A DNA stretch of 64,000 bases from Candidatus Poribacteria bacterium (lineage in GTDB: Bacteria; Poribacteria; WGA-4E; WGA-3G): positions 1 through 64,000 of the forward strand of contig VXMD01000049.1 of assembly GCA_009841255.1 (NCBI GenBank), in the 5' to 3' direction. Positions 1 to 64,000 of this stretch are shown one piece after another. Position 1 is the first letter of the stretch. The number at the start of each line of letters is the position of its first letter. The notes below the pieces were generated by a model. The model saw only the letters and a program-made list of their open reading frames with translations, was not told where the DNA came from and ran no database searches. The position numbers and the translations under genes are program-made.

Positions 1-61
1 CTACGGAAAGGCACTTCAAAGATCCAACCCACCTCAACGAACCGCAAGGAAACTTTAAAAA
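1..61 (+). repeat. Dispersed RBS-carrying repeat, copy 1
   Basis: Begins CTACGGAA and ends with GAACCGCAAGG, a short AT-rich stretch and the ATG of the gene at 62. The same end precedes many other genes in this window. AAGGA serves as the Shine-Dalgarno, about 11 nt before ATG. Confidence 0.7.
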
Positions 62-826
62 ATGAAATGGTCATTGAATACCTATCAAACCTGCCAAGAG
101 TGGGAACTCGGACGCATACTTGACACCGCTGCCGCGACCGGGTATCACGGTGTCGAATTATTGATGGACTACAAGCAGAAGCACGGATTTGAGTGGGATA
201 CGCCGAGAGAGGCGTGGGACGGACTCAAGGCACAGGTCGATGCGAGTGAGGTCGTTATTTCCTCACTCACGAGTTGCCAAAATTTTCATTCTGAAAATGC
301 CGCTGACCGTGAGGAAACCGTCCGACGCGTTACACGCGTGATTGACATGGCGGAATTTATGGGCTGTGACCATGTCCGAGTGCTCGGCGACCGATACACC
401 GAGGAGAATCGCGACGCTATCGTCGGTTACGTTACGGATGGACTGAAGGCACTCGGTGCCTACGCCGCTGAAAAAGATATTACCGTCTCCATTGAGATGC
501 ACGGTTCCTTCACAGACCCAGATTCGGCAATGGACGTCATCGAAGGCGTGAATCTCCCGAACGTCGGTTTCGTCTTCAATTCGCAATTCATCGGGTGCGA
601 TGCCGGGAGTATTGATCCCCTCTTTTCGCGTGTAGGTTCACACATTACTGCGGTACACACCCACCGAGTGGAAGAACCAGAGACATTTGATCTTTATCGA
701 CAGATGTTCCAATGGCTGGATCGTATCGGTTTCTCAGGCTACATATCCAATGAATGTGCTTATACGGGTCCTGACCCGGAAAAGGTCCTTGCCCTCTATG
801 TCGGGATTTTCAAGGCATTTGTCTAA
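62..826 (+). CDS. Sugar phosphate isomerase/epimerase, TIM barrel (xylose isomerase-like)
   Basis: A 254-residue protein of the AP endonuclease 2/xylose isomerase-like TIM-barrel family, expected to be cytosolic and to isomerise or epimerise a sugar or inositol derivative with a divalent metal. Family-type metal or active-site positions are visible: SIEMHGS near residue 145, HTHRVEE near 202 and NECAY near 229. The length is normal for the family. The start is the ATG directly after the dispersed RBS repeat. It is followed after 2 nt by an FG-GAP protein, so the two are probably translationally coupled. The substrate cannot be read from sequence. Confidence 0.8.
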   Translation: MKWSLNTYQTCQEWELGRILDTAAATGYHGVELLMDYKQKHGFEWDTPREAWDGLKAQVDASEVVISSLTSCQNFHSENAADREETVRRVTRVIDMAEFMGCDHVRVLGDRYTEENRDAIVGYVTDGLKALGAYAAEKDITVSIEMHGSFTDPDSAMDVIEGVNLPNVGFVFNSQFIGCDAGSIDPLFSRVGSHITAVHTHRVEEPETFDLYRQMFQWLDRIGFSGYISNECAYTGPDPEKVLALYVGIFKAFV

Positions 827-828
827 AA

Positions 829-2190
829 ATGGATACTCCACAATTAGCACACCTATATAAACGGGTCGCAATTCCAGACGCATTCCTGAATGAAACATCG
901 GGAGACACATGGGGTGGCGATATCCGAATCGGAGATCTAACAGGTGATGGCACCGTTGATTTATTGGTATACAAATCCCTCGGTGGTATTCACCCGTGCT
1001 TTCTCGGGGCATTCACGCTGGAGGGTGAACCCCTCTGGTCCTTCGGCGACAAGCACCTCGAAATCAGAGATGCGGATGCGAAGGATACCACGCTAACGAC
1101 GCTCTCACCTGACCGCCCGGGTCCTGTCGCTATCCACGACATAGATGCTGATGGACAGGCAGAGGTCATCTGTTTCTGGATAGACGCCGATGCACCAGAA
1201 GTGAGTAAATGGGATCTGTCTGCAATTCGTCTCATGATTTTAGACGGCGCGACGGGTGCCGTCAAACACACCGCTACGCCGGAGGCATTGCGTCAGTGTA
1301 ATGCGTCTGCTGAAGGTGAACGCCATATCTCCAACTACGTCCATCAACGATTGATGATCGCCAACCTCTGCGGAAACGCGCAACCACAAGATTTCGTCGT
1401 GAAGGTGGGTGTGAATCTGCTCGCATTTAACCATAAATTGGAACTGCTCTGGCAGTACACCGACGAGTGGTTTCGGTATCCGAAGCACTCTGCGTACATC
1501 CCGGCAGTCGGCGACTTTAATGGTGACGGACTCGACGAAATCAACGGTGGCAATTTCGGGCTCGCTGCTGATGGCAGGGTCCTCTGGAATCACTTTTTTG
1601 GCGACAATATGGACTCGGTTTTAGTTTCCGATTGGAATGGCAGGAATCGAGCCATGCTCTCGGGGGGTGGACAGGTACTTGATGCTGCGGGGAATCCAAT
1701 TCTCTCGCTCGGCTTTGACGTTGTGCCGCACGGACAAGAGATCCGATGTGGCAAATTACTACCAGACGCGTCTGAAAACGCCTTGGTTATCCGATATAAC
1801 GGACATCACACGGACTTGATGATCGTGGACAGCAACGGGCAGATTCAAAACAGGTTTAACGTCGACGAAACGCCGAACAATACAGGCTTGGAAGTTATCC
1901 GCTGGAACGGAGACAAAGCTTGCGAATTGATTTATAGCCCGGCGGCACTTTACGACAACACAGGGAACAAGGTCGTGACGTTCCCTGAACTGCCGCTACC
2001 TACTGGTGGGAAAATGGGCTGGTATCACTGTTTTCCTGCGGATGTCTGCGGCGACGCACGTGAAGAGGTTATCCTCTATGATCCGTATAGTGATGCCGTC
2101 TACATCTACACACCGACCCCTTTCCAATCCGACCTGTTCAGCGGATATCGGCATACCGAGCGGCAATATAACACCCGTTTAATGGATTAA
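829..2190 (+). CDS. FG-GAP/VCBS repeat protein without signal peptide
   Basis: A 453-residue protein with repeated calcium-loop motifs of the integrin-like FG-GAP/VCBS type: DLTGDGTVDLL, DIDADGQAEVI, DFNGDGLDEING and a degenerate DVCGDAREEVI, spaced like blades of a beta-propeller. Relatives include rhamnogalacturonan lyase-like and other polysaccharide-associated proteins. No N-terminal hydrophobic segment is visible, which is unusual because such propellers are normally exported. It has no Shine-Dalgarno and starts 2 nt after the upstream stop codon, which suggests coupling to the isomerase gene. A role in sugar or polysaccharide handling is inferred from context only. Confidence 0.7.
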   Translation: MDTPQLAHLYKRVAIPDAFLNETSGDTWGGDIRIGDLTGDGTVDLLVYKSLGGIHPCFLGAFTLEGEPLWSFGDKHLEIRDADAKDTTLTTLSPDRPGPVAIHDIDADGQAEVICFWIDADAPEVSKWDLSAIRLMILDGATGAVKHTATPEALRQCNASAEGERHISNYVHQRLMIANLCGNAQPQDFVVKVGVNLLAFNHKLELLWQYTDEWFRYPKHSAYIPAVGDFNGDGLDEINGGNFGLAADGRVLWNHFFGDNMDSVLVSDWNGRNRAMLSGGGQVLDAAGNPILSLGFDVVPHGQEIRCGKLLPDASENALVIRYNGHHTDLMIVDSNGQIQNRFNVDETPNNTGLEVIRWNGDKACELIYSPAALYDNTGNKVVTFPELPLPTGGKMGWYHCFPADVCGDAREEVILYDPYSDAVYIYTPTPFQSDLFSGYRHTERQYNTRLMD

Positions 2191-2240
2191 AGCACGCTGA
2201 AATCTTCAAAAGGTTTGTCGTAAAAATTAACACGAAAACC

Positions 2241-2327
2241 AAGCCCGCAACAACGGCGCGGGCGACTCTACGGAAAAACGCGTCAATATCTAACTCACCC
2301 CACCGAACCGCAAGGTATAATTAAAAT
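2241..2327 (+). repeat. Dispersed RBS-carrying repeat, copy 2, with hairpin
   Basis: Contains a perfect 6-bp hairpin (GCCCGC, loop AACAACGGC, GCGGGC), then CTACGGAA and the conserved end ACCGAACCGCAAGG plus an AT-rich stretch abutting the ATG at 2328. No T-tract follows the hairpin, so it is not a standard terminator. Confidence 0.7.
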
Positions 2328-3605
2328 ATGGAAACCAACAGGGTCAATAAATTCCTACTCATCTCAATCGATTGCTGGCGGTTCGATGCGCTCAGTCGGA
2401 CGAATCCCCTTTTCAACACGCCGAAGTTCGATCTGTTGACACAAGATTTTTCGCTCGCCGAAAAGTTTTTCGTGCCCGCACCGGCGACGCGTCCCTCGCA
2501 TACCTCTTATTTTACGGGGCTTTATCCGTTTGAACACGGGGTCTACGGACAAACCTACCTTAAGATGTTTGCGGGTATCCCGAACCTATTTCAGATATTC
2601 AATGACGCAGGTTATCATATCACGGGACGCTCCGAACGTCCGGAGGTGTTCCGTTTTCTTGATTTTGAGCCGTTCATCACGTCGGTTGATCCGAATGCGA
2701 AAGCACAACATCTCGGTTCACTTGAAGACCTTGTTGAGCAGATCCAGCAACCTTCGGACGTACCGCAATTCTGTTTTCTGCACTTCTGGTATACACACGG
2801 CGGTTACGGTATGAGCGGGATCCCGGGTGCACCGAGCCTTAAATCGCTTGTGGATCGTGGCAGGACAGATGAGGCATTGCGATTTTATTACGCCGCTGCG
2901 ACGCATATCCTGGAATTCAAATTGGTTGAAATTTTGAAGCAACTTCGGCTCTCGGATTGGGCGGTTTTCATCTTCGGAGATCACGGCGAAGGCATTTGCG
3001 ACGAGATTACCGATCACGGTGGCACGCTCAATCAGAACGTACTACACGTGCCGCTGTTGGCGCATATCCCCGATGTGTCAAATCTCGCCCTCTCATCTGA
3101 AAGCCTGAATCCACCGATTTCAGCGATTGATCTCTTCCCGACGATTCTGAATCTTGCGGGTATCGATGTGGACTACCAAGGATATGGACGAGACCTGCTA
3201 TCTCCATCGGAAATTGACGAAAATCGTTTAGTATTATCGGAACTGGACAGCCTCTTCGGCATCGGGTTCCTTAGCCGAGATAACTTAGAAATGCCGCACC
3301 ATCGCGTGACATCCCGGACGACGGTCGATAACGTGGAAATTAACAGGTATTCGGACGGCGTTCGCCTCTGGTCGCTGACGGACGGTGAACACCTCTATCG
3401 GGAAGATGAGCAGACGGGTGAGTTTGTGTATCGGCATGTGCTGAGCGGTGAGGATCTCGCCTGTGAGGATCCAGACCGTTTCAGGGATGCTTACGACGAG
3501 ATTTTGATGAATTCTAACTATCAGCACCTATTGGCACAAGAATCCACGTCTGAGGAAACGGAGATTCTGGAAGATAGGTTGCGGGATTTGGGATATGTCG
3601 AATAA
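2328..3605 (+). CDS. Sulfatase-like alkaline phosphatase superfamily hydrolase
   Basis: A 425-residue cytosolic-looking protein of the alkaline phosphatase/sulfatase superfamily. Metal-binding features are clear: ISIDCWRFDA at residues 12-21 (N-terminal Asp) and FGDHGEG near residue 225 (Asp-His pair). The usual sulfatase formylglycine motif C/S-x-P-x-R is absent. The equivalent segment reads PATRPSHTSYFTG, so the nucleophile is more likely Thr or Ser and the enzyme may be a phosphatase, phosphodiesterase or phosphonate hydrolase rather than a true sulfatase. There is no signal peptide. The start follows the RBS repeat directly. The substrate is unknown. Confidence 0.75.
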   Translation: METNRVNKFLLISIDCWRFDALSRTNPLFNTPKFDLLTQDFSLAEKFFVPAPATRPSHTSYFTGLYPFEHGVYGQTYLKMFAGIPNLFQIFNDAGYHITGRSERPEVFRFLDFEPFITSVDPNAKAQHLGSLEDLVEQIQQPSDVPQFCFLHFWYTHGGYGMSGIPGAPSLKSLVDRGRTDEALRFYYAAATHILEFKLVEILKQLRLSDWAVFIFGDHGEGICDEITDHGGTLNQNVLHVPLLAHIPDVSNLALSSESLNPPISAIDLFPTILNLAGIDVDYQGYGRDLLSPSEIDENRLVLSELDSLFGIGFLSRDNLEMPHHRVTSRTTVDNVEINRYSDGVRLWSLTDGEHLYREDEQTGEFVYRHVLSGEDLACEDPDRFRDAYDEILMNSNYQHLLAQESTSEETEILEDRLRDLGYVE

Positions 3606-3627
3606 AAGCATTACTTGACTGTGTTTG

Positions 3628-3969
3628 CTACTTGTTCACAGGAAATACGCTTTCACTGTCCGGCTTGAAAGGGTTATTGTTTACTAACGGAATATTCCCC
3701 TTTTTCTCTTCAACGAGTTCCCATCTGCCTGTTTTCCAGTGCTTTTCGTAGGCATAGATAACATCACAATCTTCAAATTCCAACCAGACACACGTCGCCT
3801 GCGGGTGAATCTCATCGTCTATGGAGGCAACGGCGTGTTCGTGGTTCGCTGACCAGATAAGGCACTGTTGCTTGGGTTCCGATGGGTGCAAGCCTTCCAG
3901 TGCTTCTCCGCTCGGTAGTGTAAATAGGTCTCTGTATCTCACCTTTTCTACACCGTCCCTACAGTTCAT
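3628..3969 (-). CDS. Hypothetical protein overlapping the yfcE-like gene
   Basis: I do not recognise this 113-residue product. The chosen ATG lies within the last codons of the phosphodiesterase gene (overlap of about 11 nt), which fits translational coupling; there is no clear Shine-Dalgarno. An upstream extension of the frame to 4044 is possible but would overlap the neighbour further. The protein is acidic, with no membrane segment and one notable patch (CVWLEFEDCDVIYAYEKHW). It could be a short regulatory or carrier protein; no function is assigned. Confidence 0.45.
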   Translation of the reverse strand: MNCRDGVEKVRYRDLFTLPSGEALEGLHPSEPKQQCLIWSANHEHAVASIDDEIHPQATCVWLEFEDCDVIYAYEKHWKTGRWELVEEKKGNIPLVNNNPFKPDSESVFPVNK

Positions 3970-4441
3970 GAATTGTTGCTTCAAGCGTCGCGAGATCGAC
4001 AACGGCAACCGTTGCTTTCCCCGTCGTCCAACCGCCGGTCTCACCGGGATTGAGTAGCAGCACTTCTCCCTTTTGGATGTCTATTTCGTGGGTGTGTCCG
4101 TAGACGACGATGTCGTAATCGCCACTTTTGGCGATCGGGATGGCGAGTTCAGGATAGTGCATCACGGCGATGTTTCTGTCGCCAAGCGATACACTTGCCA
4201 GGTTGGGATGCACCTCACCAATGGCTTCAAATCGTTGTGCGAGGACAACGCGCTCGCCATCGTTGTTTCCAAATACACCGACAACGCGGCAGTTTAGATC
4301 CGCTAACGGCGCAATAGCAAACGGTGCGATGAAATCGCCTGCATGGACGACGAGATCTACGCCGATTTCGTTGAAAAGTGCGACAGCGCTTTCGACGTTT
4401 GGTATGTTGTCGTGGCTGTCAGACATAACACCAAGCTTCAT
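3959..4441 (-). CDS. YfcE/MJ0936-family metallophosphodiesterase
   Basis: A 160-residue calcineurin-like phosphoesterase with the full set of metal-ligand motifs: MSDSHDN (residues 6-12), GDFIAP near 57, FGNND near 80, a lone His in VMHYPE, and YGHTHE near 118. Length and motif order match the small YfcE family, which hydrolyses phosphodiesters with Mn or a similar metal in the cytosol. The start ATG is served by the dispersed RBS repeat (AAGGA 10-12 nt upstream). The physiological substrate is unknown. Confidence 0.85.
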   Translation of the reverse strand: MKLGVMSDSHDNIPNVESAVALFNEIGVDLVVHAGDFIAPFAIAPLADLNCRVVGVFGNNDGERVVLAQRFEAIGEVHPNLASVSLGDRNIAVMHYPELAIPIAKSGDYDIVVYGHTHEIDIQKGEVLLLNPGETGGWTTGKATVAVVDLATLEATIHEL

Positions 4442-4650
4442 TTTTTTAAGTTTCCTTGCGGTTCGGTTCGGTTAATTTAGTGAATAATGCCCATCAACGT
4501 ATATCCGCCTGCGTGTTTTTGCGAATCAACGCTGAATGCGCGTGTTGCCTCGCAGTGAGAGTCATCGGGGGTCTTTGCTTGGGCATTTCTGCGTATTTCT
4601 GCGTATTGTTGCAGGCTACCGTCCTTGGGTTAAGAAAAAGAAACGTCAAA
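4442..4650 (-). repeat. Dispersed RBS-carrying repeat, copy 3 (long form)
   Basis: On the minus strand the element runs from a segment containing CTGCAACAATACGCAG, through GATTCGCAAAAACACGCAG, to the conserved GAACCGCAAGG end that gives the gene at 4441 its Shine-Dalgarno. The internal parts recur at 23.85 kb and 39.5-39.7 kb. A short plus-strand ORF across it is not credible as a gene. Confidence 0.65.
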
Positions 4651-4701
4651 ATTTCTACACCCAATAAAAGCGGAGCGAAAACCCAATTATTAAAAATCTG
4701 T

Positions 4702-5979
4702 TTAGGCGACTACTGAGATAGGCACCCTGTGGATAACATTGCCGAGGTAGCCTTTCGGGTTCCACGGTTGTGTGAAAGGTTGCGAGGCACCGGTATCGTC
4801 ATAAGCGCGTGCCCATATTTCATAGTAGCCCTTGTTTGTAAAAGTGAGTTCGGTTTCCCAATGATACCACGCGTATCTGTTTGACGGCGGGATCAACTGC
4901 GTTTCTTGCCACTGAAGACCGAAATCTGTGGAGACCATGACCTTATCAATCCGGTTTTCGCCTGCCCACGCATGCCCTCTCGCCTTTACAGGAACGCCTA
5001 CCCCTAATTCCAAATGCGGCTCAGGACGGGTGATAAGCGACTTAACCTGCCACGCGGTCGCAATACGCATATCCTCGACTGGAGGTTTATCTCCGGGTGC
5101 TATCGGGTAAGCCGGGATGCGATAGGAATATCCGCTCATTTTCTCGGAGTCGTGAACTCTATCCCGCACCCAGATACGGTTGAGCCATTTTTGCATGGCA
5201 CTCCCGATCCATCCGGGAACAATCAATCTCGCAGGGAACCCGTGCGCGGCTGGCAAGGTCTCTCCATTCATCTTCAGAGCGATAAGTGTACCTTCATCCA
5301 TCGCTTTCTCAATCGGAATCCCTCTCGAAAAGGATTCGCTGCCGTCATTGGGAACATCTTCGCCATAGTTTCCAGTATAGACAGCACTGGGTTTCAAACC
5401 TGCGGCTTGCAAGACATCGCGCAAGCGGACCCCTGTCCATTCGCTACAGGCGACTGCGCCACGCTGCCATGGAGTTCCCCCCACTTCTGGGACAAATAGG
5501 CTTCTCCCGTTCCCCGCGCATTCCAATACGACTTCCATGGTGACCTGCGGAAAACGTGCGAGATCATCCATTGAGAGTGCCAGTTCTTTATGGACTTCGC
5601 CATCTATGACCAACTTCCACCCACGGAGATCTTTTCTTACGGCGCGCTCTGGAATGCCACTGTTATTACGAACGAAATGTCGCGCCGTTGGGGTAACATC
5701 GTCGTTGAGGAAATGTGGAGCGAACTCACCGTTAAAAGGATTCTCCGAATGGACGAGCATCTCAGGCTTCGGGAGTCCTGCCGCTTGTGCTTCCACCAAA
5801 ACAATGGGTGCGAGTCCTCTGTCCAACAAACCCCGGTCAACGGCTTCACATCCCGCCCCAAACATGCCCAAACTCGCGAGCAGCGTCGCTTTGCCTACCT
5901 TAGTCAGAAAATCTCGCCTTGAGCCAGAAACAGTTTCAAGCGAATCTATAAAATTGAGTTTATGCCCTGCTTTATCCAT
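4702..5979 (-). CDS. Tat-exported molybdopterin oxidoreductase, sulfite oxidase family
   Basis: About 425 residues from the chosen ATG. The N-terminus has a twin-arginine signal (SRRDFLTKVG near residue 22) followed by a hydrophobic stretch ending FGAGC, a weak lipobox-like sequence. The oxidoreductase molybdopterin domain follows, with the Mo-ligand region VLECAGNGRS, then a C-terminal Mo-co dimerisation-type domain (ARGHAWAGENRIDKV). Sulfite-oxidase-family enzymes of this kind act in the periplasm on sulfite or other S- or N-oxides with a cytochrome partner; none is encoded nearby. Alternative starts exist upstream (ATG 6057, TTG 6081), overlapping the preceding gene. I prefer 5979 because it gives a normal Tat n-region. 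Confidence 0.8.
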   Translation of the reverse strand: MDKAGHKLNFIDSLETVSGSRRDFLTKVGKATLLASLGMFGAGCEAVDRGLLDRGLAPIVLVEAQAAGLPKPEMLVHSENPFNGEFAPHFLNDDVTPTARHFVRNNSGIPERAVRKDLRGWKLVIDGEVHKELALSMDDLARFPQVTMEVVLECAGNGRSLFVPEVGGTPWQRGAVACSEWTGVRLRDVLQAAGLKPSAVYTGNYGEDVPNDGSESFSRGIPIEKAMDEGTLIALKMNGETLPAAHGFPARLIVPGWIGSAMQKWLNRIWVRDRVHDSEKMSGYSYRIPAYPIAPGDKPPVEDMRIATAWQVKSLITRPEPHLELGVGVPVKARGHAWAGENRIDKVMVSTDFGLQWQETQLIPPSNRYAWYHWETELTFTNKGYYEIWARAYDDTGASQPFTQPWNPKGYLGNVIHRVPISVVA

Positions 5980-6037
5980 TGGCTGGGGTCTGTTCTTTTG
6001 TGTGTTTACAAAGCACCATCTGAGGAAATTAGATAAT

Positions 6038-6880
6038 CTACTCAAATAGTCCCACATTGGGCTCGCCGCGATAGAGGACAACGCGATACCGCAGATTCAA
6101 AGTTTCATCGGGTGCAAGACGGAGCGGTTCGTAGTAAACGAGCGAGGGATGGATTAAGCAGTAGTTCTCTCGATTGCGCACCCACCACGTCGTCGGATAA
6201 CGCGGATTGTCCGGGTGATCGACGATGGCGACACCGTAGGTTTTATTGTCAGTAGGGTGTTGTGAAGTGAAACTGCACCAACGGCTCTGCTTGCCGAAGA
6301 TGTCTATCGGTTCGGTGCGTCCATCGGCATCCAACAGGTTGCCCGGTGTGATAATATTGTCGAATCGGATCGCCATACCGCTGTAGAACCTGCCGTCTGC
6401 CCCGGGTTCACCGCGCCGCAGATCCAAAACGACCTCGCGCGCGTTCGGACGCAACGTCAACGCCACGGAAATCTGCATAGTCCCCGCTGTGGGTGGATGA
6501 ACGGTTATCTCCCGTTGCTCGGTGAGATGCGTTGTGCCTTGCCAATCTATCCACGCGTTCTCTGTCGTTAAATTCGCGCTGTCGGTATCTGCACTTTGTG
6601 AGACAATCCGCTGATGGACGATTTTGCCGAAGCCGCTTGGGTCGCTACCGGGTGTGGGTTGTTCCCAAAAATTGACCTCGTTAACCTTTTTCCACGCCAC
6701 CCATAGCCCCTGATGGTGAACATGATCCCCCGGCTCGTTCATCGTGAGCGGTGGCGCCCCGGGTAGGTTCAACGGATGGCAAAAGGGACGGTTGCCGTCC
6801 TCAGGAAAATGGTAGCCTAAGACCTGTTGTCCGTCCCAAGAAACTGTTAAACTGTTTTGTGTCTGTGAAAGTGAAAACAT
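6038..6880 (-). CDS. PmoA-like protein (DUF6807 family)
   Basis: A 280-residue protein with the family hallmark GDHVHHQGLWVAW near residues 51-63, followed by VNEVNFWE. Proteins of this family are annotated PmoA-like (methane oxygenase-like) by name only; they are beta-rich proteins often found near Gfo/Idh/MocA dehydrogenases and sugar isomerases, as here. No signal peptide is seen. Its stop overlaps the frame of the downstream molybdoenzyme, suggesting co-transcription. The start is directly after an RBS repeat. The biochemical role is not established. Confidence 0.75.
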   Translation of the reverse strand: MFSLSQTQNSLTVSWDGQQVLGYHFPEDGNRPFCHPLNLPGAPPLTMNEPGDHVHHQGLWVAWKKVNEVNFWEQPTPGSDPSGFGKIVHQRIVSQSADTDSANLTTENAWIDWQGTTHLTEQREITVHPPTAGTMQISVALTLRPNAREVVLDLRRGEPGADGRFYSGMAIRFDNIITPGNLLDADGRTEPIDIFGKQSRWCSFTSQHPTDNKTYGVAIVDHPDNPRYPTTWWVRNRENYCLIHPSLVYYEPLRLAPDETLNLRYRVVLYRGEPNVGLFE

Positions 6881-6970
6881 CTTTTAATTATACCTTGCGG
6901 AGAAATCAAGTGGCTCGGGCTTTGAAGCTTTTCACTCAAGACCCGTCCTCCATTACATTACGGACTTAGT
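6881..6970 (-). repeat. Dispersed RBS-carrying repeat, copy 4
   Basis: On the minus strand it ends CCGCAAGG, an AT-rich stretch and ATG, giving the gene at 6880 its Shine-Dalgarno. The distal part (ACGGGTCTTGAG region) is shared in style with the copies at 14.4 and 37.7 kb. Confidence 0.6.
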
Positions 6971-7025
6971 GTTTTGGATCAAGTGAACAATCGCAAAGTG
7001 AGCTTCCTATGAAAATAGGATATGG

Positions 7026-7292
7026 CTATCCCCCGAAAAAACGTTCGTAATCGTCGTGATGCCCTATCCAAAACCATGTGACCGTGTTGTCTTTCAGAAT
7101 ACCAACAGCACGATAACTTCTAGTGATTCTTACAGCCCAAATATCTTCCTCGTTATTAATGCACTTAAAACGTAAAGAATTATGAAAGGGATTGGAAATC
7201 CACAATCGATAAGCCTTTTTGACTTGATCTCTAAGCGTTTGATCAAGAGTGCGATAAGCTGCCCAAAATGAAGGTAACGTTGCCGATTTCAT
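7026..7292 (-). CDS. RelE/ParE-type toxin
   Basis: An 88-residue basic protein resembling Txe/YoeB/RelE-fold toxins: a helical N-terminus (LRDQVKKAYRLW), then a beta-rich C-terminus with RITRSYRAVGIL and TWFWIGHHDDYERFF. Such toxins cleave ribosome-bound mRNA or inhibit gyrase. The ATG overlaps the TGA of the upstream gene by 4 nt (ATGA), the classic coupled antitoxin-toxin arrangement. A longer frame reading back to 7400 overlaps the antitoxin extensively and is rejected. Confidence 0.75.
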   Translation of the reverse strand: MKSATLPSFWAAYRTLDQTLRDQVKKAYRLWISNPFHNSLRFKCINNEEDIWAVRITRSYRAVGILKDNTVTWFWIGHHDDYERFFGG

Positions 7293-7519
7293 AACCGATC
7301 CAAATCCATTGGTTCGGCTTTTCCTTCGGCGATTTCCTGTTTTGCCTGACGAGCAGCTGCGACGAGTTGCTCTTGCGTCCTGTTGAAGGAAACTTCCCAA
7401 CGAAGTTCATCCTCTAACTCAGCAATATACTCACGCAAATGCTCTACAATTTGATTTTGCAAGGCTTCAGGCAGTGTCTCCATCATTCGGGTAATCGTAG
7501 CAATAGCATTAGAAGCCAT
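7289..7519 (-). CDS. Antitoxin-like small acidic protein
   Basis: A 76-residue acidic, almost entirely helical protein (IVEHLREYIAELEDEL, AARQAKQEIAEGKAEPMDL). It is placed immediately upstream of, and overlapping by 4 nt, a RelE/ParE-like toxin, so an antitoxin role is inferred from context and composition. A good Shine-Dalgarno (GGAGG, 8 nt) supports the start. It lies 18 nt after the preceding isomerase gene and may be co-transcribed with it. Confidence 0.7.
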   Translation of the reverse strand: MASNAIATITRMMETLPEALQNQIVEHLREYIAELEDELRWEVSFNRTQEQLVAAARQAKQEIAEGKAEPMDLDRL

Positions 7520-7537
7520 CCTTGGATCCTCCCAGTC

Positions 7538-8362
7538 CTAATTAAGGTAAGGATTCACAACTTCGCGTTCAATAGCCAAACCCTCCCATTCGTCATCACC
7601 CGGTCCGTCATAGATGAGGGTATGAGGTCCAGCAAAACCGGCTTTCTGGGCGAGATCAAGGCATTGGACGTAATCTTCTTTGTCTATTTCACGCGGTGCT
7701 GCGAAATGTGCTTTGGTATGGCACGACTCTGCCCAGGCGGCAATCGCGGCGAGATCCTCATATTTTGTATCGCCACGCCAGTTCCCGAAATCAAGACAGA
7801 GTCCCACCTTACCGTCTAAGCCACCTAAAATGGTGTTGACGTTTTCAGGTGTAGAGAAGATGGAGAACCAGTTCTCGCTCATCAAACGGATACCTGCGGT
7901 GTCAGCCCGTTCGGTGAGTTGCGCGAGGACATCTCGGCTCTGTGCCACGGTTTCTGGAGACGGATCCGCTTTACCACCAATGACGCGTGCGCACGTCGCA
8001 CCGAGTTCGCCAGCAATATCAATCCATTTCTCAATCCAGGCGATGTCGCGCGCTGCGTCAGATGGGTGGGTGATGTCGCCATCGTCAATTAGTAGAGAGA
8101 AAAGTTCAACGTCCGCACCTGCGAGCGCGGCGCGGAGTTCAGCGAGGTAGGTTTTCTCGACAGAAGGCAGATGGAAATGACAAATCTCTAAGGTGTTAAT
8201 GCCGAATTCGGCGACACGTGCGGGTAATTCCAAGAGTGGAATAGGTCCCTTATTGTGGGTTTCAACTGGGATTTGCAGGTCGTGCGCGGGTCCGGTGAAT
8301 CCCGGTTTTCCGAGTTGTCTATGCAAACTCCACGTTGAGACTGAGAGTCGAGGTGTTGACAT
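7538..8362 (-). CDS. Sugar phosphate isomerase/epimerase, TIM barrel
   Basis: A 274-residue xylose isomerase-like TIM-barrel protein. It has typical strand-end residues: LEICHFHLP (near 57), LMSENWFS (Glu near 163), GLCLDFGNW (Asp near 188), TKAHF (His near 216) and a C-terminal LIYDGPGDDEWEG. Members of this family act on sugars, inositols or ketoacids using a divalent metal. It is related to, but clearly different from, the isomerase at 62-826. The start has GGAG about 10 nt upstream. The substrate is unknown. Confidence 0.8.
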   Translation of the reverse strand: MSTPRLSVSTWSLHRQLGKPGFTGPAHDLQIPVETHNKGPIPLLELPARVAEFGINTLEICHFHLPSVEKTYLAELRAALAGADVELFSLLIDDGDITHPSDAARDIAWIEKWIDIAGELGATCARVIGGKADPSPETVAQSRDVLAQLTERADTAGIRLMSENWFSIFSTPENVNTILGGLDGKVGLCLDFGNWRGDTKYEDLAAIAAWAESCHTKAHFAAPREIDKEDYVQCLDLAQKAGFAGPHTLIYDGPGDDEWEGLAIEREVVNPYLN

Positions 8363-8404
8363 AGTTTTGCTTCTCCAAAGTTTTCGATAAAGTTTCGAAA
8401 TTTT

Positions 8405-9556
8405 TCAACCTTTTTTCAAAACAACAATTCGATTGCTGTTTGTACCCTTCCTGTTATTGGAGATCCCCCAGCAATTCGCTGTTTTCGTGAAATGCTGGGC
8501 GTTAATCATGAGTATTTCAGGCACAAATCCTACATCAAGCGATGCTTTGACGACGGCATTTTCTAAAAAGACTGTTCCTTTACGAACCTCTCCAACCTCA
8601 AACGCTATCCGTCCCCCGTGTTTTAAAATCCGATGGAGCTCTGCTAAGACATCTGTCATCCGAGCAACCCAATCTTCCAGCGATTTCAGTTGCCAAATTT
8701 TGCCTTGTTCGATCTCTATACCACAAAACCACATTCGTAACCAGTTATCTTGCATATAATCAATCGTATCAAGGAAGGGCGGTGAAGTGACAACCAAGTC
8801 AACCAATTCATCTGTAATCTGGGGGGTACTATCGGCAGATTCGGTCAGAAGTATAGCGTCATCCCTCTGAAAATGGCTTGGCAGGCTATGCCGCAATAAT
8901 TGCTTAGATTTTCGAAGTATGAGTTCCTTTGTGTTCCGATATTCGGGGATCTGATTCCGTTTCTCATTGATTTTCTGTTGTGCCACAATTGAGGTTGCCA
9001 GATTCGGCGGAAGGGTGAAAACCGAAAAAAAACCAGCAGAATGTCCTGTCAAACGGCTACACGCGACCATTTGCAACCACGCATCTACAGGATCAAAGTC
9101 TTCCTGTTGGAAATACGTCCGCCAGCCGTAAATCTCTCGGAGCGTATCCTTGTGAAAAAACACGAGTAGTTCTGTGTCAATTTCCGCATCAGTGGAGAGA
9201 TGAATTTCCTGTAATCGCGCTTCAATCTGTTCCAATGTTGGTGGGTTCAGACGCGGTGCGGTGAGATTTTTCGCCAACGGATTGATATCATTACCGATGA
9301 CGCGATGTCCATGCAGTTGCGCTTCTATCAGCGTTGTCCCGCGCCCCATAAACGGATCGTAAACGACAGCCTCTGTTTTGCAAAACTCCTTGATGAAATA
9401 CTCGGGTAACTGCGGTTTGTAACACGCGCGATATGATATCTCGTGCAGGGAATGCCCAGCGCGCTGTTTCGATGTCCAAAATTCGTCTACACGGGTAGGA
9501 AGGTGAACTGTGTAATCGTTGGGTCTATTGAAATCAACAGCTAATTGCATTGCCAT
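8405..9556 (-). CDS. Site-specific DNA methyltransferase (amino-MTase type)
   Basis: A 383-residue S-adenosylmethionine-dependent DNA methyltransferase. The AdoMet-binding motif DPFMGRGTT is at residues 67-75 and the catalytic motif TSPPF near residue 256, preceded by DELVDLVV. The TSPP form is typical of exocyclic amino methylases (N4-cytosine or N6-adenine). Motif I precedes motif IV by about 180 residues, which probably contain the target-recognition region. It is 32 nt downstream of a nuclease-like gene in the same orientation; together they look like a type II restriction-modification system. The start has AAAGGGA about 9 nt upstream. Confidence 0.85.
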   Translation of the reverse strand: MAMQLAVDFNRPNDYTVHLPTRVDEFWTSKQRAGHSLHEISYRACYKPQLPEYFIKEFCKTEAVVYDPFMGRGTTLIEAQLHGHRVIGNDINPLAKNLTAPRLNPPTLEQIEARLQEIHLSTDAEIDTELLVFFHKDTLREIYGWRTYFQQEDFDPVDAWLQMVACSRLTGHSAGFFSVFTLPPNLATSIVAQQKINEKRNQIPEYRNTKELILRKSKQLLRHSLPSHFQRDDAILLTESADSTPQITDELVDLVVTSPPFLDTIDYMQDNWLRMWFCGIEIEQGKIWQLKSLEDWVARMTDVLAELHRILKHGGRIAFEVGEVRKGTVFLENAVVKASLDVGFVPEILMINAQHFTKTANCWGISNNRKGTNSNRIVVLKKG

Positions 9557-9588
9557 GAAGATATTCCCTTTCGCAAGAAAATCGTGGA

Positions 9589-10275
9589 CTAAAATGTTTT
9601 ACTGTAATGATCCTCATCTGCCAAGATCTTGTGACTCACAGAAACTTCAAGCCTGACATTCACAGCCGTTGTCGGTTCAAGAAAATCTAACCGAATTGTA
9701 TCAATTGTAACGAAATCCTCGTCGTCTTGCTTGGAATAAAGCACCGTTAAAAGAAGGTGGTAAATAGGCTCAGAGAATTGGGCGCGGAGCTTCTTGGATG
9801 AAGAAGCTAGCACACGTCGGTTGGAATCCTTTTCGTTCCAATCACGCGTCGCTTTCATTTCAAGTGGCATTTGAAGCCTCGGCGTATCCTGAATCAGTAT
9901 TTGATCCGGGTAACCGCTACCACGACATTTAGAAATTGAAAAATCCGAGAGATTGCTATTAAGTTTGGGAACGATATATTTCTCTATTTCATTTCCAATT
10001 TTTTGGTTTGAGGCTCCAGGGGGTACAGGACAAACAGAACCTTTCACTGAGGACCCCGAAACAGCGTTTTCAAATGCAGATACGATTATATTACGTAATT
10101 CCTGAGGCCATTGATGAATCAGCTCACACTCTTGTTGACCCGCCTCTGAAATATCATTTTCAAATATCGTCGCAACCGGATCATGTAATTCCTGAGAGTA
10201 TTGATCTCCAGGTTGATTGGACTGTTGCTCTTCCCAATTTAGCAAATCTCTGAAAAAATCCCTGAGGTTTGCCAT
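9589..10275 (-). CDS. Putative type II restriction endonuclease, PD-(D/E)xK type
   Basis: A 228-residue protein with a plausible PD-(D/E)xK nuclease core: GYPDQIL, then about a dozen residues later PLEMKATRDW, giving the Asp and Glu-x-Lys spacing expected for a restriction endonuclease. The gene lies 32 nt upstream of a DNA methyltransferase. The start is the ATG at 10275 with a strong GGAGGAG Shine-Dalgarno; the open frame continues to 10800 only because it overlaps the hydrolase gene in another frame. The recognition sequence cannot be predicted. The nuclease call rests on motif plus context. Confidence 0.65.
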   Translation of the reverse strand: MANLRDFFRDLLNWEEQQSNQPGDQYSQELHDPVATIFENDISEAGQQECELIHQWPQELRNIIVSAFENAVSGSSVKGSVCPVPPGASNQKIGNEIEKYIVPKLNSNLSDFSISKCRGSGYPDQILIQDTPRLQMPLEMKATRDWNEKDSNRRVLASSSKKLRAQFSEPIYHLLLTVLYSKQDDEDFVTIDTIRLDFLEPTTAVNVRLEVSVSHKILADEDHYSKTF

Positions 10276-10339
10276 AAAATTCTCCTCCGAACTTAGTATT
10301 CCCCAACTCCAGTCCTTACTTCTTATTGTCATGGAAGGA

Positions 10340-11056
10340 TCATAGATTCTGACAAATCCACGCGACGACTTTTTCGACCATGATAGGAGTGCCATCCTCA
10401 GAAAAGACGTGGTCCACGCCTGGCAGTTCGAGAAGTTCTGTATCTTCGTTTGCGTACTGTAGGATGTCGTGGCTATCTTCAGGTGGAACGATATCGTCCT
10501 CTGTGCCGTGAACCAACAGCCACGGAACCGCAAATTTACTTGCGCTTTTTGCGACACTGTCAATCGTTGCCATGTCATCCACATACGCCTGTGAGAGCGG
10601 ACAATCCGGTTCATCCCACATAAAACCCTCATCGGGTGTGGCATCACCGAATTCACGTTCCGCAAACGCTTTCGTGTGGACCATCCCCGCGAGGGAGACG
10701 AGTACCTGTATGCGCTCATCGGCAGCAGCACGCAGTACGCCAACCGCACCGCCCATACTATGTCCGACATAGCAGACGTTATACCCACCAAGCGCGTCAA
10801 TGACGCTTCCGAGGTCTGCTACCTCTTTTGTGATAGTGGAATCCGTAAATGCACCTTCCGATCCACCGTTGCCGGAGAAGGAGAAGCGCAACGCAGAGAT
10901 GCCAGCGGCAGCGAGCCCCTCTGCTAAAGCGACGAGTGCGGGTCTGTCCTTGTTGCCGGTGACGCCGTGTCCGATCACCACAATTCTGTCGCCTTCGCCT
11001 TCGTGGAAGGTATAATCAAGGCGTTCACCGTGTCCGTTTCTAATTTCACCAAACAT
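10340..11056 (-). CDS. Alpha/beta hydrolase
   Basis: A 238-residue serine hydrolase. The nucleophile elbow GHSMGGA is near residue 97, the acid is likely in VHGTEDDIVPPEDS (near 197), and the catalytic His is in LPGVDHVF near the C-terminus. The oxyanion region GHGVTGNKDRPAL resembles esterase or acyl-aminoacyl hydrolases of the YqiA/dienelactone hydrolase group. No signal peptide. I use the ATG at 11056; an in-frame TTG six codons upstream is also possible. The natural substrate is unknown. Confidence 0.8.
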   Translation of the reverse strand: MFGEIRNGHGERLDYTFHEGEGDRIVVIGHGVTGNKDRPALVALAEGLAAAGISALRFSFSGNGGSEGAFTDSTITKEVADLGSVIDALGGYNVCYVGHSMGGAVGVLRAAADERIQVLVSLAGMVHTKAFAEREFGDATPDEGFMWDEPDCPLSQAYVDDMATIDSVAKSASKFAVPWLLVHGTEDDIVPPEDSHDILQYANEDTELLELPGVDHVFSEDGTPIMVEKVVAWICQNL

Positions 11057-11124
11057 AAGTTTTTTAGGTTCCAAAATTGGAGATGCGAGGCACGAATGCC
11101 TCGCAACACCTGTAGTCAGATAAC

Positions 11125-13428
11125 TTACGCACCATGCCCATTGCCCTTCAAGGCATCAACAACCTTCTCTGGCTTGATTGGCAATTCGGTAATCCGCACA
11201 CCGATGGCATCTTTGACGGCGTTCGCCATCGTTGCCAATGTTGGCGTGATAGGCGGTTCACCAACACCTTTAGCACCGTAAGGACCGTTGGGGGCAGGCA
11301 CTTCAACAATGACCGACTCGACTGTTGGGAGATCTGCCGAAGTTGGGACGCGGTAATCGACAAAACCGGGATTGACGTTACCGTTTTCGCCGTACTGCAT
11401 CTCTTCCATCATTGCCCAAGCATAACCTTGCACCGTGCCACCTTCGATTTGCCCTTCAACAGCCATCGGATTGATGGCGTAACCGACATCCTGCGAAGCG
11501 ACAAGTTTGAGGACTCTCGTTCTACCTGTGTCCGGGTCTACTTCGACTTTCGCAATCTGCGCTGCGAGTGCGGGTGTGCTCGGCTGCCGTGCGAAGGAAC
11601 CTTTTCCAACGATAGGACCACCGGTTGTAGATAAACTATACGCCGCAAGTTCACCTAACGAAATGGATTTCGGCGGATCTGCGGACACAACATGGACCTC
11701 TCCATCTTTGAGTTCAAGGTTGTCCACATTCATATTGAGACGCTCTGAGGCGAGTTCAAGAATCCGTCGATGCGCATCTTCAGCCGCCAATTTTGCGGTG
11801 TTGCCCATTGTGAAGGTAACAACACTTCCACCGGAACCGGTAGAGTACGGAGCTGAATCTGTATCACCGCGTCGAATTGTGACGCTTTCATACGGCACTG
11901 TCAGGATTTCGGCGATAATCTGTGAAATCGCGGTATCCGTTCCAGTGATGTCCATAGATCCATGGAAGATACGGGCACTCCCGTCTTCATGGACAGAAAC
12001 ATAAACGCCGCCCGGTCCACAGCCGTTCGTCCAATCACCAACAGCGACCCCCCATCCTTGGTTCTCACCGGCTTCCCGATCCCACCATCCAGCGGCATCG
12101 GCGACGGCTTCCAACGTCTCTTTGTAACCGACTTTCGGTTCCTCGGCACCTGCGGGGACAGGGTCACCTTCTTCGCGCATATTCATCAGACGGAATTTAA
12201 CGGGATCCATGCCGATACGTTCCGCAATTTCGTCGAGTTGGGATTCACCTGCGAAGATTGCCTGTGGCGCCCCGGGTGCTCTGTAAGCAGCGGTACCAGA
12301 TTTGTTGGTGTGAACACCATAAGCGTCTACCTTGAGGTTCGGAATTTTGTAGACCCCGCGCACTCGAATCGTGCTACCGATCGATGCGCCGGAGACGGAA
12401 CCGGAATCCCAAAAAGCGAGTGCTTCCCGCGCAACGAGGCGACCGTCGTTCGTGGCACCTGTCTTGATTTTAATAACACATCCGGGTGCGGGTCTCCCAT
12501 CAATGAATTCCTCTTCACGCGTCATCTGAACACGGACCGGACGCCCCGTTTTCTGCGAAAGCAGCACGGCTGGAACGTGCGTAATAATCACACCGAAACG
12601 TCCACCAAAACCACCGCCCATTGTTGTGCCGATGACATTAATTTGCGTCAACGGAATACCGAGTGTCCCAGCGATGCCGGAACGGATAGCGAACGGACCT
12701 TGCGTGGATGCCCAGACGGTGATTTTGCCGGATGAGTCTGCACTGGCGACAGAGACGTGTGGCTCCATATAGGTTTGATGGACCCTCGGAATCACATAGG
12801 TATCCTCAACAACCACATCAGACTCAGCGAATCCCTTCTCAACATCACCGGCGTCGGAGTGACTTTCGGCGGAGATGTTATAGTAAACTTCATCAGGGTA
12901 ATTCTCTAATTCAGCCTCAAGTTTACTGATCGCGTCGCTGTGATCGTTCTCCTTATCGCGAGAGAGTCTTCGGATCTGGGTGCTGATTTCCCGTCGATTG
13001 GGACCATCCTTTGTTGTATCACCGTGCAAGCGTGGTGCTGATGGTTGAATCGCTTCCATAACATCTTGTACAACCGGTAGCACTTCATATTCAATCTTAA
13101 CGAGTTCAGCAGCTTCCTCGGCGATATCGGGATCGGTTGCTGCAACAGCAGCAAGCGGTTCACCCAAGTAAAGCACTTTATCCGTCGCGAAAACCCGTCG
13201 ACCGCTCGGCACGTCGTCTTGCGTAATAATTGCCCTGACCCCGGGAAGTTTTTCGGCTTCGCTGGTGTCGATGCTGAGTATGTTGGCGTGGGCATGTTTA
13301 CTGCGGACAATCTTGCCGTAGAGCATACCCGGTGGATGAACATCTGCGCCGTATTGGGCGGCACCGGTTACCTTCTCAACAGCATCAACGCGTGCAACCG
13401 TTCGCCCGACAACAGTATATTCTGACAT
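11125..13428 (-). CDS. Molybdenum hydroxylase large subunit (xanthine dehydrogenase/CoxL family)
   Basis: A 767-residue molybdopterin-cytosine-dinucleotide binding subunit of the xanthine dehydrogenase/carbon monoxide dehydrogenase family. The N-terminal domain starts GRTVARVDAVEKVTGAAQY; the Mo-binding part contains TMGGGFGGR and AYRAPGAPQA, and the active-site Glu region is GAKGVGEPP near the C-terminus. The CoxL-specific active-site Cys loop (AYRCSFR) is absent (AYRAPGAP), so it is not a CO dehydrogenase; a purine, aldehyde or heterocycle substrate is more likely. The start at 13428 has AGAGGAG 7 nt upstream. The small and medium subunits follow at higher coordinates on the same strand, so they are transcribed before it. 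Confidence 0.9.
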   Translation of the reverse strand: MSEYTVVGRTVARVDAVEKVTGAAQYGADVHPPGMLYGKIVRSKHAHANILSIDTSEAEKLPGVRAIITQDDVPSGRRVFATDKVLYLGEPLAAVAATDPDIAEEAAELVKIEYEVLPVVQDVMEAIQPSAPRLHGDTTKDGPNRREISTQIRRLSRDKENDHSDAISKLEAELENYPDEVYYNISAESHSDAGDVEKGFAESDVVVEDTYVIPRVHQTYMEPHVSVASADSSGKITVWASTQGPFAIRSGIAGTLGIPLTQINVIGTTMGGGFGGRFGVIITHVPAVLLSQKTGRPVRVQMTREEEFIDGRPAPGCVIKIKTGATNDGRLVAREALAFWDSGSVSGASIGSTIRVRGVYKIPNLKVDAYGVHTNKSGTAAYRAPGAPQAIFAGESQLDEIAERIGMDPVKFRLMNMREEGDPVPAGAEEPKVGYKETLEAVADAAGWWDREAGENQGWGVAVGDWTNGCGPGGVYVSVHEDGSARIFHGSMDITGTDTAISQIIAEILTVPYESVTIRRGDTDSAPYSTGSGGSVVTFTMGNTAKLAAEDAHRRILELASERLNMNVDNLELKDGEVHVVSADPPKSISLGELAAYSLSTTGGPIVGKGSFARQPSTPALAAQIAKVEVDPDTGRTRVLKLVASQDVGYAINPMAVEGQIEGGTVQGYAWAMMEEMQYGENGNVNPGFVDYRVPTSADLPTVESVIVEVPAPNGPYGAKGVGEPPITPTLATMANAVKDAIGVRITELPIKPEKVVDALKGNGHGA

Positions 13429-13530
13429 CTCATTCTCCTCTCTTGATGGCTGTCGACTGTCAGCTATAGTCCTCAGCAAAGAGATCTCTGGTGAACTCTT
13501 ACTGCGAGGCAGTTCTCTTGCTGACTGCGA

Positions 13531-13582
13531 CGCAAGCCGCGTGTGGGCTTGCGGGACAATGCTGACTGCTGACTGCTGATAA
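13531..13582. repeat. Hairpin plus 7-bp tandem repeat
   Basis: A perfect 8-bp inverted repeat (CGCAAGCC, 7-nt loop, GGCTTGCG) is followed by GCTGACT heptamers in tandem. Similar heptamer runs occur at several other intergenic sites in the window. Confidence 0.55.
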
Positions 13583-13586
13583 TTTA

Positions 13587-13817
13587 TTATGCACTTGCAA
13601 TGAGCTGCTGGAGTTTACCGCGTCCGATGGCAGTATTGCATTTTTTACAGACTTTCACGGTATCCTCGCCGACTTCTCGATCATAAAGGACTTTCACACC
13701 GGTGCGTTCACAAATCGGGCAGGTTCCTCTGCCGTTGTTATATTCACCGTTGTGGACTGTCCCGTTTACATCTACGTAAAGGTGTCTTATGCCTTTTCCA
13801 CGATGAGTTTTTGCCAT
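13587..13817 (-). CDS. Small zinc-ribbon protein
   Basis: A 76-residue basic protein with two Cys pairs, CPIC (near 34-37) and CKKC (near 57-60), forming a likely zinc ribbon; the N-terminus is KTHRGKGIRHLYVDVNG. Shine-Dalgarno AGGAG 5 nt before ATG. It sits between the iron-sulfur and large subunits of the molybdenum hydroxylase, on the same strand. I do not recognise a named family. It could be a nucleic-acid-binding or assembly protein; a role with the hydroxylase is only suggested by position. Confidence 0.6.
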   Translation of the reverse strand: MAKTHRGKGIRHLYVDVNGTVHNGEYNNGRGTCPICERTGVKVLYDREVGEDTVKVCKKCNTAIGRGKLQQLIASA

Positions 13818-13921
13818 GTTTTCTCCTATTAATCCGTTAACAGTTCTCAGTTAAAGAGGGGTCTTGTGACAGTAAAGGATGCTGAAATCGCCACAAGATC
13901 TCAACTGATAACCGACAACGT

Positions 13922-14401
13922 TTATGCAGATGTTTGGACTTCTTCCGCTGCTTTCAGAATTGCTTCAAGAATTTTTGTGTATCCGGTGCAACGACAGATA
14001 TTTCCGCCGAGTGCATGCCTGAACTCTTCTTCGGTCCTGTTCGGATTCTCGTCTAAGAGTGCCTTCGATGCCATGATGAAACCGGGGGTACAGAAACCAC
14101 ACTGATAACCGCCTGTGTTAATAAACGCCTGTTGAACAGGATGGAGCTCACCGTCGCTGGCTAACCCCTCAATGGTGGTAATCTCTTTTTCAGAAGCGGT
14201 GACACCGAGCACCATGCAGGATGTAACGGCTTTACCCTCAACGATAACGGTGCAGGCACCGCAATCGCCTGTGCTACATCCCTCTTTGGTTCCCGTCAAA
14301 CCGATTGTATCGCGAAGCACAGCCAACAGCGTTTTGCGCGGTTCAATGAGTAAATCGTATTCATCCCCGTTAACCGTTAGACTGACAGGATGTTTTGCCA
14401 T
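13922..14401 (-). CDS. Molybdenum hydroxylase [2Fe-2S] subunit (CoxS/XdhC-like)
   Basis: A 159-residue subunit that carries two [2Fe-2S] clusters and passes electrons from the molybdenum centre to FAD. The plant-ferredoxin-type motif CSTGDCGACTV is at about residues 42-52 with a following SC, and the second cluster motif is CGFCTPGF with CRCTGY near residues 100-140. The length is standard. The start has both a GGAG motif and the GCAAGG end of a dispersed repeat upstream. It forms a heterotrimer with the products at 14591-15436 and 11125-13428. Confidence 0.92.
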   Translation of the reverse strand: MAKHPVSLTVNGDEYDLLIEPRKTLLAVLRDTIGLTGTKEGCSTGDCGACTVIVEGKAVTSCMVLGVTASEKEITTIEGLASDGELHPVQQAFINTGGYQCGFCTPGFIMASKALLDENPNRTEEEFRHALGGNICRCTGYTKILEAILKAAEEVQTSA

Positions 14402-14402
14402 A

Positions 14403-14560
14403 TTTTTTCTCCTTTTTTAATCTTACCTTGCGGAGGAATAACGTACGTTTCAATTCTGACGTGCGTTCCTCAAACCCGCCCTCCGCTACGCTTACGGGCT
14501 ACGGGTTTGAAACTAACGAAAACCTCTTAACCGACTGCCGACTGCTAATTGCTATTTTAC
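14403..14560 (-). repeat. Dispersed RBS-carrying repeat, copy 5, with 7-bp repeats
   Basis: The conserved minus-strand end CCGCAAGG plus AT-rich stretch lies just upstream of an additional GGAGAAA and the ATG at 14401. The distal part contains ACTGCCG/ACTGCTA heptamers. The 14403-14590 interval has no gene that I can support. Confidence 0.6.
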
Positions 14561-14590
14561 CTCGCGGTTTTGCGGTTAAACAACGTAGGT

Positions 14591-15436
14591 TTATGCTCTC
14601 GCGACCGCCTCTTGTAGGGTTCGTCTCGTAAGTACATCGACCATTTCTCTACGATGTTCTGCGGAACATCGTAAATCGGATATCGGACTGGCGGCGGCGG
14701 CAGCGGCTTCACCGGCTTGTTCCAGAAGTTCCGCTGTAAGTTCGTTTCCTCTCAGGAGATTCTCTGCTTCCGTCGCACGAATCGGCGTAGGCGCGACCGC
14801 TGCGAGTCCGATTCGGGCATCTGTGATCGTTCCATTCTCCAGATTGACGGCAGCGGCAACACCGATGAATGCCAGATCCATTACTTCGCGGATTTTATGC
14901 TTGATGTAGTGGGAGCCAGACGCAGGACTGGGTAGACGAAAGCGCGTGATAATCTCACCGGGTGTCAAGACGGTCTGTCCGGGTCCTGTGAAAAGTTCGT
15001 CAATGGACACACTCCGCTCCCCATCCGCACTTGCGATGTCAACCTGTGCGTCAGCGACAAGCAAACCGGCAACTGTGTCCGCCGCAGGGGAAGCATGCGC
15101 AATGTTTCCACCGATCGTTGCGAGATTGCGAATCTGGATAGATCCGATTTCCGAGGCACCTTCTGCCAAGGCAGTGTGATGTTTCTGAACATCCGCTGAT
15201 AACTCGACCGCACGGACTTTCGTCGTTGCACCGATGCTAATGCTGTCACCCTCTGTCGTAATGCCTTCCAATCCCGGAATTTTCTGCAAGCTAATCACGG
15301 ATTGCGGCGTTTCGGTGAGTGCCTTCATACCGATAACAAGATCCGTCCCGCCAGCAAGGAGCTGCGCGTGCTCCTGAGCGAATAGCCGTGATGCCTCCGC
15401 GAGGGTGGTCGGTTCAAAAAACTCAAAACCTTTCAA
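14591..15436 (-). CDS. Molybdenum hydroxylase FAD-binding subunit (CoxM-like)
   Basis: A 281-residue FAD-binding subunit of the xanthine dehydrogenase family. Flavin motifs are visible: LLAGGTDLVIGMK near residues 28-40 and the TIGGNIAHASPAAD segment near 108-121. It accepts electrons from the [2Fe-2S] subunit. No ATG is available; a TTG at 15436 has GGAGG 7 nt upstream and gives the usual start KGFEFFEPTTL, so I prefer it over the TTG two codons earlier. It is followed by the [2Fe-2S] subunit gene about 190 nt downstream. Confidence 0.88.
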   Translation of the reverse strand: MKGFEFFEPTTLAEASRLFAQEHAQLLAGGTDLVIGMKALTETPQSVISLQKIPGLEGITTEGDSISIGATTKVRAVELSADVQKHHTALAEGASEIGSIQIRNLATIGGNIAHASPAADTVAGLLVADAQVDIASADGERSVSIDELFTGPGQTVLTPGEIITRFRLPSPASGSHYIKHKIREVMDLAFIGVAAAVNLENGTITDARIGLAAVAPTPIRATEAENLLRGNELTAELLEQAGEAAAAAASPISDLRCSAEHRREMVDVLTRRTLQEAVARA

Positions 15437-15442
15437 ATTCAA

Positions 15443-15680
15443 TCCTCCATTTTTAATTATTCCTTGCGGTTCGATGAAGTGGTTTGTGCATGAACGTCCC
15501 TCTCCGTATATCCGTCCTCCTAGCGCAAGCCTCTATAGGAAACCTGCGGGACAATGTTACGGACTACGTTTGCGAGGCTAATAATCCACCGCCCCTTAAG
15601 ATATGTATATGCTTCCGCACACCCAACGACACCCTTTAAAGGATACCCGATTGAAGGGTACTTTGTCAACCTTAAATTCG
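15443..15680 (-). repeat. Dispersed RBS-carrying repeat, copy 6
   Basis: The minus-strand GAACCGCAAGG end plus an AT-rich stretch lies next to the GGAGG of the FAD subunit gene. The remainder shows the GGATATACGGAG style seen in other copies and a TTGCGGGACAATG-like segment also present near 13.55 kb. No gene is supported in 15443-15692. Confidence 0.55.
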
Positions 15681-15692
15681 CTGAACGCTCCT

Positions 15693-16937
15693 TTACGGGA
15701 TGTGCCAACCCGGTATCGGTTCGGCGCGGAGTCCTTCCAATTCATAAAGTTCTTCTACGCTAACCTCGCGACCGAGTTTCGCTGACAAGAGTGCCCCACT
15801 CATAATCTCCGTAACCTTCAGACCGATGTCTCCGTTGCTGACGGGTTGCGCATCGCTGTTACAGGCGTCAAGGAAATCACGGAACTTATCGGGGAACGAC
15901 CTCTCTGGCAGTTCCAACGGCGTTTCGACAAGGTTGCCTTGATAGCGTCTGCGATTGCCCTGATCATCGGTATCCCACTCACCTTTTTCAAGGAAGAGTT
16001 TATCATTGCTAAACGAACCTTTGGATCCGAAAATGAAGATGCCCTGTGGTTGTCCTGCCATATTACTCGACCAACCGTTTTCGTATGTAAAGGACATCCC
16101 GTTCGTAAACCGGACGAACACAGAAGCGTGTTCTTCGACATCGTTTATCTCGTCGCCTGTGTATTCAGGAAGCATCCCACGATAAGCAATGCCACTAATT
16201 GTAGCGGGCTGCGGTGAACCGAGAAGATAGATAGAACGATTGATGAGGTAGACACCTGTGTCATAAATGGTGCCGCCACCGCTGTAAACGGAATGGAGGA
16301 ACCATCTGCCGTAACCGAACATATCTACATTCGGTCTGCCGCGGACACGGTAACTGGTGAGTCTGCCGTAATAGACGGCACCGAGTTTCCCAGAGGTGAT
16401 ATAGTCTCGAATGGCGTAACTCGTCGGATCCGTGCACGTGCCGCCGCTCTGATATGCGAGCTTAACACCCGCAGCGTCACAAGCATCCCGCATATTTCTC
16501 GCCTCTGTTGCGGTGCGCGCCATCGGTTTCTCGCAGAAGACGTGCTTTCCAGCCTGTGCCGCTGCGACTGTGGCAGGCTCATGGACAAACGGCGGTAGGG
16601 CAAGGCTGACGGCGTCTAAATCACACTCCCTCAACATCTCGTTGTAGTCGCTACAGATTTTGACACCGTTGTCACCGTAGGCTGACCAGAGTGCAGCGTC
16701 CGCCTCCAATTGCTCGCGTGCTTCCGCTGTATCCGCCTTTTCTGCGTCGGCTTTTGCGGCTTCCGCGCGCGAGGCTGCACCGGAAAGGACTTCTGCATGT
16801 CGTCGCTTTACATTCGCCTCCACCGTATCGCAAACAGCAACGATTTCGGCGTGCTGTGGATGGTCAAGATACCCGTTGACGTGTGAACCGGCTACCATAC
16901 CGCATCCAATAATCCCGATCTTAATCCGTTTTGACAT
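15693..16937 (-). CDS. Gfo/Idh/MocA-family oxidoreductase
   Basis: A 414-residue NAD(P)-dependent sugar or inositol dehydrogenase. The Rossmann motif IGIIGCGMVAG is at residues 6-16 and the conserved EKPMARTATEA Lys motif near 142-152; a Gfo/Idh/MocA C-terminal domain follows. An Ala/Glu/Lys-rich helical insertion (residues about 50-75) after the second strand is longer than usual. The start is supported by GGAG 7 nt upstream. With the neighbouring aldolase it looks like part of a sugar-acid degradation operon. The substrate is unknown. Confidence 0.88.
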   Translation of the reverse strand: MSKRIKIGIIGCGMVAGSHVNGYLDHPQHAEIVAVCDTVEANVKRRHAEVLSGAASRAEAAKADAEKADTAEAREQLEADAALWSAYGDNGVKICSDYNEMLRECDLDAVSLALPPFVHEPATVAAAQAGKHVFCEKPMARTATEARNMRDACDAAGVKLAYQSGGTCTDPTSYAIRDYITSGKLGAVYYGRLTSYRVRGRPNVDMFGYGRWFLHSVYSGGGTIYDTGVYLINRSIYLLGSPQPATISGIAYRGMLPEYTGDEINDVEEHASVFVRFTNGMSFTYENGWSSNMAGQPQGIFIFGSKGSFSNDKLFLEKGEWDTDDQGNRRRYQGNLVETPLELPERSFPDKFRDFLDACNSDAQPVSNGDIGLKVTEIMSGALLSAKLGREVSVEELYELEGLRAEPIPGWHIP

Positions 16938-16990
16938 TATGATACTCCTTTCCAGGGCAAAATTGCCTAAAGTTCATGCAATCTTTATGC

Positions 16991-17656
16991 CTACAGTGAA
17001 CCGGAAGGTGAGCTCCCCGCGCCGACCTTGACGTGTGTATCCGCCAACTGCGTTTCTACATGCGCGATGCACTCTTGAAGGTTCTTAAACGGGGAACTCG
17101 GATACGATTCTATACTAAAATTCAGGTCGTTTTCACCGAAGGTTACCATATCCACACCGGGTTTGGCGAATTTACTGACGTTAATTACGGCATCAACAGA
17201 TTCGATCTGTAAGATGAGAATGCCGGTATTGTTCCACCACTCGGCGTATTCAAGGCGGTCCAAGCCCTGTTTTATGCCGTAAGCACCGCTGGGACCCCAA
17301 CTCCGTTTTCCCATCTGAGGATAGTAGAAAAAATCAATTGCTTCGTCCACCGTTTCAACGCTCTCGACCTGCGGCACGACAATCGCCTGGGGACCGAGAT
17401 CTAACAGATTGCCGATGAGATACGCGTTGCGCGTGTGTTTGATGCGAAGCTGCACACCTACATCGAATTCGCTCGCCATGGCACAATATTCAACGAGTTT
17501 GTCTTCATTTGCGGCACCGTGCTGATGGTCGGTACTGATTAAATCGTAGTCACCTTGACCGAGAACCGCTTCCATCTCGTCGCGGGTGCAACCGAAGGGG
17601 ACACCGGATGCGATGTTAATCGCTTCTTTATTCTGGATGCGTTGTTTTAAGGACAC
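16991..17656 (-). CDS. HpcH/HpaI-type aldolase
   Basis: About 221 residues of the HpcH/HpaI aldolase (2-keto-3-deoxy acid aldolase, citrate lyase beta) fold. Visible motifs are FGCTRDEMEAVLGQGDYD, STDHQHGAAN (active-site base and metal area), AIVVPQVESV and ILQIESVDAV. These class II enzymes cleave 2-keto-3-hydroxy acids to pyruvate or glyoxylate and an aldehyde. The start is probably the GTG at 17656, which has AAGGAG 9 nt upstream; the TTG at 17680 lacks a Shine-Dalgarno. It lies immediately upstream of, and probably co-transcribed with, the Gfo/Idh/MocA gene. Confidence 0.8.
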   Translation of the reverse strand: MSLKQRIQNKEAINIASGVPFGCTRDEMEAVLGQGDYDLISTDHQHGAANEDKLVEYCAMASEFDVGVQLRIKHTRNAYLIGNLLDLGPQAIVVPQVESVETVDEAIDFFYYPQMGKRSWGPSGAYGIKQGLDRLEYAEWWNNTGILILQIESVDAVINVSKFAKPGVDMVTFGENDLNFSIESYPSSPFKNLQECIAHVETQLADTHVKVGAGSSPSGSL

Positions 17657-17819
17657 TGGGAGGATCTCCTTGGAACTCAACTAAATTGTGAGGTTTATTA
17701 TAGGGGTTTTGAGATTTTTGTCAAGCGTTTTTGAAATCACAAAGCTCTCTGGATTTCCTCAAAGAAATATGAAATTTAGAGAAGACCACAAATTTAATGG
17801 TTCTGTGAAATGCGAAACC

Positions 17820-17848
17820 TTGAAAATTTTGCTGAATTCTGCTAATCT
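17820..17848 (+). promoter_or_regulatory. Possible sigma-70 promoter of the TolB-like gene array
   Basis: TTGAAA, 17 nt, TAATCT, placed about 30 nt before the first propeller gene. The -35 is good (5/6) but the -10 is weak. It is the best candidate in the 180-nt divergent intergenic region. Confidence 0.3.
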
Positions 17849-17877
17849 GTATTCTTAGCAATAGGAGGAATCTGTCA

Positions 17878-18882
17878 ATGAGACCCATACTAATTTATGC
17901 AGTGTTAGGAATGGTGTTGTTGCTCAGTAGTTTTCCGTTCGTCAGTAATGGATGGACGGTCGAAAGCGATGTCATCTCCTTCATTTTCAGAGACAATGGC
18001 AACTCTGACCTGTACCTCATGGATATTCGAGGGGAGGTGTTCCGCCATATCACATTCAGAACGGTAAATATATATGGCCATACTTGGTCGCCTGATGGTG
18101 GATCTTTTGCTTACGTATCCAGAAAGAACGGAGACCTTGAGATTTATGTAATGGACGTTAAAAGGAAAAAACACCGTCGATTGACACACCATTTTGGCAG
18201 AGATTCAGAGCCTGCTTGGTCTCCGAATGGCAAATGGATTACATTCATCTCGGATCGTGCTGGAGATACGGACATCTATAGAATGGACGCGAATGGAAAG
18301 AATGTGAAGAAACTGACGAACCAAGGGGAGTGCAACAAACCTACATGGTCCCCAGATAGTCAATCAATTGCCTTTACTTCGTCTTCGGAAGGGGAATACT
18401 TTATGTATGTGATGGGTGCCGATGGCAAAAGATTAAGACGACTGGTGGGGGGTATGTCTATCCCTGGATGCTCGTGGTCGCCGGACGGCAAACAAATTGC
18501 ATTTATCTCCCGTGGTGCTGAAAGGGGAATGGATATTTTCAGCATTGACATAGATGGGAAAAACTTGCGTCAACTCACCTGGTTGGACCAAGGCGCATTC
18601 ATTTTTAGGAGCCCTGCATGGTCGCCGAGTGGAAAATGGATCGCCTATGTTTTGTCGGAACTGATAGGCCCCTTAAAACCCGTTCTCCTTCCTGAAGATT
18701 TTGAGAAAGGTTTTGAGACTCCAGTCGTCTGCGTTGTAAATACAGTAGATGGTGGGGTTGGGAAACCGATTGAGGCGACGAGGGAATTAGGGGCTAGCGG
18801 GTCTATGAACTGGGTGCCGGAGGAGTTTTTTTTTTGTTTCTCCAAGTTCGGAGAAGCAGACAACACTCTGGGGGAGACTTAA
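17878..18882 (+). CDS. Secreted TolB-like beta-propeller, copy 1, C-terminus frameshifted
   Basis: A 334-residue exported protein: a hydrophobic signal segment at residues 5-24, then repeated PD40/WD40-like blades with the TolB signature (WSPDGG, WSPNGKWITFIS, WSPDSQSIAFTS, WSPDGKQIAFIS, WSPSGKWIAYV). It is the first of four tandem paralogues and has AGGAGG upstream. A run of ten T residues at about 18826-18835 shifts the frame relative to its paralogues. With nine T the protein would end in the shared VSPS...KQTTLWGRLKQM tail at 18907. Periplasmic or surface location and a ligand-binding scaffold role are inferred. Confidence 0.8.
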   Translation: MRPILIYAVLGMVLLLSSFPFVSNGWTVESDVISFIFRDNGNSDLYLMDIRGEVFRHITFRTVNIYGHTWSPDGGSFAYVSRKNGDLEIYVMDVKRKKHRRLTHHFGRDSEPAWSPNGKWITFISDRAGDTDIYRMDANGKNVKKLTNQGECNKPTWSPDSQSIAFTSSSEGEYFMYVMGADGKRLRRLVGGMSIPGCSWSPDGKQIAFISRGAERGMDIFSIDIDGKNLRQLTWLDQGAFIFRSPAWSPSGKWIAYVLSELIGPLKPVLLPEDFEKGFETPVVCVVNTVDGGVGKPIEATRELGASGSMNWVPEEFFFCFSKFGEADNTLGET

Positions 18883-18936
18883 GCAGATGGAAGATGCTCC
18901 TAAGTAGTTGTCAGATTACAAGAGGGAGGTGTTGGC

Positions 18937-20046
18937 ATGGAACGCACGCGAAGTTACGTAGTATTAAGGACGGTGCTGTTGCTAAGTGCATGTTTGCTGT
19001 TCATAGCTAGCTGGGCAGACGCTGCCAAAAGCGATTGGATCTCCTTCGCTTCCAATCGAACAGGAAACTTTGATATCTACGTCATGAATACCAATGGTGA
19101 GAATCTTCGTAACTTGACAAACCATCCGGCACGTGAATGGGAACCCGCGTGGTCGCCTGATGGACGTTTCTTGGCTTATGTCTCCAACCGAGATGGAGAT
19201 TTCAAGATCTATGTCATGGACACAAGGACAGGTGAACACCGGCGACTCACAGACCACCACGAGAGCGAATGGGCACCGGCTTGGTCGCCTAATGGAAAAT
19301 GGATCGCCTTTGTCTCCCGTAGCGATGAAATTATTCCGCCGGTCAAATTTAAAATAACGAGCCACATCTACAGAATAGATGCCAACGGTGCAAATCTGGT
19401 GCAGTTGACAGACCAAGGGAAAAACCTTCGACCAGCATGGTCTCCCGACAGTAAACAGATTGCGTTCGTGTCCTACCATCGGGGTAAAGAAAGGAAAGGA
19501 CTCTACATAATGAACGCCGATGGAAGACAGTTGAGACGCGTTAATGACCAACAGGTACAAGCACTTAATGGAATATTTCAAAGCGAGTGTGCTTGGTCCC
19601 CCGATGGTAAACAGATCGCTTTTAGTATTGTAGCTCCCAGAGATGATCGTATGCACCTGTGCGTGATTGACGCAGATGGCAAGAATTTTCGCCAACTCAC
19701 CCGAGGCGGTCCCATATTAAAACCAGCAGTCGGAAAACAATTAAAACCAGTAATAGCAGGAAAACAACCACCGACCTTCCCACTCCCCGAGATTGGTTCC
19801 CCGGCGTGGTCCCCCGACGGCAAGTGGATTGCCTTTACTTTTTCAGAGACAGTATTCTGGCAAACCGCTGACATCTATATTATAGACGCAGAAGGAAATA
19901 GACGCGGAACACCGCTTGTACAGGATGCCGGACGAAATCTATCCCCTGCGTGGGTACCGGAGGGGTTTCTCTCTGTATCACCGAGTGTGGAGAAGCAAAC
20001 AACGCTTTGGGGAAGACTCAAGCAAATGGACGATACTTCCAAGTAG
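18937..20046 (+). CDS. Secreted TolB-like beta-propeller, copy 2
   Basis: A 369-residue protein with signal peptide (LLLSACLLFIASWADA, cleavage probably after ADA near residue 29; LLSAC also resembles a lipobox). It has six or so TolB/PD40 blades, each ending with a motif like AWSPDGKWIAF or IYVMNTNGENLRNLT. It starts 30-55 nt after copy 1 and carries the conserved tail LSVSPSVEKQTTLWGRLKQM. It is most similar to copy 3. In TolB such propellers bind partner proteins; here the partner is unknown. Confidence 0.82.
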   Translation: MERTRSYVVLRTVLLLSACLLFIASWADAAKSDWISFASNRTGNFDIYVMNTNGENLRNLTNHPAREWEPAWSPDGRFLAYVSNRDGDFKIYVMDTRTGEHRRLTDHHESEWAPAWSPNGKWIAFVSRSDEIIPPVKFKITSHIYRIDANGANLVQLTDQGKNLRPAWSPDSKQIAFVSYHRGKERKGLYIMNADGRQLRRVNDQQVQALNGIFQSECAWSPDGKQIAFSIVAPRDDRMHLCVIDADGKNFRQLTRGGPILKPAVGKQLKPVIAGKQPPTFPLPEIGSPAWSPDGKWIAFTFSETVFWQTADIYIIDAEGNRRGTPLVQDAGRNLSPAWVPEGFLSVSPSVEKQTTLWGRLKQMDDTSK

Positions 20047-20075
20047 ATGCAGGATTATAAGAGGAACTTGTTAAC

Positions 20076-21170
20076 ATGAAACGCACATTAACTTATGTAG
20101 TATTAGGAACGGTATTGTTGCTTAGCGGATGTCTGCTGTTCATAGCTAACTGGGCAGACGCTGCGGGAAGTGATCGGATATCCTTTGCTTCCAATCGATC
20201 GGGGAACTTAGATATTTATATTATGAATAGCAATGGGGAGAGACTTCGCAGGCTCACAACGGACCTGATCCGCAAGAATAATAGTGGACCGCCATGGCCG
20301 CCGGATCTGACATGGTCCCCAGATGGGCATTTCTTGGCATATACCTCCAATAGAGATGGAAATCTCAAGACTTATATCATGGACACAAAGACCCGGGAAC
20401 ATCGGCGGCTCACAGACCATCACGAGGGAGAATTGTACCCGGCGTGGTCCCCGGATGGAAAGTGGATTGCCTATGTCGCTGGTGATGCTGGAAGGTCCCA
20501 CATCTACAAAACGGATGTCAATGGTGCACATCCAGTAGAGTTGACAGATCCTGGATACTACGGGCGACCTGCCTGGTCCCCGGATGGAAAACAGATCGCT
20601 TTTGTCTCTTTATCCCACGATAAAGTGGGTATGAGGAACGGTCTCTATGTAATGAATGCTAATGGGAAAAGGTTGCGGCGCGTTCCTGGTAGAAACAGAG
20701 GCAGACTTACAAGTAAATGTGCTTGGTCTCCTGATGGAAAACAGATCGCTTTTAGTATCTATATCCCTCAAACTGAGCGATATCACCTCTGCGTGATTGA
20801 CGTAGATGGAGAAAACTTCCGCCAACTTACACAAGGCGATCCCATAGTCAAACCACTGAAAGGAGAAAAACAGAAACCTGTGAACGTCCACCTGCCACGT
20901 CTTCCGCTCCCAGAGATTTATTCTCCCGCGTGGTCTCCTGACGGCAAACGGATTGCCTACGTTTATTCAGATACAATACTCCGGCAAACCGCTGACATCT
21001 ATATTATAGACGCGAAGGGTAACGAGCGTGGAACGCCGCTTGTAAAGGAACGGGGAATCGACGTCTCTCCTGCATGGGTGCCGGAGGGGTTTCTTTCTGT
21101 TTCACCAAGTGCAGAGAAGCAAACAACGCTTTGGGGAAGACTCAAGCAAATGGAAGGCACTTCTAAGTAG
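20076..21170 (+). CDS. Secreted TolB-like beta-propeller, copy 3
   Basis: A 364-residue close paralogue of copy 2, 29 nt downstream of it. The signal peptide contains LLLSGC, a good lipobox, but the following residues stay hydrophobic (LLFIANWADA), so signal peptidase I cleavage after ADA is an alternative. Blades show WSPDGHFLAYTS, WSPDGKWIAYVA, WSPDGKQIAFVS and related motifs; the tail LSVSPSAEKQTTLWGRLKQM is shared. Tandem duplication is evident from matching start context, tail and spacing. Confidence 0.82.
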   Translation: MKRTLTYVVLGTVLLLSGCLLFIANWADAAGSDRISFASNRSGNLDIYIMNSNGERLRRLTTDLIRKNNSGPPWPPDLTWSPDGHFLAYTSNRDGNLKTYIMDTKTREHRRLTDHHEGELYPAWSPDGKWIAYVAGDAGRSHIYKTDVNGAHPVELTDPGYYGRPAWSPDGKQIAFVSLSHDKVGMRNGLYVMNANGKRLRRVPGRNRGRLTSKCAWSPDGKQIAFSIYIPQTERYHLCVIDVDGENFRQLTQGDPIVKPLKGEKQKPVNVHLPRLPLPEIYSPAWSPDGKRIAYVYSDTILRQTADIYIIDAKGNERGTPLVKERGIDVSPAWVPEGFLSVSPSAEKQTTLWGRLKQMEGTSK

Positions 21171-21199
21171 ATACAACATTATAGGAGGGATATGTTGAT

Positions 21200-22210
21200 A
21201 TGAAACGCATACGAACTCACGCGGTATTATGGACGACGTTGTTGCTGTTTAGCACCAATGGATGGGCGGCTGAGACGGAGATCCTTTCTTTTCTCCCCAG
21301 AAAAGGCGAAGACCGTTCCATCTATCTCGTAAACACCCGCGGACAACTCCTTGAAACGCCACGACTAATAGTAGGGCCGGGACGTATAGGTACCTTCAGT
21401 TGGTCACCCGATGGTCGTTCAGTTACCTACGGCTCTAACCAAGACGGAGACCCTGATATTTATGTGACCGATGTAAGAAAAAAGACGGAGCGTCAGTTGA
21501 CTTTTGACGGTAACAGAGATATTTGGCCCGCCTGGTCCCCGAATCGGAAATGGATTGCGTTCATCTCGGATCGTGTCGGGGAGATGGCTATTTACAGAAT
21601 GGATGCCGATGGCGAAAATCTGATGCGACTGACGAATCAAGGGCACTGCAGCAGACCGGTTTGGTCGCCAGATAGCCAACGGATCGCTTTTACTTCAAAT
21701 AAAGTAGATAATAATTCCCTTTATGTGATGACCGCTGCGGGTAGAGGGGTAAGGCGCCTCGCGAAGGCATCTTCGGGTGGATGCACATGGTCACCTGACG
21801 GTAAAGAGATTGCTTTTATTGCTCCAGGAGATGTCCGTGGAAGTGTCGCGCTTTTCAGTATTAACATTGACAGAAAAAGACAGCGCCAACTGACCGAGTT
21901 GTATAAAGATTTCACACGTATCTCCCAACCTGCGTGGTCCCCGAGTGGGAAATGGATCGCCTATACTGTGACACAATTGCCGATAGATTTGCTCAGACAG
22001 GGTCCGGTGCCAGTGGATGTGGCTTTTGCGAAGTCGGTCATCCGTCTCGCAAATACAGCAAACAGTAGGGGCGGAAAATCCCTCGAAGAGACAAGGGGAT
22101 TGGTGAGCGCGGCTGCTCTTGAATGGGTGCCGGGGGGGTCTCTCTCTGTATCTCCAAGTGCGGAGAAACTGATGACGCTCTGGGGCGAACTCAAGCAGAC
22201 CGACAAGTAA
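21200..22210 (+). CDS. Secreted TolB-like beta-propeller, copy 4
   Basis: A 336-residue member of the array with a shorter signal peptide (residues 1-25, ending NGWAA). Blades include FSWSPDGRSVTYGS, WSPNRKWIAFIS, WSPDSQRIAFTS and WSPSGKWIAYT; its blade order is closest to copy 1, suggesting an A-B-B-A history of duplication. It ends with LSVSPSAEKLMTLWGELKQ. GGAGG precedes the ATG by about 9 nt. The next gene, a dioxygenase, follows after 18 nt and may belong to the same transcript. Confidence 0.82.
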   Translation: MKRIRTHAVLWTTLLLFSTNGWAAETEILSFLPRKGEDRSIYLVNTRGQLLETPRLIVGPGRIGTFSWSPDGRSVTYGSNQDGDPDIYVTDVRKKTERQLTFDGNRDIWPAWSPNRKWIAFISDRVGEMAIYRMDADGENLMRLTNQGHCSRPVWSPDSQRIAFTSNKVDNNSLYVMTAAGRGVRRLAKASSGGCTWSPDGKEIAFIAPGDVRGSVALFSINIDRKRQRQLTELYKDFTRISQPAWSPSGKWIAYTVTQLPIDLLRQGPVPVDVAFAKSVIRLANTANSRGGKSLEETRGLVSAAALEWVPGGSLSVSPSAEKLMTLWGELKQTDK

Positions 22211-22228
22211 AAACTGGGGAGAAAATTA

Positions 22229-23071
22229 ATGCATACCATCCATTCCACTTTGACGGAAGAGGAGAAGTGGTATTTCGATTTACACGGATTTCTCGTTTTA
22301 CGGAACATTATCCCAAAAGACAAAATTGAAGAGATGTTAGAGGTACTTCAACACTGGTTGGCAATTGATGAAGCCGACATCCCACCACCGCTGGACCGCG
22401 GGCGGCAGGAGCCTTGTAAGACACACATCGGACATATCCAGTATGGGCATCATCTCTTTGAAGACCTTGCGATGCATCCTGATATTATGCGAGTTGTGGC
22501 GGGGCTGACAATGAACGCCCCACGCCTGTTTCACTGTAATTTCACAATGATGACGAAGCACGATGCCCCGCAACACTTTCATCGGGACGACAGTGGGTTC
22601 AAATTCCCACCCGGGTTCCGCAACCCGCACAATGATTATCAAGCCGCCGCTGGACACATCTATTGCAGCCACATTGCGACGTGGGTTGCGCTCGTAGATG
22701 TGCCACCCGGGACCGGCTTTTGTCTCGTTCCCGGCAGTCATAAATCTCTGTTCCAGACCCCAGAAAATCTACCCGTGAAGCACAATCCGCCCACTTCTAT
22801 TACGCTACCGATGGCGGCAGGCGATGTGGCGATTTTCTCGACGAATCTGCTCCACGATGCGAGCCCGTGGACAGAGGATTACCCGCGGATGAACATCTTC
22901 CAACGCTATCAACTGAGTGCTTATTTCAATGAGACCGGGAAGGGTGGATATCCGCTTGATGAACATCGCGATAAAATTTCGGATGCACAATATGAATTAG
23001 AATCGTTATCAAAAGAGGTGAAAACGGCAGTAAAACCCGTTTTACCGAATGGAGGAAAAGAATGCGTTTAG
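22229..23071 (+). CDS. Phytanoyl-CoA dioxygenase (PhyH) family protein
   Basis: A 280-residue non-haem Fe(II)/2-oxoglutarate-dependent oxygenase. The iron-binding facial triad is intact: His-x-Asp in HFHRDDSG near residue 117 and the distal His in LLHDASPW near 211, with a downstream Arg (FQRYQ) for 2-oxoglutarate. VPGSHKS near 173 is the family turn before the distal strand. Family members hydroxylate varied small molecules; the substrate is unknown. The gene overlaps the following SDR gene by 10 nt, so both may act on the same compound. GGGGAG 7 nt before the start. Confidence 0.88.
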   Translation: MHTIHSTLTEEEKWYFDLHGFLVLRNIIPKDKIEEMLEVLQHWLAIDEADIPPPLDRGRQEPCKTHIGHIQYGHHLFEDLAMHPDIMRVVAGLTMNAPRLFHCNFTMMTKHDAPQHFHRDDSGFKFPPGFRNPHNDYQAAAGHIYCSHIATWVALVDVPPGTGFCLVPGSHKSLFQTPENLPVKHNPPTSITLPMAAGDVAIFSTNLLHDASPWTEDYPRMNIFQRYQLSAYFNETGKGGYPLDEHRDKISDAQYELESLSKEVKTAVKPVLPNGGKECV

Positions 23072-23823
23072 AAGGAAATGTTTGTATTATTACAGGTGGT
23101 GGCAGCGGTATAGGGCGCGGTGCCGCCCTTGCAATGGCACAAGAGGGTGCAACGGTTGTCATCAACGGTAGAACAGCATCGAAGTTAGACGCCGTTAAAG
23201 CTGAAGTCGAAGCAGCAGGTGGGACAGCGGTGAGTTACGCACTCGATGTCGCTGATTACGATGCTGTCGAACAGATGGTTGCCGATGTGCTTGATCAGTT
23301 CGGACGGATTGATGTGCTTGTGAACAACGCAGGACACAGTTCACAGCATCGACGACTTCTCAACACGCCCCCTGAAGAGATGCGCTCGGTTATCGATTCA
23401 AATCTAATGGGCACATTTTTCTGTACAAAAGCAGTTGTGCCGGCGATGCTGGAAGCGAAATCGGGGACGATTATCAATATCTCGTCGCTCGCGGCGGTCA
23501 CTCCGGGTCCGTTTAGCGGATTCGCCTACGGCGCAGCGAAAGCAGCGGTTATCAATTTCACCGAATTCCTCAACGCCGATTTACGGAACACAGGTATCCG
23601 AGCGAGCGTCGTTGTCCCCGGCGAGGTGGCAACACCGATTCTCGACAAACGTCCGGTTCCTCCGGACGCTGCTGCTCGCGCCACGATGGTAGATGTCGAT
23701 GAGACTACAGCGGCGATCCTGCTGATTGCGACGCTACCACAGCGGAGCAACATCCCGGAGTTAGTCATCCGGCCGACGATGCACCGCAATATGACAGGTG
23801 AAATCGTCGAACTAGACGATTAA
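23062..23823 (+). CDS. Short-chain dehydrogenase/reductase (SDR)
   Basis: A 253-residue classical SDR. The cofactor motif TGGGSGIGRG is at residues 10-19, NNAG near 88, catalytic Ser in NISSLAA near 141 and the YxxxK motif in FAYGAAKAA near 154-162. NGR after the second strand suggests NADP preference. It overlaps the upstream dioxygenase gene by 10 nt and has GGAGGAAAAGA upstream, so the pair are likely co-translated and consecutive in one pathway (hydroxylation then oxidation is a reasonable guess). Confidence 0.9.
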   Translation: MRLEGNVCIITGGGSGIGRGAALAMAQEGATVVINGRTASKLDAVKAEVEAAGGTAVSYALDVADYDAVEQMVADVLDQFGRIDVLVNNAGHSSQHRRLLNTPPEEMRSVIDSNLMGTFFCTKAVVPAMLEAKSGTIINISSLAAVTPGPFSGFAYGAAKAAVINFTEFLNADLRNTGIRASVVVPGEVATPILDKRPVPPDAAARATMVDVDETTAAILLIATLPQRSNIPELVIRPTMHRNMTGEIVELDD

Positions 23824-23834
23824 AGTCTTTGGGG

Positions 23835-23930
23835 TTGCAAGATTATGGCGAAACATAAGACAGCAGCCTGCAACAATACGCAGAAATACCCAAGCAAAAA
23901 CACGCAGGCGGATATAAGCGGAACCCTTTG
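23835..23930 (+). repeat. Internal part of the dispersed repeat, without RBS end
   Basis: CCTGCAACAATACGCAGAAA, then CAAAAACACGCAGGCGGATAT, the same two blocks found in the long copies at 4.5 kb and 39.5-39.7 kb, but without the terminal GAACCGCAAGG part. No gene is seen between 23824 and 23966. Confidence 0.6.
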
Positions 23931-23966
23931 ATAAACAAACCACCTGATTTAACGCCTTGCGAATCA

Positions 23967-24998
23967 TTAAAATCGGTAGATTGAGGTGTCGGGATAGTAG
24001 CGCGCCCATGCGAACCAATAGATATTAACAGCAGGCAGCCGTTCTAAACGTGTCCCTGTATCCTTACCCGAGGTCGCTTCACCTGTAACGAGGTTCCAAC
24101 GCGTCCCAGCGTTGTCCTCTACAAAGTATCTATCTTGGTGACTAAAGGTCCGCGCGTCCCCCGCCACACTCCGCTTGAAGACTGCCGTTGCGAAAGATTT
24201 TTTGTCGTGAAAGATGAGTAGGGGTACCCCGCCGAGTGTATCGTTGATAACGGCAGTTTTCGTAAAATGTGTCAACGGATACGCGCGAAATTGCGTGTTA
24301 CCCTCCTTTGTCTGTACCTGAACGCCGATGACGAGGGATTTATTGGGTAACCTCTCATCGGTGTATTCCATCCCGCTGACACCTGCGCGCTGGCTGGCGT
24401 GATAGTCTGCGTAGACATCTTGATTGCGATTCTCACGCATTCCATCTCTGGTAGGCACGGATAGTACGCGTGTTCTTGGATAGTTCTGTTGCCATGTTTT
24501 CCAGGCAATCTGCGGCATGGAAGCAAGCGATTTTAACCGCTTCCCTTTGAGTGGTCCCCGTATCGCTTCCCCGGTGATATGCGACCAGAGGGAGCGGGTC
24601 TGATGGTCATACATCAACAGTGCATCTCGCCACAATTTTCCACTCACACCAAACGTATAGGTCTTCTCGTTGAGCTCTCGGCTATACACGATAGCCGTTT
24701 TGCAGAGCGGTCACCACGTCGTGGCAATTTTCAGTCCGCCGACAACGTCGTTGACGATCTCGTGTCCGTTCAGCAGATAGAGTGAATAGGCTCGGCTTTC
24801 GTCATTGAAGGTTACACCAATGACAGGAGCATCAAGGTCCAATTTTGCTTCGCTGGCTGGCACGAACTGCGGATCGGTAATAGCGGGAATCGCATCGAAA
24901 GGTAGTAGTGTTCGGATTGCGTCGCCTGTATAATCTATAGCGGTTGCGCAGAGGGTGGTGAAGAGTAGTAGTGCGAGAGTCAGGATGTGGTTTTTCAC
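23967..24998 (-). CDS. DUF3179 protein with in-frame TGA at a CxxC cysteine: candidate selenoprotein
   Basis: Two abutting frames form one uninterrupted DUF3179 protein of 343 residues if the TGA at 24711-24713 is read through. The N-terminus is a signal peptide (GTG start, about 20 residues). The family motif normally read as T-W-C-P-L-C-x-T-A-I has TGA at the first Cys, giving UPLC. The sequence then continues in the same frame with family hallmarks (TFGVSGKLWRDALLMYDHQT, SLWSHITGEAI, NYPRTRVLS) to a normal end. A SECIS-like stem-loop follows the TGA. Sec insertion in a periplasmic redox-type CxxC motif is therefore plausible; the alternative is a recent nonsense mutation. DUF3179 function is not established. 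Confidence 0.7.
24674..24713 (-). promoter_or_regulatory. Candidate bacterial SECIS element after in-frame UGA
   Basis: On the minus strand, after TGA and CC, GCTCT pairs with a distal AGAGC, and an upper 6-bp perfect helix GGCTAT/ATAGCC encloses the loop CGTGT. The apical loop begins 20 nt after UGA and has G in its second position, matching the published bacterial SECIS model (UGA-to-loop distance 16-37 nt, G among the first two loop bases). Confidence 0.6.
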
Positions 24999-25006
24999 GA
25001 TTTTTC

Positions 25007-25231
25007 CTAGTTTTTCTCCATGAAGGGCAGCCTTCGGCGTAAAACTGGCTCAATACGGGGAACTAATAAAATGTACGCGGCACCTGACAGAAAAACTGTA
25101 ATGATTGTCGAAATTTGTTGCGATAAACCCAGATACAATAGTATTGGATAGCACACCATCAGAGGGATAGTAATTAATACTACTCCAATTAACCAAAGAG
25201 TTTTTTCTCTAATAACTTCTATCATGCTCAT
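25007..25231 (-). CDS. Small two-helix membrane protein, paralogue of 27009-27389
   Basis: A 74-residue protein with two predicted membrane helices (about residues 11-31 and 38-58) separated by a short turn. The first 60 residues are clearly paralogous to the product at 27009-27389 (shared IREKTLWLIG, CYPIL, YLGLS/FLGLS). The start could be either of two ATG codons (25231 or 25225). It overlaps a short upstream ORF in another frame, the same arrangement as at the paralogous locus. No function known. Confidence 0.55.
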   Translation of the reverse strand: MSMIEVIREKTLWLIGVVLITIPLMVCYPILLYLGLSQQISTIITVFLSGAAYILLVPRIEPVLRRRLPFMEKN

Positions 25232-25322
25232 CTTTTTTCAATTCCTTTTTCAAGTCTTGGTAAGTTTGAACTCCTGCCATCAGTTTGCCTTCTGACAGCA
25301 ATTCCCAAAGGAGTATGAACAT
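25209..25322 (-). CDS. Short ORF, possible remnant of the gene duplicated at 27367-27588
   Basis: A 37-codon frame whose end (GVQTYQDLKKELKKDEHD) matches the end of the product at 27367-27588 (GIQTYRHLKKEIKNEHD). As there, it overlaps the start of the small two-helix membrane protein gene. The upstream half does not match, so this is probably a truncated copy. No Shine-Dalgarno is visible. Confidence 0.35.
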   Translation of the reverse strand: MFILLWELLSEGKLMAGVQTYQDLKKELKKDEHDRSY

Positions 25323-25532
25323 GTTTTTAGAACAGTTGAAAAACAATATTGGTGGTACTGTGCCTTCGTGCTTTTCATGGCTGTGTGGAACATAGTTCTC
25401 GCCGGATTTCGGGAACCCATTGTGATAGATATCTTGGTCAATATTTTTCTCGTAACCTCAATTTCATTCGTTGCATCTTGCGTAGGCTTCTGTGTATCAT
25501 GGACAGCGAAAAAATACGCACCTGTTACCTGA
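25321..25532 (+). pseudogene. Frameshifted small membrane protein on the plus strand
   Basis: AAAGGAG stands 7 nt before an ATG at 25321, but that frame stops after about 20 codons. In the adjacent frame about 60 open codons encode a two-helix membrane protein (KQYWWYCAFVLFMAVWN, then VNIFLVTSISFVASCVGF) ending with a TGA at 25532. One extra T in the T5 run after the ATG would join the two. It is either a pseudogene or a sequencing indel. The rest of 25533-25746 shows no gene. Confidence 0.35.
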
Positions 25533-25746
25533 GCACCAACGATCCTCCAGAGGCGTGAAAAATGCCCCAATGTGTAACCCTCGAATTTGAGAGAACCTAA
25601 TATTTTGCCATTTTGTTAAATTCGCTCACTACAAGAACTCTCTAACGTCAAAATCTTCTTCATCATCTTCAAATATCAAGGGACCCAATAACACGTTTGT
25701 CATTGACGGCGAAACAGAAAAAAAGATTCAAACTCACGTTATTTTT

Positions 25747-26007
25747 TTAATCGCCACCCTTCATTGATGCCCACCCTACCACAACCATCCTATGGTCGGA
25801 CGATTTCTCTTTCAGCGTAACGTATTCACGAAATGCTTCTTCTGGCTCTTTGATGCGAACATTGTCAACGTATCTGATATTCCCTTCGATGTCAATGAAC
25901 TGCATATCAACCCTTTGTGATCCGAATTGATGTTTGGTAAAGTGGAAATATACGTTATCGGACACACCCATGAGTGCATCGGAATCTATCACAGTACCGT
26001 CAAACAT
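25747..26007 (-). pseudogene. Detached C-terminal part of the metalloprotease-like gene
   Basis: An 86-residue open frame without Shine-Dalgarno; the frame is open back to 26118 and overlaps the 3' end of the gene at 26064-26996. The hidden upstream part (KIWKTKWEDDDEIGITLRI) reads as a natural beta-rich continuation, so a single indel between about 26064 and 26118, near a C5 run, probably split one secreted protein into two frames. Alone it is unlikely to be functional. Confidence 0.5.
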
Positions 26008-26063
26008 TAATTGGGCTTGATGTAGTTCATGATTGCTTTCAATATCAATGCGAAGCGTTATAC

Positions 26064-26996
26064 CTATCTCATCGTCATCTTCCCACTTTGTTTTCCATAT
26101 CTTACTAACAACTGGGGGTCATTAACAGACGCATCGTTATTGAAATACTTATGTTTATCAAGCCATCGTATTTCATAATTGCGTAGATGCATAGACTCAA
26201 TAGTAGGATGTTTCCCGTCAACTTGCCTTGCCCCTACCATAAGCGAATCATTGTCTCGGTTATGCTGCAACCCAAAAGCATGCCCAAGTTCATGTGCTGC
26301 ACCTACCACAGGTTCATCCGTTTTTAAAGGGACTATCGCGTAAAATGTGTGATGATCAGTAGTGCATTTATTGCCAGAACACGATCTTACCATCACAGCA
26401 CCTATATTGTTTGTTAATACCTCCAAACCTTCAACTAAAATAAGATTAATATCCGATTTTACGCCAGATATTTCCGTTATTATCTGCTCCCATCTGTTAG
26501 TTGCATAGTGTTGTGTATCACGACTACCCATAACCGTGTAAATTGTGATACTATCACCCATACCTTCAAGTTCAAACGTTTTTTCTCCAAAACCGTTATC
26601 TAACATCTGCTTGCGATAAAAGGATTGTGCTTCTCTCGCTATTTTACCGCATTCATCCATTTTTGCTGATTTTGGAGCTGCGTGGTCTGTCGGGTAAAAA
26701 TATATTAACCTAACAGATTGAGCATGTAGCAACGAAACATGGAAAAATAGCATCAAAACCAAACTTGCTATTCGCCTACAAATCTGCACAGGATATTTGC
26801 TTATGTTGAGGTCAAAATACAAAAAGCACTTCACACCATTTTTTTCTATACTTTCAGTGGATAAGAAACCTTTCAGTTTTTCTAAGTCAAATCCGCCTTC
26901 TGTTAAACATTCAGGATAAAGTTGTTTGAGTTGTTTGAGTCTTTTCTCGTTGGGAATTATAGTGATTTTTTGAACTTCTTCAATAGTTTTCGTCAC
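26064..26996 (-). CDS. Metalloprotease-like protein with a foreign N-terminus
   Basis: A 310-residue product. Residues about 205-215 contain the zincin motif HELGHAFGLQHN (HExxHxxGxxH), typical of reprolysin/matrixin-like secreted metalloproteases; the usual Met-turn could be DSLMVG. An internal hydrophobic segment (LVLMLFFHVSLLHAQ, near residues 78-93) looks like a buried signal peptide. The first 55 residues (KRLKQLKQLYPECLTEGG) instead resemble the N-terminus of type III restriction-modification methyltransferases. The GTG start has AAGGAGG 6 nt upstream. It looks like a chimera and is frameshifted at its 3' end. Confidence 0.6.
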   Translation of the reverse strand: MTKTIEEVQKITIIPNEKRLKQLKQLYPECLTEGGFDLEKLKGFLSTESIEKNGVKCFLYFDLNISKYPVQICRRIASLVLMLFFHVSLLHAQSVRLIYFYPTDHAAPKSAKMDECGKIAREAQSFYRKQMLDNGFGEKTFELEGMGDSITIYTVMGSRDTQHYATNRWEQIITEISGVKSDINLILVEGLEVLTNNIGAVMVRSCSGNKCTTDHHTFYAIVPLKTDEPVVGAAHELGHAFGLQHNRDNDSLMVGARQVDGKHPTIESMHLRNYEIRWLDKHKYFNNDASVNDPQLLVRYGKQSGKMTMR

Positions 26997-27008
26997 GGGC
27001 GTCCTCCT

Positions 27009-27389
27009 TTACCAATGCGTCCAATCGCCTCTAAGATCTCTCGCAATATTGACATTTGAAAAGGTGACATCTAATTCGCTAGCCCTAAAGTATGAACTCG
27101 GATCCTTTATAATTTGGAGTCCTAAGCCACTCCTTTTGGATATAAGGGCTGAAGATTCATCTGTTGCTTTGGATCGAATGAGTGGTAGAATTTTGCGTAG
27201 AAATGGCTGAATATAAGTAACCAAAAAAATGTACGCAATACCTGATAGACAAGCCGTAGCGATTGTGGCGACTTTTGAGGACAAGCCAAGAAACTTTAGA
27301 ATCGGATAACACGCCAGCAGAGGGATGGTAATTGATACTGCCCCAATTAGCCAGAGAGTTTTTTCTCTAATAATTTCTATCATGTTCAT
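27009..27389 (-). CDS. Small membrane protein, paralogue of 25007-25231, with C-terminal extension
   Basis: A 126-residue protein. The first 65 residues match the 74-residue product at 25007-25231 and contain two membrane helices. The C-terminal 55 residues are soluble and absent from the other copy. It overlaps the upstream gene by 23 nt. Its stop codon lies in the Shine-Dalgarno of the metalloprotease-like gene that follows, implying a compact operon 27588-26064. Function unknown. Confidence 0.55.
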   Translation of the reverse strand: MNMIEIIREKTLWLIGAVSITIPLLACYPILKFLGLSSKVATIATACLSGIAYIFLVTYIQPFLRKILPLIRSKATDESSALISKRSGLGLQIIKDPSSYFRASELDVTFSNVNIARDLRGDWTHW

Positions 27390-27588
27390 TTTTTATCTCC
27401 TTTTTCAAATGCCGATAAGTTTGAATCCCTCTTTGAGCGATAAATCGAATTGCCCCAATCAAACTAACGACGATCAGAGCTCCGTAATGGAAGGTCTCAT
27501 GTGTCATCACCGGTAATTCTTTCCAAGATGTCCCATCGAATATGTTTTTAATAAAAAAAGGATATTTTGATGAATGTTGGGAATACAT
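27367..27588 (-). CDS. Small single-helix membrane protein
   Basis: A 73-residue protein with one likely membrane helix (YGALIVVSLIGAIRFIA, near residues 35-51) and a charged cytoplasmic tail. The tail matches the 37-codon ORF at 25209-25322. It overlaps the next gene by 23 nt. No known family. In gene order and overlaps the pair 27588-27009 mirrors the pair 25322-25007, indicating a duplicated two-gene unit. Confidence 0.5.
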   Translation of the reverse strand: MYSQHSSKYPFFIKNIFDGTSWKELPVMTHETFHYGALIVVSLIGAIRFIAQRGIQTYRHLKKEIKNEHDRNY

Positions 27589-27593
27589 ACCAA

Positions 27594-27891
27594 TTAACGC
27601 GATACCTCCTTTCCAGTTGTATCATTCATCTTGACATACGCTATCTCAAGCTCAGTTTTAACATCTTGCCAGTCTGCCCGGAATGCGAACGCAGTACATC
27701 CTGAGATTGGACGGCTAAATACACCAGTATTCCCAATTTGGGGATCTTCTCCAACAAAACTAGGATATACAATATCATCCCTCTTAATAACTGGAGATGT
27801 GAATAGAGAAAGCAAACGACTATGTACCTCACTATGCGGGTCTTCTGGCATCGCTTCATCTGATACTAAAAGTATAGTATTTTTTTTTCAT
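27594..27891 (-). pseudogene. Hypothetical ORF with a start displaced by an A9 run
   Basis: The body (85 codons from ATG 27851) is open to 27594 but has no Shine-Dalgarno at that ATG. An ATG at 27891 followed by nine A is out of frame by one; with eight A the reading would be MKKNTILLVSDEAMPEDP and continue to the end. It is thus a candidate for homopolymer slippage or a sequencing indel. I do not recognise the protein, which is soluble and about 98 residues if restored. Confidence 0.35.
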
Positions 27892-28066
27892 AACAAAACC
27901 TGTGTTCCGGGGTCAGTTCATCTATGGTGAATAGGACTTCGGCAAAACCATTTTTCTTTCTATCTGTCCAAATGTCATTGTGCACGAAACCTCTGTGACG
28001 GCATACAGCGTGTGCCTACTACTGTAACGAGAATTTTGAGATGCGTAAGTCATAATTAAACATAGA

Positions 28067-28966
28067 TCATTCGTCAAGTGTACTTTCATGTGCAGCATCA
28101 AGAACAAGATTAAGTTCGCGTAATTTCACAACCACAGAGGTTATTAAGCCATCAGGATCAGATTTGTTCCACTTAAGATATTTCAAAAGACTGTCAAGAC
28201 AAATATGAGTTACCGGACATGCAGATCTCGGGTCCGGTTCAGTAAAACATAACTCAGGCGTGTAATATCGTTCTCCATCTTGTTTAAGATGATAATAGGC
28301 AATATCAAGCCAATCACCGTGGACATGATGGCTCGCAATTCCGAATCCATAGGAATACATAGAATCTAGGTTGAATGTCTTCATAATCTCTCGAAAATTT
28401 TTACTGTCAAGATTCCAATTTTTATTTTTTAATAATTCCTTTTGGTTGATTCCATCCCGTCTAAGCCAGGATATAATACTCCTTCTCATCCTTTTTTCAA
28501 TTGGAATTAGTGGCCTTTGTTTAGCATTACTTTCCAAGTCCTGAAGCATTTCCTTTTCAGGTCTGTAGGAAGTTAAAATAAAACTTTGAAAGGATTTTTT
28601 TTCGGATTCTGATGTAATGAGGTACTCCATTCTTATTGCAGTCTCAAATATGAGGCGAAAAAAAATATGTGCTAATTCTTGCTGATGACTACAAATATGC
28701 ATTAGAACCCCTTCATATAGTTTCGTGATCCGCACTATGTGTCCTACAATTATTGCCTCGTTTTTGGCATACCCTTTGTTAGCTGTTTCTGCATCTGGTG
28801 CCGAAGCTGCTCCCGTTTTGAGCAGGTACAAGCATCGGTTCATAATTTCAACAGCGAATTTCATAAATTCCGTATTCGTATCAAAATCCGGCGGCGGTGA
28901 ACTGAAATCGACCCACTCTTCAATTTTCTTTAGATTTTGAATGATTTCATTCATATTACTTACCAT
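28067..28966 (-). CDS. DUF5677-like hypothetical protein
   Basis: About 300 residues, mostly helical, without membrane segments or signal peptide. The central part (LAHIFFRLIFETAIRMEYL, then a basic stretch KRMRRSIISWLRRDG, and SHHVHGDWLDIAYY) resembles the DUF5677 family, found scattered in mobile or defence-associated regions, function unknown. The start is uncertain: ATG 28966 or 28954 are both possible, with only a weak Shine-Dalgarno. It lies alone in the AT-rich accessory segment, with 100-200 nt non-coding flanks. Confidence 0.55.
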   Translation of the reverse strand: MVSNMNEIIQNLKKIEEWVDFSSPPPDFDTNTEFMKFAVEIMNRCLYLLKTGAASAPDAETANKGYAKNEAIIVGHIVRITKLYEGVLMHICSHQQELAHIFFRLIFETAIRMEYLITSESEKKSFQSFILTSYRPEKEMLQDLESNAKQRPLIPIEKRMRRSIISWLRRDGINQKELLKNKNWNLDSKNFREIMKTFNLDSMYSYGFGIASHHVHGDWLDIAYYHLKQDGERYYTPELCFTEPDPRSACPVTHICLDSLLKYLKWNKSDPDGLITSVVVKLRELNLVLDAAHESTLDE

Positions 28967-29103
28967 CCATTTTCCAAGCAGATTCGTTGGCAATGTATTT
29001 TTTTAATTTATCCATTAATTGTCAACTATTTCACAGCAAAGCTTGGATTGCTACAAAACATTCGTAAAGAGATATAAGAACGTAGACATTATCTTGTATG
29101 TAG

Positions 29104-29409
29104 CTACTCACTAATAGGAATTGGTGGTTTTTGCATTGGTTTATGGTGAAGGACCATTAGTTGCGGGGCACGAAACCCGAGGGATTGGTAAGTGCGACCA
29201 TCTTGGTCACTAAATTCAACTTCATAAGCATCACCGTTTGAAAGTATCTCGACTACTGTACCGACCTGTCCTCGCCACAGATTATGTTCAGGCAGATCAT
29301 GTGTGAGCGCAACAACATCAAAAAGTTTAATTTTTTTTACATTTCCTTGCCTTAGATAATAATCAGGCAAGTTCCGTATATTTGCAGCACTGAAAAAATT
29401 GGATTTCAC
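29104..29409 (-). CDS. DUF4926 domain protein
   Basis: A 101-residue protein whose central part (KLFDVVALTHDLPEHNLWRGQVGTVVEIL) is a clear DUF4926 match: a small SH3-like beta domain. GTG start with AGGAGG 6 nt upstream. It directly follows a DUF6883-like gene (16 nt gap). I recall such pairs as neighbours in other genomes and they may be a toxin-antitoxin or toxin-immunity module, but this is inference. Cytosolic. Confidence 0.7.
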   Translation of the reverse strand: MKSNFFSAANIRNLPDYYLRQGNVKKIKLFDVVALTHDLPEHNLWRGQVGTVVEILSNGDAYEVEFSDQDGRTYQSLGFRAPQLMVLHHKPMQKPPIPISE

Positions 29410-29425
29410 AGTGTTCCTCCTGAAT

Positions 29426-29758
29426 TTATAACGGATAAGCAGTTATCAGTCTTGGTAAATCTGAACCTGGTGCAATAATCCACGCGCTCCGAATTATTGC
29501 TTGTCTGTTCCGCCAAGCGAACATAGAATCAACGATGTAACGTTGTCCATAAATATCCCGTTGTCCGACTTGTGCGTCTTGTGCCTTGACTGCTTGCAAT
29601 AAGGCATCACGTAACTCTTCTGCATTGTCAGCAGTTATTCCAAGTGCACCCAAAAATAGGCGTGCTTTATGTTTGCCCTCATCATGCTCTGGATTGAGAC
29701 AGTAATCGCGCAATTTGCGGATGTCTACGACAGCACGTTCAGCATTTGGTATTTTCAT
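29426..29758 (-). CDS. DUF6883-like domain protein
   Basis: About 110 residues. The pattern AERAVVDIRKLRDYCLNPEH, then GKHKARLFLGALGI and NAEELRDALLQAV, is that of DUF6883. The domain occurs at the end of some polymorphic toxins and as stand-alone proteins next to DUF4926. I start it at ATG 29758; a TTG at 29815 would add 19 residues. No strong Shine-Dalgarno is seen for either. It likely forms a two-gene unit with the DUF4926 gene. Confidence 0.6.
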   Translation of the reverse strand: MKIPNAERAVVDIRKLRDYCLNPEHDEGKHKARLFLGALGITADNAEELRDALLQAVKAQDAQVGQRDIYGQRYIVDSMFAWRNRQAIIRSAWIIAPGSDLPRLITAYPL

Positions 29759-29950
29759 GAAATCTGTTATATCGTACCCGCTAATTTCGCATGTATACAA
29801 AAATTTTTGGGGCAACTTTGCTCAGTAAGGCATTAGCAAAACAACAAGGTGTTTGTGCCTATCTAACTCGGTATATATTATACCAAGATTGTGAAGCGGC
29901 TGTCAAGTGTGCTGTTTTTCGGTTTTTCGGATGTGAGGACCACTTAAAAG

Positions 29951-29979
29951 TTGGTACAAAATTGGGGACGTGCTATAAT
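29951..29979 (+). promoter_or_regulatory. Sigma-70 promoter of the M42 peptidase gene
   Basis: TTGGTA, exactly 17 nt, TATAAT. The -10 is perfect and the -35 matches 4 of 6. It lies 40 nt before the start codon at 30019. Confidence 0.65.
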
Positions 29980-30018
29980 GCTCACAAATAATAACACAAT
30001 CACCAAAGGAACACATAG

Positions 30019-31089
30019 ATGAACGAAACATCAATTGAACTTCTCAAATCATTGACACAAGCAGATGGAATCCCCGGTTACGAAACAGAGGTGCGCGAGA
30101 TTTTTCGTGAGACTGTCTCCGGTGTGGGTCCAATTGGGACGGACAGATTAGGGAGTATCTTCTGCACGCGTGCGGGAAATGCTGAACAGCCACGGATTCT
30201 ACTCGATTCACATTTAGACGAAATCGGGTTTGTTGTGCAAAACGTTACGGATAACGGGTTCGTTAAGTTTCTGCCGCTCGGCGGATGGTGGGCACATACA
30301 CTTTTAGCACAACGCGTCACAATTACAACGAAGTTGGGTAAAGTGCCGGGAGTGGTCGGCTCCACACCACCGCATCTGCTCTCAGGATCGCGCGATAAAG
30401 TCTTAGACATGAAAGACCTCTTCATCGACATAGGGGCGGAGAGCGAAGAACAGGCGGCTGAAGCGTTTGGTGTATTACCGGGATGCCCAATCGCACCTTA
30501 TGGATCCTTTATACCGTTGAAAAATAGCAAATTGTTTTCTGCCAAAGCGTTCGATAACCGCGTCGGTGTCGCAATCGTAATTGAGGCACTCTTGAAGCTT
30601 GATGAACATCCGAACACCGTCATCGGAGCAGGGAGTGTGCAAGAAGAGGTAGGGTTGCGAGGCGCGAGAACGATGACCGCAAGTGTGGAACCCGATCTCG
30701 CAATTGTGCTTGAGGGACCGCCCGCTGATGATACCCCAGGATTAAGCGTCGGTGCGACACAAGGGAAACTCGGCGGCGGTGTACAAATTCGGATCATCGA
30801 CTCCTCAATGATTGTCAATCCGAAGTTGGCAGATTTTGCGATTGAGACAGCAAAGAAACATGAGATACCGTACCAACTCGGGGTGCGCCAATCCGGTGGA
30901 ACCGATGGCGGCGCAATCCATCAATCCGGTAGAGGCGTGCCGTCCGTTGTGCTCGGTGTGCCGTCCCGTTATATCCATAGCCATGTCTCAATCATCAACA
31001 TTGATGACTACACCGCCGCATTGGATTTGACGATGCACCTTGTGCGTGAGATTGATGCATCTGCTCTGGAAGGATTTTTGTTCGGTTAG
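30019..31089 (+). CDS. M42-family metallo-aminopeptidase
   Basis: A 356-residue cytosolic peptidase of the M42 (glutamyl aminopeptidase/PepA-like, FrvX) family. Di-metal ligands are visible in order: His in LDSHLDEIG near 66, Asp in KAFDNRVG near 182, Glu pair in SVQEEVGLRG near 214, an acidic residue in VLEGPP near 236 and the C-terminal His in RYIHSHVS near 325. Family members form large tetrahedral complexes that trim peptides; some act as cellulases or deblocking enzymes. It has a good promoter and AAAGGA 9 nt before ATG. Confidence 0.88.
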   Translation: MNETSIELLKSLTQADGIPGYETEVREIFRETVSGVGPIGTDRLGSIFCTRAGNAEQPRILLDSHLDEIGFVVQNVTDNGFVKFLPLGGWWAHTLLAQRVTITTKLGKVPGVVGSTPPHLLSGSRDKVLDMKDLFIDIGAESEEQAAEAFGVLPGCPIAPYGSFIPLKNSKLFSAKAFDNRVGVAIVIEALLKLDEHPNTVIGAGSVQEEVGLRGARTMTASVEPDLAIVLEGPPADDTPGLSVGATQGKLGGGVQIRIIDSSMIVNPKLADFAIETAKKHEIPYQLGVRQSGGTDGGAIHQSGRGVPSVVLGVPSRYIHSHVSIINIDDYTAALDLTMHLVREIDASALEGFLFG

Positions 31090-31153
31090 TCACTCGGTTC
31101 GTTCCACCGTAAGTCTGTTTTAGAGTCCCTAAATCCACTCTGGAGGATAAGCA

Positions 31154-31990
31154 ATGACAACCTTACCGAAAGTCTCGTTTTGTAATCATCAAATCAGTAA
31201 GTTGATAATTGGGGATAATCCGATTTACGGCTATTCTCATTTCAACCAACTCCTTTCGCAGCACCAGCAGGAATACCATACACCCGAACGGGTCGTGGCA
31301 ACGCTCAAACGGGCAGAAGAGGCGGGACTCAATGCGTGGCAGAATAGCTTAACGGAACGCTCGCTCTCCGACCTGCAGCGGTACCGAAATGAAGGTGGCA
31401 CAATGCACTGGTTCTGCCTGAGTCCCGGTGGGCTTTGGTATGACGAACCGGACGCTGTCTTTGAAGCCGCAAAGCACGATCCGTTCGGCATGGCACCACA
31501 CGGTGGAGGCGTTGGTCACAGGTGTCTACGCGAAAACAGGCTCGATCACCTACAGGACATTCTCAAACGGGTTCGGGATACCGGTGCGCTCGTTGGATTG
31601 TCTGTCCATGATCCGAAACTCCTACATATCGCTGAAGACGAGGACTGGGACGTAGACTACTATATGACAGGACTCTATAACCTACACGGGGGTGCTGACA
31701 AGTTCCGAGAGAAATTTGGTTACGCGCCCTTGGGCGAAATCTACGCGCGCGAGGATCGCGATGAAATGTGTAAAGCGATACAGCGGACTGAGAAGCCGTG
31801 TCTCATCTTCAAGGTGCTTGCCGCGGGGAGGACCATCGGAAACCCGGATCAGATTCGTGAAGAGGTGAAATTCGCGATAGAAAACACCAAGCCGATTGAT
31901 CCGCTTTTGCTCGGTATGTATCAACAATTCGGCGATCAGATCGGTCAGAACGCACAGTTGATTACGGAACTCTGCGCGGAATTGGAATAG
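31154..31990 (+). CDS. Hypothetical TIM-barrel-like protein
   Basis: A 278-residue cytosolic protein I do not assign to a named enzyme. Features suggest a TIM barrel related to aldo/keto reductase-like proteins: ISKLIIGDNPIYGY at the start, RAEEAGLNAWQNS, VGLSVHDPKLLHIAE, MTGLYNLHGG, and EKPCLIFKVLAAGR. No catalytic Tyr/Lys of true aldo/keto reductases is apparent. Strong Shine-Dalgarno (GGAGGATAAGCA). The flanking M42 peptidase and aldo/keto reductase are in the same direction. Confidence 0.6.
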   Translation: MTTLPKVSFCNHQISKLIIGDNPIYGYSHFNQLLSQHQQEYHTPERVVATLKRAEEAGLNAWQNSLTERSLSDLQRYRNEGGTMHWFCLSPGGLWYDEPDAVFEAAKHDPFGMAPHGGGVGHRCLRENRLDHLQDILKRVRDTGALVGLSVHDPKLLHIAEDEDWDVDYYMTGLYNLHGGADKFREKFGYAPLGEIYAREDRDEMCKAIQRTEKPCLIFKVLAAGRTIGNPDQIREEVKFAIENTKPIDPLLLGMYQQFGDQIGQNAQLITELCAELE

Positions 31991-32084
31991 ATCGTAATAT
32001 TAGCCATCAGAAGAATAGCTATCAGCCATGAGCAAAGAGAGTGGAAGCCTGGAAGTTCTTCCCACTTTCTTCCATCCTTCCATC

Positions 32085-32150
32085 CAAGCACTGGCTGCTG
32101 ACTGCTGAAAGGATTTTTTGTAAAAAATCCGACCTGACAACTGACTGCCA
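32085..32150. repeat. 7-bp tandem repeat segment
   Basis: GCTGACTGCTGA followed by a short hairpin-like GGATTTTTTGTAAAAAATCC and another ACTGACTGCC. Same heptamer style as at 13.56, 14.53, 36.24 and 39.46 kb. No gene in 31991-32156. Confidence 0.5.
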
Positions 32151-32171
32151 TACATCATGGAGGCTGAAAAA

Positions 32172-33155
32172 ATGGAGATGCGAACGTGTGGAAAATCTGG
32201 AATTGAAATCTCACCGATGGGCATTGGATGCTGGTCTTATGGGGGTGGCGACTACTGGGGACCGCAAGCGCAATCAGACGTTACCGCTGTTGCTAACGCA
32301 GCATTGGATGCTGGCATCAATTTTTTCGATACAGCGGAAGGCTATAACAACGGACGGAGCGAAGAGGCACTCGCTGTCGCATTGAAGGACAGACGACACG
32401 AGGCGGTTATCGGTACGAAGGTAAGCAGACCAGACCCCGCCACGATACGTGAACACTGCGAGGCGAGCCTCCAACGATTGCAAACGGACTATGTTGACAT
32501 CTACATGATTCACTGGCCCGACGATGAAATTGCCATTGAAGAAAGTATGGCAGAGTTAACGCGCCTACAAGAAGATGGACTTATCCGTGCTATCGGTGTC
32601 AGTAACTTCGGGGTGGAGCAACTCACAGCGGCTCTTAACACGGGCGCTTCTATTGCCGTGAATCAACTCTGCTATAACCTCTTGTCACGGGCGATAGAAC
32701 CGGCATTGCTTCCATTGTGCCGAGAGCATAACGTCGGTATTTTGGGATATATGCCACTGTTGCAGGGAATTTTGACAGGGCAGTACAAAAGTGCAGAGGA
32801 GATCCCATCGGTACATTCTCGATTCCGCCATTTTCGAAATGACCGAGAAGAAGCTTCGCACGGCGAGGAAGGTGCCGAGGAAGAAATGTTTGAGACCTTA
32901 GAGGCTATCCGGCACATCGCGGAAGCGGATCAGATTCCGATGAGCCGATTGGCTATCGCTTGGGCGATGGCACGTCCCGGCATCACGTGTATGCTCGTCG
33001 GCACCCGAAATATAAATGAACTGACAGAAAACTTGCACGTTGTTGAATACACGCCGTCTGCTGATGTGATTGAGCGCCTTGACGCAGTGACCGCACCCCT
33101 TTTAGAAAAAATGGGAGCAAACCCAGACTATTTCACAGGGGCAAAGATTCATTAG
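32172..33155 (+). CDS. Aldo/keto reductase
   Basis: About 327 residues, NADPH-dependent. Catalytic residues are recognisable: Asp and Tyr in FFDTAEGYNNGRSEE (near 53-60), Lys in VIGTKVSRP (near 82) and His in YMIHWPDDE (near 118); ITCMLVGTRN near the end is the cofactor phosphate loop. An acidic insertion around residue 235 (EEASHGEEGAEEE) is unusual. The start at 32172 is chosen because GGAGG lies 8 nt upstream; that GGAGG falls within an alternative five-codon extension from 32157. Cytosolic; substrate unknown. Confidence 0.85.
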   Translation: MEMRTCGKSGIEISPMGIGCWSYGGGDYWGPQAQSDVTAVANAALDAGINFFDTAEGYNNGRSEEALAVALKDRRHEAVIGTKVSRPDPATIREHCEASLQRLQTDYVDIYMIHWPDDEIAIEESMAELTRLQEDGLIRAIGVSNFGVEQLTAALNTGASIAVNQLCYNLLSRAIEPALLPLCREHNVGILGYMPLLQGILTGQYKSAEEIPSVHSRFRHFRNDREEASHGEEGAEEEMFETLEAIRHIAEADQIPMSRLAIAWAMARPGITCMLVGTRNINELTENLHVVEYTPSADVIERLDAVTAPLLEKMGANPDYFTGAKIH

Positions 33156-33214
33156 CCTTGCATCCGCACAGGGCATTCTGTCCCTGTAGGCAGTTAGAGA
33201 GGGAGGAATTTATA

Positions 33215-34099
33215 GTGGAACAGTTAGGTAAATTTAACAAAGATTTAGGCAGCCCGTTGGGAACAGCACCTGCCGATCTTACGCAAACAAATGCCGATGG
33301 TAAACCAGTCGTTCCTTTAACGCAGGAACAGAAATACCTGTTCGATAAGAACGGATGGCTCTTGGTCCCAGGAGTCTTGACGGAATCGGAGATCGAGGAG
33401 ATGCGCGATTTCTGCTACCGCTTAAAGCATGACCCTGAAACAATTCCCCAACATCACCGCTCGACTTACGGGGGTCCTTTGGAGAAGTTGACGGATCATC
33501 CGGTCATCGTGGCGTTCGGAAACGAATTCCTTGCCTCGTCCTATCTCGCCTCGGACACCTGTTACGGGTTCCGTATGGAGATGAGTTTTTTGGCATTACG
33601 TTCCACAACGGACGAAACGCCTTTCAAATTCCATGCCCATAACGGCAACGGTATGTTGCGGATGCCGGGAGACTGTCATCAGTATTCGTGCCTTCCGGGT
33701 CAAGCTTACAGTGGTTTGACGCGCGTCGTCTGGGAACTTAACCCGGTGGAGAAAAGGGATGGTGGCACGATGTTCATTACGGGTAGCCACAAAGCGGCTT
33801 ATACCGCACCAGAGGGTGCCCACACACAAGATTGGGGGTTCTGGGATACCTATTCTTGCCCTGCTGGATCGGTTATTATCTTTACGGAAGCAATCACGCA
33901 TAGCGGGCAGCCGTGGCAAAATTCTGATACCGATCGCGTGGCGGTTTTCAACGCCTATAACTCCGTAGACAAACGGTGGAGTCTTTCAAAGCCACCACAG
34001 GCACAGCTTGACGAAATGCCACCGAAACGCCAGACCCTCTTCCGTGAGGCTTACGTAAAGGGCAACGTAACCGGTACAAAGTTCGACATGGCACTCTGA
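33215..34099 (+). CDS. PhyH-family dioxygenase-like protein with altered metal motif
   Basis: About 294 residues from a GTG preceded by GGGAGG (8 nt); the frame is open further upstream but without a ribosome-binding site. It is related to phytanoyl-CoA dioxygenases: LFDKNGWLLVPGVL near the start, FITGSHKAAY, the distal His in ITHSGQPW and an Arg in DRVAVFNAYN. At the position of the His-x-Asp iron motif it reads FHAHNGNG, that is His-x-His-Asn, so the carboxylate ligand appears missing. Either the alignment shifts or the iron site is non-standard. The substrate is unknown. Confidence 0.75.
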   Translation: MEQLGKFNKDLGSPLGTAPADLTQTNADGKPVVPLTQEQKYLFDKNGWLLVPGVLTESEIEEMRDFCYRLKHDPETIPQHHRSTYGGPLEKLTDHPVIVAFGNEFLASSYLASDTCYGFRMEMSFLALRSTTDETPFKFHAHNGNGMLRMPGDCHQYSCLPGQAYSGLTRVVWELNPVEKRDGGTMFITGSHKAAYTAPEGAHTQDWGFWDTYSCPAGSVIIFTEAITHSGQPWQNSDTDRVAVFNAYNSVDKRWSLSKPPQAQLDEMPPKRQTLFREAYVKGNVTGTKFDMAL

Positions 34100-34179
34100 A
34101 TAGCCGTCAGCAGGCACTTGTGGGAGCGAACTCAGCTCGCGATTCTTTCAGTTAAAATAGCGCGTAGCTTGGAACGAAG

Positions 34180-34253
34180 TGGAAAGCGGGTCTACGAAGA
34201 GGAACGTGAAAATCACCAACTCATCTAATCGAACCGCAAGGAAAATTAAAAAT
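34180..34253 (+). repeat. Dispersed RBS-carrying repeat, copy 7
   Basis: GGTCTACGAAG followed by ATCGAACCGCAAGG and an AT-rich stretch directly before the ATG at 34254. Just upstream (34110-34137) a REP-like GGGAGCGAACTCAGCTCGCGA hairpin sequence occurs. Confidence 0.65.
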
Positions 34254-35078
34254 ATGACACCGAAACAACGTTATCTGTTTGATGTAACCGGATACCTTCA
34301 TTTGGAAAATGTTATCACTAGCGATGCGTTAGCAGAAGCCGCTGAGGCAGTCGATAGATACATCACAACGCCTCCCGATGAACTGCCTCCGGGCTTTGAG
34401 ATACAGGGGCTCCATCAGCACGGGTTCGCCTTCGATAAATCGCTTGAACGTTTAACGGTGCACAAGGCACTATGGCCGATTATCAAAGAACTCACAGACA
34501 ATCAGCCACGATTCGGTAGGGGATCCTTGAAGCACGACAAGCACGATTTGTGGGAGGCTGGTGAACGCGCAAAAGTGAATCCAGGCGGACTACATTGTGC
34601 TCGTGACGATTATGGATGGTATAGCACCCGCTATGAAATTGATAACGGACGTATCTACTGTGACAACTTCGTCTGTTTTCCCTATTTTACGGATGTCTAT
34701 CCCGGCGATGGCGGACTCATCGTAATTCCGGGGTCACACAAGAGCGAGTTTAAGCGACCGGAGCAACTGCTGACGCTTAATGAAGAAGATGGCATAGATC
34801 CAGTTGACGATCCTGTTTTCCTCAATATTACGCCAAAGGCGGGAGATATTGTAATTATTTCGGAGTTGCTAACGCACGGTGTCCTGCGCTGGAAACCGAA
34901 GGATCGGGATCGACGGTTCCTTGTCTTGCGGTATTTTCCACAATTCACGGGTAGGCATAGCTTCCCGCAACCCATTCTGGATCGGTTGGCCCCAGAGACG
35001 TTGGAATTGGTAGAATCTGCGGGATATGGACACATCAAGGAAATTGTAAAGCAGGATGCGGTTACATTGACGGTGTAG
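34254..35078 (+). CDS. PhyH-family dioxygenase-like protein with His-x-Ala motif
   Basis: About 274 residues from the ATG next to an RBS repeat; the frame is open 25 codons upstream through the repeat. Phytanoyl-CoA dioxygenase family features: FDVTGYLHLENVI near the start, VIPGSHKSEF, the distal His in LLTHGVLRW and RRFLVLRY with the 2-oxoglutarate Arg. The iron-motif region reads GLHCARDDYGW: either His-x-Ala, as in PhyH-fold halogenases such as SyrB2, or a shifted Ala-Arg-Asp lacking the first His. Both are non-canonical. Function unknown. Confidence 0.75.
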   Translation: MTPKQRYLFDVTGYLHLENVITSDALAEAAEAVDRYITTPPDELPPGFEIQGLHQHGFAFDKSLERLTVHKALWPIIKELTDNQPRFGRGSLKHDKHDLWEAGERAKVNPGGLHCARDDYGWYSTRYEIDNGRIYCDNFVCFPYFTDVYPGDGGLIVIPGSHKSEFKRPEQLLTLNEEDGIDPVDDPVFLNITPKAGDIVIISELLTHGVLRWKPKDRDRRFLVLRYFPQFTGRHSFPQPILDRLAPETLELVESAGYGHIKEIVKQDAVTLTV

Positions 35079-35112
35079 GGGTAAATAGGAAAAAAAAGAG
35101 GAGAAACGGGTG

Positions 35113-35328
35113 ATGAAAAAAGAACAAATTATCTCCCAAGATCCAGGTGTGATGCACGGCACCTTAGTTTTTGCTGGTACTCGTGTGCCAGTTGAAAGCC
35201 TGATTCAACATCTTGTCGCAGGTGACTCGCTTGATATATTCCTTGACGATTTCCCGACAGTCTCCCGTGAGCAGGCAGTGGCTTATTTACAGATGACTCT
35301 GGAGTTCGCTGATGCGCGTGTTGCTTGA
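35113..35328 (+). CDS. DUF433 antitoxin-like protein
   Basis: A 71-residue DUF433 (VapB45-like) protein, with the hallmark DPGVMHGTLVFAGTRVPVESLIQHL and a winged-helix-like C-terminal part (SREQAVAYLQMTLEF). Overlaps the following DUF5615 gene by 17 nt, which is the usual toxin-antitoxin arrangement of these families. GGAG lies 9 nt before the ATG; a GTG one codon upstream is equally possible. It likely represses its own operon and neutralises the toxin by direct binding (family inference). Confidence 0.8.
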   Translation: MKKEQIISQDPGVMHGTLVFAGTRVPVESLIQHLVAGDSLDIFLDDFPTVSREQAVAYLQMTLEFADARVA

Positions 35329-35677
35329 TGAGCATCTACCCCACAGACTGAGACAACTTTTCGCCACCTCAATTGAAGCTGTCACAGTTGGATATCAGGG
35401 GTGGAAGGGTATAAAAAATGGAGAACTCTTGCGAAAAGCTTCGGTTGAGTTTGATGTCTTTATCACAATGGAGAAAGGGTTTTTGTATCAGCAAAACTTG
35501 GAGGAAATTCAAATAGGCATTGTGTTGTTAATTGCTGAGAGTAACCGCTACGCGCATCTCGCCCCGCTGACTCCTCAAGTGAATGTCGTATTGAGAACTC
35601 TTAAGAAAGGACAAGTTGTAAGCGTGAGTATAGAACAAACTGCTACAAGGAAAAACCAAGACAGCATGACATCTTAA
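35312..35677 (+). CDS. DUF5615 PIN-like toxin
   Basis: A 121-residue PIN-like protein. Acidic active-site candidates are in MRVLLDEHLP (Asp/Glu near 6-7), ASVEFDVFITMEKGF (Asp near 48; the usual DxD is here TMEKG) and GELLRKA. DUF5615 proteins pair with DUF433 antitoxins and are considered ribonuclease toxins. The start overlaps the antitoxin gene by 17 nt. The C-terminal 15 residues are basic and poorly conserved in appearance. Confidence 0.8.
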   Translation: MRVLLDEHLPHRLRQLFATSIEAVTVGYQGWKGIKNGELLRKASVEFDVFITMEKGFLYQQNLEEIQIGIVLLIAESNRYAHLAPLTPQVNVVLRTLKKGQVVSVSIEQTATRKNQDSMTS

Positions 35678-35746
35678 CAAAATGAAGTTTTGGGTTGACG
35701 CGCAACTTTCTCCAGTATTTTCCCCATAAAACAGAAAACGGTATGA

Positions 35747-36157
35747 TTACAAATTACTTGCGACTTTGATCCGGTTTTGTGCGCGGGCGAGTGCAGCTTC
35801 TGCTCGTGGGCGGTTCAGGTCGGGTGCGTTTGTCGTGAGTTGTGCTTGGGCACGTTCCAGTGCACTTTCTGCACGCTCGACATCAATTTCTGATGCCCAT
35901 TCCGCTGTCTCAACTAAGACGGTGACACCTGTGCGGAGCACCTCGAAGACACCCCCACTCGTCGCCATTAACTGCGGTGTCTCCGATGATTCACGGATAC
36001 GGATCTCACCCACCTCTAAGGCGGTCAGAAAGGGAATGTGTCCGGCGAGAATCTGAAAGTTGCCTTCGACTCCCGGGGCACTAACGCTCGTCACATCCCC
36101 TTCATAAATCGACTCTTCCGGTGTCCGAATTTCAAGATGAAAACTTCTACTAAGCAT
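35747..36157 (-). CDS. atpC: ATP synthase F1 epsilon subunit
   Basis: A 136-residue epsilon subunit, last gene of the ATP synthase operon. N-terminal beta-sandwich (FHLEIRTPEESIYEGDVTSV, GNFQILAGHIPFLTALEVGEI) and a C-terminal helical hairpin (ERAESALERAQAQL, AEAALARAQNRI) that can inhibit ATP hydrolysis. The start is ATG 36157; a GTG two codons upstream is possible. It is separated from atpD by about 100 nt containing a perfect hairpin. Confidence 0.93.
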   Translation of the reverse strand: MLSRSFHLEIRTPEESIYEGDVTSVSAPGVEGNFQILAGHIPFLTALEVGEIRIRESSETPQLMATSGGVFEVLRTGVTVLVETAEWASEIDVERAESALERAQAQLTTNAPDLNRPRAEAALARAQNRIKVASNL

Positions 36158-36214
36158 ATCCACTCTATTTTATGATAGTTTTAGGATTACTTGGGCATTG
36201 TGATCGGAATTTGC

Positions 36215-36258
36215 GGGCATCCACAAGGGATGCCCCTACAAGCCGATAACTGATAACT
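36215..36258. repeat. REP-like hairpin and 7-bp repeat between atpD and atpC
   Basis: A perfect 8-bp inverted repeat GGGCATCC, loop ACAAG, GGATGCCC, followed by GATAACTGATAACT heptamers. It lies between atpD and atpC and has no T-tract, so it may attenuate or protect rather than terminate. Confidence 0.55.
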
Positions 36259-36259
36259 A

Positions 36260-37900
<1,641 letters not shown>

Positions 37901-38023
37901 CTTTTAAGACGAACTTAATTCAGAGTCGTTGACTTTTCGTTACACCCAAATTTCTGGCATTTCTGTTTTGCGCGGCACCTTCAAGTCATAGTTTTCTTGA
38001 ACACTGTGCACTCCTATACACAG

Positions 38024-38497
38024 TCAGAAACTCGGACATGCCTCGTGGAAGCGCGCAAGTGCCTGTGCCCGATTCACTAACGCGTATTGCCGATTTCGAG
38101 TTGGCATGAGGAGATTCACGCGTTGAATTTTCCGATTCAGGTTTTCGAGTTTTTCACTATATTGCACCAGAGCGCGAGCCCGTTCCTGTTCAAAAGTCCG
38201 ACTGATGGCACCACGCCGATGTGGATACTGTTGGACGATAGCCGCCAACCGCTCTCGGCGGGCTTTCAGGTTTATGAGGACTCTTTCAAGTTGTGCTTTT
38301 TCTTCCTTGATTTCTTTTTCTAATTCGACCCACTGTGGCGTGAATCCGTTCTCTTTCAGGAGTCGGTTTACCATCCGTGCCTGGGGCGTGAGATAAGGAT
38401 TTGTGTCTAATTTGAGTGGTTTACCTTTGCCGGGCAAATTTGTGAATTCGCCACGTTCCATCGCTTCCGTGATCTGTTTGTTGACATCGATTGGCAT
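38024..38497 (-). CDS. DUF1992 protein (DnaJ homologue subfamily C member 28-like) inside the atp operon
   Basis: A 157-residue protein of the DUF1992 family: VNKQITEAMERGEFTNLPGKGKPL at the N-terminus is the family signature, followed by ENGFTPQWVELEKEI and a long coiled-coil region (residues about 60-140). No J domain is present; the name comes from a eukaryotic relative. It is encoded between atpG and atpD on the same strand, an unusual place, which raises the possibility of a role in F1 assembly or regulation. That is inference from position only. Confidence 0.85.
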   Translation of the reverse strand: MPIDVNKQITEAMERGEFTNLPGKGKPLKLDTNPYLTPQARMVNRLLKENGFTPQWVELEKEIKEEKAQLERVLINLKARRERLAAIVQQYPHRRGAISRTFEQERARALVQYSEKLENLNRKIQRVNLLMPTRNRQYALVNRAQALARFHEACPSF

Positions 38498-38575
38498 CTG
38501 AAACCTCCTCGCGGTTACGGCACGACGGCGCGTGCCTACTCTCTTGCACGGCAGAATGGCGGCTGCCCACTGCGT

Positions 38576-39454
38576 TTACCCCTCGAGTGCGGCTGCCCCA
38601 CTTACAATCTCGGAAATTTCTGTCGTGATCTGTGTTTGACGTGCCCTGTTGCGTTGGAGAATAAGTTCATCGATTAACTCTTTTGCCTTCTGTGTAGCAT
38701 TCTCCATCGCTGCCATTCGTGCCGCTTGCTCCGCGGCGTTGGAATCCAGAAGCACTTTCCACATTTGCATATTCAGGTGTTTGCCGAGTAACATTTCAAA
38801 GAGTTCCGCTTGTCCGGGTTCATAAATATAATCCAGAAAGAGCTCATCACCCTCTGGTATTTCGGGTTCTAACGGAAGAAGCTGCTCAACAAGTACAGTC
38901 TGGAGAATCGCAGATCTGAAATTATTGTAGATAACCTCGACTTTATCGATTTTTTTATCCGTATAAAGATGTTCAAATTCGTGAACAACGTCAACAGCGG
39001 TTTGGAATTCAAGCTGACGGAAAATATTGACGTAGGCATCGGTGATATCGTAACCGCGCCGGGTAAAATGTTCCTGCGATCGTCTACCGATACAGATAAG
39101 CGTCACATCTGCTCCACCCTCTTGATAATGCTCTACGCGTTGTGTCGTTGTCCGAATAACGTTACTATTGAAACTCCCACACAACCCTCGATCTGCGGAG
39201 ACAGAAATAATGCAGACATGCTTTATCTCACGCGTTTCAAGCAGTGGGTGTGTCAGTGCCTGATTTTCAGTATCCATCTGCGAGATTAAGTGTCCTAAGA
39301 TCGTGTTGAGTTTATCAGCGTAAGGACGCGTCGCATTAATATTTTCTTGGGCACGACGGAGCCGCGCAGCAGCCACGACGCGCATTGCATCGGTGACCTG
39401 CTCAATGTTCTGAATGCTGGCGATACGCCGTCGAATTTCTCGTAAAGTTGCCAT
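38576..39454 (-). CDS. atpG: ATP synthase F1 gamma subunit
   Basis: A 292-residue gamma subunit, the rotating central stalk. The N-terminal helix LREIRRRIASIQNIEQVTDAMRVV and the C-terminal helix (MAAMENATQKAKELIDELILQRNRARQTQITTEI, given here in pieces of the typical pattern MENATxNA and NRxRQxxITxEI) form the coiled coil; the middle has SADRGLCGSFN. The length is normal. It is separated from atpA by a 260-nt repeat-filled region. Confidence 0.95.
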   Translation of the reverse strand: MATLREIRRRIASIQNIEQVTDAMRVVAAARLRRAQENINATRPYADKLNTILGHLISQMDTENQALTHPLLETREIKHVCIISVSADRGLCGSFNSNVIRTTTQRVEHYQEGGADVTLICIGRRSQEHFTRRGYDITDAYVNIFRQLEFQTAVDVVHEFEHLYTDKKIDKVEVIYNNFRSAILQTVLVEQLLPLEPEIPEGDELFLDYIYEPGQAELFEMLLGKHLNMQMWKVLLDSNAAEQAARMAAMENATQKAKELIDELILQRNRARQTQITTEISEIVSGAAALEG

Positions 39455-39459
39455 TTTTT

Positions 39460-39721
39460 TAGTTATCAGTTGTCAGTTATCAGTTATCAGTTAAGAGGGT
39501 TTCCTAAACCCAAACCAGTAGCCTGCAACAATACGCAGAAATACCCCGGGGAATGCCACACGGCATTCATACCCCGGTTCATGCCACACGGCATGAATAC
39601 CGTTGATTTGAAGCCCACACGGGAGACCTCATACCGTTGATTCTGATTCGCAAAAACACGCAGGCGGGTCTACGGAGACACTTCATTTATCAGTCCCATC
39701 TAACCGAACCGCAAGGTAAAA
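39460..39721 (+). repeat. Repeat cluster: 7-bp tandem repeats, paired REP-like hairpins, RBS-type repeat copy 9 in reverse
   Basis: TTATCAG-type heptamers at 39462-39492; CCTGCAACAATACGCAGAAA; two perfect hairpins GAATGCC-ACAC-GGCATTC (39551-39568) and TTCATGCC-ACAC-GGCATGAA (39578-39597); a direct repeat of ATACCGTTGATT; CAAAAACACGCAGGCGGGTCTACGG; then CCGAACCGCAAGG plus AT-rich end. Here the RBS-type end points into the 3' end of atpA rather than at a start codon. Confidence 0.65.
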
Positions 39722-41236
39722 TTAAAAGTTTTCCTTGAACGTTTTCACAGCAGTGTGCAAGGTCTCAAGGAGTTCATCGTCCAGCGAACCGGTTTCCGCG
39801 ATTTCCGTAAGGAGTTCGGTGTGATTCCGGTCAAGGTATTGTAAAAATTCGGACTCAAACCTCGCCACTTCTATCTCCTCAACATCGTCCAGATAACCGT
39901 TGGTGCCACAGAAGATAGAGGCGACTTCGCGTGCTACAGACATCGGTTCATATTGCGGTTGTTTCAGTAATTCAACAAGTCGGGTGCCACGCAGAAGCAA
40001 GGATTGGGTTGAAGCATCTAAATCCGACCCGAATTGCGCAAAGGCAGCAACTTCCCGGAAACTGGCGAGATCCAATTTAAGGGTCCCCGCAACCTCGTCT
40101 GATTTCATGGCTCTCACTTGCGCATCGCCACCGACTCGCGAAACAGAGAGCCCGACATCAATCGCGGGTCTTACGCCTTGGTTAAACAGATCCGTTGTGA
40201 GATATATCTGTCCATCGGTGATAGAAATAACGTTTGTAGGAATATAGGTCGTCAAATCACCTTCAAAGATTTCAATAATGGGTAGCGCAGTGAGAGAACC
40301 CCCGCCCAATTCATCGCTCAATTTCGCGGCGCGTTCTAACAGGCGTGAGTGTAAGTAGAAGACATCACCCGGGTAGGCTTCTCTACCGGGCGGTCTTCGT
40401 GAAAGGAGCGACATCTGTCGGTATGCCCACGCGTGTTTCGTCAAGTCGTCGTAAATAATAAGGGCGTGTTTGCCGTTGTCCCGGAAGTATTCACCCATTG
40501 CGGTCCCGGAATAGGGTGCGAGGTACTGAAGCGGTGACGGCGCACTCGCAGGCGCGGAGACGATCGTCGTATACTCCATTGCGTTATGCTCACGAAGTGT
40601 CGCCGCAACTTGTGCTAAAGTGGACCCTTTTTGACCGATAGCGACATAGATACAGTAGACATCCGTATCCTTCTGGCTCAAGATCGTATCCAAGGCAATA
40701 GCGGTCTTGCCGGTTCGACGGTCCCCGATAATAAGTTCACGTTGTCCTCTCCCGATCGGGGTCAAGCTGTCAATCGCTTTTAAGCCTGTGTAAAGCGGTT
40801 CGCTCACGGGTTGCCGTTGAACAATGCCGAGACCTTTCTGTTCGACGGGAAGTCGATGTTCCGTTTCAATGTCCCCCAAGCCATCAATCGGTTGACCAAG
40901 GGCATCAACGATCCGTCCGAGGAGTGCCTCACCCACAGGGACTTCGGGGAGTCGTCCCGTGCGTTTGGCGGTATCCCCTTCGTGTATGAGTTGATCTTCG
41001 CCGAACAGGACACAACCGACGTTGTCTTCTTCAAGGTTGAAAGCAATGCCGTAGATATCGTTAGGAAATTCGATCATTTCACTTGCCATAGCGTTGGCAA
41101 GCCCATGTACCCGCGCAATGCCATCGCCTACCTCCAGCACTGTGCCGGAGTCATAGACATCCACGTCCTGTTCAAACTGCTGCAGTTGTTGTTTAAGGAT
41201 ATTTGATATTTCGTCCGGTCGGACTTCTCTTGCCAT
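39722..41236 (-). CDS. atpA: ATP synthase F1 alpha subunit
   Basis: A 504-residue alpha subunit. Walker [13 protein letters not shown] near residue 170, Walker B-like [11 protein letters not shown] near 263, and the [25 protein letters not shown] block near 286-306; the arginine-finger region is [11 protein letters not shown] near 370. The length is standard. Its start uses a dispersed repeat as Shine-Dalgarno and its TAA stop lies within the AT-rich end of another copy of the same repeat. Confidence 0.97.
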
Positions 41237-41280
41237 TTTTTAATTATTCCTTGCGGTTCGGTCAGGTGAATTAAAAGAGT
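41237..41280 (-). repeat. Dispersed RBS-carrying repeat, copy 10 (short)
   Basis: The minus-strand CCGAACCGCAAGG plus AT-rich stretch directly before the atpA ATG. Only the conserved end is present, within a 63-nt atpH-atpA spacer. Confidence 0.65.
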
Positions 41281-41299
41281 GGTGCCCAAGGACCATAGT

Positions 41300-41842
41300 T
41301 TAAGACCCTCTCGCAAGCTGTTGCTTCAAGCGTTGAAGTTGTGTTGTAACGCTTGCATCGAAAACGGTGTCGTCTAACTGTACGATGAATCCACCCTGGA
41401 TTTGCGTGTCGGTTAGGGTCTCCAGCCGCACCTGTTTTCCTGAGTACACGCTTAATTGCTGCGCGAGGCGTTCTTTTTGTTCCCCCGTTAGAGGCACAGC
41501 CGTCGTCACTTTTGCAACGAGTCTACCGGCAACTTCGTCAACGATTGCTGAAAAGGCATCCATTATCGCGACGAGATAACGTTCACGCTGCTTCAAGGCG
41601 AGGAGTTTGAAAAAATTAACGGTCAACGGTTGTAGCGTATCGGTGAAAAGTTGCTGAAACGTCTCGCTTTTAAATTGTGGAGACAGAATAGGACTGTGGA
41701 TTAATTGCGTGAATTCCTCAGACTCTTCAACCAACTCTCGCAACCTATCTACATCCGCGACAACAGATGACAAGACATCTTGTTCCACCGCTGCATCGTA
41801 TAGGGCGCGCGCATAAGGTTTTGCGACCCGAATGTCTCTCAT
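41300..41842 (-). CDS. atpH: ATP synthase F1 delta subunit
   Basis: A 180-residue delta (OSCP-like) subunit: N-terminal six-helix domain (VAKPYARALYDAAVEQD) and the C-terminal segment GGFIVQLDDTVFDASVTTQLQRL, the conserved signature that links the peripheral stalk to F1. It lies 15 nt after atpF. The length is normal. Confidence 0.93.
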   Translation of the reverse strand: MRDIRVAKPYARALYDAAVEQDVLSSVVADVDRLRELVEESEEFTQLIHSPILSPQFKSETFQQLFTDTLQPLTVNFFKLLALKQRERYLVAIMDAFSAIVDEVAGRLVAKVTTAVPLTGEQKERLAQQLSVYSGKQVRLETLTDTQIQGGFIVQLDDTVFDASVTTQLQRLKQQLARGS

Positions 41843-41857
41843 ACCTCGTTTTCACCT

Positions 41858-42463
41858 TTATTCTGTTGGCAACCTACTAATAGATGCGTCAATGATATGC
41901 TGATGCCTCTCTGCGGTGAGTTCTGCACTTATGATTTTGCTGGCGGCATCAACGGCGAGCTCAGCAACAACACCGCGCAGTTCCGAGATAGCCTCGTCCT
42001 TCTCACGCTGAATCTCTGCTCTGGCTCTTGCGACTTCATCGTCTGCCTCTTGCCGTGCCTGCGTGAGAATTTGCTGACGCTCAGCATTTCCCTGTTCAAT
42101 CGCCGCTTGAATTTTGGCTTGAGCCTCCGTCTCGATATCGGCTAAGCGTTGACGCGTCTCTGCGGTGAGCCGGTCTAACTCGTCCCGATCCGTTCGCAGT
42201 TGTTCCAACTGTGTGCTAATCTCATTTCTGCGATCCTCTAAAAGCCCGCCGACTTTGCCGAAAACAAACTTCCAAAGTACCGCAAGCACAATCAAAAAAC
42301 CGATAACTTGGATGGTGATCGTTTTTGGGTCAATCCCGAGCAGGCTCAACAGTCCGCCGTCGCCAGCAGGAGCCTCCGCAGCGAACACATTATTGACGCA
42401 GATGCCCATTAAAATTGCGGTATATAGGACGTAATTTGTAGTCCTGTACGTGGTATTTTGCAT
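41858..42463 (-). CDS. atpF: ATP synthase Fo b subunit
   Basis: About 201 residues. A signal-like hydrophobic N-terminus (VLYTAILMGICVNNVFAAE) precedes the membrane helix (IQVIGFLIVLAVLWKFVF, near residues 52-70), followed by a long charged coiled coil typical of the b peripheral stalk (EIQREKDEAISELRG). The extra N-terminal hydrophobic segment is longer than in most b subunits and may be a cleaved signal. The start is uncertain: ATG 42463 preferred, TTG 42511 possible. Confidence 0.9.
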   Translation of the reverse strand: MQNTTYRTTNYVLYTAILMGICVNNVFAAEAPAGDGGLLSLLGIDPKTITIQVIGFLIVLAVLWKFVFGKVGGLLEDRRNEISTQLEQLRTDRDELDRLTAETRQRLADIETEAQAKIQAAIEQGNAERQQILTQARQEADDEVARARAEIQREKDEAISELRGVVAELAVDAASKIISAELTAERHQHIIDASISRLPTE

Positions 42464-42576
42464 CAGTTTGCTGTACTCTATTTTTAGAACTGAAGACGTA
42501 TGCATTCGCAAACTTTGTCAGGAGGTTTCCGGTTCAGCTTGCAAGTCGTGCTGTACGTCCTCAGTCAGGCGTGATT

Positions 42577-42882
42577 TTAATTTCCGCTTCCGACATCTGT
42601 CGCAACTCGTTTCGCGTCTGCATCAATCATCTCTCTCAGCATTTCACCTTCAGGGAGTTTTGCTTGCAAGATAAAGAACATTAAGAGCGCATAGATAACG
42701 AGCGACTCGATGAGTGCCAAACCGATAATCATTGCCGTTTGGATACGCGGTGCGGCATCCGGTTGACGTGCGATACCTTCAAGCGCGGTACTTGTCGCAC
42801 TGCCTTGTGCTCTTGAGGCGAAAATGACAGCGATCGGCAAACCTAAAGTTACACCAAAAGCCAACACTGCTAAATAAACCAT
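42577..42882 (-). CDS. atpE: ATP synthase Fo c subunit, with Na+-type binding residues
   Basis: A 101-residue c-ring subunit with two helices; the polar loop is ALEGIARQPDA. The ion-binding carboxylate is the Glu of GLALIESLVIYALL in helix 2. Gln in SRAQGSA of helix 1, Ser after the Glu and Tyr four residues later correspond to the residues that coordinate or support Na+ in Ilyobacter tartaricus (Gln32, Glu65, Ser66, Tyr70); the following Thr is Leu here. The protein is longer than most c subunits, with a C-terminal tail of about 25 residues after helix 2. Confidence 0.93.
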   Translation of the reverse strand: MVYLAVLAFGVTLGLPIAVIFASRAQGSATSTALEGIARQPDAAPRIQTAMIIGLALIESLVIYALLMFFILQAKLPEGEMLREMIDADAKRVATDVGSGN

Positions 42883-42933
42883 GAAATGTCCTCCTTGGAC
42901 GGATAAGGGACAGTCTACACGTGTCCCACAAAA

Positions 42934-43761
42934 TTAGTGATGCGCTTCATGCGCTTCGTCGTGTTCTATGAACAGCACGATGTAGATAGATGTTAAGATG
43001 GTAAAAACGAATGCCTGCAAGAAGCCAGCAAACAGTCCGAAGAACAGCATCGGCACTTGCACCGGAATAATCGGTATGGCATCCGCAATCAGCACGATAA
43101 GTCCGAGTTTCGTCAGTTCAATAACAACCGATTTTTCGCCAAAAATGTTTCCGAAAAGACGGACAGCGAGAGACCCCGCACGCGATAACTGTGCAACAAC
43201 TTCAAGTGGGAACATTAAGACCCCCAACCACGGAGGGTCCCCGGCTAAATGTTTCAGATAGCCCCCTATTCCGTTCTCTTTAATCGCGATAATTTGAACG
43301 CCCAATACAGCCGTTATGCCGAGCGCAAGCGTTGTATTCAAATCTGCTGTTGGTGGTTGAAGACCGGGAATGACGCCAAGATAATTCAGGAAGAGAATGA
43401 AGATGAAGTAGGACCCAACGAATGGAATATACTTTTTGCCGTGTTCGCCTAAAATACCGCCGAAGAAGTCCATGATACCGCCAACAAACAACTCCAAAAG
43501 CGTTTGTCCTTTCCCTTCAGGTATCCGTTTCAACTTCCGGGTGGCGAAGATAAAAAACAACACTAAGACAAGAACCGCAAAGTATGTGTTGGGAATTAGA
43601 TCGGGCTGATGCCACCGAGTCGGTTCAGGGATAATTTCATCTGGTAAAATTTTTGAAATCGGATAGAGCAGACTACGGTGACCGTTCTCGGCTGCGAAAC
43701 TCCCGGCTACTGCTGCCAAACTGAGTCCCACAACCCAGCTGATAAATGGTAGTTTTTTCAT
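42934..43761 (-). CDS. atpB: ATP synthase Fo a subunit
   Basis: A 275-residue integral membrane subunit forming the ion half-channels with the c ring. The essential Arg is in GSLAVRLFGNIFGEK near residue 205; downstream GLFAGFLQAFVFTILTSIYI is the conserved last-helix pattern. An N-terminal signal-like segment ends in GSFAAE. The C-terminus is His/Glu-rich (HDEAHEAHH). The gene is 52 nt before atpE, in the standard I-B-E-F-H-A order. Confidence 0.95.
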   Translation of the reverse strand: MKKLPFISWVVGLSLAAVAGSFAAENGHRSLLYPISKILPDEIIPEPTRWHQPDLIPNTYFAVLVLVLFFIFATRKLKRIPEGKGQTLLELFVGGIMDFFGGILGEHGKKYIPFVGSYFIFILFLNYLGVIPGLQPPTADLNTTLALGITAVLGVQIIAIKENGIGGYLKHLAGDPPWLGVLMFPLEVVAQLSRAGSLAVRLFGNIFGEKSVVIELTKLGLIVLIADAIPIIPVQVPMLFFGLFAGFLQAFVFTILTSIYIVLFIEHDEAHEAHH

Positions 43762-43837
43762 ATTTTGTTTTTATGTCTCTTAAGCGCGCGGAGGGTTTCG
43801 GACACTCCCCGTTTGAAATTTACTTGTAAATTTTGCT

Positions 43838-44245
43838 TCAAGACTGATTCGGATCCTTATTTGACAGGATCGTCACCATCAAACCGATCGCTTTGATGAT
43901 GATGGCCCCCTGTACTAAAGCGATCCCGCCAGCGAACGCGTATATATTCATCCATTCCATTTTAAACAGAAGGTAGAGAATTCCCCCAAGTACTGTGTAT
44001 TTACCGATTGCAATGAAACCCAGCAAGTATTTTGTGCGCTTCGTGCTCCCAGGTCGTACGAGTCGCCGAACCACGAATTCGATGGACCAGAAGAGACTCA
44101 GACTGATAGCACTACCGATTAGAAAACTTGGGAGCGCAGGACGTTTGAATCCTAACAATACTGCCGAAATGACGACGGTGAGACAGATCGTCAAAATATA
44201 AACGTGGCGGATAAATCGGTCGCCAATTTCCAAAACCGGACCCAT
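43838..44245 (-). CDS. atpI: ATP synthase subunit I (AtpI-like)
   Basis: A 135-residue membrane protein with four predicted helices (VYILTICLTVVISAVLLGF, SFLIGSAISLSLFWSIEFV, YLLGFIAIGKYTVLGGILYLL in part, and IALVQGAIIIKAIGLMV), typical of ATP_synt_I, which helps assemble the c ring. The start ATG 44245 has AAGGAG 8 nt upstream; the frame is open further upstream but overlaps atpZ in another frame. Confidence 0.8.
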   Translation of the reverse strand: MGPVLEIGDRFIRHVYILTICLTVVISAVLLGFKRPALPSFLIGSAISLSLFWSIEFVVRRLVRPGSTKRTKYLLGFIAIGKYTVLGGILYLLFKMEWMNIYAFAGGIALVQGAIIIKAIGLMVTILSNKDPNQS

Positions 44246-44319
44246 CCAAGTGACTCCTTTGTCATAATAACGGCGCGTTATGATCGCCGAAATTTCCGGA
44301 TCTCGATTGCTTTCAGATT

Positions 44320-44619
44320 TTATTCTTTTTCGGTGTCCTGTGTTTGTTCTGAAGCGGTACGACGCTGTTTTTCCAGACGTTCGAGTTGGCGGTTCCAACG
44401 TGCTACCGCGCGAAACATCTCCATGAACCCGGCAGCAACCCCTATTCCAAAACCGATGTAGGATCCAACTGCTGCGTTGCCTAATTTTCCACCGAGCCAC
44501 TTACCCCCGAAATAGCCGATACAAATCGCGAGCGCAAGCGTTATCCCGATTGAAGCGAGGTCGAACATCCCGATGTTGTCATTTTTCAGATGTTTCAGCC
44601 GTTCCTTAAATATTAACAT
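44320..44619 (-). CDS. atpZ: AtpZ-like membrane protein, first gene of the atp operon
   Basis: A 99-residue protein with two membrane helices (ASIGITLALAICIGYFGG and GSYIGFGIGVAAGFMEMF) and a charged C-terminal coiled coil, matching the AtpZ/AtpI-related Fo accessory family, thought to aid assembly or Mg/Ca transport. AAGG lies 8 nt before ATG. It is the first gene after a good promoter, followed by atpI. Confidence 0.78.
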   Translation of the reverse strand: MLIFKERLKHLKNDNIGMFDLASIGITLALAICIGYFGGKWLGGKLGNAAVGSYIGFGIGVAAGFMEMFRAVARWNRQLERLEKQRRTASEQTQDTEKE

Positions 44620-44683
44620 CGCTGCACCTTCAAAAATGGAACACGTTCACCAGATGGTAGCCTCTTATCAACAGCCTTAATAT

Positions 44684-44712
44684 ATTATAACACGCAGATG
44701 TAGGGAATGCAA
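44684..44712 (-). promoter_or_regulatory. Promoter of the ATP synthase operon
   Basis: On the minus strand TTGCAT, exactly 17 nt, TATAAT, 65 nt before the atpZ start. Perfect -10; the -35 keeps TTG and is preceded by a T-rich tract. Confidence 0.6.
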
Positions 44713-44851
44713 AAAAAAATAGAATGACTTTGGAAGAGGGGTGTTGTATTTAGAGGTTAATATAACCATTGTTTATCTGAATCGCGGATGATCATGGATC
44801 ACACAGATTGTACAACTTCTTTGCTCAGTTTCTCCAACTTACACATTCAAT

Positions 44852-44884
44852 AAAAAAAGAGGCGAGAACACCGTGTCCCGCCTC
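44852..44884 (-). terminator. Rho-independent terminator after the LamG-like fragment
   Basis: On the minus strand GAGGCGGGACAC, a short loop, and GTGTTCTCGCCTC form a hairpin of about 12 pairs (one wobble), followed by seven T. It insulates the atp operon from upstream transcription. Confidence 0.8.
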
Positions 44885-44897
44885 TATGCATAATCCG

Positions 44898-45314
44898 TTA
44901 TTGCTTCATGCTTGCCCATGTAGTGGTGAGTTTGTCAGTGGGGGAAACGGCGAAAGCTTCTTCCAATCCATCGTCCATGATACTCTGAATCTCATTCTGA
45001 CTCAGAACCACATTAAAAATAGCCACATCGTCAATGATGCCTCTGTATTTACCAGCATAACCGGAGCCGATGAGCAAATTAAGGCCGCTGGGACTCGAGT
45101 CTCCGCAGGGATGCGCTCCACACTTTAACCACTTATCCTCAGATGCAACCTCACCATCTTTGTACATCTTATACTCACGTTTTTTGACATTACGCGTCTC
45201 AGCCACGTGAATCCATTCATCACTCACGAAAGTACTAGGGAAGCGAAGATTGTCAAGAAAAAAGGGACGCGGATTCCTCACCGCTTTAAGCCGAACCAGA
45301 AAAACTGGGATCAA
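44898..45314 (-). pseudogene. Fragment of a LamG/concanavalin-like domain protein
   Basis: A 138-residue frame covering only the second half of a LamG-like jelly-roll domain: EWIHVAETRN, YKMYKDGEVASE, LLIGSGYAGKYRGIIDDVAIFN and the typical end LTTTWASMKQ. There is no signal peptide, no Shine-Dalgarno and no first half, although full-length relatives are secreted proteins of 250 or more residues. It is most likely a 5'-truncated remnant that retained its strong terminator. Confidence 0.6.
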
Positions 45315-45355
45315 AGGTCCAAATGCGCATTTATTTTTCGTCCTTAACCTGACCT

Positions 45356-46066
45356 CTAATCTGTATCACGTTTCTGCAAAATACATGACAGCAATTCTTG
45401 CTCCGCAGACGAATCAACAAGTTGAAACGGAGATTCTTCCAATTCCGCTTTAAGATCTGCTGCCAAAAAGTAGCGAACGTAACTCGGTATACCTGACGTA
45501 AAATTGTCGCCTTCTTCTAACGTTTCATAATCTAAGGCAGATTCGTGATAGTTGTCATCGTAAGTGGGTTCGTAACTGTCAAGGAAAGGATCAAGGACGT
45601 GCTGGGTCATAAAGAGGCACCCGCCGGGACTAAGGACCCGCGCGATCTCTCCTAAAAACGCAATACGAGCGGCGCGATGGGGCACGTAACAGTAAGTTCT
45701 TATCAAAAATGCCGCTGCGAATGACGCATCGGGAAATGGCAGTGTTGGCGGATTGTAATGCAGAAACGTTGCATCAATCTTCTCTTTTTCAGCAATTTGC
45801 TGTGCTTGTTCAATCTGTTTCTCTGCGACATCGATACCAGTAACAGTATACCCTTGTTGTGTAAGAGCAAAACACAAGCGCCCTGTCGCACAACCGATAT
45901 CCAACAGGTAGCTATCTGCTGAAAATTTTTTGATAAACGCCTGCTCTATCTCAGATAAACCCTTTTCAACTTCGTTTCTGCGGAGATTAAGCTCCTTGGA
46001 TCCATTGAAAAATTCTTTTACAGATTTTAGTAATCTCTGAGATTCTTGAGATTTTTGGATTTGCAT
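45356..46066 (-). CDS. Class I SAM-dependent methyltransferase
   Basis: A 236-residue methyltransferase with motif I LLDIGCATGRLCFAL near residue 58, the acidic strand end VTGIDVAEKQI near 79, and motif post-I/IV region FPDASFAAAFLI near 118. Then LSPGGCLFMTQHVL is the motif following helix E. It is of the UbiE/BioC-like small-molecule type; no substrate can be read. A good Shine-Dalgarno (AGGAGG) precedes the ATG. It lies 32 nt after an ABC permease gene on the same strand. Confidence 0.85.
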   Translation of the reverse strand: MQIQKSQESQRLLKSVKEFFNGSKELNLRRNEVEKGLSEIEQAFIKKFSADSYLLDIGCATGRLCFALTQQGYTVTGIDVAEKQIEQAQQIAEKEKIDATFLHYNPPTLPFPDASFAAAFLIRTYCYVPHRAARIAFLGEIARVLSPGGCLFMTQHVLDPFLDSYEPTYDDNYHESALDYETLEEGDNFTSGIPSYVRYFLAADLKAELEESPFQLVDSSAEQELLSCILQKRDTD

Positions 46067-46098
46067 GTAACATTCCTCCTCAGTGCGCTGTGTAAATG

Positions 46099-47364
46099 TT
46101 AATTCTCAGTCCGAAGTGCGTCAACGGGTGAAAGTTGCGCCGCCCGCATCGCAGGATAGACTCCGAACCCCACGCCCATAACAATCGAGAAAATAACAGA
46201 AGTCAGGATCCACGCAAGGGAGAGGACGACGGGCCACGTCTCCACAACGGGTACAATCCGCACCGCAAGCCATGCCATCCCGTGCGCGGCACCCCAACCA
46301 CCCGCAATGCCGAGCACGCCACCGCAGAGACAGAGACAGATCGATTCCGTCAAAAATTGGCAAAAAATGTGAATTCGTTTCGCGCCTACCGATCTCCGTA
46401 AACCGATCTCCCGTGTCTTTTCACCCACAGAGACGAGGCAGATATTCATAATGCCAACGCCGCTGACGAACAGCGAGAAACCCGCAAGGCTACCCAAAGT
46501 TATTTTTAGCACTTTTTGAATGTGGAAAAGTCGGTGTGCTGTCAGTTTCGCTATCCAAACGCCGATAAACTCATCTTTCCCTCGGTGCCTTTTACGTAAG
46601 GTGTTTTTAACGGAATCAATAATACTGTTGAGCTCCGCACCCTCTTTAAAAAAGACGAGCAAGTAGTCAACGTAACGAAAACCTTTCACCCGTTGTTGAT
46701 AGGTTGTCAACGGTACAGAAATCGCATCATCCAAAGAATACGTGTCGCTGAGGCTCATGCCTTTTGTGGTCATCACCCCGATAACCCGTAACCTGATCTG
46801 CGATTGCCGCCAATGATACCGAACCTTCACCTCTTGTCCGATGGGTGATGTCCCTCCAAAAAGCGCACTGGCGGTATTAGCACCAAGGACACAGACCTGC
46901 TTCGCATTTTCGATATCGTTGTCGGAAAAGAATCTACCGTTGTGAACCTCCCACCCCATGCCGAGAGAGTAGTCCGCTGTGATACCTTCTAAACGCGCTT
47001 TCGCTTGATTCCCGTTTCGGCTGCTAACAAAGGTGTTGAAATCTTCTACTTTAGGCAAGACATACAGCACATCGGGGCATTCTGCCTCAACTGCAGAAGC
47101 GTCATCGAGGGTATATCGCTCCGTAGTGCGCCGGGCGAGCCGCGGTCCCTTCCAAATAGTCGTCCGTGTCCAGAATGCAATTTGGTTGGCACCGCCCATC
47201 ATTTCAAGGTTTTGAGCGATGATATGTTTCCCACCATCGCCGATAGCGATCATGCACAGCACACCTGCAATCCCGATGAAAATGCCGAGAATGGATAATC
47301 CAGCACGGAGTCTATTTTGCGCGAGGGGCTTTACACCGGCGATGATAGCATCACGAAGTTTCAT
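46099..47364 (-). CDS. MacB/FtsX-type ABC transporter permease
   Basis: A 421-residue permease: one N-terminal membrane helix (LSILGIFIGIAGVLCMIAIG), a large periplasmic MacB_PCD-like domain (residues about 50-270) and three C-terminal helices with the FtsX domain (GEKTREIGLRRSVGAKRIHI). Such permeases act as mechanotransmitters for export of lipoproteins, peptides or macrolides. The partner ATPase is not encoded adjacent. GGAGAAGG lies upstream of the ATG. A sigma-fusion gene lies about 100 nt upstream on the same strand. Confidence 0.85.
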   Translation of the reverse strand: MKLRDAIIAGVKPLAQNRLRAGLSILGIFIGIAGVLCMIAIGDGGKHIIAQNLEMMGGANQIAFWTRTTIWKGPRLARRTTERYTLDDASAVEAECPDVLYVLPKVEDFNTFVSSRNGNQAKARLEGITADYSLGMGWEVHNGRFFSDNDIENAKQVCVLGANTASALFGGTSPIGQEVKVRYHWRQSQIRLRVIGVMTTKGMSLSDTYSLDDAISVPLTTYQQRVKGFRYVDYLLVFFKEGAELNSIIDSVKNTLRKRHRGKDEFIGVWIAKLTAHRLFHIQKVLKITLGSLAGFSLFVSGVGIMNICLVSVGEKTREIGLRRSVGAKRIHIFCQFLTESICLCLCGGVLGIAGGWGAAHGMAWLAVRIVPVVETWPVVLSLAWILTSVIFSIVMGVGFGVYPAMRAAQLSPVDALRTEN

Positions 47365-47464
47365 TGTCGCACCTTCTCCTGCCTCAGAACCCGAAAAGCC
47401 CTACTGATGTGCTTGAAATCCAACAGATCTTCCGGAATTACCAATCACCAAAATAAATGTTGTC

Positions 47465-49162
47465 CTACTTCTGTCCCAGCACCTTCAGAAACGCTTCATC
47501 ACCCCTTACATCCGAAAATTCGGGTGTTTCAAGGAAAGTGGGATAGTATGTATCCTGATTATAGGAACTTAACACATAGCAATCCTGAGCGACTTTTAAA
47601 TGATGTAAAGTCTTCTCTCGATCCTTCTCAGAAGCCCAGGTACTCACAGCAAGTTGGAAGTGCCCGTAATGGTTGTTATCTTCCAAATCAATGGCGATCT
47701 GTAGGAACCGTTTCGCCTCGTCATACTTCTTCAACCACAACAGACAACAACCGACATCGTGAGCAAGCCACCAAAGATGGTCGAGATTTACAGGGAGACC
47801 TGTATCCCGTTTCTTCAACTCTCCTTCCAGATATGCATTCACTTCTGCAAAGATTTGATCGAAACGCTCCCAATCTTCCTGTTTACCGTACACGAGAAGA
47901 CGATTCTCTTTCGCAATCAACCAGAATTGAAAATAGTGCTCTGAACCGGGTTCGTTGTTAGCACGTTCCAACTTCTCTATTTCAAGGAGTGCTTCATCGA
48001 ACCTGTCGTTGCCTCGTAGGACATCTGCTCCGCTTTGCAGGAACTCGCCACGATTGTGGTAACTCACGCCAGGGTTCTCTAAGCGTTTAGAGGCTTCATT
48101 ATAAAGTTGGATCCAGCCATCAATACGACCTTCCGCCGCCCAACATCCGGCAGTGTGCAGATTGGAAATAACCTTCAACACATACTTTTCTGACCGCTTG
48201 CATGCCCAACGGTAAAGTCGGATTTGTTCTTCAATAGCTTCTTGATTTCTTTCAAGAATAGCGAGACTATCGACCAACTCATCGTGCGCCCAGAAACGCT
48301 CCGTATCATCTGGTGCGTTATCCATATACCTATGGAGTAGAGAGATCCGTTTTTTCATGCCGAGTTTGCCCATGTACAGGTATATATCATCGACAGCAAG
48401 ATGTACCACTTCTGGTGTGATTTCATCCTTAAGTGCATCTTCAATCTCGTTGCAGGCTTCTGTGAGAATATTCGCTCTCGATGCCGGGTCAGATTTCACT
48501 TTTTCCATGAATGAACTGAACTTACTGCGAACTTCTTCTAATTGTGTCATGACATTCTCCTTCAGATTATCTGATAGTTGTAGATGACCAAAGACTTCTT
48601 GATTCAAGAATTCTGGATCTGCTTGCAGACGCTTCCGCGCTCGCTGGAGTCGACTCGTAATTGTATTCACCGACACGCCCATGAATCTGCCGATCTCTCT
48701 GGTTGACATTTCGTCAAGATAGAAGAGCGTTACAACTGCGCGTTCATTCTCCGGCAGTTTTTCCAAAAGTCTTTTCACAAGTTCATGGTAATGTTCGGTT
48801 CTCTCTGCCATCCGTTGTTCCGATATATGATGCGTATAAGAGGACTTCTCGATTTCTTCTACAGGTATATCCTCCAAGGATTGCATCACGGACTTTTGGC
48901 TTCGCATCCAATCAATGCAAAGCCGATTTGCGATGACATGGAGCCACCCGGCAAATTGATCGGGATTCTTGAGTGTTGGAAGTTTTTTGTATGCCCTCAG
49001 GAAGGTGTCTTGCATAATCTCTTCCGCATAGTGAAAATCTTGGATCTTCCGCCATGCAAGCGCATGAACGCTCTTTTGGTACTTTTCGACCAAAATGCTG
49101 AACGCCGCCTCGTCGCCTGATAAAATTTTGCGGATTAATTGAACATCGTCTTCTCTTTCCAC
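47465..49162 (-). CDS. ECF sigma factor fused to a helical repeat (TPR-like) domain
   Basis: A 565-residue protein. Residues 1-190 form an ECF sigma factor: region 2 (EKYQKSVHALAWRKIQDFHY, then AEEIMQDTFLRAYKKL, FAGWLHVIANRLC) and region 4 (LPENERAVVTLFYLDEMS, then TREIGRFMGVSVNTITSRLQ). From an internal Met at residue 205 (48550) comes a 361-residue helical, TPR/SNAP-like domain (DEALLEIEKLERAN, KKYDEAKRFLQIAIDLE) ending KVLGQK. AAGGAG lies 7 nt before that internal ATG, so a free domain may also be made. GTG start with AGGAGG. A paralogue of the domain with a membrane anchor is encoded just upstream, and an ECF-like promoter precedes the gene. Confidence 0.88.
   Translation of the reverse strand: MEREDDVQLIRKILSGDEAAFSILVEKYQKSVHALAWRKIQDFHYAEEIMQDTFLRAYKKLPTLKNPDQFAGWLHVIANRLCIDWMRSQKSVMQSLEDIPVEEIEKSSYTHHISEQRMAERTEHYHELVKRLLEKLPENERAVVTLFYLDEMSTREIGRFMGVSVNTITSRLQRARKRLQADPEFLNQEVFGHLQLSDNLKENVMTQLEEVRSKFSSFMEKVKSDPASRANILTEACNEIEDALKDEITPEVVHLAVDDIYLYMGKLGMKKRISLLHRYMDNAPDDTERFWAHDELVDSLAILERNQEAIEEQIRLYRWACKRSEKYVLKVISNLHTAGCWAAEGRIDGWIQLYNEASKRLENPGVSYHNRGEFLQSGADVLRGNDRFDEALLEIEKLERANNEPGSEHYFQFWLIAKENRLLVYGKQEDWERFDQIFAEVNAYLEGELKKRDTGLPVNLDHLWWLAHDVGCCLLWLKKYDEAKRFLQIAIDLEDNNHYGHFQLAVSTWASEKDREKTLHHLKVAQDCYVLSSYNQDTYYPTFLETPEFSDVRGDEAFLKVLGQK
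48550..48562 (-). promoter_or_regulatory. Internal ribosome-binding site in the sigma/helical-domain fusion
   Basis: AAGGAG followed 7 nt later by an in-frame ATG (residue 205). The translated product would start MTQLEEVRSKF, the same point where the membrane-anchored paralogue has an internal ATG. Confidence 0.55.
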
Positions 49163-49278
49163 GAAACTTCCTCCTAATGGACAGATTCAATCGTGTTGCA
49201 TTCGCCAAGAGATTTAATCAAATGCCAAGTTTTGTAAAATTAAGCAGTCCGAGGCAATTCGCGCTCTCAATTATTAAG

Positions 49279-49305
49279 GACGAAAGTTTCATCAAAAAAC
49301 GTGCA
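49279..49305 (-). promoter_or_regulatory. Candidate ECF-type promoter of the sigma/helical-domain gene
   Basis: Minus strand TGCACG, 17 nt beginning with a T-tract, CGTC, then CTTAATA. The same -35/-10 pair and spacing occur upstream of 50677 and 51280. It lies about 115-145 nt before the start codon, leaving a long leader. The rest of 49306-49495 has no gene. Confidence 0.55.
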
Positions 49306-49495
49306 TCTCGTTAAAAAAAATGAAAGAAATCTGAATTTTTTGGAATTTGTTTTGTGAGTGTCTGGTTCTCGACATAAGATAAGCCGCCGATTTCCAGACC
49401 CTGTATGAGAGGATGGGAACCCAGTAAAAAGCGTGATACATCGTACTAGGTCCCTCTAAGTTCTTAAGTCAAACTCATGTTCAACGAGTCCTCTC

Positions 49496-50677
49496 TTAGT
49501 TCTGTCCCAGAACCTTTAGAAACTCTTTATCATCCTTTACATCTGAGAATTCGGGGGTCTCAAGAAAAGTCTGGTGGAACATATCCCGATTTAAAGGGTT
49601 TAGCATGAAATCCTGAGCAGTCTTTAAATGATATAAAGTTTTTTCTCTGTCCTTCTCAGAAGCCCAAATACTTACCGCAAGAAAGAAATGACTCCAAGCG
49701 TTATCGTTTCCAAAATCAATGGCGATCTGTAGGAAATGTTGCGCCTCGTTGTACTTCTTCGACCACAACAAACACCACCCAATATCATGAGCAGCCCATC
49801 TAAGGTTCCCAATATTTACTGGATGACCAGTGTTCCGTTTTTCTATCTCCTCTTCAAGAAATGTGCTGGCTTCCATAAAGACGTGATTGAAACGGTCCCA
49901 ATCTTCCTGTTTGCTATACACCAGAAGTCGTGCGGTTATCACGGACAACCAGAACTGAAAATAGCGTTCCAGACCATGGGCACTGTTGAGACGCTCCAAC
50001 TTTTCCACTTCGAGAAGTGCTTCATCCAACCTGTCATTGAAGAGCGAGACTTCTGCTCCAGCTTGCAAGAAAAGGCAACGTGTGTAACGATTCACTTCAG
50101 GATTCTCTAAGCGTTCAGAGGTTTCTTCATAAAGTTGAAACCACGCATCAATACGACCTTCCTCTTTCCAACATTTAGCTTGGGTCGTATCGTAAAGAGC
50201 CTCTAATACATATGCATCCGACAGATGTTCACACGTCCAACGATACAGTCGAATCTGCTCCTCAACAGTTTCCCGATTTCTCTGAAGAACAGCAAGCGTA
50301 TCAACTAATTGCCAATGCGACCAGAAACGCTCTTTATTATCTGAAACGATCTTCAGATATCTACGGTGCAGAGAGATGCGTTTCTCTAATCCGAGTTTGC
50401 CCATATATGTGTATATATCATCAGCGAGATGGACCAACTCAGGCGTGATTTCACCCTCAAGTGCTTTTTCAACCTCGTTATATGCTTCCGTAAGCATATC
50501 CTCCCCTGATGTGGGATCGGATTTTGCTTGCGCTATGAATGAATCAAACTTGCTGCGAATATCTTTAAGTGTTAAAAGATTCATTTCTTCTCCCTCGCTC
50601 CAAGCGGCTATTGCCATAAAAACGACTATATAGATAGACAAACCAAAGAAAATGTTAACGACCTCTTTCCAATTCAT
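49496..50677 (-). CDS. Membrane-anchored paralogue of the sigma-fused helical domain
   Basis: A 393-residue protein. A single N-terminal membrane helix (VNIFFGLSIYIVVFMAIAAW, residues 7-26) is followed at Met32 by a 362-residue helical repeat domain that is clearly paralogous, along its whole length, to residues 205-565 of the sigma fusion (shared MGKLG, EEQIRLYRW, ASEKDREKTLHHLK/YHLK, KVLGQ end). AGGGAG lies just before the internal ATG at 50584. The anchor replaces the sigma domain exactly at the internal start. It may compete with or sense the same ligand as the sigma fusion from the membrane. Confidence 0.82.
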   Translation of the reverse strand: MNWKEVVNIFFGLSIYIVVFMAIAAWSEGEEMNLLTLKDIRSKFDSFIAQAKSDPTSGEDMLTEAYNEVEKALEGEITPELVHLADDIYTYMGKLGLEKRISLHRRYLKIVSDNKERFWSHWQLVDTLAVLQRNRETVEEQIRLYRWTCEHLSDAYVLEALYDTTQAKCWKEEGRIDAWFQLYEETSERLENPEVNRYTRCLFLQAGAEVSLFNDRLDEALLEVEKLERLNSAHGLERYFQFWLSVITARLLVYSKQEDWDRFNHVFMEASTFLEEEIEKRNTGHPVNIGNLRWAAHDIGWCLLWSKKYNEAQHFLQIAIDFGNDNAWSHFFLAVSIWASEKDREKTLYHLKTAQDFMLNPLNRDMFHQTFLETPEFSDVKDDKEFLKVLGQN

Positions 50678-50791
50678 TTTGCCTCCCTCGCGATGTTATA
50701 CTTTGTTGGAGTATGCTAACCAAAGATATTTCGTGTTGGATCTCCCCTTAAATTAAGCAATACGATACGGTTCAGGCCTTCTATTATTAAA

Positions 50792-50818
50792 GACGAAAGT
50801 TCAATCAAAAAACGTGCA
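50792..50818 (-). promoter_or_regulatory. Candidate ECF-type promoter of the membrane-anchored paralogue
   Basis: Minus strand TGCACG, 17 nt, CGTC, then TTTAATA, about 115-140 nt before the start at 50677. Flanking bases also resemble those at 49.3 kb, so common descent as well as selection may explain part of the match. Confidence 0.55.
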
Positions 50819-50879
50819 TTTTGTTGAAAAAATTAAAAAAACCGGATTTCTTAGAAGTCGTTTTGTGAGTGTCAGGCAA

Positions 50880-50912
50880 CAAAAAAGGGAACCGGTAAAA
50901 AACCAGTTCCCT
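50880..50912 (-). terminator. Terminator of the STAS gene
   Basis: On the minus strand AGGGAACTGG, loop TTTTTTA, CCGGTTCCCT (one mismatch), followed by T5-T6. It lies 27 nt after the STAS stop codon and just upstream of the next ECF-like promoter. Confidence 0.8.
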
Positions 50913-50938
50913 GTAGACATTCTACTGGACTTCAGCGG

Positions 50939-51280
50939 CTAAGCTGACAATCCAGCAACAGCCGCGTCCTCACTGTCGAAGTGTTCAAACAGATTAACGA
51001 CACGACTCAGAACAATGAGATTTCTGATATGTTTCCCGACATTGATGACACCCACGCGTCCCTGTTTTCGTGACGCAGCAGCGTATGCCTCCATCAAGGT
51101 GCCAAGACCTGAACTATCGATCCGATTGACCTGCTCGAAATTGATAAGGATACGTGGGGTATCAGAAGCCTCTATTTGTGGCAAGATAACTTTCCGTAAA
51201 TCCGATACGGAACGTCCGCTCACTTTTCCAGTGGGTTTCAAAATCGAGATGCCATTTTGCTGGCGAATTTGCGTTGTCAT
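50939..51280 (-). CDS. STAS-domain anti-anti-sigma factor
   Basis: A 113-residue single STAS domain of the SpoIIAA/RsbV type. The phosphorylatable Ser lies in NRIDSSGLGTLMEAY (residues 52-66), the conserved loop that an anti-sigma kinase modifies. GGAG lies 7 nt before ATG. No kinase or phosphatase is encoded in the window. A putative ECF-type promoter about 230 nt upstream matches those of the two neighbouring genes, so it may belong to the same regulon as the sigma/helical-domain fusion. Confidence 0.9.
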   Translation of the reverse strand: MTTQIRQQNGISILKPTGKVSGRSVSDLRKVILPQIEASDTPRILINFEQVNRIDSSGLGTLMEAYAAASRKQGRVGVINVGKHIRNLIVLSRVVNLFEHFDSEDAAVAGLSA

Positions 51281-51510
51281 TTTTTTCTCCTTTTTTTATT
51301 TTTGAATTTTGTCACTGTTAATTGTTTTTTAATACCACCCAAACGTTCAATTTAAGGAGGTGTTGACTTAACCCGAATTCTACTAAAAAACCGTCTTTTT
51401 AACTCAAATCCAACTCTGCATCCGTAACGGTTGCATTTTTTTATTTAAAATTTTCAGAATATACAAACGTACAGAGGGTTCGTTTGCTGTTCACGCTCTC
51501 TAATATTAAA

Positions 51511-51537
51511 GACGAAAACTCGATCAGAAAACGTGCA
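51511..51537 (-). promoter_or_regulatory. Candidate ECF-type promoter upstream of the STAS gene
   Basis: Minus strand TGCACG, 17 nt, CGTC, then TTTAATA, identical boxes and spacing to the two sites downstream but with a diverged spacer and flanks. Leader to the STAS start is about 230 nt. No gene is seen in 51281-51573. Confidence 0.5.
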
Positions 51538-51573
51538 TTATGGGGGAAAAATGAAAAGATTGGATTTTGAGGT

Positions 51574-53646
51574 TTAAAATGCGCGGATCACCTTAGCAAC
51601 GAAACGCTGTTTGAATTCCGAGGCATTCGGATCGCCGAGGATAATGAAAAAGTCGGTGCCGGCATAGCCCGAGCGGCGCAATGCGAAGTAGATATTAACG
51701 CCTTCTACTTGCAAGATTAATCGGCTACCGAGGCTTAAGGCGGGACTGAAGTCATAAGTGAGGGTGAATATCTGTTGGTAACGTCTCTCAAAATGCCACT
51801 GGATTCGTGAGGAGAGTCCTGCAGTGAATCCGTAGGCACGGAGGTTTAGATTTCCGCTGATGCGATGAATCGTCTCGCCTGCCTGTTGACCCCAATTGTA
51901 GGTAATACCAACATTATTGAACCTGTCAGAAGCACGCGCACGGAACCCGATGCTGAAAACACTATCTCTGAATTCTTCAAATTGCCCGCCCCTCCAGCCA
52001 GCGGCAAGTGCATAGTCGCTATGCGTTAGGATAAGTGAAGATACATAGAAGTCACGCCGGAAGATATCACCTTCGTAGGTATTAGAGATCTGGCTTTGGA
52101 TAGAAGCGGATACTCTGCGGAAGAATCCTTCACGCCATTCGTTTTTGATGAAGGTACCCAAACCTACGCCGCGGTAGCCGGTGAAGGGCAGATAACCGAG
52201 TCTATTAACGAGATCCGGATCCACAAAAAATGCGGATAGGTAGTGTTGGAAGAGCAATCCGTTGTAGCCAAAACTAATGAATCCATTCCCCCCATCCGAT
52301 TCCTCTGCCCAAGTTTGGGTGAGGTTAGAACCCACTGAAAATTTACCGTGACGTACATCTCCAGAAAGATAACCTACATTGTTCAATCCAGTGTCACGGT
52401 GATGATGCGAAAGGAATGCCGCGCTGATATTGGATGTTGCCGTTAGGGATTGAGAGGCTTGAAGAATAACGTTCTGGTTGTTTCGGTGATAGGTGCCTAA
52501 GGTACCGATAGAGGTATTTTTCCCGATTTTCCCAAAGAGTTTAAATCCTCCATCCATATCCACTATTCGCCGCGAATGGAACAGGCGACCGAGGCGGTAG
52601 ACATTACCGCCTTCCGAGAAGAACGGACGGCGATCGGGTACGTAGCGTTCTCCATAAGAGAAGTCGATACCTTCTACAGCCTGTTCAATATTGTCAAAAT
52701 CAGGGTTTGCTGTGCCGATGAGTCGCAGTTGTGGGGTAACCTCATAACGGATGTCTGCGCCTGCACGGGCAGTATATTCCCTTCGCGACCGGGAGGTCGC
52801 TCCTACAGAAGTTTCCGTTTCACTGATGCCCCCAATCAGATAGGGTAACACTTTGAGTTCACGTTTTCGAGGGGGTGGTAGCACATCGATCCAATGCCCA
52901 TCGTTCTCGCGAAACTCATTTACTCCTAAATTACACCACCAAGAGCGTTCTCCGGTGCGCTGTTGCAGTCTGTCAACGTTGATACCCATTCGAACGGGTT
53001 GAATTGTGTGGGGGTAATCCAGCATCTGCCACGGAATTTCCATCTCTACAATCCATCCGTCTTCTACAATCCGCGCAGCGGTTTTCCATAGTCCAATCCA
53101 TTCACTTTTCTCGGCGCGTCCCGTAGCGAGATGTGCGTATTTCGTGCCGAGCGGATTTACGATGAAGAAATTTCTGTCCGAAAACTGATGGGTGTGAAAT
53201 GGGTCAAGACTGAAGGAGACCCAGTCCTCTCCGCGGATTCGCGTCTGGTCTTTGGTTTGGCGCGCCACAATTTTGTCGGGCATATCATCGTAGAGATGAA
53301 GTCCAACGTAGATGGCTGTGTCTGTATAAACGAGACGACCGATGGATTGATTCTTCGCGGGTTTTTCGGTACGTTGGTCGGTGAAACCGATGGCTTGCGG
53401 CGCGTCTTGCCAGCAGGCATCGCCGAGAACACCGTCAATGGTAGGAGGTTGATCTGTTTTGACGGCGGGGAGTTCTTTCTGCACAGTCTGCGCGTTTTCA
53501 ACTGCCGAAGTTTGTAAGCTTGTGATTAAGATAAACGATAGTATGATGAACAATACCATCGTGCAATTTTTCTGTTTTACCTGTTCGTTTATGACACACT
53601 CGTGCGCTGTACGCACTTTTGCCGTTGTCAACTCCGGTATTTTCAT
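51574..53646 (-). CDS. DUF5916/carbohydrate-binding family 9-like outer membrane protein
   Basis: About 690 residues. A signal peptide with an unusually long n-region (about 28 residues before VLFIILSFILITSLQTSA) is followed by a CBM9-like domain (PPTIDGVLGDACWQDA, then TDTAIYVGLHLYDD, EDWVSFSLDPF). The C-terminal 350 residues are a DUF5916-type beta barrel ending in a terminal strand with Phe (VAKVIRAF), as expected for the outer membrane. Start ATG 53646 has GGAGGAG 8 nt upstream. A REP-like repeat (GGAGCGACCTCCCGGTCGCGA) lies within the coding sequence near 52776-52805. Confidence 0.83.
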   Translation of the reverse strand: MKIPELTTAKVRTAHECVINEQVKQKNCTMVLFIILSFILITSLQTSAVENAQTVQKELPAVKTDQPPTIDGVLGDACWQDAPQAIGFTDQRTEKPAKNQSIGRLVYTDTAIYVGLHLYDDMPDKIVARQTKDQTRIRGEDWVSFSLDPFHTHQFSDRNFFIVNPLGTKYAHLATGRAEKSEWIGLWKTAARIVEDGWIVEMEIPWQMLDYPHTIQPVRMGINVDRLQQRTGERSWWCNLGVNEFRENDGHWIDVLPPPRKRELKVLPYLIGGISETETSVGATSRSRREYTARAGADIRYEVTPQLRLIGTANPDFDNIEQAVEGIDFSYGERYVPDRRPFFSEGGNVYRLGRLFHSRRIVDMDGGFKLFGKIGKNTSIGTLGTYHRNNQNVILQASQSLTATSNISAAFLSHHHRDTGLNNVGYLSGDVRHGKFSVGSNLTQTWAEESDGGNGFISFGYNGLLFQHYLSAFFVDPDLVNRLGYLPFTGYRGVGLGTFIKNEWREGFFRRVSASIQSQISNTYEGDIFRRDFYVSSLILTHSDYALAAGWRGGQFEEFRDSVFSIGFRARASDRFNNVGITYNWGQQAGETIHRISGNLNLRAYGFTAGLSSRIQWHFERRYQQIFTLTYDFSPALSLGSRLILQVEGVNIYFALRRSGYAGTDFFIILGDPNASEFKQRFVAKVIRAF

Positions 53647-53755
53647 CAATTAAACTCCTCCGATCCAGAATATCTTTAAAAATTGACTTCACAATGTGAT
53701 GAGGATTAAGAATCAAATTCTTAATCCTCATCAAAGCCTTTTAAGCTGGCTATAC

Positions 53756-56011
53756 TTACTGCTCTTGGTCCTCTTCCGACGATTTCGACAAATGTTCATC
53801 AAACCAAAAAAGCACCCGTTGCCAATAATCAGCCACATTGGGATAACGCCAATTTGTGACTTGTGAATGTCCTTCACCCTCATATCGCGCGAAAACGGCT
53901 TTTTTTCCAAGTCTACGCAAACCAGAGAACATTTCTCCTGCCTGTGGAACAGCCGGAACACCGTCTAAGGCACCAACAACTAACAACAGCGGTGTCTCCA
54001 CCTTGTCAAGGAAAAAGATCGGTGAGTTTTCAATATACCGATCCCGGAATTCCCAAAGCGACCCACCCATTTTGCCTTGTTCTTTTTCCGCCCAGTGAAT
54101 CCACTGACTATCTCCTTCTTCCGTCAAATGCCCATAGAAACTGATTAGATTCGCGAGCGGGGCACTACTGACAGCTGCACTAAACCTTGATGTCTGTGTA
54201 ATCAGAGCGTTGACGCAGTAACCTCCGTAACTATGCCCCATTATTCCTAAACGGCTGGGATCGGCAATTCCCATATCAATTAGCGTATCTATACCAGAGA
54301 GCACCATCTCCGCTAACTCTTGGATCGGCGCATTCGTTTCCATAGGGGTATCGGGAAGAAAGACGACGTAATCTTGGTTCGTTAGCAGAAAATTGCCCCC
54401 ATAGTGATCCGTACCGAAATCGTTAAATTGATATGAGAGAAAAGAACCACCGTAGACCTGCGTAATTAATGGGTAGCGTTTGCCTTCTACATAGTCTCGT
54501 GGAAACAGCAAGGCACCTCTGAGGTTTTTTCCAGAAGGGGTCTGCCAAGTGACGAATTGAGAAGTCCCAAGTCGTTCTGTTTCAATGTTTGGGTTCAGTC
54601 GAGTGAGTTGCCGTGGATTTTGAAAGTCGGCATCCGCTACCCACACATCGGGCGCGTGATTTACGTCCTCAATGCTGTAGAAAATATCTCCCGTTTGAGG
54701 TGCAACATCCATGTTTCTACCCATAGGATTATAATTACGCTTTTCCTGAACCAGTCGTGTAATCTCGCGCGTTTTCAGGTTGACGCGATGAAAGCCGTGC
54801 TGTTCGCTGTTTGAATGGACCATATGAATGTATATTGATTCGGCACCGTCTGACGACCAAACAGTGCTCGCTTCCACTTGTCGAACAATCCGAACAACAC
54901 GTCCATCAAATCCGTCTGTCAGTTTTTCAATAGTCCGATTGGCGATGGTAATTTGCCAGAGATCGCCGCGGGCGACACAAAACAGGTGTTTACTATCTGA
55001 ACTCCACAAAGGCGGATGCGAACTATTTGTCAGTTCAATATCGGTGTCTTGGGTGAGATTCAATCGGCTACCGTCAACTGTCGAAATGAGCAAAAGTTCA
55101 TCTTTGGCAACCTTATTCTCTGTCGGAAACGCAACGTAGCGACCATCTGGCGACCAAGTAAACAAACGTCCCCATCCAGATTTCAGCGAGTCAGCAAGTA
55201 ATTTCGGAGCCCCTCCATTTAGCGGCGAAAGATAGAGTTCGTAAAGGAGTTGAGCGTTACTTTCTAACCCTTGAAAACTCGTAAACGCCGCGGTTGCTCC
55301 ATTAGGGGCAACACGGATACCAGATGGATAGAGTCCCTGCGCTAACGTTTCGACTTCCCCTGTATCAACCCTTATCATCCCAAGGTCTGCGCGATATTGC
55401 GCATCAAACCAGGAAGTCCGCCGCGGTCGAAATTCACTTTCCGGTTGTCCAGCAATAGGACTGGTAAAGACTGTTACCGATGCCTTTTCCTTGTCTGGAG
55501 GTGCTTTTTCATCTGTCTCTACTGCCGAATGCAGCCTAAGGATGATGCGCGTTCCATCGGGTGTCCAGAGGGGTGGCAACGCCATCGACAAAAACGGTTG
55601 AATCCTAACATCACTCGCGAGCCACGGTTCATCTTCGTCGACCTCCCATATCCACAATTGGGCTGTTTTATGCTTATCGGAATAAAAAGCCAATCTTTTT
55701 CCATCCGGTGACCATGCAGGTCTATAACTCGTCCCCCAATTTGGAGTAAGATTTCGCGATTCACCACTCTGAACATTGATAATCCAAATTTCACTACCTT
55801 CTTGCAAGCCGGCTAAGCCGGTTGGAAGATATGTATCATTTTCCGCTCCTACGCGTTTTCTGGAATAACTTTGAACAGCAACAGCAAGTTGTGTCCCATC
55901 CGGTGAAACAGCAATTGGATCGAATAAAGTGAGGAGTTCTATTGAGAGAATGTCCTCAATACTTCTAAAAAGGTCGGTGTGCCTCATCTCTTTGCCCCTA
56001 TGTTGGTTCAT
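53756..56011 (-). CDS. S9 prolyl oligopeptidase-family peptidase
   Basis: About 751 residues, cytosolic. N-terminal half: seven-bladed PD40-type propeller (SPDGTQLAVAV, WSPDGKRLAFYS, WSPDGRYVAFP). C-terminal peptidase_S9 domain: nucleophile in GIMGHSYGGYCVN near residue 590, Asp in VVGALDGVPAVPQAGEMF near 677, His in YEGEGHSQVTN near 715. Cleaves short peptides, typically acyl-aminoacyl or dipeptidyl. Start ATG 56011 preferred (AAGGA close upstream; GTG 56023 is the frame's earliest start). It begins about 30 nt after the sigma-FtsZ gene stop and is likely co-transcribed with it. Confidence 0.9.
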   Translation of the reverse strand: MNQHRGKEMRHTDLFRSIEDILSIELLTLFDPIAVSPDGTQLAVAVQSYSRKRVGAENDTYLPTGLAGLQEGSEIWIINVQSGESRNLTPNWGTSYRPAWSPDGKRLAFYSDKHKTAQLWIWEVDEDEPWLASDVRIQPFLSMALPPLWTPDGTRIILRLHSAVETDEKAPPDKEKASVTVFTSPIAGQPESEFRPRRTSWFDAQYRADLGMIRVDTGEVETLAQGLYPSGIRVAPNGATAAFTSFQGLESNAQLLYELYLSPLNGGAPKLLADSLKSGWGRLFTWSPDGRYVAFPTENKVAKDELLLISTVDGSRLNLTQDTDIELTNSSHPPLWSSDSKHLFCVARGDLWQITIANRTIEKLTDGFDGRVVRIVRQVEASTVWSSDGAESIYIHMVHSNSEQHGFHRVNLKTREITRLVQEKRNYNPMGRNMDVAPQTGDIFYSIEDVNHAPDVWVADADFQNPRQLTRLNPNIETERLGTSQFVTWQTPSGKNLRGALLFPRDYVEGKRYPLITQVYGGSFLSYQFNDFGTDHYGGNFLLTNQDYVVFLPDTPMETNAPIQELAEMVLSGIDTLIDMGIADPSRLGIMGHSYGGYCVNALITQTSRFSAAVSSAPLANLISFYGHLTEEGDSQWIHWAEKEQGKMGGSLWEFRDRYIENSPIFFLDKVETPLLLVVGALDGVPAVPQAGEMFSGLRRLGKKAVFARYEGEGHSQVTNWRYPNVADYWQRVLFWFDEHLSKSSEEDQEQ

Positions 56012-56042
56012 CGTGTCCTTCACCTCCGTTTGCTGCCATCAC

Positions 56043-57245
56043 TTACGTGGTGTTAGAATGAAATTCCAAGATGCTTCTTTCAACACTTCGGCGCAGCGTC
56101 TCATCACTTAAATGGAACGCCTCGCGTATTGTCATTGACAGCTTCCCTTTCTGTTCTATCGAATCGAGCAATTGCTGGTTTGATACGACAACGACAGTGT
56201 CAGCATTTTCTTGAATTTCCTGTAGCGACCGTTTCGCTTGTTCGGCGCGACGTTGACCTTCAAAGTTGAATGGACATGTCACAACACCTACAGCCAAAGC
56301 ACCCTGTGCTTGCGCGAGAGATGCAATCAGCGGCGAAGCACCCGCTCCTGTTCCGCCGCCCATACCGGCTATAACAAAAACGATATCCGCGTCCGCAACG
56401 ATGGCGTTGAGCATTTCCCTGTTCTCTTCAGCGGCTCTTCTACCTATCTCTGGATTCGCGCCACAACCAAGCCCTTGGGTGGTGTTAGCACCGATCTGTA
56501 CCGGTGTTGCTTCAGGGTGCTTGTCGAGTGCTTGCTGGTCTGTATTCACGACATAAAATTCAATGTCCGTCAAACCGTCTTCAATCATTCGTTTGACGGC
56601 GTTACCGCCCGCGCCACCGACACCAATAACCTTGATTCTGGTTTGGATGCGTTTGGATGACATAGTTCTCCCTCTTTCCGGTTCGACACCGAACTGCTTG
56701 CGCAAGAGTTCACGTGTCTGTCTTAATTTGGTTTTGATTGTGCCTATCGCCAATCCGAGTTCAGTGTGGATCTCCTTAACGTTCCACAATTCCAGATAGT
56801 ATAGGACCGCAACGCGGCGCACTTTATTCGGGAGATGATGCACGGCTTCCCTTACATCGTCGTAGTGTTCCGTTTCCCTAAAACGTGCGACTGCATCTTG
56901 GTCGATACGATCCGTCAAATCCGCATCACTACAGGGAATGTCATTTCCCGAACGACCGGCAGAAGCGTAGTACCGCTTGCAAGCGTTGTAAGCAATGCGA
57001 TGCACCCATCCACCAAAATTCTCAACACTTCGCAGTCCGCTGATATTTTCCCAGACGGCTCTCCAGACATCCATGAGAATTTCTTCGGCATCACGGGGTT
57101 GTCTCGAATTTGCGATAATCACTTTCCAGATGCGTCGACTATAACGCGACATCAACTCTGCAAATGCCAATTCATCACCGGTTTGTGCAAACCCAATCAG
57201 TTCTTCATCTGTCAGATTGATGTGCGTTGATAGACCGTATTGCAT
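56043..57245 (-). CDS. ECF sigma factor fused to a truncated FtsZ GTPase domain
   Basis: A 400-residue protein. Residues 1-185 are an ECF sigma factor: region 2 (AFAELMSRYSRRIWKV, DAEEILMDVWRAVWENI, FGGWVHRIAYNACKRY) and region 4 (LPNKVRRVAVLYYLELWNV, GLAIGTIKTKLRQ). From Met195 (56663) it is FtsZ: IKVIGVGGAGGNAV, VVNTDQQAL, GLGCGANPEIG, tubulin signature GMGGGTGAGASP, VGVVTCPFNFEG, VVVVSNQQLL. It stops after AFHLSDETLRRSVE, before the T7 synergy loop, so it can probably bind GTP on one face but lacks the catalytic loop and C-terminal domain. AGAGGGAG stands before the internal ATG. Confidence 0.88.
   Translation of the reverse strand: MQYGLSTHINLTDEELIGFAQTGDELAFAELMSRYSRRIWKVIIANSRQPRDAEEILMDVWRAVWENISGLRSVENFGGWVHRIAYNACKRYYASAGRSGNDIPCSDADLTDRIDQDAVARFRETEHYDDVREAVHHLPNKVRRVAVLYYLELWNVKEIHTELGLAIGTIKTKLRQTRELLRKQFGVEPERGRTMSSKRIQTRIKVIGVGGAGGNAVKRMIEDGLTDIEFYVVNTDQQALDKHPEATPVQIGANTTQGLGCGANPEIGRRAAEENREMLNAIVADADIVFVIAGMGGGTGAGASPLIASLAQAQGALAVGVVTCPFNFEGQRRAEQAKRSLQEIQENADTVVVVSNQQLLDSIEQKGKLSMTIREAFHLSDETLRRSVERSILEFHSNTT
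56663..56675 (-). promoter_or_regulatory. Internal ribosome-binding site at the sigma/FtsZ junction
   Basis: GAGGGAG, 4 nt, in-frame ATG (residue 195, MSSKRIQTRIK). This is a better Shine-Dalgarno than that of the sigma start itself at 57245, which has only a weak GGA. Confidence 0.6.
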
Positions 57246-57349
57246 AAACAGTTTCCAATTAGATTTTAACCTAGAGAGTGGACTTTTTCGGGAGGCGGTT
57301 TAAAAAAAGCAAAAATCACTGTATTTTTCGCTACACCTCTCATAGTGAC

Positions 57350-58789
57350 CTATACCTCCGAACGCAGGAAGACGAGGAATGCCCCTGAAAGAGATATACC
57401 GAGCAGTAAAATGAGTAACAGCATATCTATTATAGCGGGATTGAGCGTATCTTGGAAAGTTACCCTATCCTCAAACATCGGAATAGCCTCCGGTAAGACG
57501 GACTTTTCCGACATGCCTTTCCGGATACCGATGAAGTGAAGGCTTTCTGGATCCGCCCGATCCATTTCAACGATGAAGTTTCGGAACTGTCGGATATGAA
57601 GGCGGCAGTGTTCTAAGAATTGCAAATGGCGATTAAAACCGGTACCCGCCATGGACTCAAGGGCATATTGGACAACCGCTGCAGGGGAACACCGGGTTAT
57701 CCGTCTTGCGTGCAAGACTTGGGCACTTTGCGCCGCGAGATGCTGGCGGCTCAACCGCTCCCGAATCTCCATGTCTTTGTTAACGAACTCCTGTTGGATG
57801 TCCAATTCTGAAGTATCTACCCCTGCGACTTCCTTTTGCGAGGTTTCAGCCGATTGACGGCGCTCTCTTTTGCTCAAGAAATCGCTCCTAATTTGGTCGA
57901 AGGCAGCCCCTTTTGTCATCTGAAATTGATGGTGTGTTTGAATCGAAGGCATCCATCTTGTGGAGAGTGTGCCGAGGGTTGATGGCATAAACACGACGAC
58001 AGTCACCCAAATAAGCAACAGAACAACGAGACTTAACCGACTTTCTCGGGTCATAGCGGAGATGATAAGCCCAATTGCCACAAAGATACCAGCATAGCAA
58101 GAAGCAATCAGCACGATGAGTCCCAAACGTCCCCAGTCCGTTCCACTGAGCTGCGTCCAACTTTCCGCAGAAATGATGGCGAGATTGAACAACACGGCAC
58201 AATAGAAGGCGATGAGGACTGTGATGAAGGAGCCGAGGAATTTACCGACCAACAGGGCAGGTCGCGAAATCGAATTTGCAAGGCACAGCCGCAGCGTCCC
58301 GCGTTCTCGTTCCCCAGAGAGCGCGTCAAAGGTAAACAGGAGCGGAATGAAAGAGAGCAGATAGGTCACAATAAAGACCCAATCGATCACCGTGGCAGTG
58401 GGACGAAGATTACTGATCGCCTCCATATTCAGACGTGGGACACCCAGCGACCAGATATAGCTCAGGCCATATAACCGCCAGAAGCCACCACTCACGCTTT
58501 CGTCCGGTAGCAACGCCTCCCCGCCCTCAGCAATGAAGGCAAGGGATGAAGGACGTTTGTAAAGTTTACCGGGACCCTTTTGCAGTAGCGCATATAACTC
58601 CGTTCGGGATTTCAACTCGGCCTGAGAGGCGTTAACCTTCTCGGAATACTTTCGAACCCGTTCCGGATGGGTCTGAAGATGCACAACGGCGTTGGTTACC
58701 ATTAATGCCACGAGGATGAACGTGGTTAAGGCGAATCGGAGACTCGTGAGATGGTCTAAAAGTTCGCGTGTTACAATATGCCAAACCAT
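57350..58789 (-). CDS. ABC-2 type transporter permease (first of pair)
   Basis: A 479-residue permease of the ABC-2/DUF3526-like type: one N-terminal helix (FALTTFILVALMVTNAVVHL), a long extracytoplasmic segment, then helices in the middle (VFIVTYLLSFIPLLFTFDAL, FLGSFITVLIAFYCAVLFN, LIVLIASCYAGIFVAIGL, LVVLLLIWVTVVVFMP) and one at the end. SGERERGTLRLCLANSISRP is the conserved cytoplasmic coupling segment. The start is ATG 58789 after an RBS repeat. It pairs with the similar gene at 58952. No cognate ATPase is adjacent. Confidence 0.82.
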   Translation of the reverse strand: MVWHIVTRELLDHLTSLRFALTTFILVALMVTNAVVHLQTHPERVRKYSEKVNASQAELKSRTELYALLQKGPGKLYKRPSSLAFIAEGGEALLPDESVSGGFWRLYGLSYIWSLGVPRLNMEAISNLRPTATVIDWVFIVTYLLSFIPLLFTFDALSGERERGTLRLCLANSISRPALLVGKFLGSFITVLIAFYCAVLFNLAIISAESWTQLSGTDWGRLGLIVLIASCYAGIFVAIGLIISAMTRESRLSLVVLLLIWVTVVVFMPSTLGTLSTRWMPSIQTHHQFQMTKGAAFDQIRSDFLSKRERRQSAETSQKEVAGVDTSELDIQQEFVNKDMEIRERLSRQHLAAQSAQVLHARRITRCSPAAVVQYALESMAGTGFNRHLQFLEHCRLHIRQFRNFIVEMDRADPESLHFIGIRKGMSEKSVLPEAIPMFEDRVTFQDTLNPAIIDMLLLILLLGISLSGAFLVFLRSEV

Positions 58790-58900
58790 TTCTTTAATGT
58801 TCCTTGCGGTTCGGTCAGAGCAGTTTGTGGAAAGAACGATTTCCCCCGTATATCCAGCCCGCCCGCTGGTTGGGCTTACATGCCTTGGATTCACTGGTTG
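58790..58900 (-). repeat. Dispersed RBS-carrying repeat, copy 11
   Basis: Minus-strand CCGAACCGCAAGGA plus AT-rich stretch directly before the ATG at 58789. The distal part has GGATATACGGGG, as in other copies. Confidence 0.65.
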
Positions 58901-58951
58901 AACCTAATCCCAAACCGACTAAAAATCGATGGCTGAAATCCAACAACGATT

Positions 58952-60514
58952 CTATACTTCAACTTTGATAAAAACCAAAAACGCCGCCATGAATAGGGCG
59001 ATATTGGCGCATAACAGCAAAAACAGTTCAGGTAGGGCGCGCTGGGCGTTGATGCCAATTTCTGCTCGCTCAAAGTGAAAACGAGGTAGGATCGACCAGT
59101 CTATATCCCCTTGATTCGGGGCAAACCACTGCTGGCTCGCGAATGCATCTCTCTCATGAAAGGTGTCAATGAGGGTGCGGCGATACGCCTGGGCGGTTTG
59201 GATATAATCCACCATGCTGGCTAAATCGGTCCCTGCCCACGCAGCAGTGGCAAACGTATAAAGACCCGCCGGGCTGAACTTCATGAGACGCGCATCCCAG
59301 TGTGCTTGTCGGAGGGAGGTCTGTGCTACTAACTGCTGGCCGACGAAACTGACCTCTTCGGCATTCCGGATTTGCAGGGGGGCGGCGAATTCATAATAAT
59401 GGTGCAAGTGTGGCACTAAAGGGTGCGTTACATCTTTCAATTCAAGGTTAACCCGAGGGAAATCCCCAAGAAAAAAATATCCTGCTCCACTAAAGAGACC
59501 TGAAAACGCTTCAGAATCCGAAAATATCGGAGGCTCACCCTTAAGCGGACTATTGGCTAAGAACCGGTGTCGTTCTCGATCTGCCGCTTCCCGAATCTGC
59601 GATATTTGCTGCTCGGCGGATCTTTTTTCTCCACGTATGTCACCCTCTGGATTTAGAGCAAATCGACTCCAGTTTGGATAGACGAGTACCAAAATCACCC
59701 ATAAAAACATACAGAGCATCAGAGATGTAGCGGCACGGCGGGTTATTGTGGAAACAAGCAAACCGATCAGATAGAAAACTGACAGATAGACGACTGTCGT
59801 CAAAACAATGCCGCCGATTCGCAGAAAATCGTCTCCAGTGAATTGTAAGGCGCGCGCGAAGGAACACTGAATCAGTGCGAGCAATAGACTCATCAACACG
59901 GGGAGTAGCAGGCAAACCATCGCCGCAATATATTTGGCAAACAGCACATTTCCGCGCCCGATGGGGTGTGAGAGCACCAAACGCAAGGTACCGGTCTCCC
60001 AATCCCCCGCAATCGCATCATAAGCGAAAAGCAGGGCGATCAGACTCAACACAACCTGAAAGATAAAGACCAGATCTATCTGTGAAAAGAGATGCAGATA
60101 CGGATTATTTATACCGAGGGGTGCGCCTGGGCTTGAAACGGACGGGGCGCTGCCAAACGCCCACTGTTCTTCCTCGGGTCTGACATCAACGAGGGGGTTT
60201 GAGAGGGCTGGCACGCTGTCAAACGCTATGTCAAGGTCGCTACCAAAACGTGTTTCTAAGCCGGCACTAAAGAGACTTAGGGGGTTCGGAGGACGTTGCA
60301 CCTTTAACTTTAAGATCGAATAGGTGGGGGTTGCATCGACCGTCTCGCGATTCACGGCTTCTTTCTGATTATAGTCGGCGAGACGTTCTTCGTGTGCACC
60401 GATTAAGACAAACGTATTGGCAACGACAAGCAGGACCGTAATGATGACCGCCGCAAAAAAACGCGCACTCATCAGATGAATCAACAGTTCTTGGCGTATC
60501 AGCGTCCGGAACAT
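58952..60514 (-). CDS. ABC-2 type transporter permease (second of pair)
   Basis: A 520-residue paralogue in architecture of the gene at 57350-58789: N-terminal helix (FFAAVIITVLLVVANTFVLI), long external domain, FQVVLSLIALLFAYDAI, the coupling segment AGDWETGTLRLVLSHPIGRG, several helices and a C-terminal helix (ELFLLLCANIALFMAAFLVF). Together the two probably form a heterodimeric ABC-2 export channel that needs an unlinked ATPase. AAGGA lies 6 nt before ATG. It starts 34 nt after the sigma/beta-clamp gene, so they are likely co-transcribed. Confidence 0.82.
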   Translation of the reverse strand: MFRTLIRQELLIHLMSARFFAAVIITVLLVVANTFVLIGAHEERLADYNQKEAVNRETVDATPTYSILKLKVQRPPNPLSLFSAGLETRFGSDLDIAFDSVPALSNPLVDVRPEEEQWAFGSAPSVSSPGAPLGINNPYLHLFSQIDLVFIFQVVLSLIALLFAYDAIAGDWETGTLRLVLSHPIGRGNVLFAKYIAAMVCLLLPVLMSLLLALIQCSFARALQFTGDDFLRIGGIVLTTVVYLSVFYLIGLLVSTITRRAATSLMLCMFLWVILVLVYPNWSRFALNPEGDIRGEKRSAEQQISQIREAADRERHRFLANSPLKGEPPIFSDSEAFSGLFSGAGYFFLGDFPRVNLELKDVTHPLVPHLHHYYEFAAPLQIRNAEEVSFVGQQLVAQTSLRQAHWDARLMKFSPAGLYTFATAAWAGTDLASMVDYIQTAQAYRRTLIDTFHERDAFASQQWFAPNQGDIDWSILPRFHFERAEIGINAQRALPELFLLLCANIALFMAAFLVFIKVEV

Positions 60515-60543
60515 CGTTTTTCCTTAGGAGGTGCTTAGGATTG

Positions 60544-60635
60544 CAAGCTCATCGGCATGATGAGGCAGATATGTCCTTCCTCACCCAGTCCAAGCTCATC
60601 GGCATGATGAGGCAGATATGTCCTTCCTCACCCAG
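60544..60635. repeat. Perfect 47-bp tandem duplication at the end of the sigma/beta-clamp gene
   Basis: A 45-base unit occurs twice with a 47-base period (60544 and 60591), identical in both copies. Because 47 is not a multiple of three, the second copy (in gene direction) is read in a shifted frame, changing the C-terminus of the encoded clamp from MPMSLQS to MPMSLDWVRK and beyond. Confidence 0.9.
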
Positions 60636-62312
60636 GGGTGTAACAGTCATAGGTTCCAACTCACCAGAGAACTCCATCATCAGAGACTCCGTTTCAATAT
60701 GCCTGAGTGTCTCTATCAACAACCGAGTATCAAAACCGATACGGATGCTTCCAGTACTGGACTCCACTGCTAACGTTTCATGCCTCTCATCTGGATCGGA
60801 ACCCCTCGGCGACATCCGAATCTGTTGTTCATCTATTTCCAAACAGACCGCAGGGCATTTCGGATCCAAGAACGGCGACATCCTCTGGATCGCACGCAAC
60901 ATCGGTTCTTTCTGCACAACTATCCGCATCTCAGGAGCCTCAGGAAAGACTTTTTCATATTTCGGATATTCGGCATCCACCAATCGTGCTGTTAACGTAG
61001 CACGCGCATCGGCGAAAAGAATCTGGTTCGCAACGCGTGAAATCCGGACCTCCGAGGAATCAGCAAACGTTCGTTCAATGCCTTTGACGGCTTTGAGCGG
61101 GACAATAAATCCATCGTTATCCTCAGACAACCTGAAGGGTTCGCACTGAGCAACGGCAATCTGTTTACCGTCGCATCCAACGACCTCGGTTCTGTCCTCA
61201 AAGAGGTTAAAATAGAGTCCGTTTAGGAAGGTCCGCCGGACTTTCTCCGTGGATGCAGCAAATTCAGTTTTATGAAGGACAGACCGTAGGGTTTCTCCAT
61301 CAATCACCAAAGCTCCATCATCAACGGAAGGGAGTTGTGGGAATTCCTCATCAGCAAGCTCGACGATTTTGTAAAGGTCATTCCCACAAGTGATTTCAAC
61401 CCTGTCGTCTGTCGTCGTTGCCAAATCTATCGGTTTCTCAGCGGGCCACGCTTTAACGATATCCCGCAATGTTTGGGCAGGGAGGGTAATCGTTCCTTCC
61501 TCCTTAATTGTCCCTTCAACCCTCCTTCTGATGCCGATTTCGGTATCCGCCGCCATACACTCAATCGTGCTCCCCTCCGCATGGATGAGAACATTTGATG
61601 GCATAGGTGCGGTATCCTGCCCACTCGCGACACCCTGCAGCATCTGTAGAGAGGACAACAACTCATCTCTTTGAAAAGTTAATTTCATTCCAAAATCTCC
61701 ATTCAAACGTTTTTGGGAGCGATATCCGCTCACAATTGTGATGTCTAACGCTTCTGGAATCATGAACGCATATTTCTTTAACTGTTGCCTTGCACGACGG
61801 AGACGACTTTTAATCGTATTTTCCGACACACCTAAAAATTCACCCATCTCTGTGTATGTCATCCCTTCAAGATAATGAAGTGTGATGACTGTCCGATTGG
61901 TTTCTCTCAACTTCGCAAGGAGTTTTTCGACCAAGTCGCGTCGCGCTTCGGCAAAAGTTTTCTCGTATTCCGTCGCGATATACCGGGAATACACTTCTAT
62001 CTCTATTTCTGAGATGTCAGCGTCTTGTAGCGGTTCGGTGTGTCGATGGTTTCTTCGGAGCCAAGCGATACAGAGGCGATCCGCAATTACATAAAGCCAC
62101 CTTGAAAATCGTGCCGGATCTTCCAGAGTTCCCAATTTCTGATAGACTTGCAGGAAGGTTTCCTGCGTAATGTCCTCGGCGATATGGAAATCCCCAATTT
62201 TCCGCCATGCGAGTGTGTGAACCCGTTTCTGGTACTTTCTAACCAAACTCGCAAAGGCAGTTTCATCACCGGTGAGGATTCGTTGGATCAACACAGTATC
62301 GTCGTTTCTCAT
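60549..62312 (-). CDS. ECF sigma factor fused to a complete DNA polymerase III beta clamp
   Basis: A 587-residue protein. Residues 1-190 are an ECF sigma factor closely related to that at 47465-49162 (shared KYQKxVHxLAWRKIxDFH; region 4 GMTYTEMGEFLGVSENTIKSRL). From Met209 (61688) a full-length DnaN of about 370 residues follows: MKLTFQRDELLSSLQMLQGVASG start, LPAQTLRDIVKAWP, TEFAASTEKVRRTFLNGLYFN, YPKYEKVFPEAP and the clamp end HICLIMPMSL. GGAG lies 8 nt before the internal ATG. A 47-bp duplication extends and alters the last 14 residues. The upstream GGAG supports the ATG at 62312. Confidence 0.9.
   Translation of the reverse strand: MRNDDTVLIQRILTGDETAFASLVRKYQKRVHTLAWRKIGDFHIAEDITQETFLQVYQKLGTLEDPARFSRWLYVIADRLCIAWLRRNHRHTEPLQDADISEIEIEVYSRYIATEYEKTFAEARRDLVEKLLAKLRETNRTVITLHYLEGMTYTEMGEFLGVSENTIKSRLRRARQQLKKYAFMIPEALDITIVSGYRSQKRLNGDFGMKLTFQRDELLSSLQMLQGVASGQDTAPMPSNVLIHAEGSTIECMAADTEIGIRRRVEGTIKEEGTITLPAQTLRDIVKAWPAEKPIDLATTTDDRVEITCGNDLYKIVELADEEFPQLPSVDDGALVIDGETLRSVLHKTEFAASTEKVRRTFLNGLYFNLFEDRTEVVGCDGKQIAVAQCEPFRLSEDNDGFIVPLKAVKGIERTFADSSEVRISRVANQILFADARATLTARLVDAEYPKYEKVFPEAPEMRIVVQKEPMLRAIQRMSPFLDPKCPAVCLEIDEQQIRMSPRGSDPDERHETLAVESSTGSIRIGFDTRLLIETLRHIETESLMMEFSGELEPMTVTPLGEEGHICLIMPMSLDWVRKDISASSCR
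61688..61702 (-). promoter_or_regulatory. Internal ribosome-binding site at the sigma/beta-clamp junction
   Basis: GGAG, 8 nt, in-frame ATG (residue 209), exactly where a stand-alone DnaN would begin. Confidence 0.5.
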
Positions 62313-62359
62313 TAGACATCTCCAATAACGGTTATCTTTATTAAAGGAACTTATACAAC

Positions 62360-62388
62360 ATTATACCAGAGGCGTTCTTCTCTTGAAA
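62360..62388 (-). promoter_or_regulatory. Possible promoter of the sigma/beta-clamp gene
   Basis: Minus strand TTTCAA, 17 nt, TATAAT, about 50 nt before the start codon. Perfect -10, weak -35. Confidence 0.4.
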
Positions 62389-62412
62389 CATCTATTTCTT
62401 ATGAGGTTATTG

Positions 62413-64000
62413 CTATTTTGGAGCCTCGGATGCCGCGAATTGTAAGTGGTACAACCGAGCATAGAGTCTACCCTGAGCCAGCAACTCTTGATGCGTCCCT
62501 ATTTCCACAATTTTGCCGTTCTCCATGGCAAGAATCACATCAGCATTTAGCACGGTAGACAACCGGTGTGCGATCACAAAGGAAGTCCTTCCCTTCAGCA
62601 ATCGCTCTAAGGCCTCCGTAACGACCCGTTCCGTCTCCGAATCGAGTGCGGAAGTGGCTTCATCTAAAAGGAGAAGTTTCGGATTCCGAATCAGCACACG
62701 AGCAATAGCAATCCGTTGTCTTTCGCCGCCGGAGAGCCTGATACCCCGCTCGCCTATCTCCGTGGCGTAGCCATCTGTGAGTTGTGTGATAAATCCGTGG
62801 GCGTTTGCGGCTGTAGCGGCGGCAACGATATCCTTCTTGCTTACACTCTCTGGGTGTCGTGCCCCCATTTGGATGTTTTCCTCAATTGAACCCGAGAAGA
62901 GATAAGGATCTTGAAACACCGTGCCGATCTGGGAACGCAAGGCACTCAGATTGAGCGTTGCGATATCGTGTTCATCAACACAAATCTGTCCTTGGGTCGG
63001 GGTATAGAGACGCGGAATGAGGTTGAGAATTGTGCTTTTCCCTGCGCCACTGGGTCCCACAAGTGCCGCGATTTGACCCGGCTGCACCTCAAAACTGACG
63101 TTCTGCAGGACTTCCGAGGCTCCGTTATAGCTGAAGTGGACATCCTCAAACCGGACCTGTCCCTGCAAGTCAACAGCCTCAATACCATCAGTGGGTTCCG
63201 TTGGATTTTCGTCGAGGAACATAAAAACCCGTTTTGCCCCCTCGCTGGTTCTGAGGAGTGTTTGGTATTCATTTTGGGCTTGATACAGGGGGACGGTGAG
63301 TAGATTCAAATAACGATTTGCCATCCATAAAAACCCGAGGCTGATGTGTCCATCAAGCACCATTTTTCCACCGATAAAAAAGAAAAGCGGATTGCCCACC
63401 CAAGAAGCAAGACCACCGAGTGCTGTCAATCCTCCGATTAACCTTTGATGGACTTCTGCACGAATGAGGGTTTCTATGGAACGTCGGATGAGTCCCATAT
63501 CTCGCATCTCATGACCGAGAGATTTAATCTCCCGGGACCCCGCAATGCCTTCTTGGAGCCGTGACGAAATACTTTCTCTCTCCTGTAAGACCTGCTTTGA
63601 AGCGTTTTGGACAGGCCTTCGGAAGAGAACTGGGAGACCCACCACAGCGAGGGTAAACGGAATACTAAACAGACCCAACCATGGATTCACCCAGAACACA
63701 ACTGTCAGGGTAATGGCAAATTCAATTCCTGCAAGGATAATCCACCCGCTCGCCAAAATCCCTTCAGCAGCAGATGCCGTATCGGAATCGATGTAAGCCA
63801 TGATCTGTCCTGTTGTGTGGTCATCGTAAAAACGGCACGGTAAGAATCGCAGATGTTGGTAGACCTGTAGTTGCATGTCACGGCGGGTTTGACCTGTGAC
63901 CTTTGCGAAAAAATACGCGAATCCAATCGATGTGAGATAAGTGACGACCGCAATAGCCATCCATGTCCCAACAAGAATTGGCAGAAAATCGGCATCTTTC
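62413..64000 (-). CDS. ABC exporter, fused permease and ATPase (MsbA-like), N-terminus outside the window
   Basis: Partial: the frame is open to the window edge and the first membrane helices are missing. The visible part has at least four membrane helices, then the ATPase domain: Walker A GPSGAGKSTIL, Q-loop VFQDPYLFSG, signature LSGGERQRIAIAR, Walker B LLLLDEATSALDSE and switch IAHRLSTV. The type I exporter half-transporter fold, like MsbA or lipid A and peptide exporters, works as a homo- or heterodimer in the inner membrane. The C-terminus ends ASEAPK. The 100-nt gap to the sigma gene holds a promoter-like sequence. Confidence 0.92.
   Translation of the reverse strand, partial: KDADFLPILVGTWMAIAVVTYLTSIGFAYFFAKVTGQTRRDMQLQVYQHLRFLPCRFYDDHTTGQIMAYIDSDTASAAEGILASGWIILAGIEFAITLTVVFWVNPWLGLFSIPFTLAVVGLPVLFRRPVQNASKQVLQERESISSRLQEGIAGSREIKSLGHEMRDMGLIRRSIETLIRAEVHQRLIGGLTALGGLASWVGNPLFFFIGGKMVLDGHISLGFLWMANRYLNLLTVPLYQAQNEYQTLLRTSEGAKRVFMFLDENPTEPTDGIEAVDLQGQVRFEDVHFSYNGASEVLQNVSFEVQPGQIAALVGPSGAGKSTILNLIPRLYTPTQGQICVDEHDIATLNLSALRSQIGTVFQDPYLFSGSIEENIQMGARHPESVSKKDIVAAATAANAHGFITQLTDGYATEIGERGIRLSGGERQRIAIARVLIRNPKLLLLDEATSALDSETERVVTEALERLLKGRTSFVIAHRLSTVLNADVILAMENGKIVEIGTHQELLAQGRLYARLYHLQFAASEAPK

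Follow-up and report, generated by a model that had tools for sequence, protein, structure and literature searches.

A predicted selenocysteine-containing DUF3179 protein with a conserved SECIS hairpin in Candidatus Poribacteria

A DUF3179 gene in a genome of Candidatus Poribacteria bacterium, of the sponge-symbiont type, carries a TGA codon inside its reading frame, which raises the question of whether this codon ends the protein or encodes selenocysteine (Sec). The gene lies in a stretch of 64,000 nucleotides (hereafter, the window) of an assembly of 5.73 Mb on 87 contigs, estimated to be 96% complete. From sequence comparison, we are highly confident that it is a genuine predicted selenocysteine-containing protein with a strongly supported SECIS hairpin, because the genome has the four Sec genes, Sec and Cys are exchanged at codon 96, and the hairpin both covaries and is constrained at synonymous positions. 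These results support the original prediction of a selenoprotein with a SECIS hairpin.

With the TGA counted as one residue, the gene is a single frame of 343 residues (Table 1). The TGA at codon 96, in the peptide context ...GGLKIATTW-U-PLCKTAIVY..., is its only internal stop, and the plus strand across the same positions is not open. When Cys was placed at codon 96, the protein matched the Pfam family DUF3179 (PF11376) over residues 35-338 with an E-value of 2.7e-79, and its score of 267 bits (gathering cut-off, 27) covered positions 2-292 of the 292 in the profile, placing it within the family. The GTG start is supported by an ATG at the equivalent position in relatives (MKNY...). The intact DUF3179 frame on both sides of the TGA, with no second disruption in 343 codons, had been proposed from the window alone and is borne out by the whole-length match; the positions given then were also correct, though the strand was not named.

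Table 1 Features of the DUF3179 locus, in coordinates of the window.
Feature	Position	Strand	Basis or detail
DUF3179 selenoprotein gene (predicted)	23967..24998	minus	343 codons, GTG start at 24998, TAA stop at 23967-23969
N-terminal hydrophobic segment, probable signal peptide, residues 1-20	24939..24998	minus	sequence
HEIVND motif, residues 79-84	24747..24764	minus	E80, N83 and D84 invariant, H79 at least 90% in alignment
In-frame TGA, predicted selenocysteine 96	24711..24713	minus	frame and homologue comparison
U-P-L-C redox motif, residues 96-99	24702..24713	minus	alignment; TGC/TGT at codon 96 of Cys paralogues
bSECIS apical hairpin CGGCTAT-CGTGT-ATAGCCG, 7-bp stem	24679..24697	minus	folding, covariation, synonymous constraint
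Apical loop CGTGT, G at position 2, begins 20 nt after UGA	24686..24690	minus	comparison of relatives' loops
Lower stem GCTCT (24704-24708) / AGAGC (24674-24678)	24674..24708	minus	folds in source genome only, not in relatives

The gene stands alone and is convergent with an SDR gene. No operon partner was found at the locus. The neighbors, PhyH and SDR, are oriented convergently, and synteny around the gene fades at the order level. A minus-strand ORF (25007-25231) ends 8 bases ahead of the DUF3179 start; this ORF and another on the same strand (27009-27389) encode two similar small membrane proteins (IREKTLWLIG...). On the plus strand, four tandem related genes at 17878-22210 were named TolB/WD40-like beta-propellers from a look at their sequences only, and they were not found at the equivalent place in the six relatives compared.

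To be read as Sec, the codon requires a dedicated machinery, and the original prediction had named the absence of selA, selB or selC as grounds against it. The source genome encodes selA (596 bits), selB (353 bits), selD (361 bits) and a tRNA-Sec (78 bits) with the anticodon TCA (UCA in RNA), the latter directly adjoining selB, so that all four Sec genes occur together in one genome. Rfam and tRNA scans of the 64-kb window gave no match. Across the phylum, tRNA-Sec was detected in 72 of 85 genomes. Of the 69 with a TGA-type DUF3179 gene, 65 have selB, and the other four are 73-83% complete. The selD gene of the source genome also contains a UGA, with the TGA in MAEEKIRLTATVKCAG-U-ASK (AGUASK); this gene lies outside the window (G000:C31:125360-126283, L106) and has a possible hairpin 3' of its UGA. 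A second, partial selB, likewise outside the window (G000:C50:157864-158679, L011), lies 4 kb from the full copy. It matches the full copy exactly over its first ~280 residues, as does the lepB upstream of it, after which the frame enters unrelated sequence; it was absent from every relative compared and is either a recent duplication or an assembly artefact.

DUF3179 was detected in 75 of the 85 genomes of the phylum. Codon 96 was TGA in 69 retrieved Poribacteria loci, one per genome, and TGC or TGT in 16 loci, all of them clear paralogues. The exchange of Sec and Cys thus falls exactly at codon 96, as anticipated when the TGA was assigned to the first Cys of a CPLC motif, and no same-species orthologue with TGC or TGT and without a conserved hairpin appeared among the retrieved loci. 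In three distant relatives in the phylum (L091, L092 and L093), the Sec protein is shorter and divergent, has UHLC instead of UPLC and forms a subfamily of its own.

Named bacterial and archaeal genomes were then scanned with a query derived from the Sec-type subfamily but consisting of the sequence 3' of the UGA only, and so neutral between Sec and Cys at codon 96. TGA occupied the codon-96 site in every one of the 80 loci retained except L176, which has Cys there. The close relatives were all Candidatus Poribacteria assemblies, and 22 further TGA loci came from Armatimonadota, Nitrospinota, Acidobacteriota, Planctomycetota, Actinomycetota, Chloroflexota, Thermodesulfobacteriota, Eiseniibacteriota, Tectimicrobiota and one further bacterium, mostly as metagenome assemblies, for which individual phylum assignments may be wrong. 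In a tree of 57 proteins, at least two changes between Sec and Cys were required: one Cys sequence, from Armatimonadota, clusters with proteins of the Sec clade, and one Sec sequence, from Desulfobacterales, with those of the Cys clade. These comparisons newly show that the Sec form is near-universal in Poribacteria and that the Sec clade spans at least nine other phyla. Three Sec-type proteins (L170, L175 and L179) lack the second Cys and have UPLA or UPLT.

As a 19-mer, the hairpin 3' of the UGA folds with -7.9 kcal/mol (z -3.6), and none of 200 shuffles was equally stable; the 42-nt stretch that contains it reaches -14.4 kcal/mol. When the peptide was recoded synonymously, only 1.2% of draws gave a stem of 6 bp or more in the same register. 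Among 43 distinct sequences, 93.4% of the hairpin cells were paired versus 78.0% in shuffles, and 44 cells carried double changes versus 13.4 ± 3.4, a number reached in 0 of 500 shuffles. As a control, the partner strand was slid by 1-3 columns; only 22-43% of cells then paired, and no more than 10 carried double changes. One compensatory example is GGCTAT/ATAGCC versus GGCGT/ACGCC in two relatives, with the CGTGT loop unchanged. Of 163 codons testable among the Poribacterial orthologues, those with the lowest relative codon entropy were exactly the hairpin codons 101-105, nearly fixed as ACG, GCT, ATC, GTG and TAT, whereas codons farther out on either side vary freely. One stem pair is broken in each of two loci (L064 and L031), and no such stem was seen in the Cys paralogues examined.

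The bSECIS model allows an apical loop of 3-9 nt, an upper stem of 4-16 bp, a G within the first two loop positions, 16-37 nt between the UGA and the apical loop, and a free energy of -7.5 kcal/mol or lower (PMC13188914). The hairpin described here lies within all of these limits, including that of energy when folded as the 19-mer, whereas only 45 of 71 distinct hairpins passed the energy limit when a fixed 29-nt stretch was tested. The spacing of 20 nt and the G at loop position 2 were predicted correctly, the G being present in 71 of 71 distinct sequences. The two-part stem-loop proposed at the outset holds in part: its apical hairpin is conserved and covarying, while its lower stem was not found in most relatives compared and is particular to the source genome. 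The compensatory changes and the low synonymous variability together strongly support a bSECIS in Poribacterial DUF3179 genes, which is new here.

Several other readings of the TGA were considered. The TGA could be a stop placed inside an ordinary Cys-type DUF3179 gene by pseudogene formation or by an error of sequencing or assembly, given that TGA is one base away from TGC and TGT; we reject this, with next to no probability left to it, since the same TGA recurs in 69 genomes of the phylum and in other phyla and the frame 3' of it is open and conserved. A genome-wide use of TGA as a sense codon, e.g., for Trp, would fit the read-through in both the DUF3179 gene and selD, and is the least credible of these readings. 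The genome has a real tRNA-Sec and selB, and both TGA genes found have the TGA at known Cys/Sec sites. Moreover, selA and selB have no internal stop, none occurs among the Rieske matches listed in 13 genomes, and one of the 12 window genes checked has TGA as its own stop; general reassignment was rejected on these grounds.

It is also conceivable that the UGA acts as a regulated stop, with a functional product of 95 residues and Sec read-through as a minor by-product. The upstream frame has its own probable signal peptide, and Sec insertion in bacteria is often inefficient. We regard this as very improbable, as conservation is equally strong in both halves of the protein, with W138, G143 and W301 among the conserved residues of the second, and termination at the UGA would cut the first structural repeat mid-way. 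Sec incorporation is the reading we retain: the hairpin immediately 3' of UGA-96 would direct SelB and the Sec-tRNA(UCA) to insert Sec rather than stop.

The predicted protein is probably exported or membrane-anchored. By simple pattern counts, a hydrophobic N-terminal run of at least 10 occurs in 87 of 93 Sec-type loci and a loose lipobox pattern in 12 of 93, and it is these hydrophobic N-termini in most relatives, with a lipobox in few, that suggest a location outside the cytoplasm. In a 36-sequence alignment, E80, N83, D84, Cys/Sec 96, C99, W138 and G143 were invariant and H79 nearly so; the HEIVND motif is likely part of the active site. Ala or Thr replaces the second Cys in three Sec forms, which argues that Sec is the primary residue. 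An AlphaFold2 model (pLDDT 90.7, pTM 0.88) has two similar tandem beta repeats, at ~58-183 and 222-334 (strand order judged by eye), with the UPLC site in repeat 1 and no counterpart in repeat 2. The reactive centre would therefore be confined to repeat 1, comprising Sec96-Pro-Leu-Cys99 and the HEIVND motif.

By motif and analogy, a redox enzyme is the most likely role, and we consider it probable that the protein is an extracytoplasmic thiol/selenol oxidoreductase or a reductase of peroxides or oxidised sulfur. Sec96 may attack the substrate, after which Cys99 would resolve the selenenylsulfide; in proteins with Ala or Thr at position 99, this step could fall to a thiol from outside. The UPLC site could instead bind a metal or cofactor without thiol redox catalysis, as H79, E80, D84, Sec96 and Cys99 could make up such a site and the fold resembles Rieske ferredoxins. 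This is unlikely in our view, given that the protein lacks the full Rieske ligand set and shows no sequence-profile similarity to Rieske proteins, and that some Sec forms do without Cys99.

The resemblance to Rieske proteins comes from Foldseek, in which the best solved matches to the model were Rieske folds (probability up to 1.00, TM to target 0.5-0.6, E 0.005-0.1); a sequence search for solved structures found no relative. It is repeat 1 that resembles Rieske ferredoxins and NirD, and His79 and Sec96 have the spacing of the Rieske-motif His and Cys. Unlike those proteins, DUF3179 has neither the first Cys nor the last His ligand (N77-G-H79...U96-P-L-C99 rather than C-x-H...C-x-x-H), and two attempts at comparing the Rieske and DUF3179 profiles gave no signal above the reversed control. 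Because of these E-values and profile results, the Rieske-like fold is tentative and serves as a lead only. We would consider it rather doubtful that DUF3179 is both a tandem Rieske-like fold whose cluster loop CPxH turned into the Sec redox centre UPLC and a main reason why Poribacteria, perhaps with other sponge symbionts, keep the Sec machinery. A further Foldseek match of the model is to a predicted protein (A0A1V0SD44) of Indivirus ILV1, a giant virus (E 6e-9, TM 0.48/0.67).

The suggestion that DUF3179 is new as a selenoprotein family does not stand. DUF3179 (pfam11376, UxxC/T) already appears in the tables of predicted selenoprotein families of two reviews (PMC9312934, 2022; PMC13188914, 2026), whose entries for it cite Zhang and Gladyshev 2007 on the Olavius algarvensis delta symbiont; the Poribacterial gene is a new member of this predicted family. 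No report joining Poribacteria with selenoproteins was found in the literature searched, and Candidatus Poribacteria now joins the phyla with strong evidence of Sec use. What was a one-line table entry becomes a family whose SECIS is supported, whose Sec clade covers about 10 phyla and whose history includes at least two changes between Sec and Cys. It also provides a concrete client for the enrichment of selA and selB in sponge-symbiont genomes, reported for several phyla (PMC5649159). NCBIfam has no model for a DUF3179 selenoprotein, so annotation pipelines probably mis-call the gene by splitting it into two truncated ones, which should be kept in mind when these genomes are annotated.

Compared with the bSECIS consensus (PMC13188914), the Poribacterial element shares the 5-nt loop, the 7-bp upper stem, the G within the first two loop positions with a U after it, and the 20-nt spacing, and differs in its loop being nearly fixed as CGTGT and in having no conserved lower stem. 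The Cys-type DUF3179 paralogues (CPLCGTGI.F.) are of the same fold family and have a CxxC site, and some genomes (G007, G008, G017, G020 and G021) contain both types. Unlike the Sec type, the paralogues have TGC or TGT at the site and no hairpin, and many have an insert ahead of the conserved SLW motif. The DUF3179 selenoproteins listed for the Olavius algarvensis delta symbiont, as those entries describe them, belong to the same family and have Sec at the same position of UxxC, and single-Sec variants without the second Cys (UPLA, UPLT) occur here as in the listed UxxC/T; in contrast to that case, the Sec form described here belongs to Candidatus Poribacteria, where it is nearly universal.
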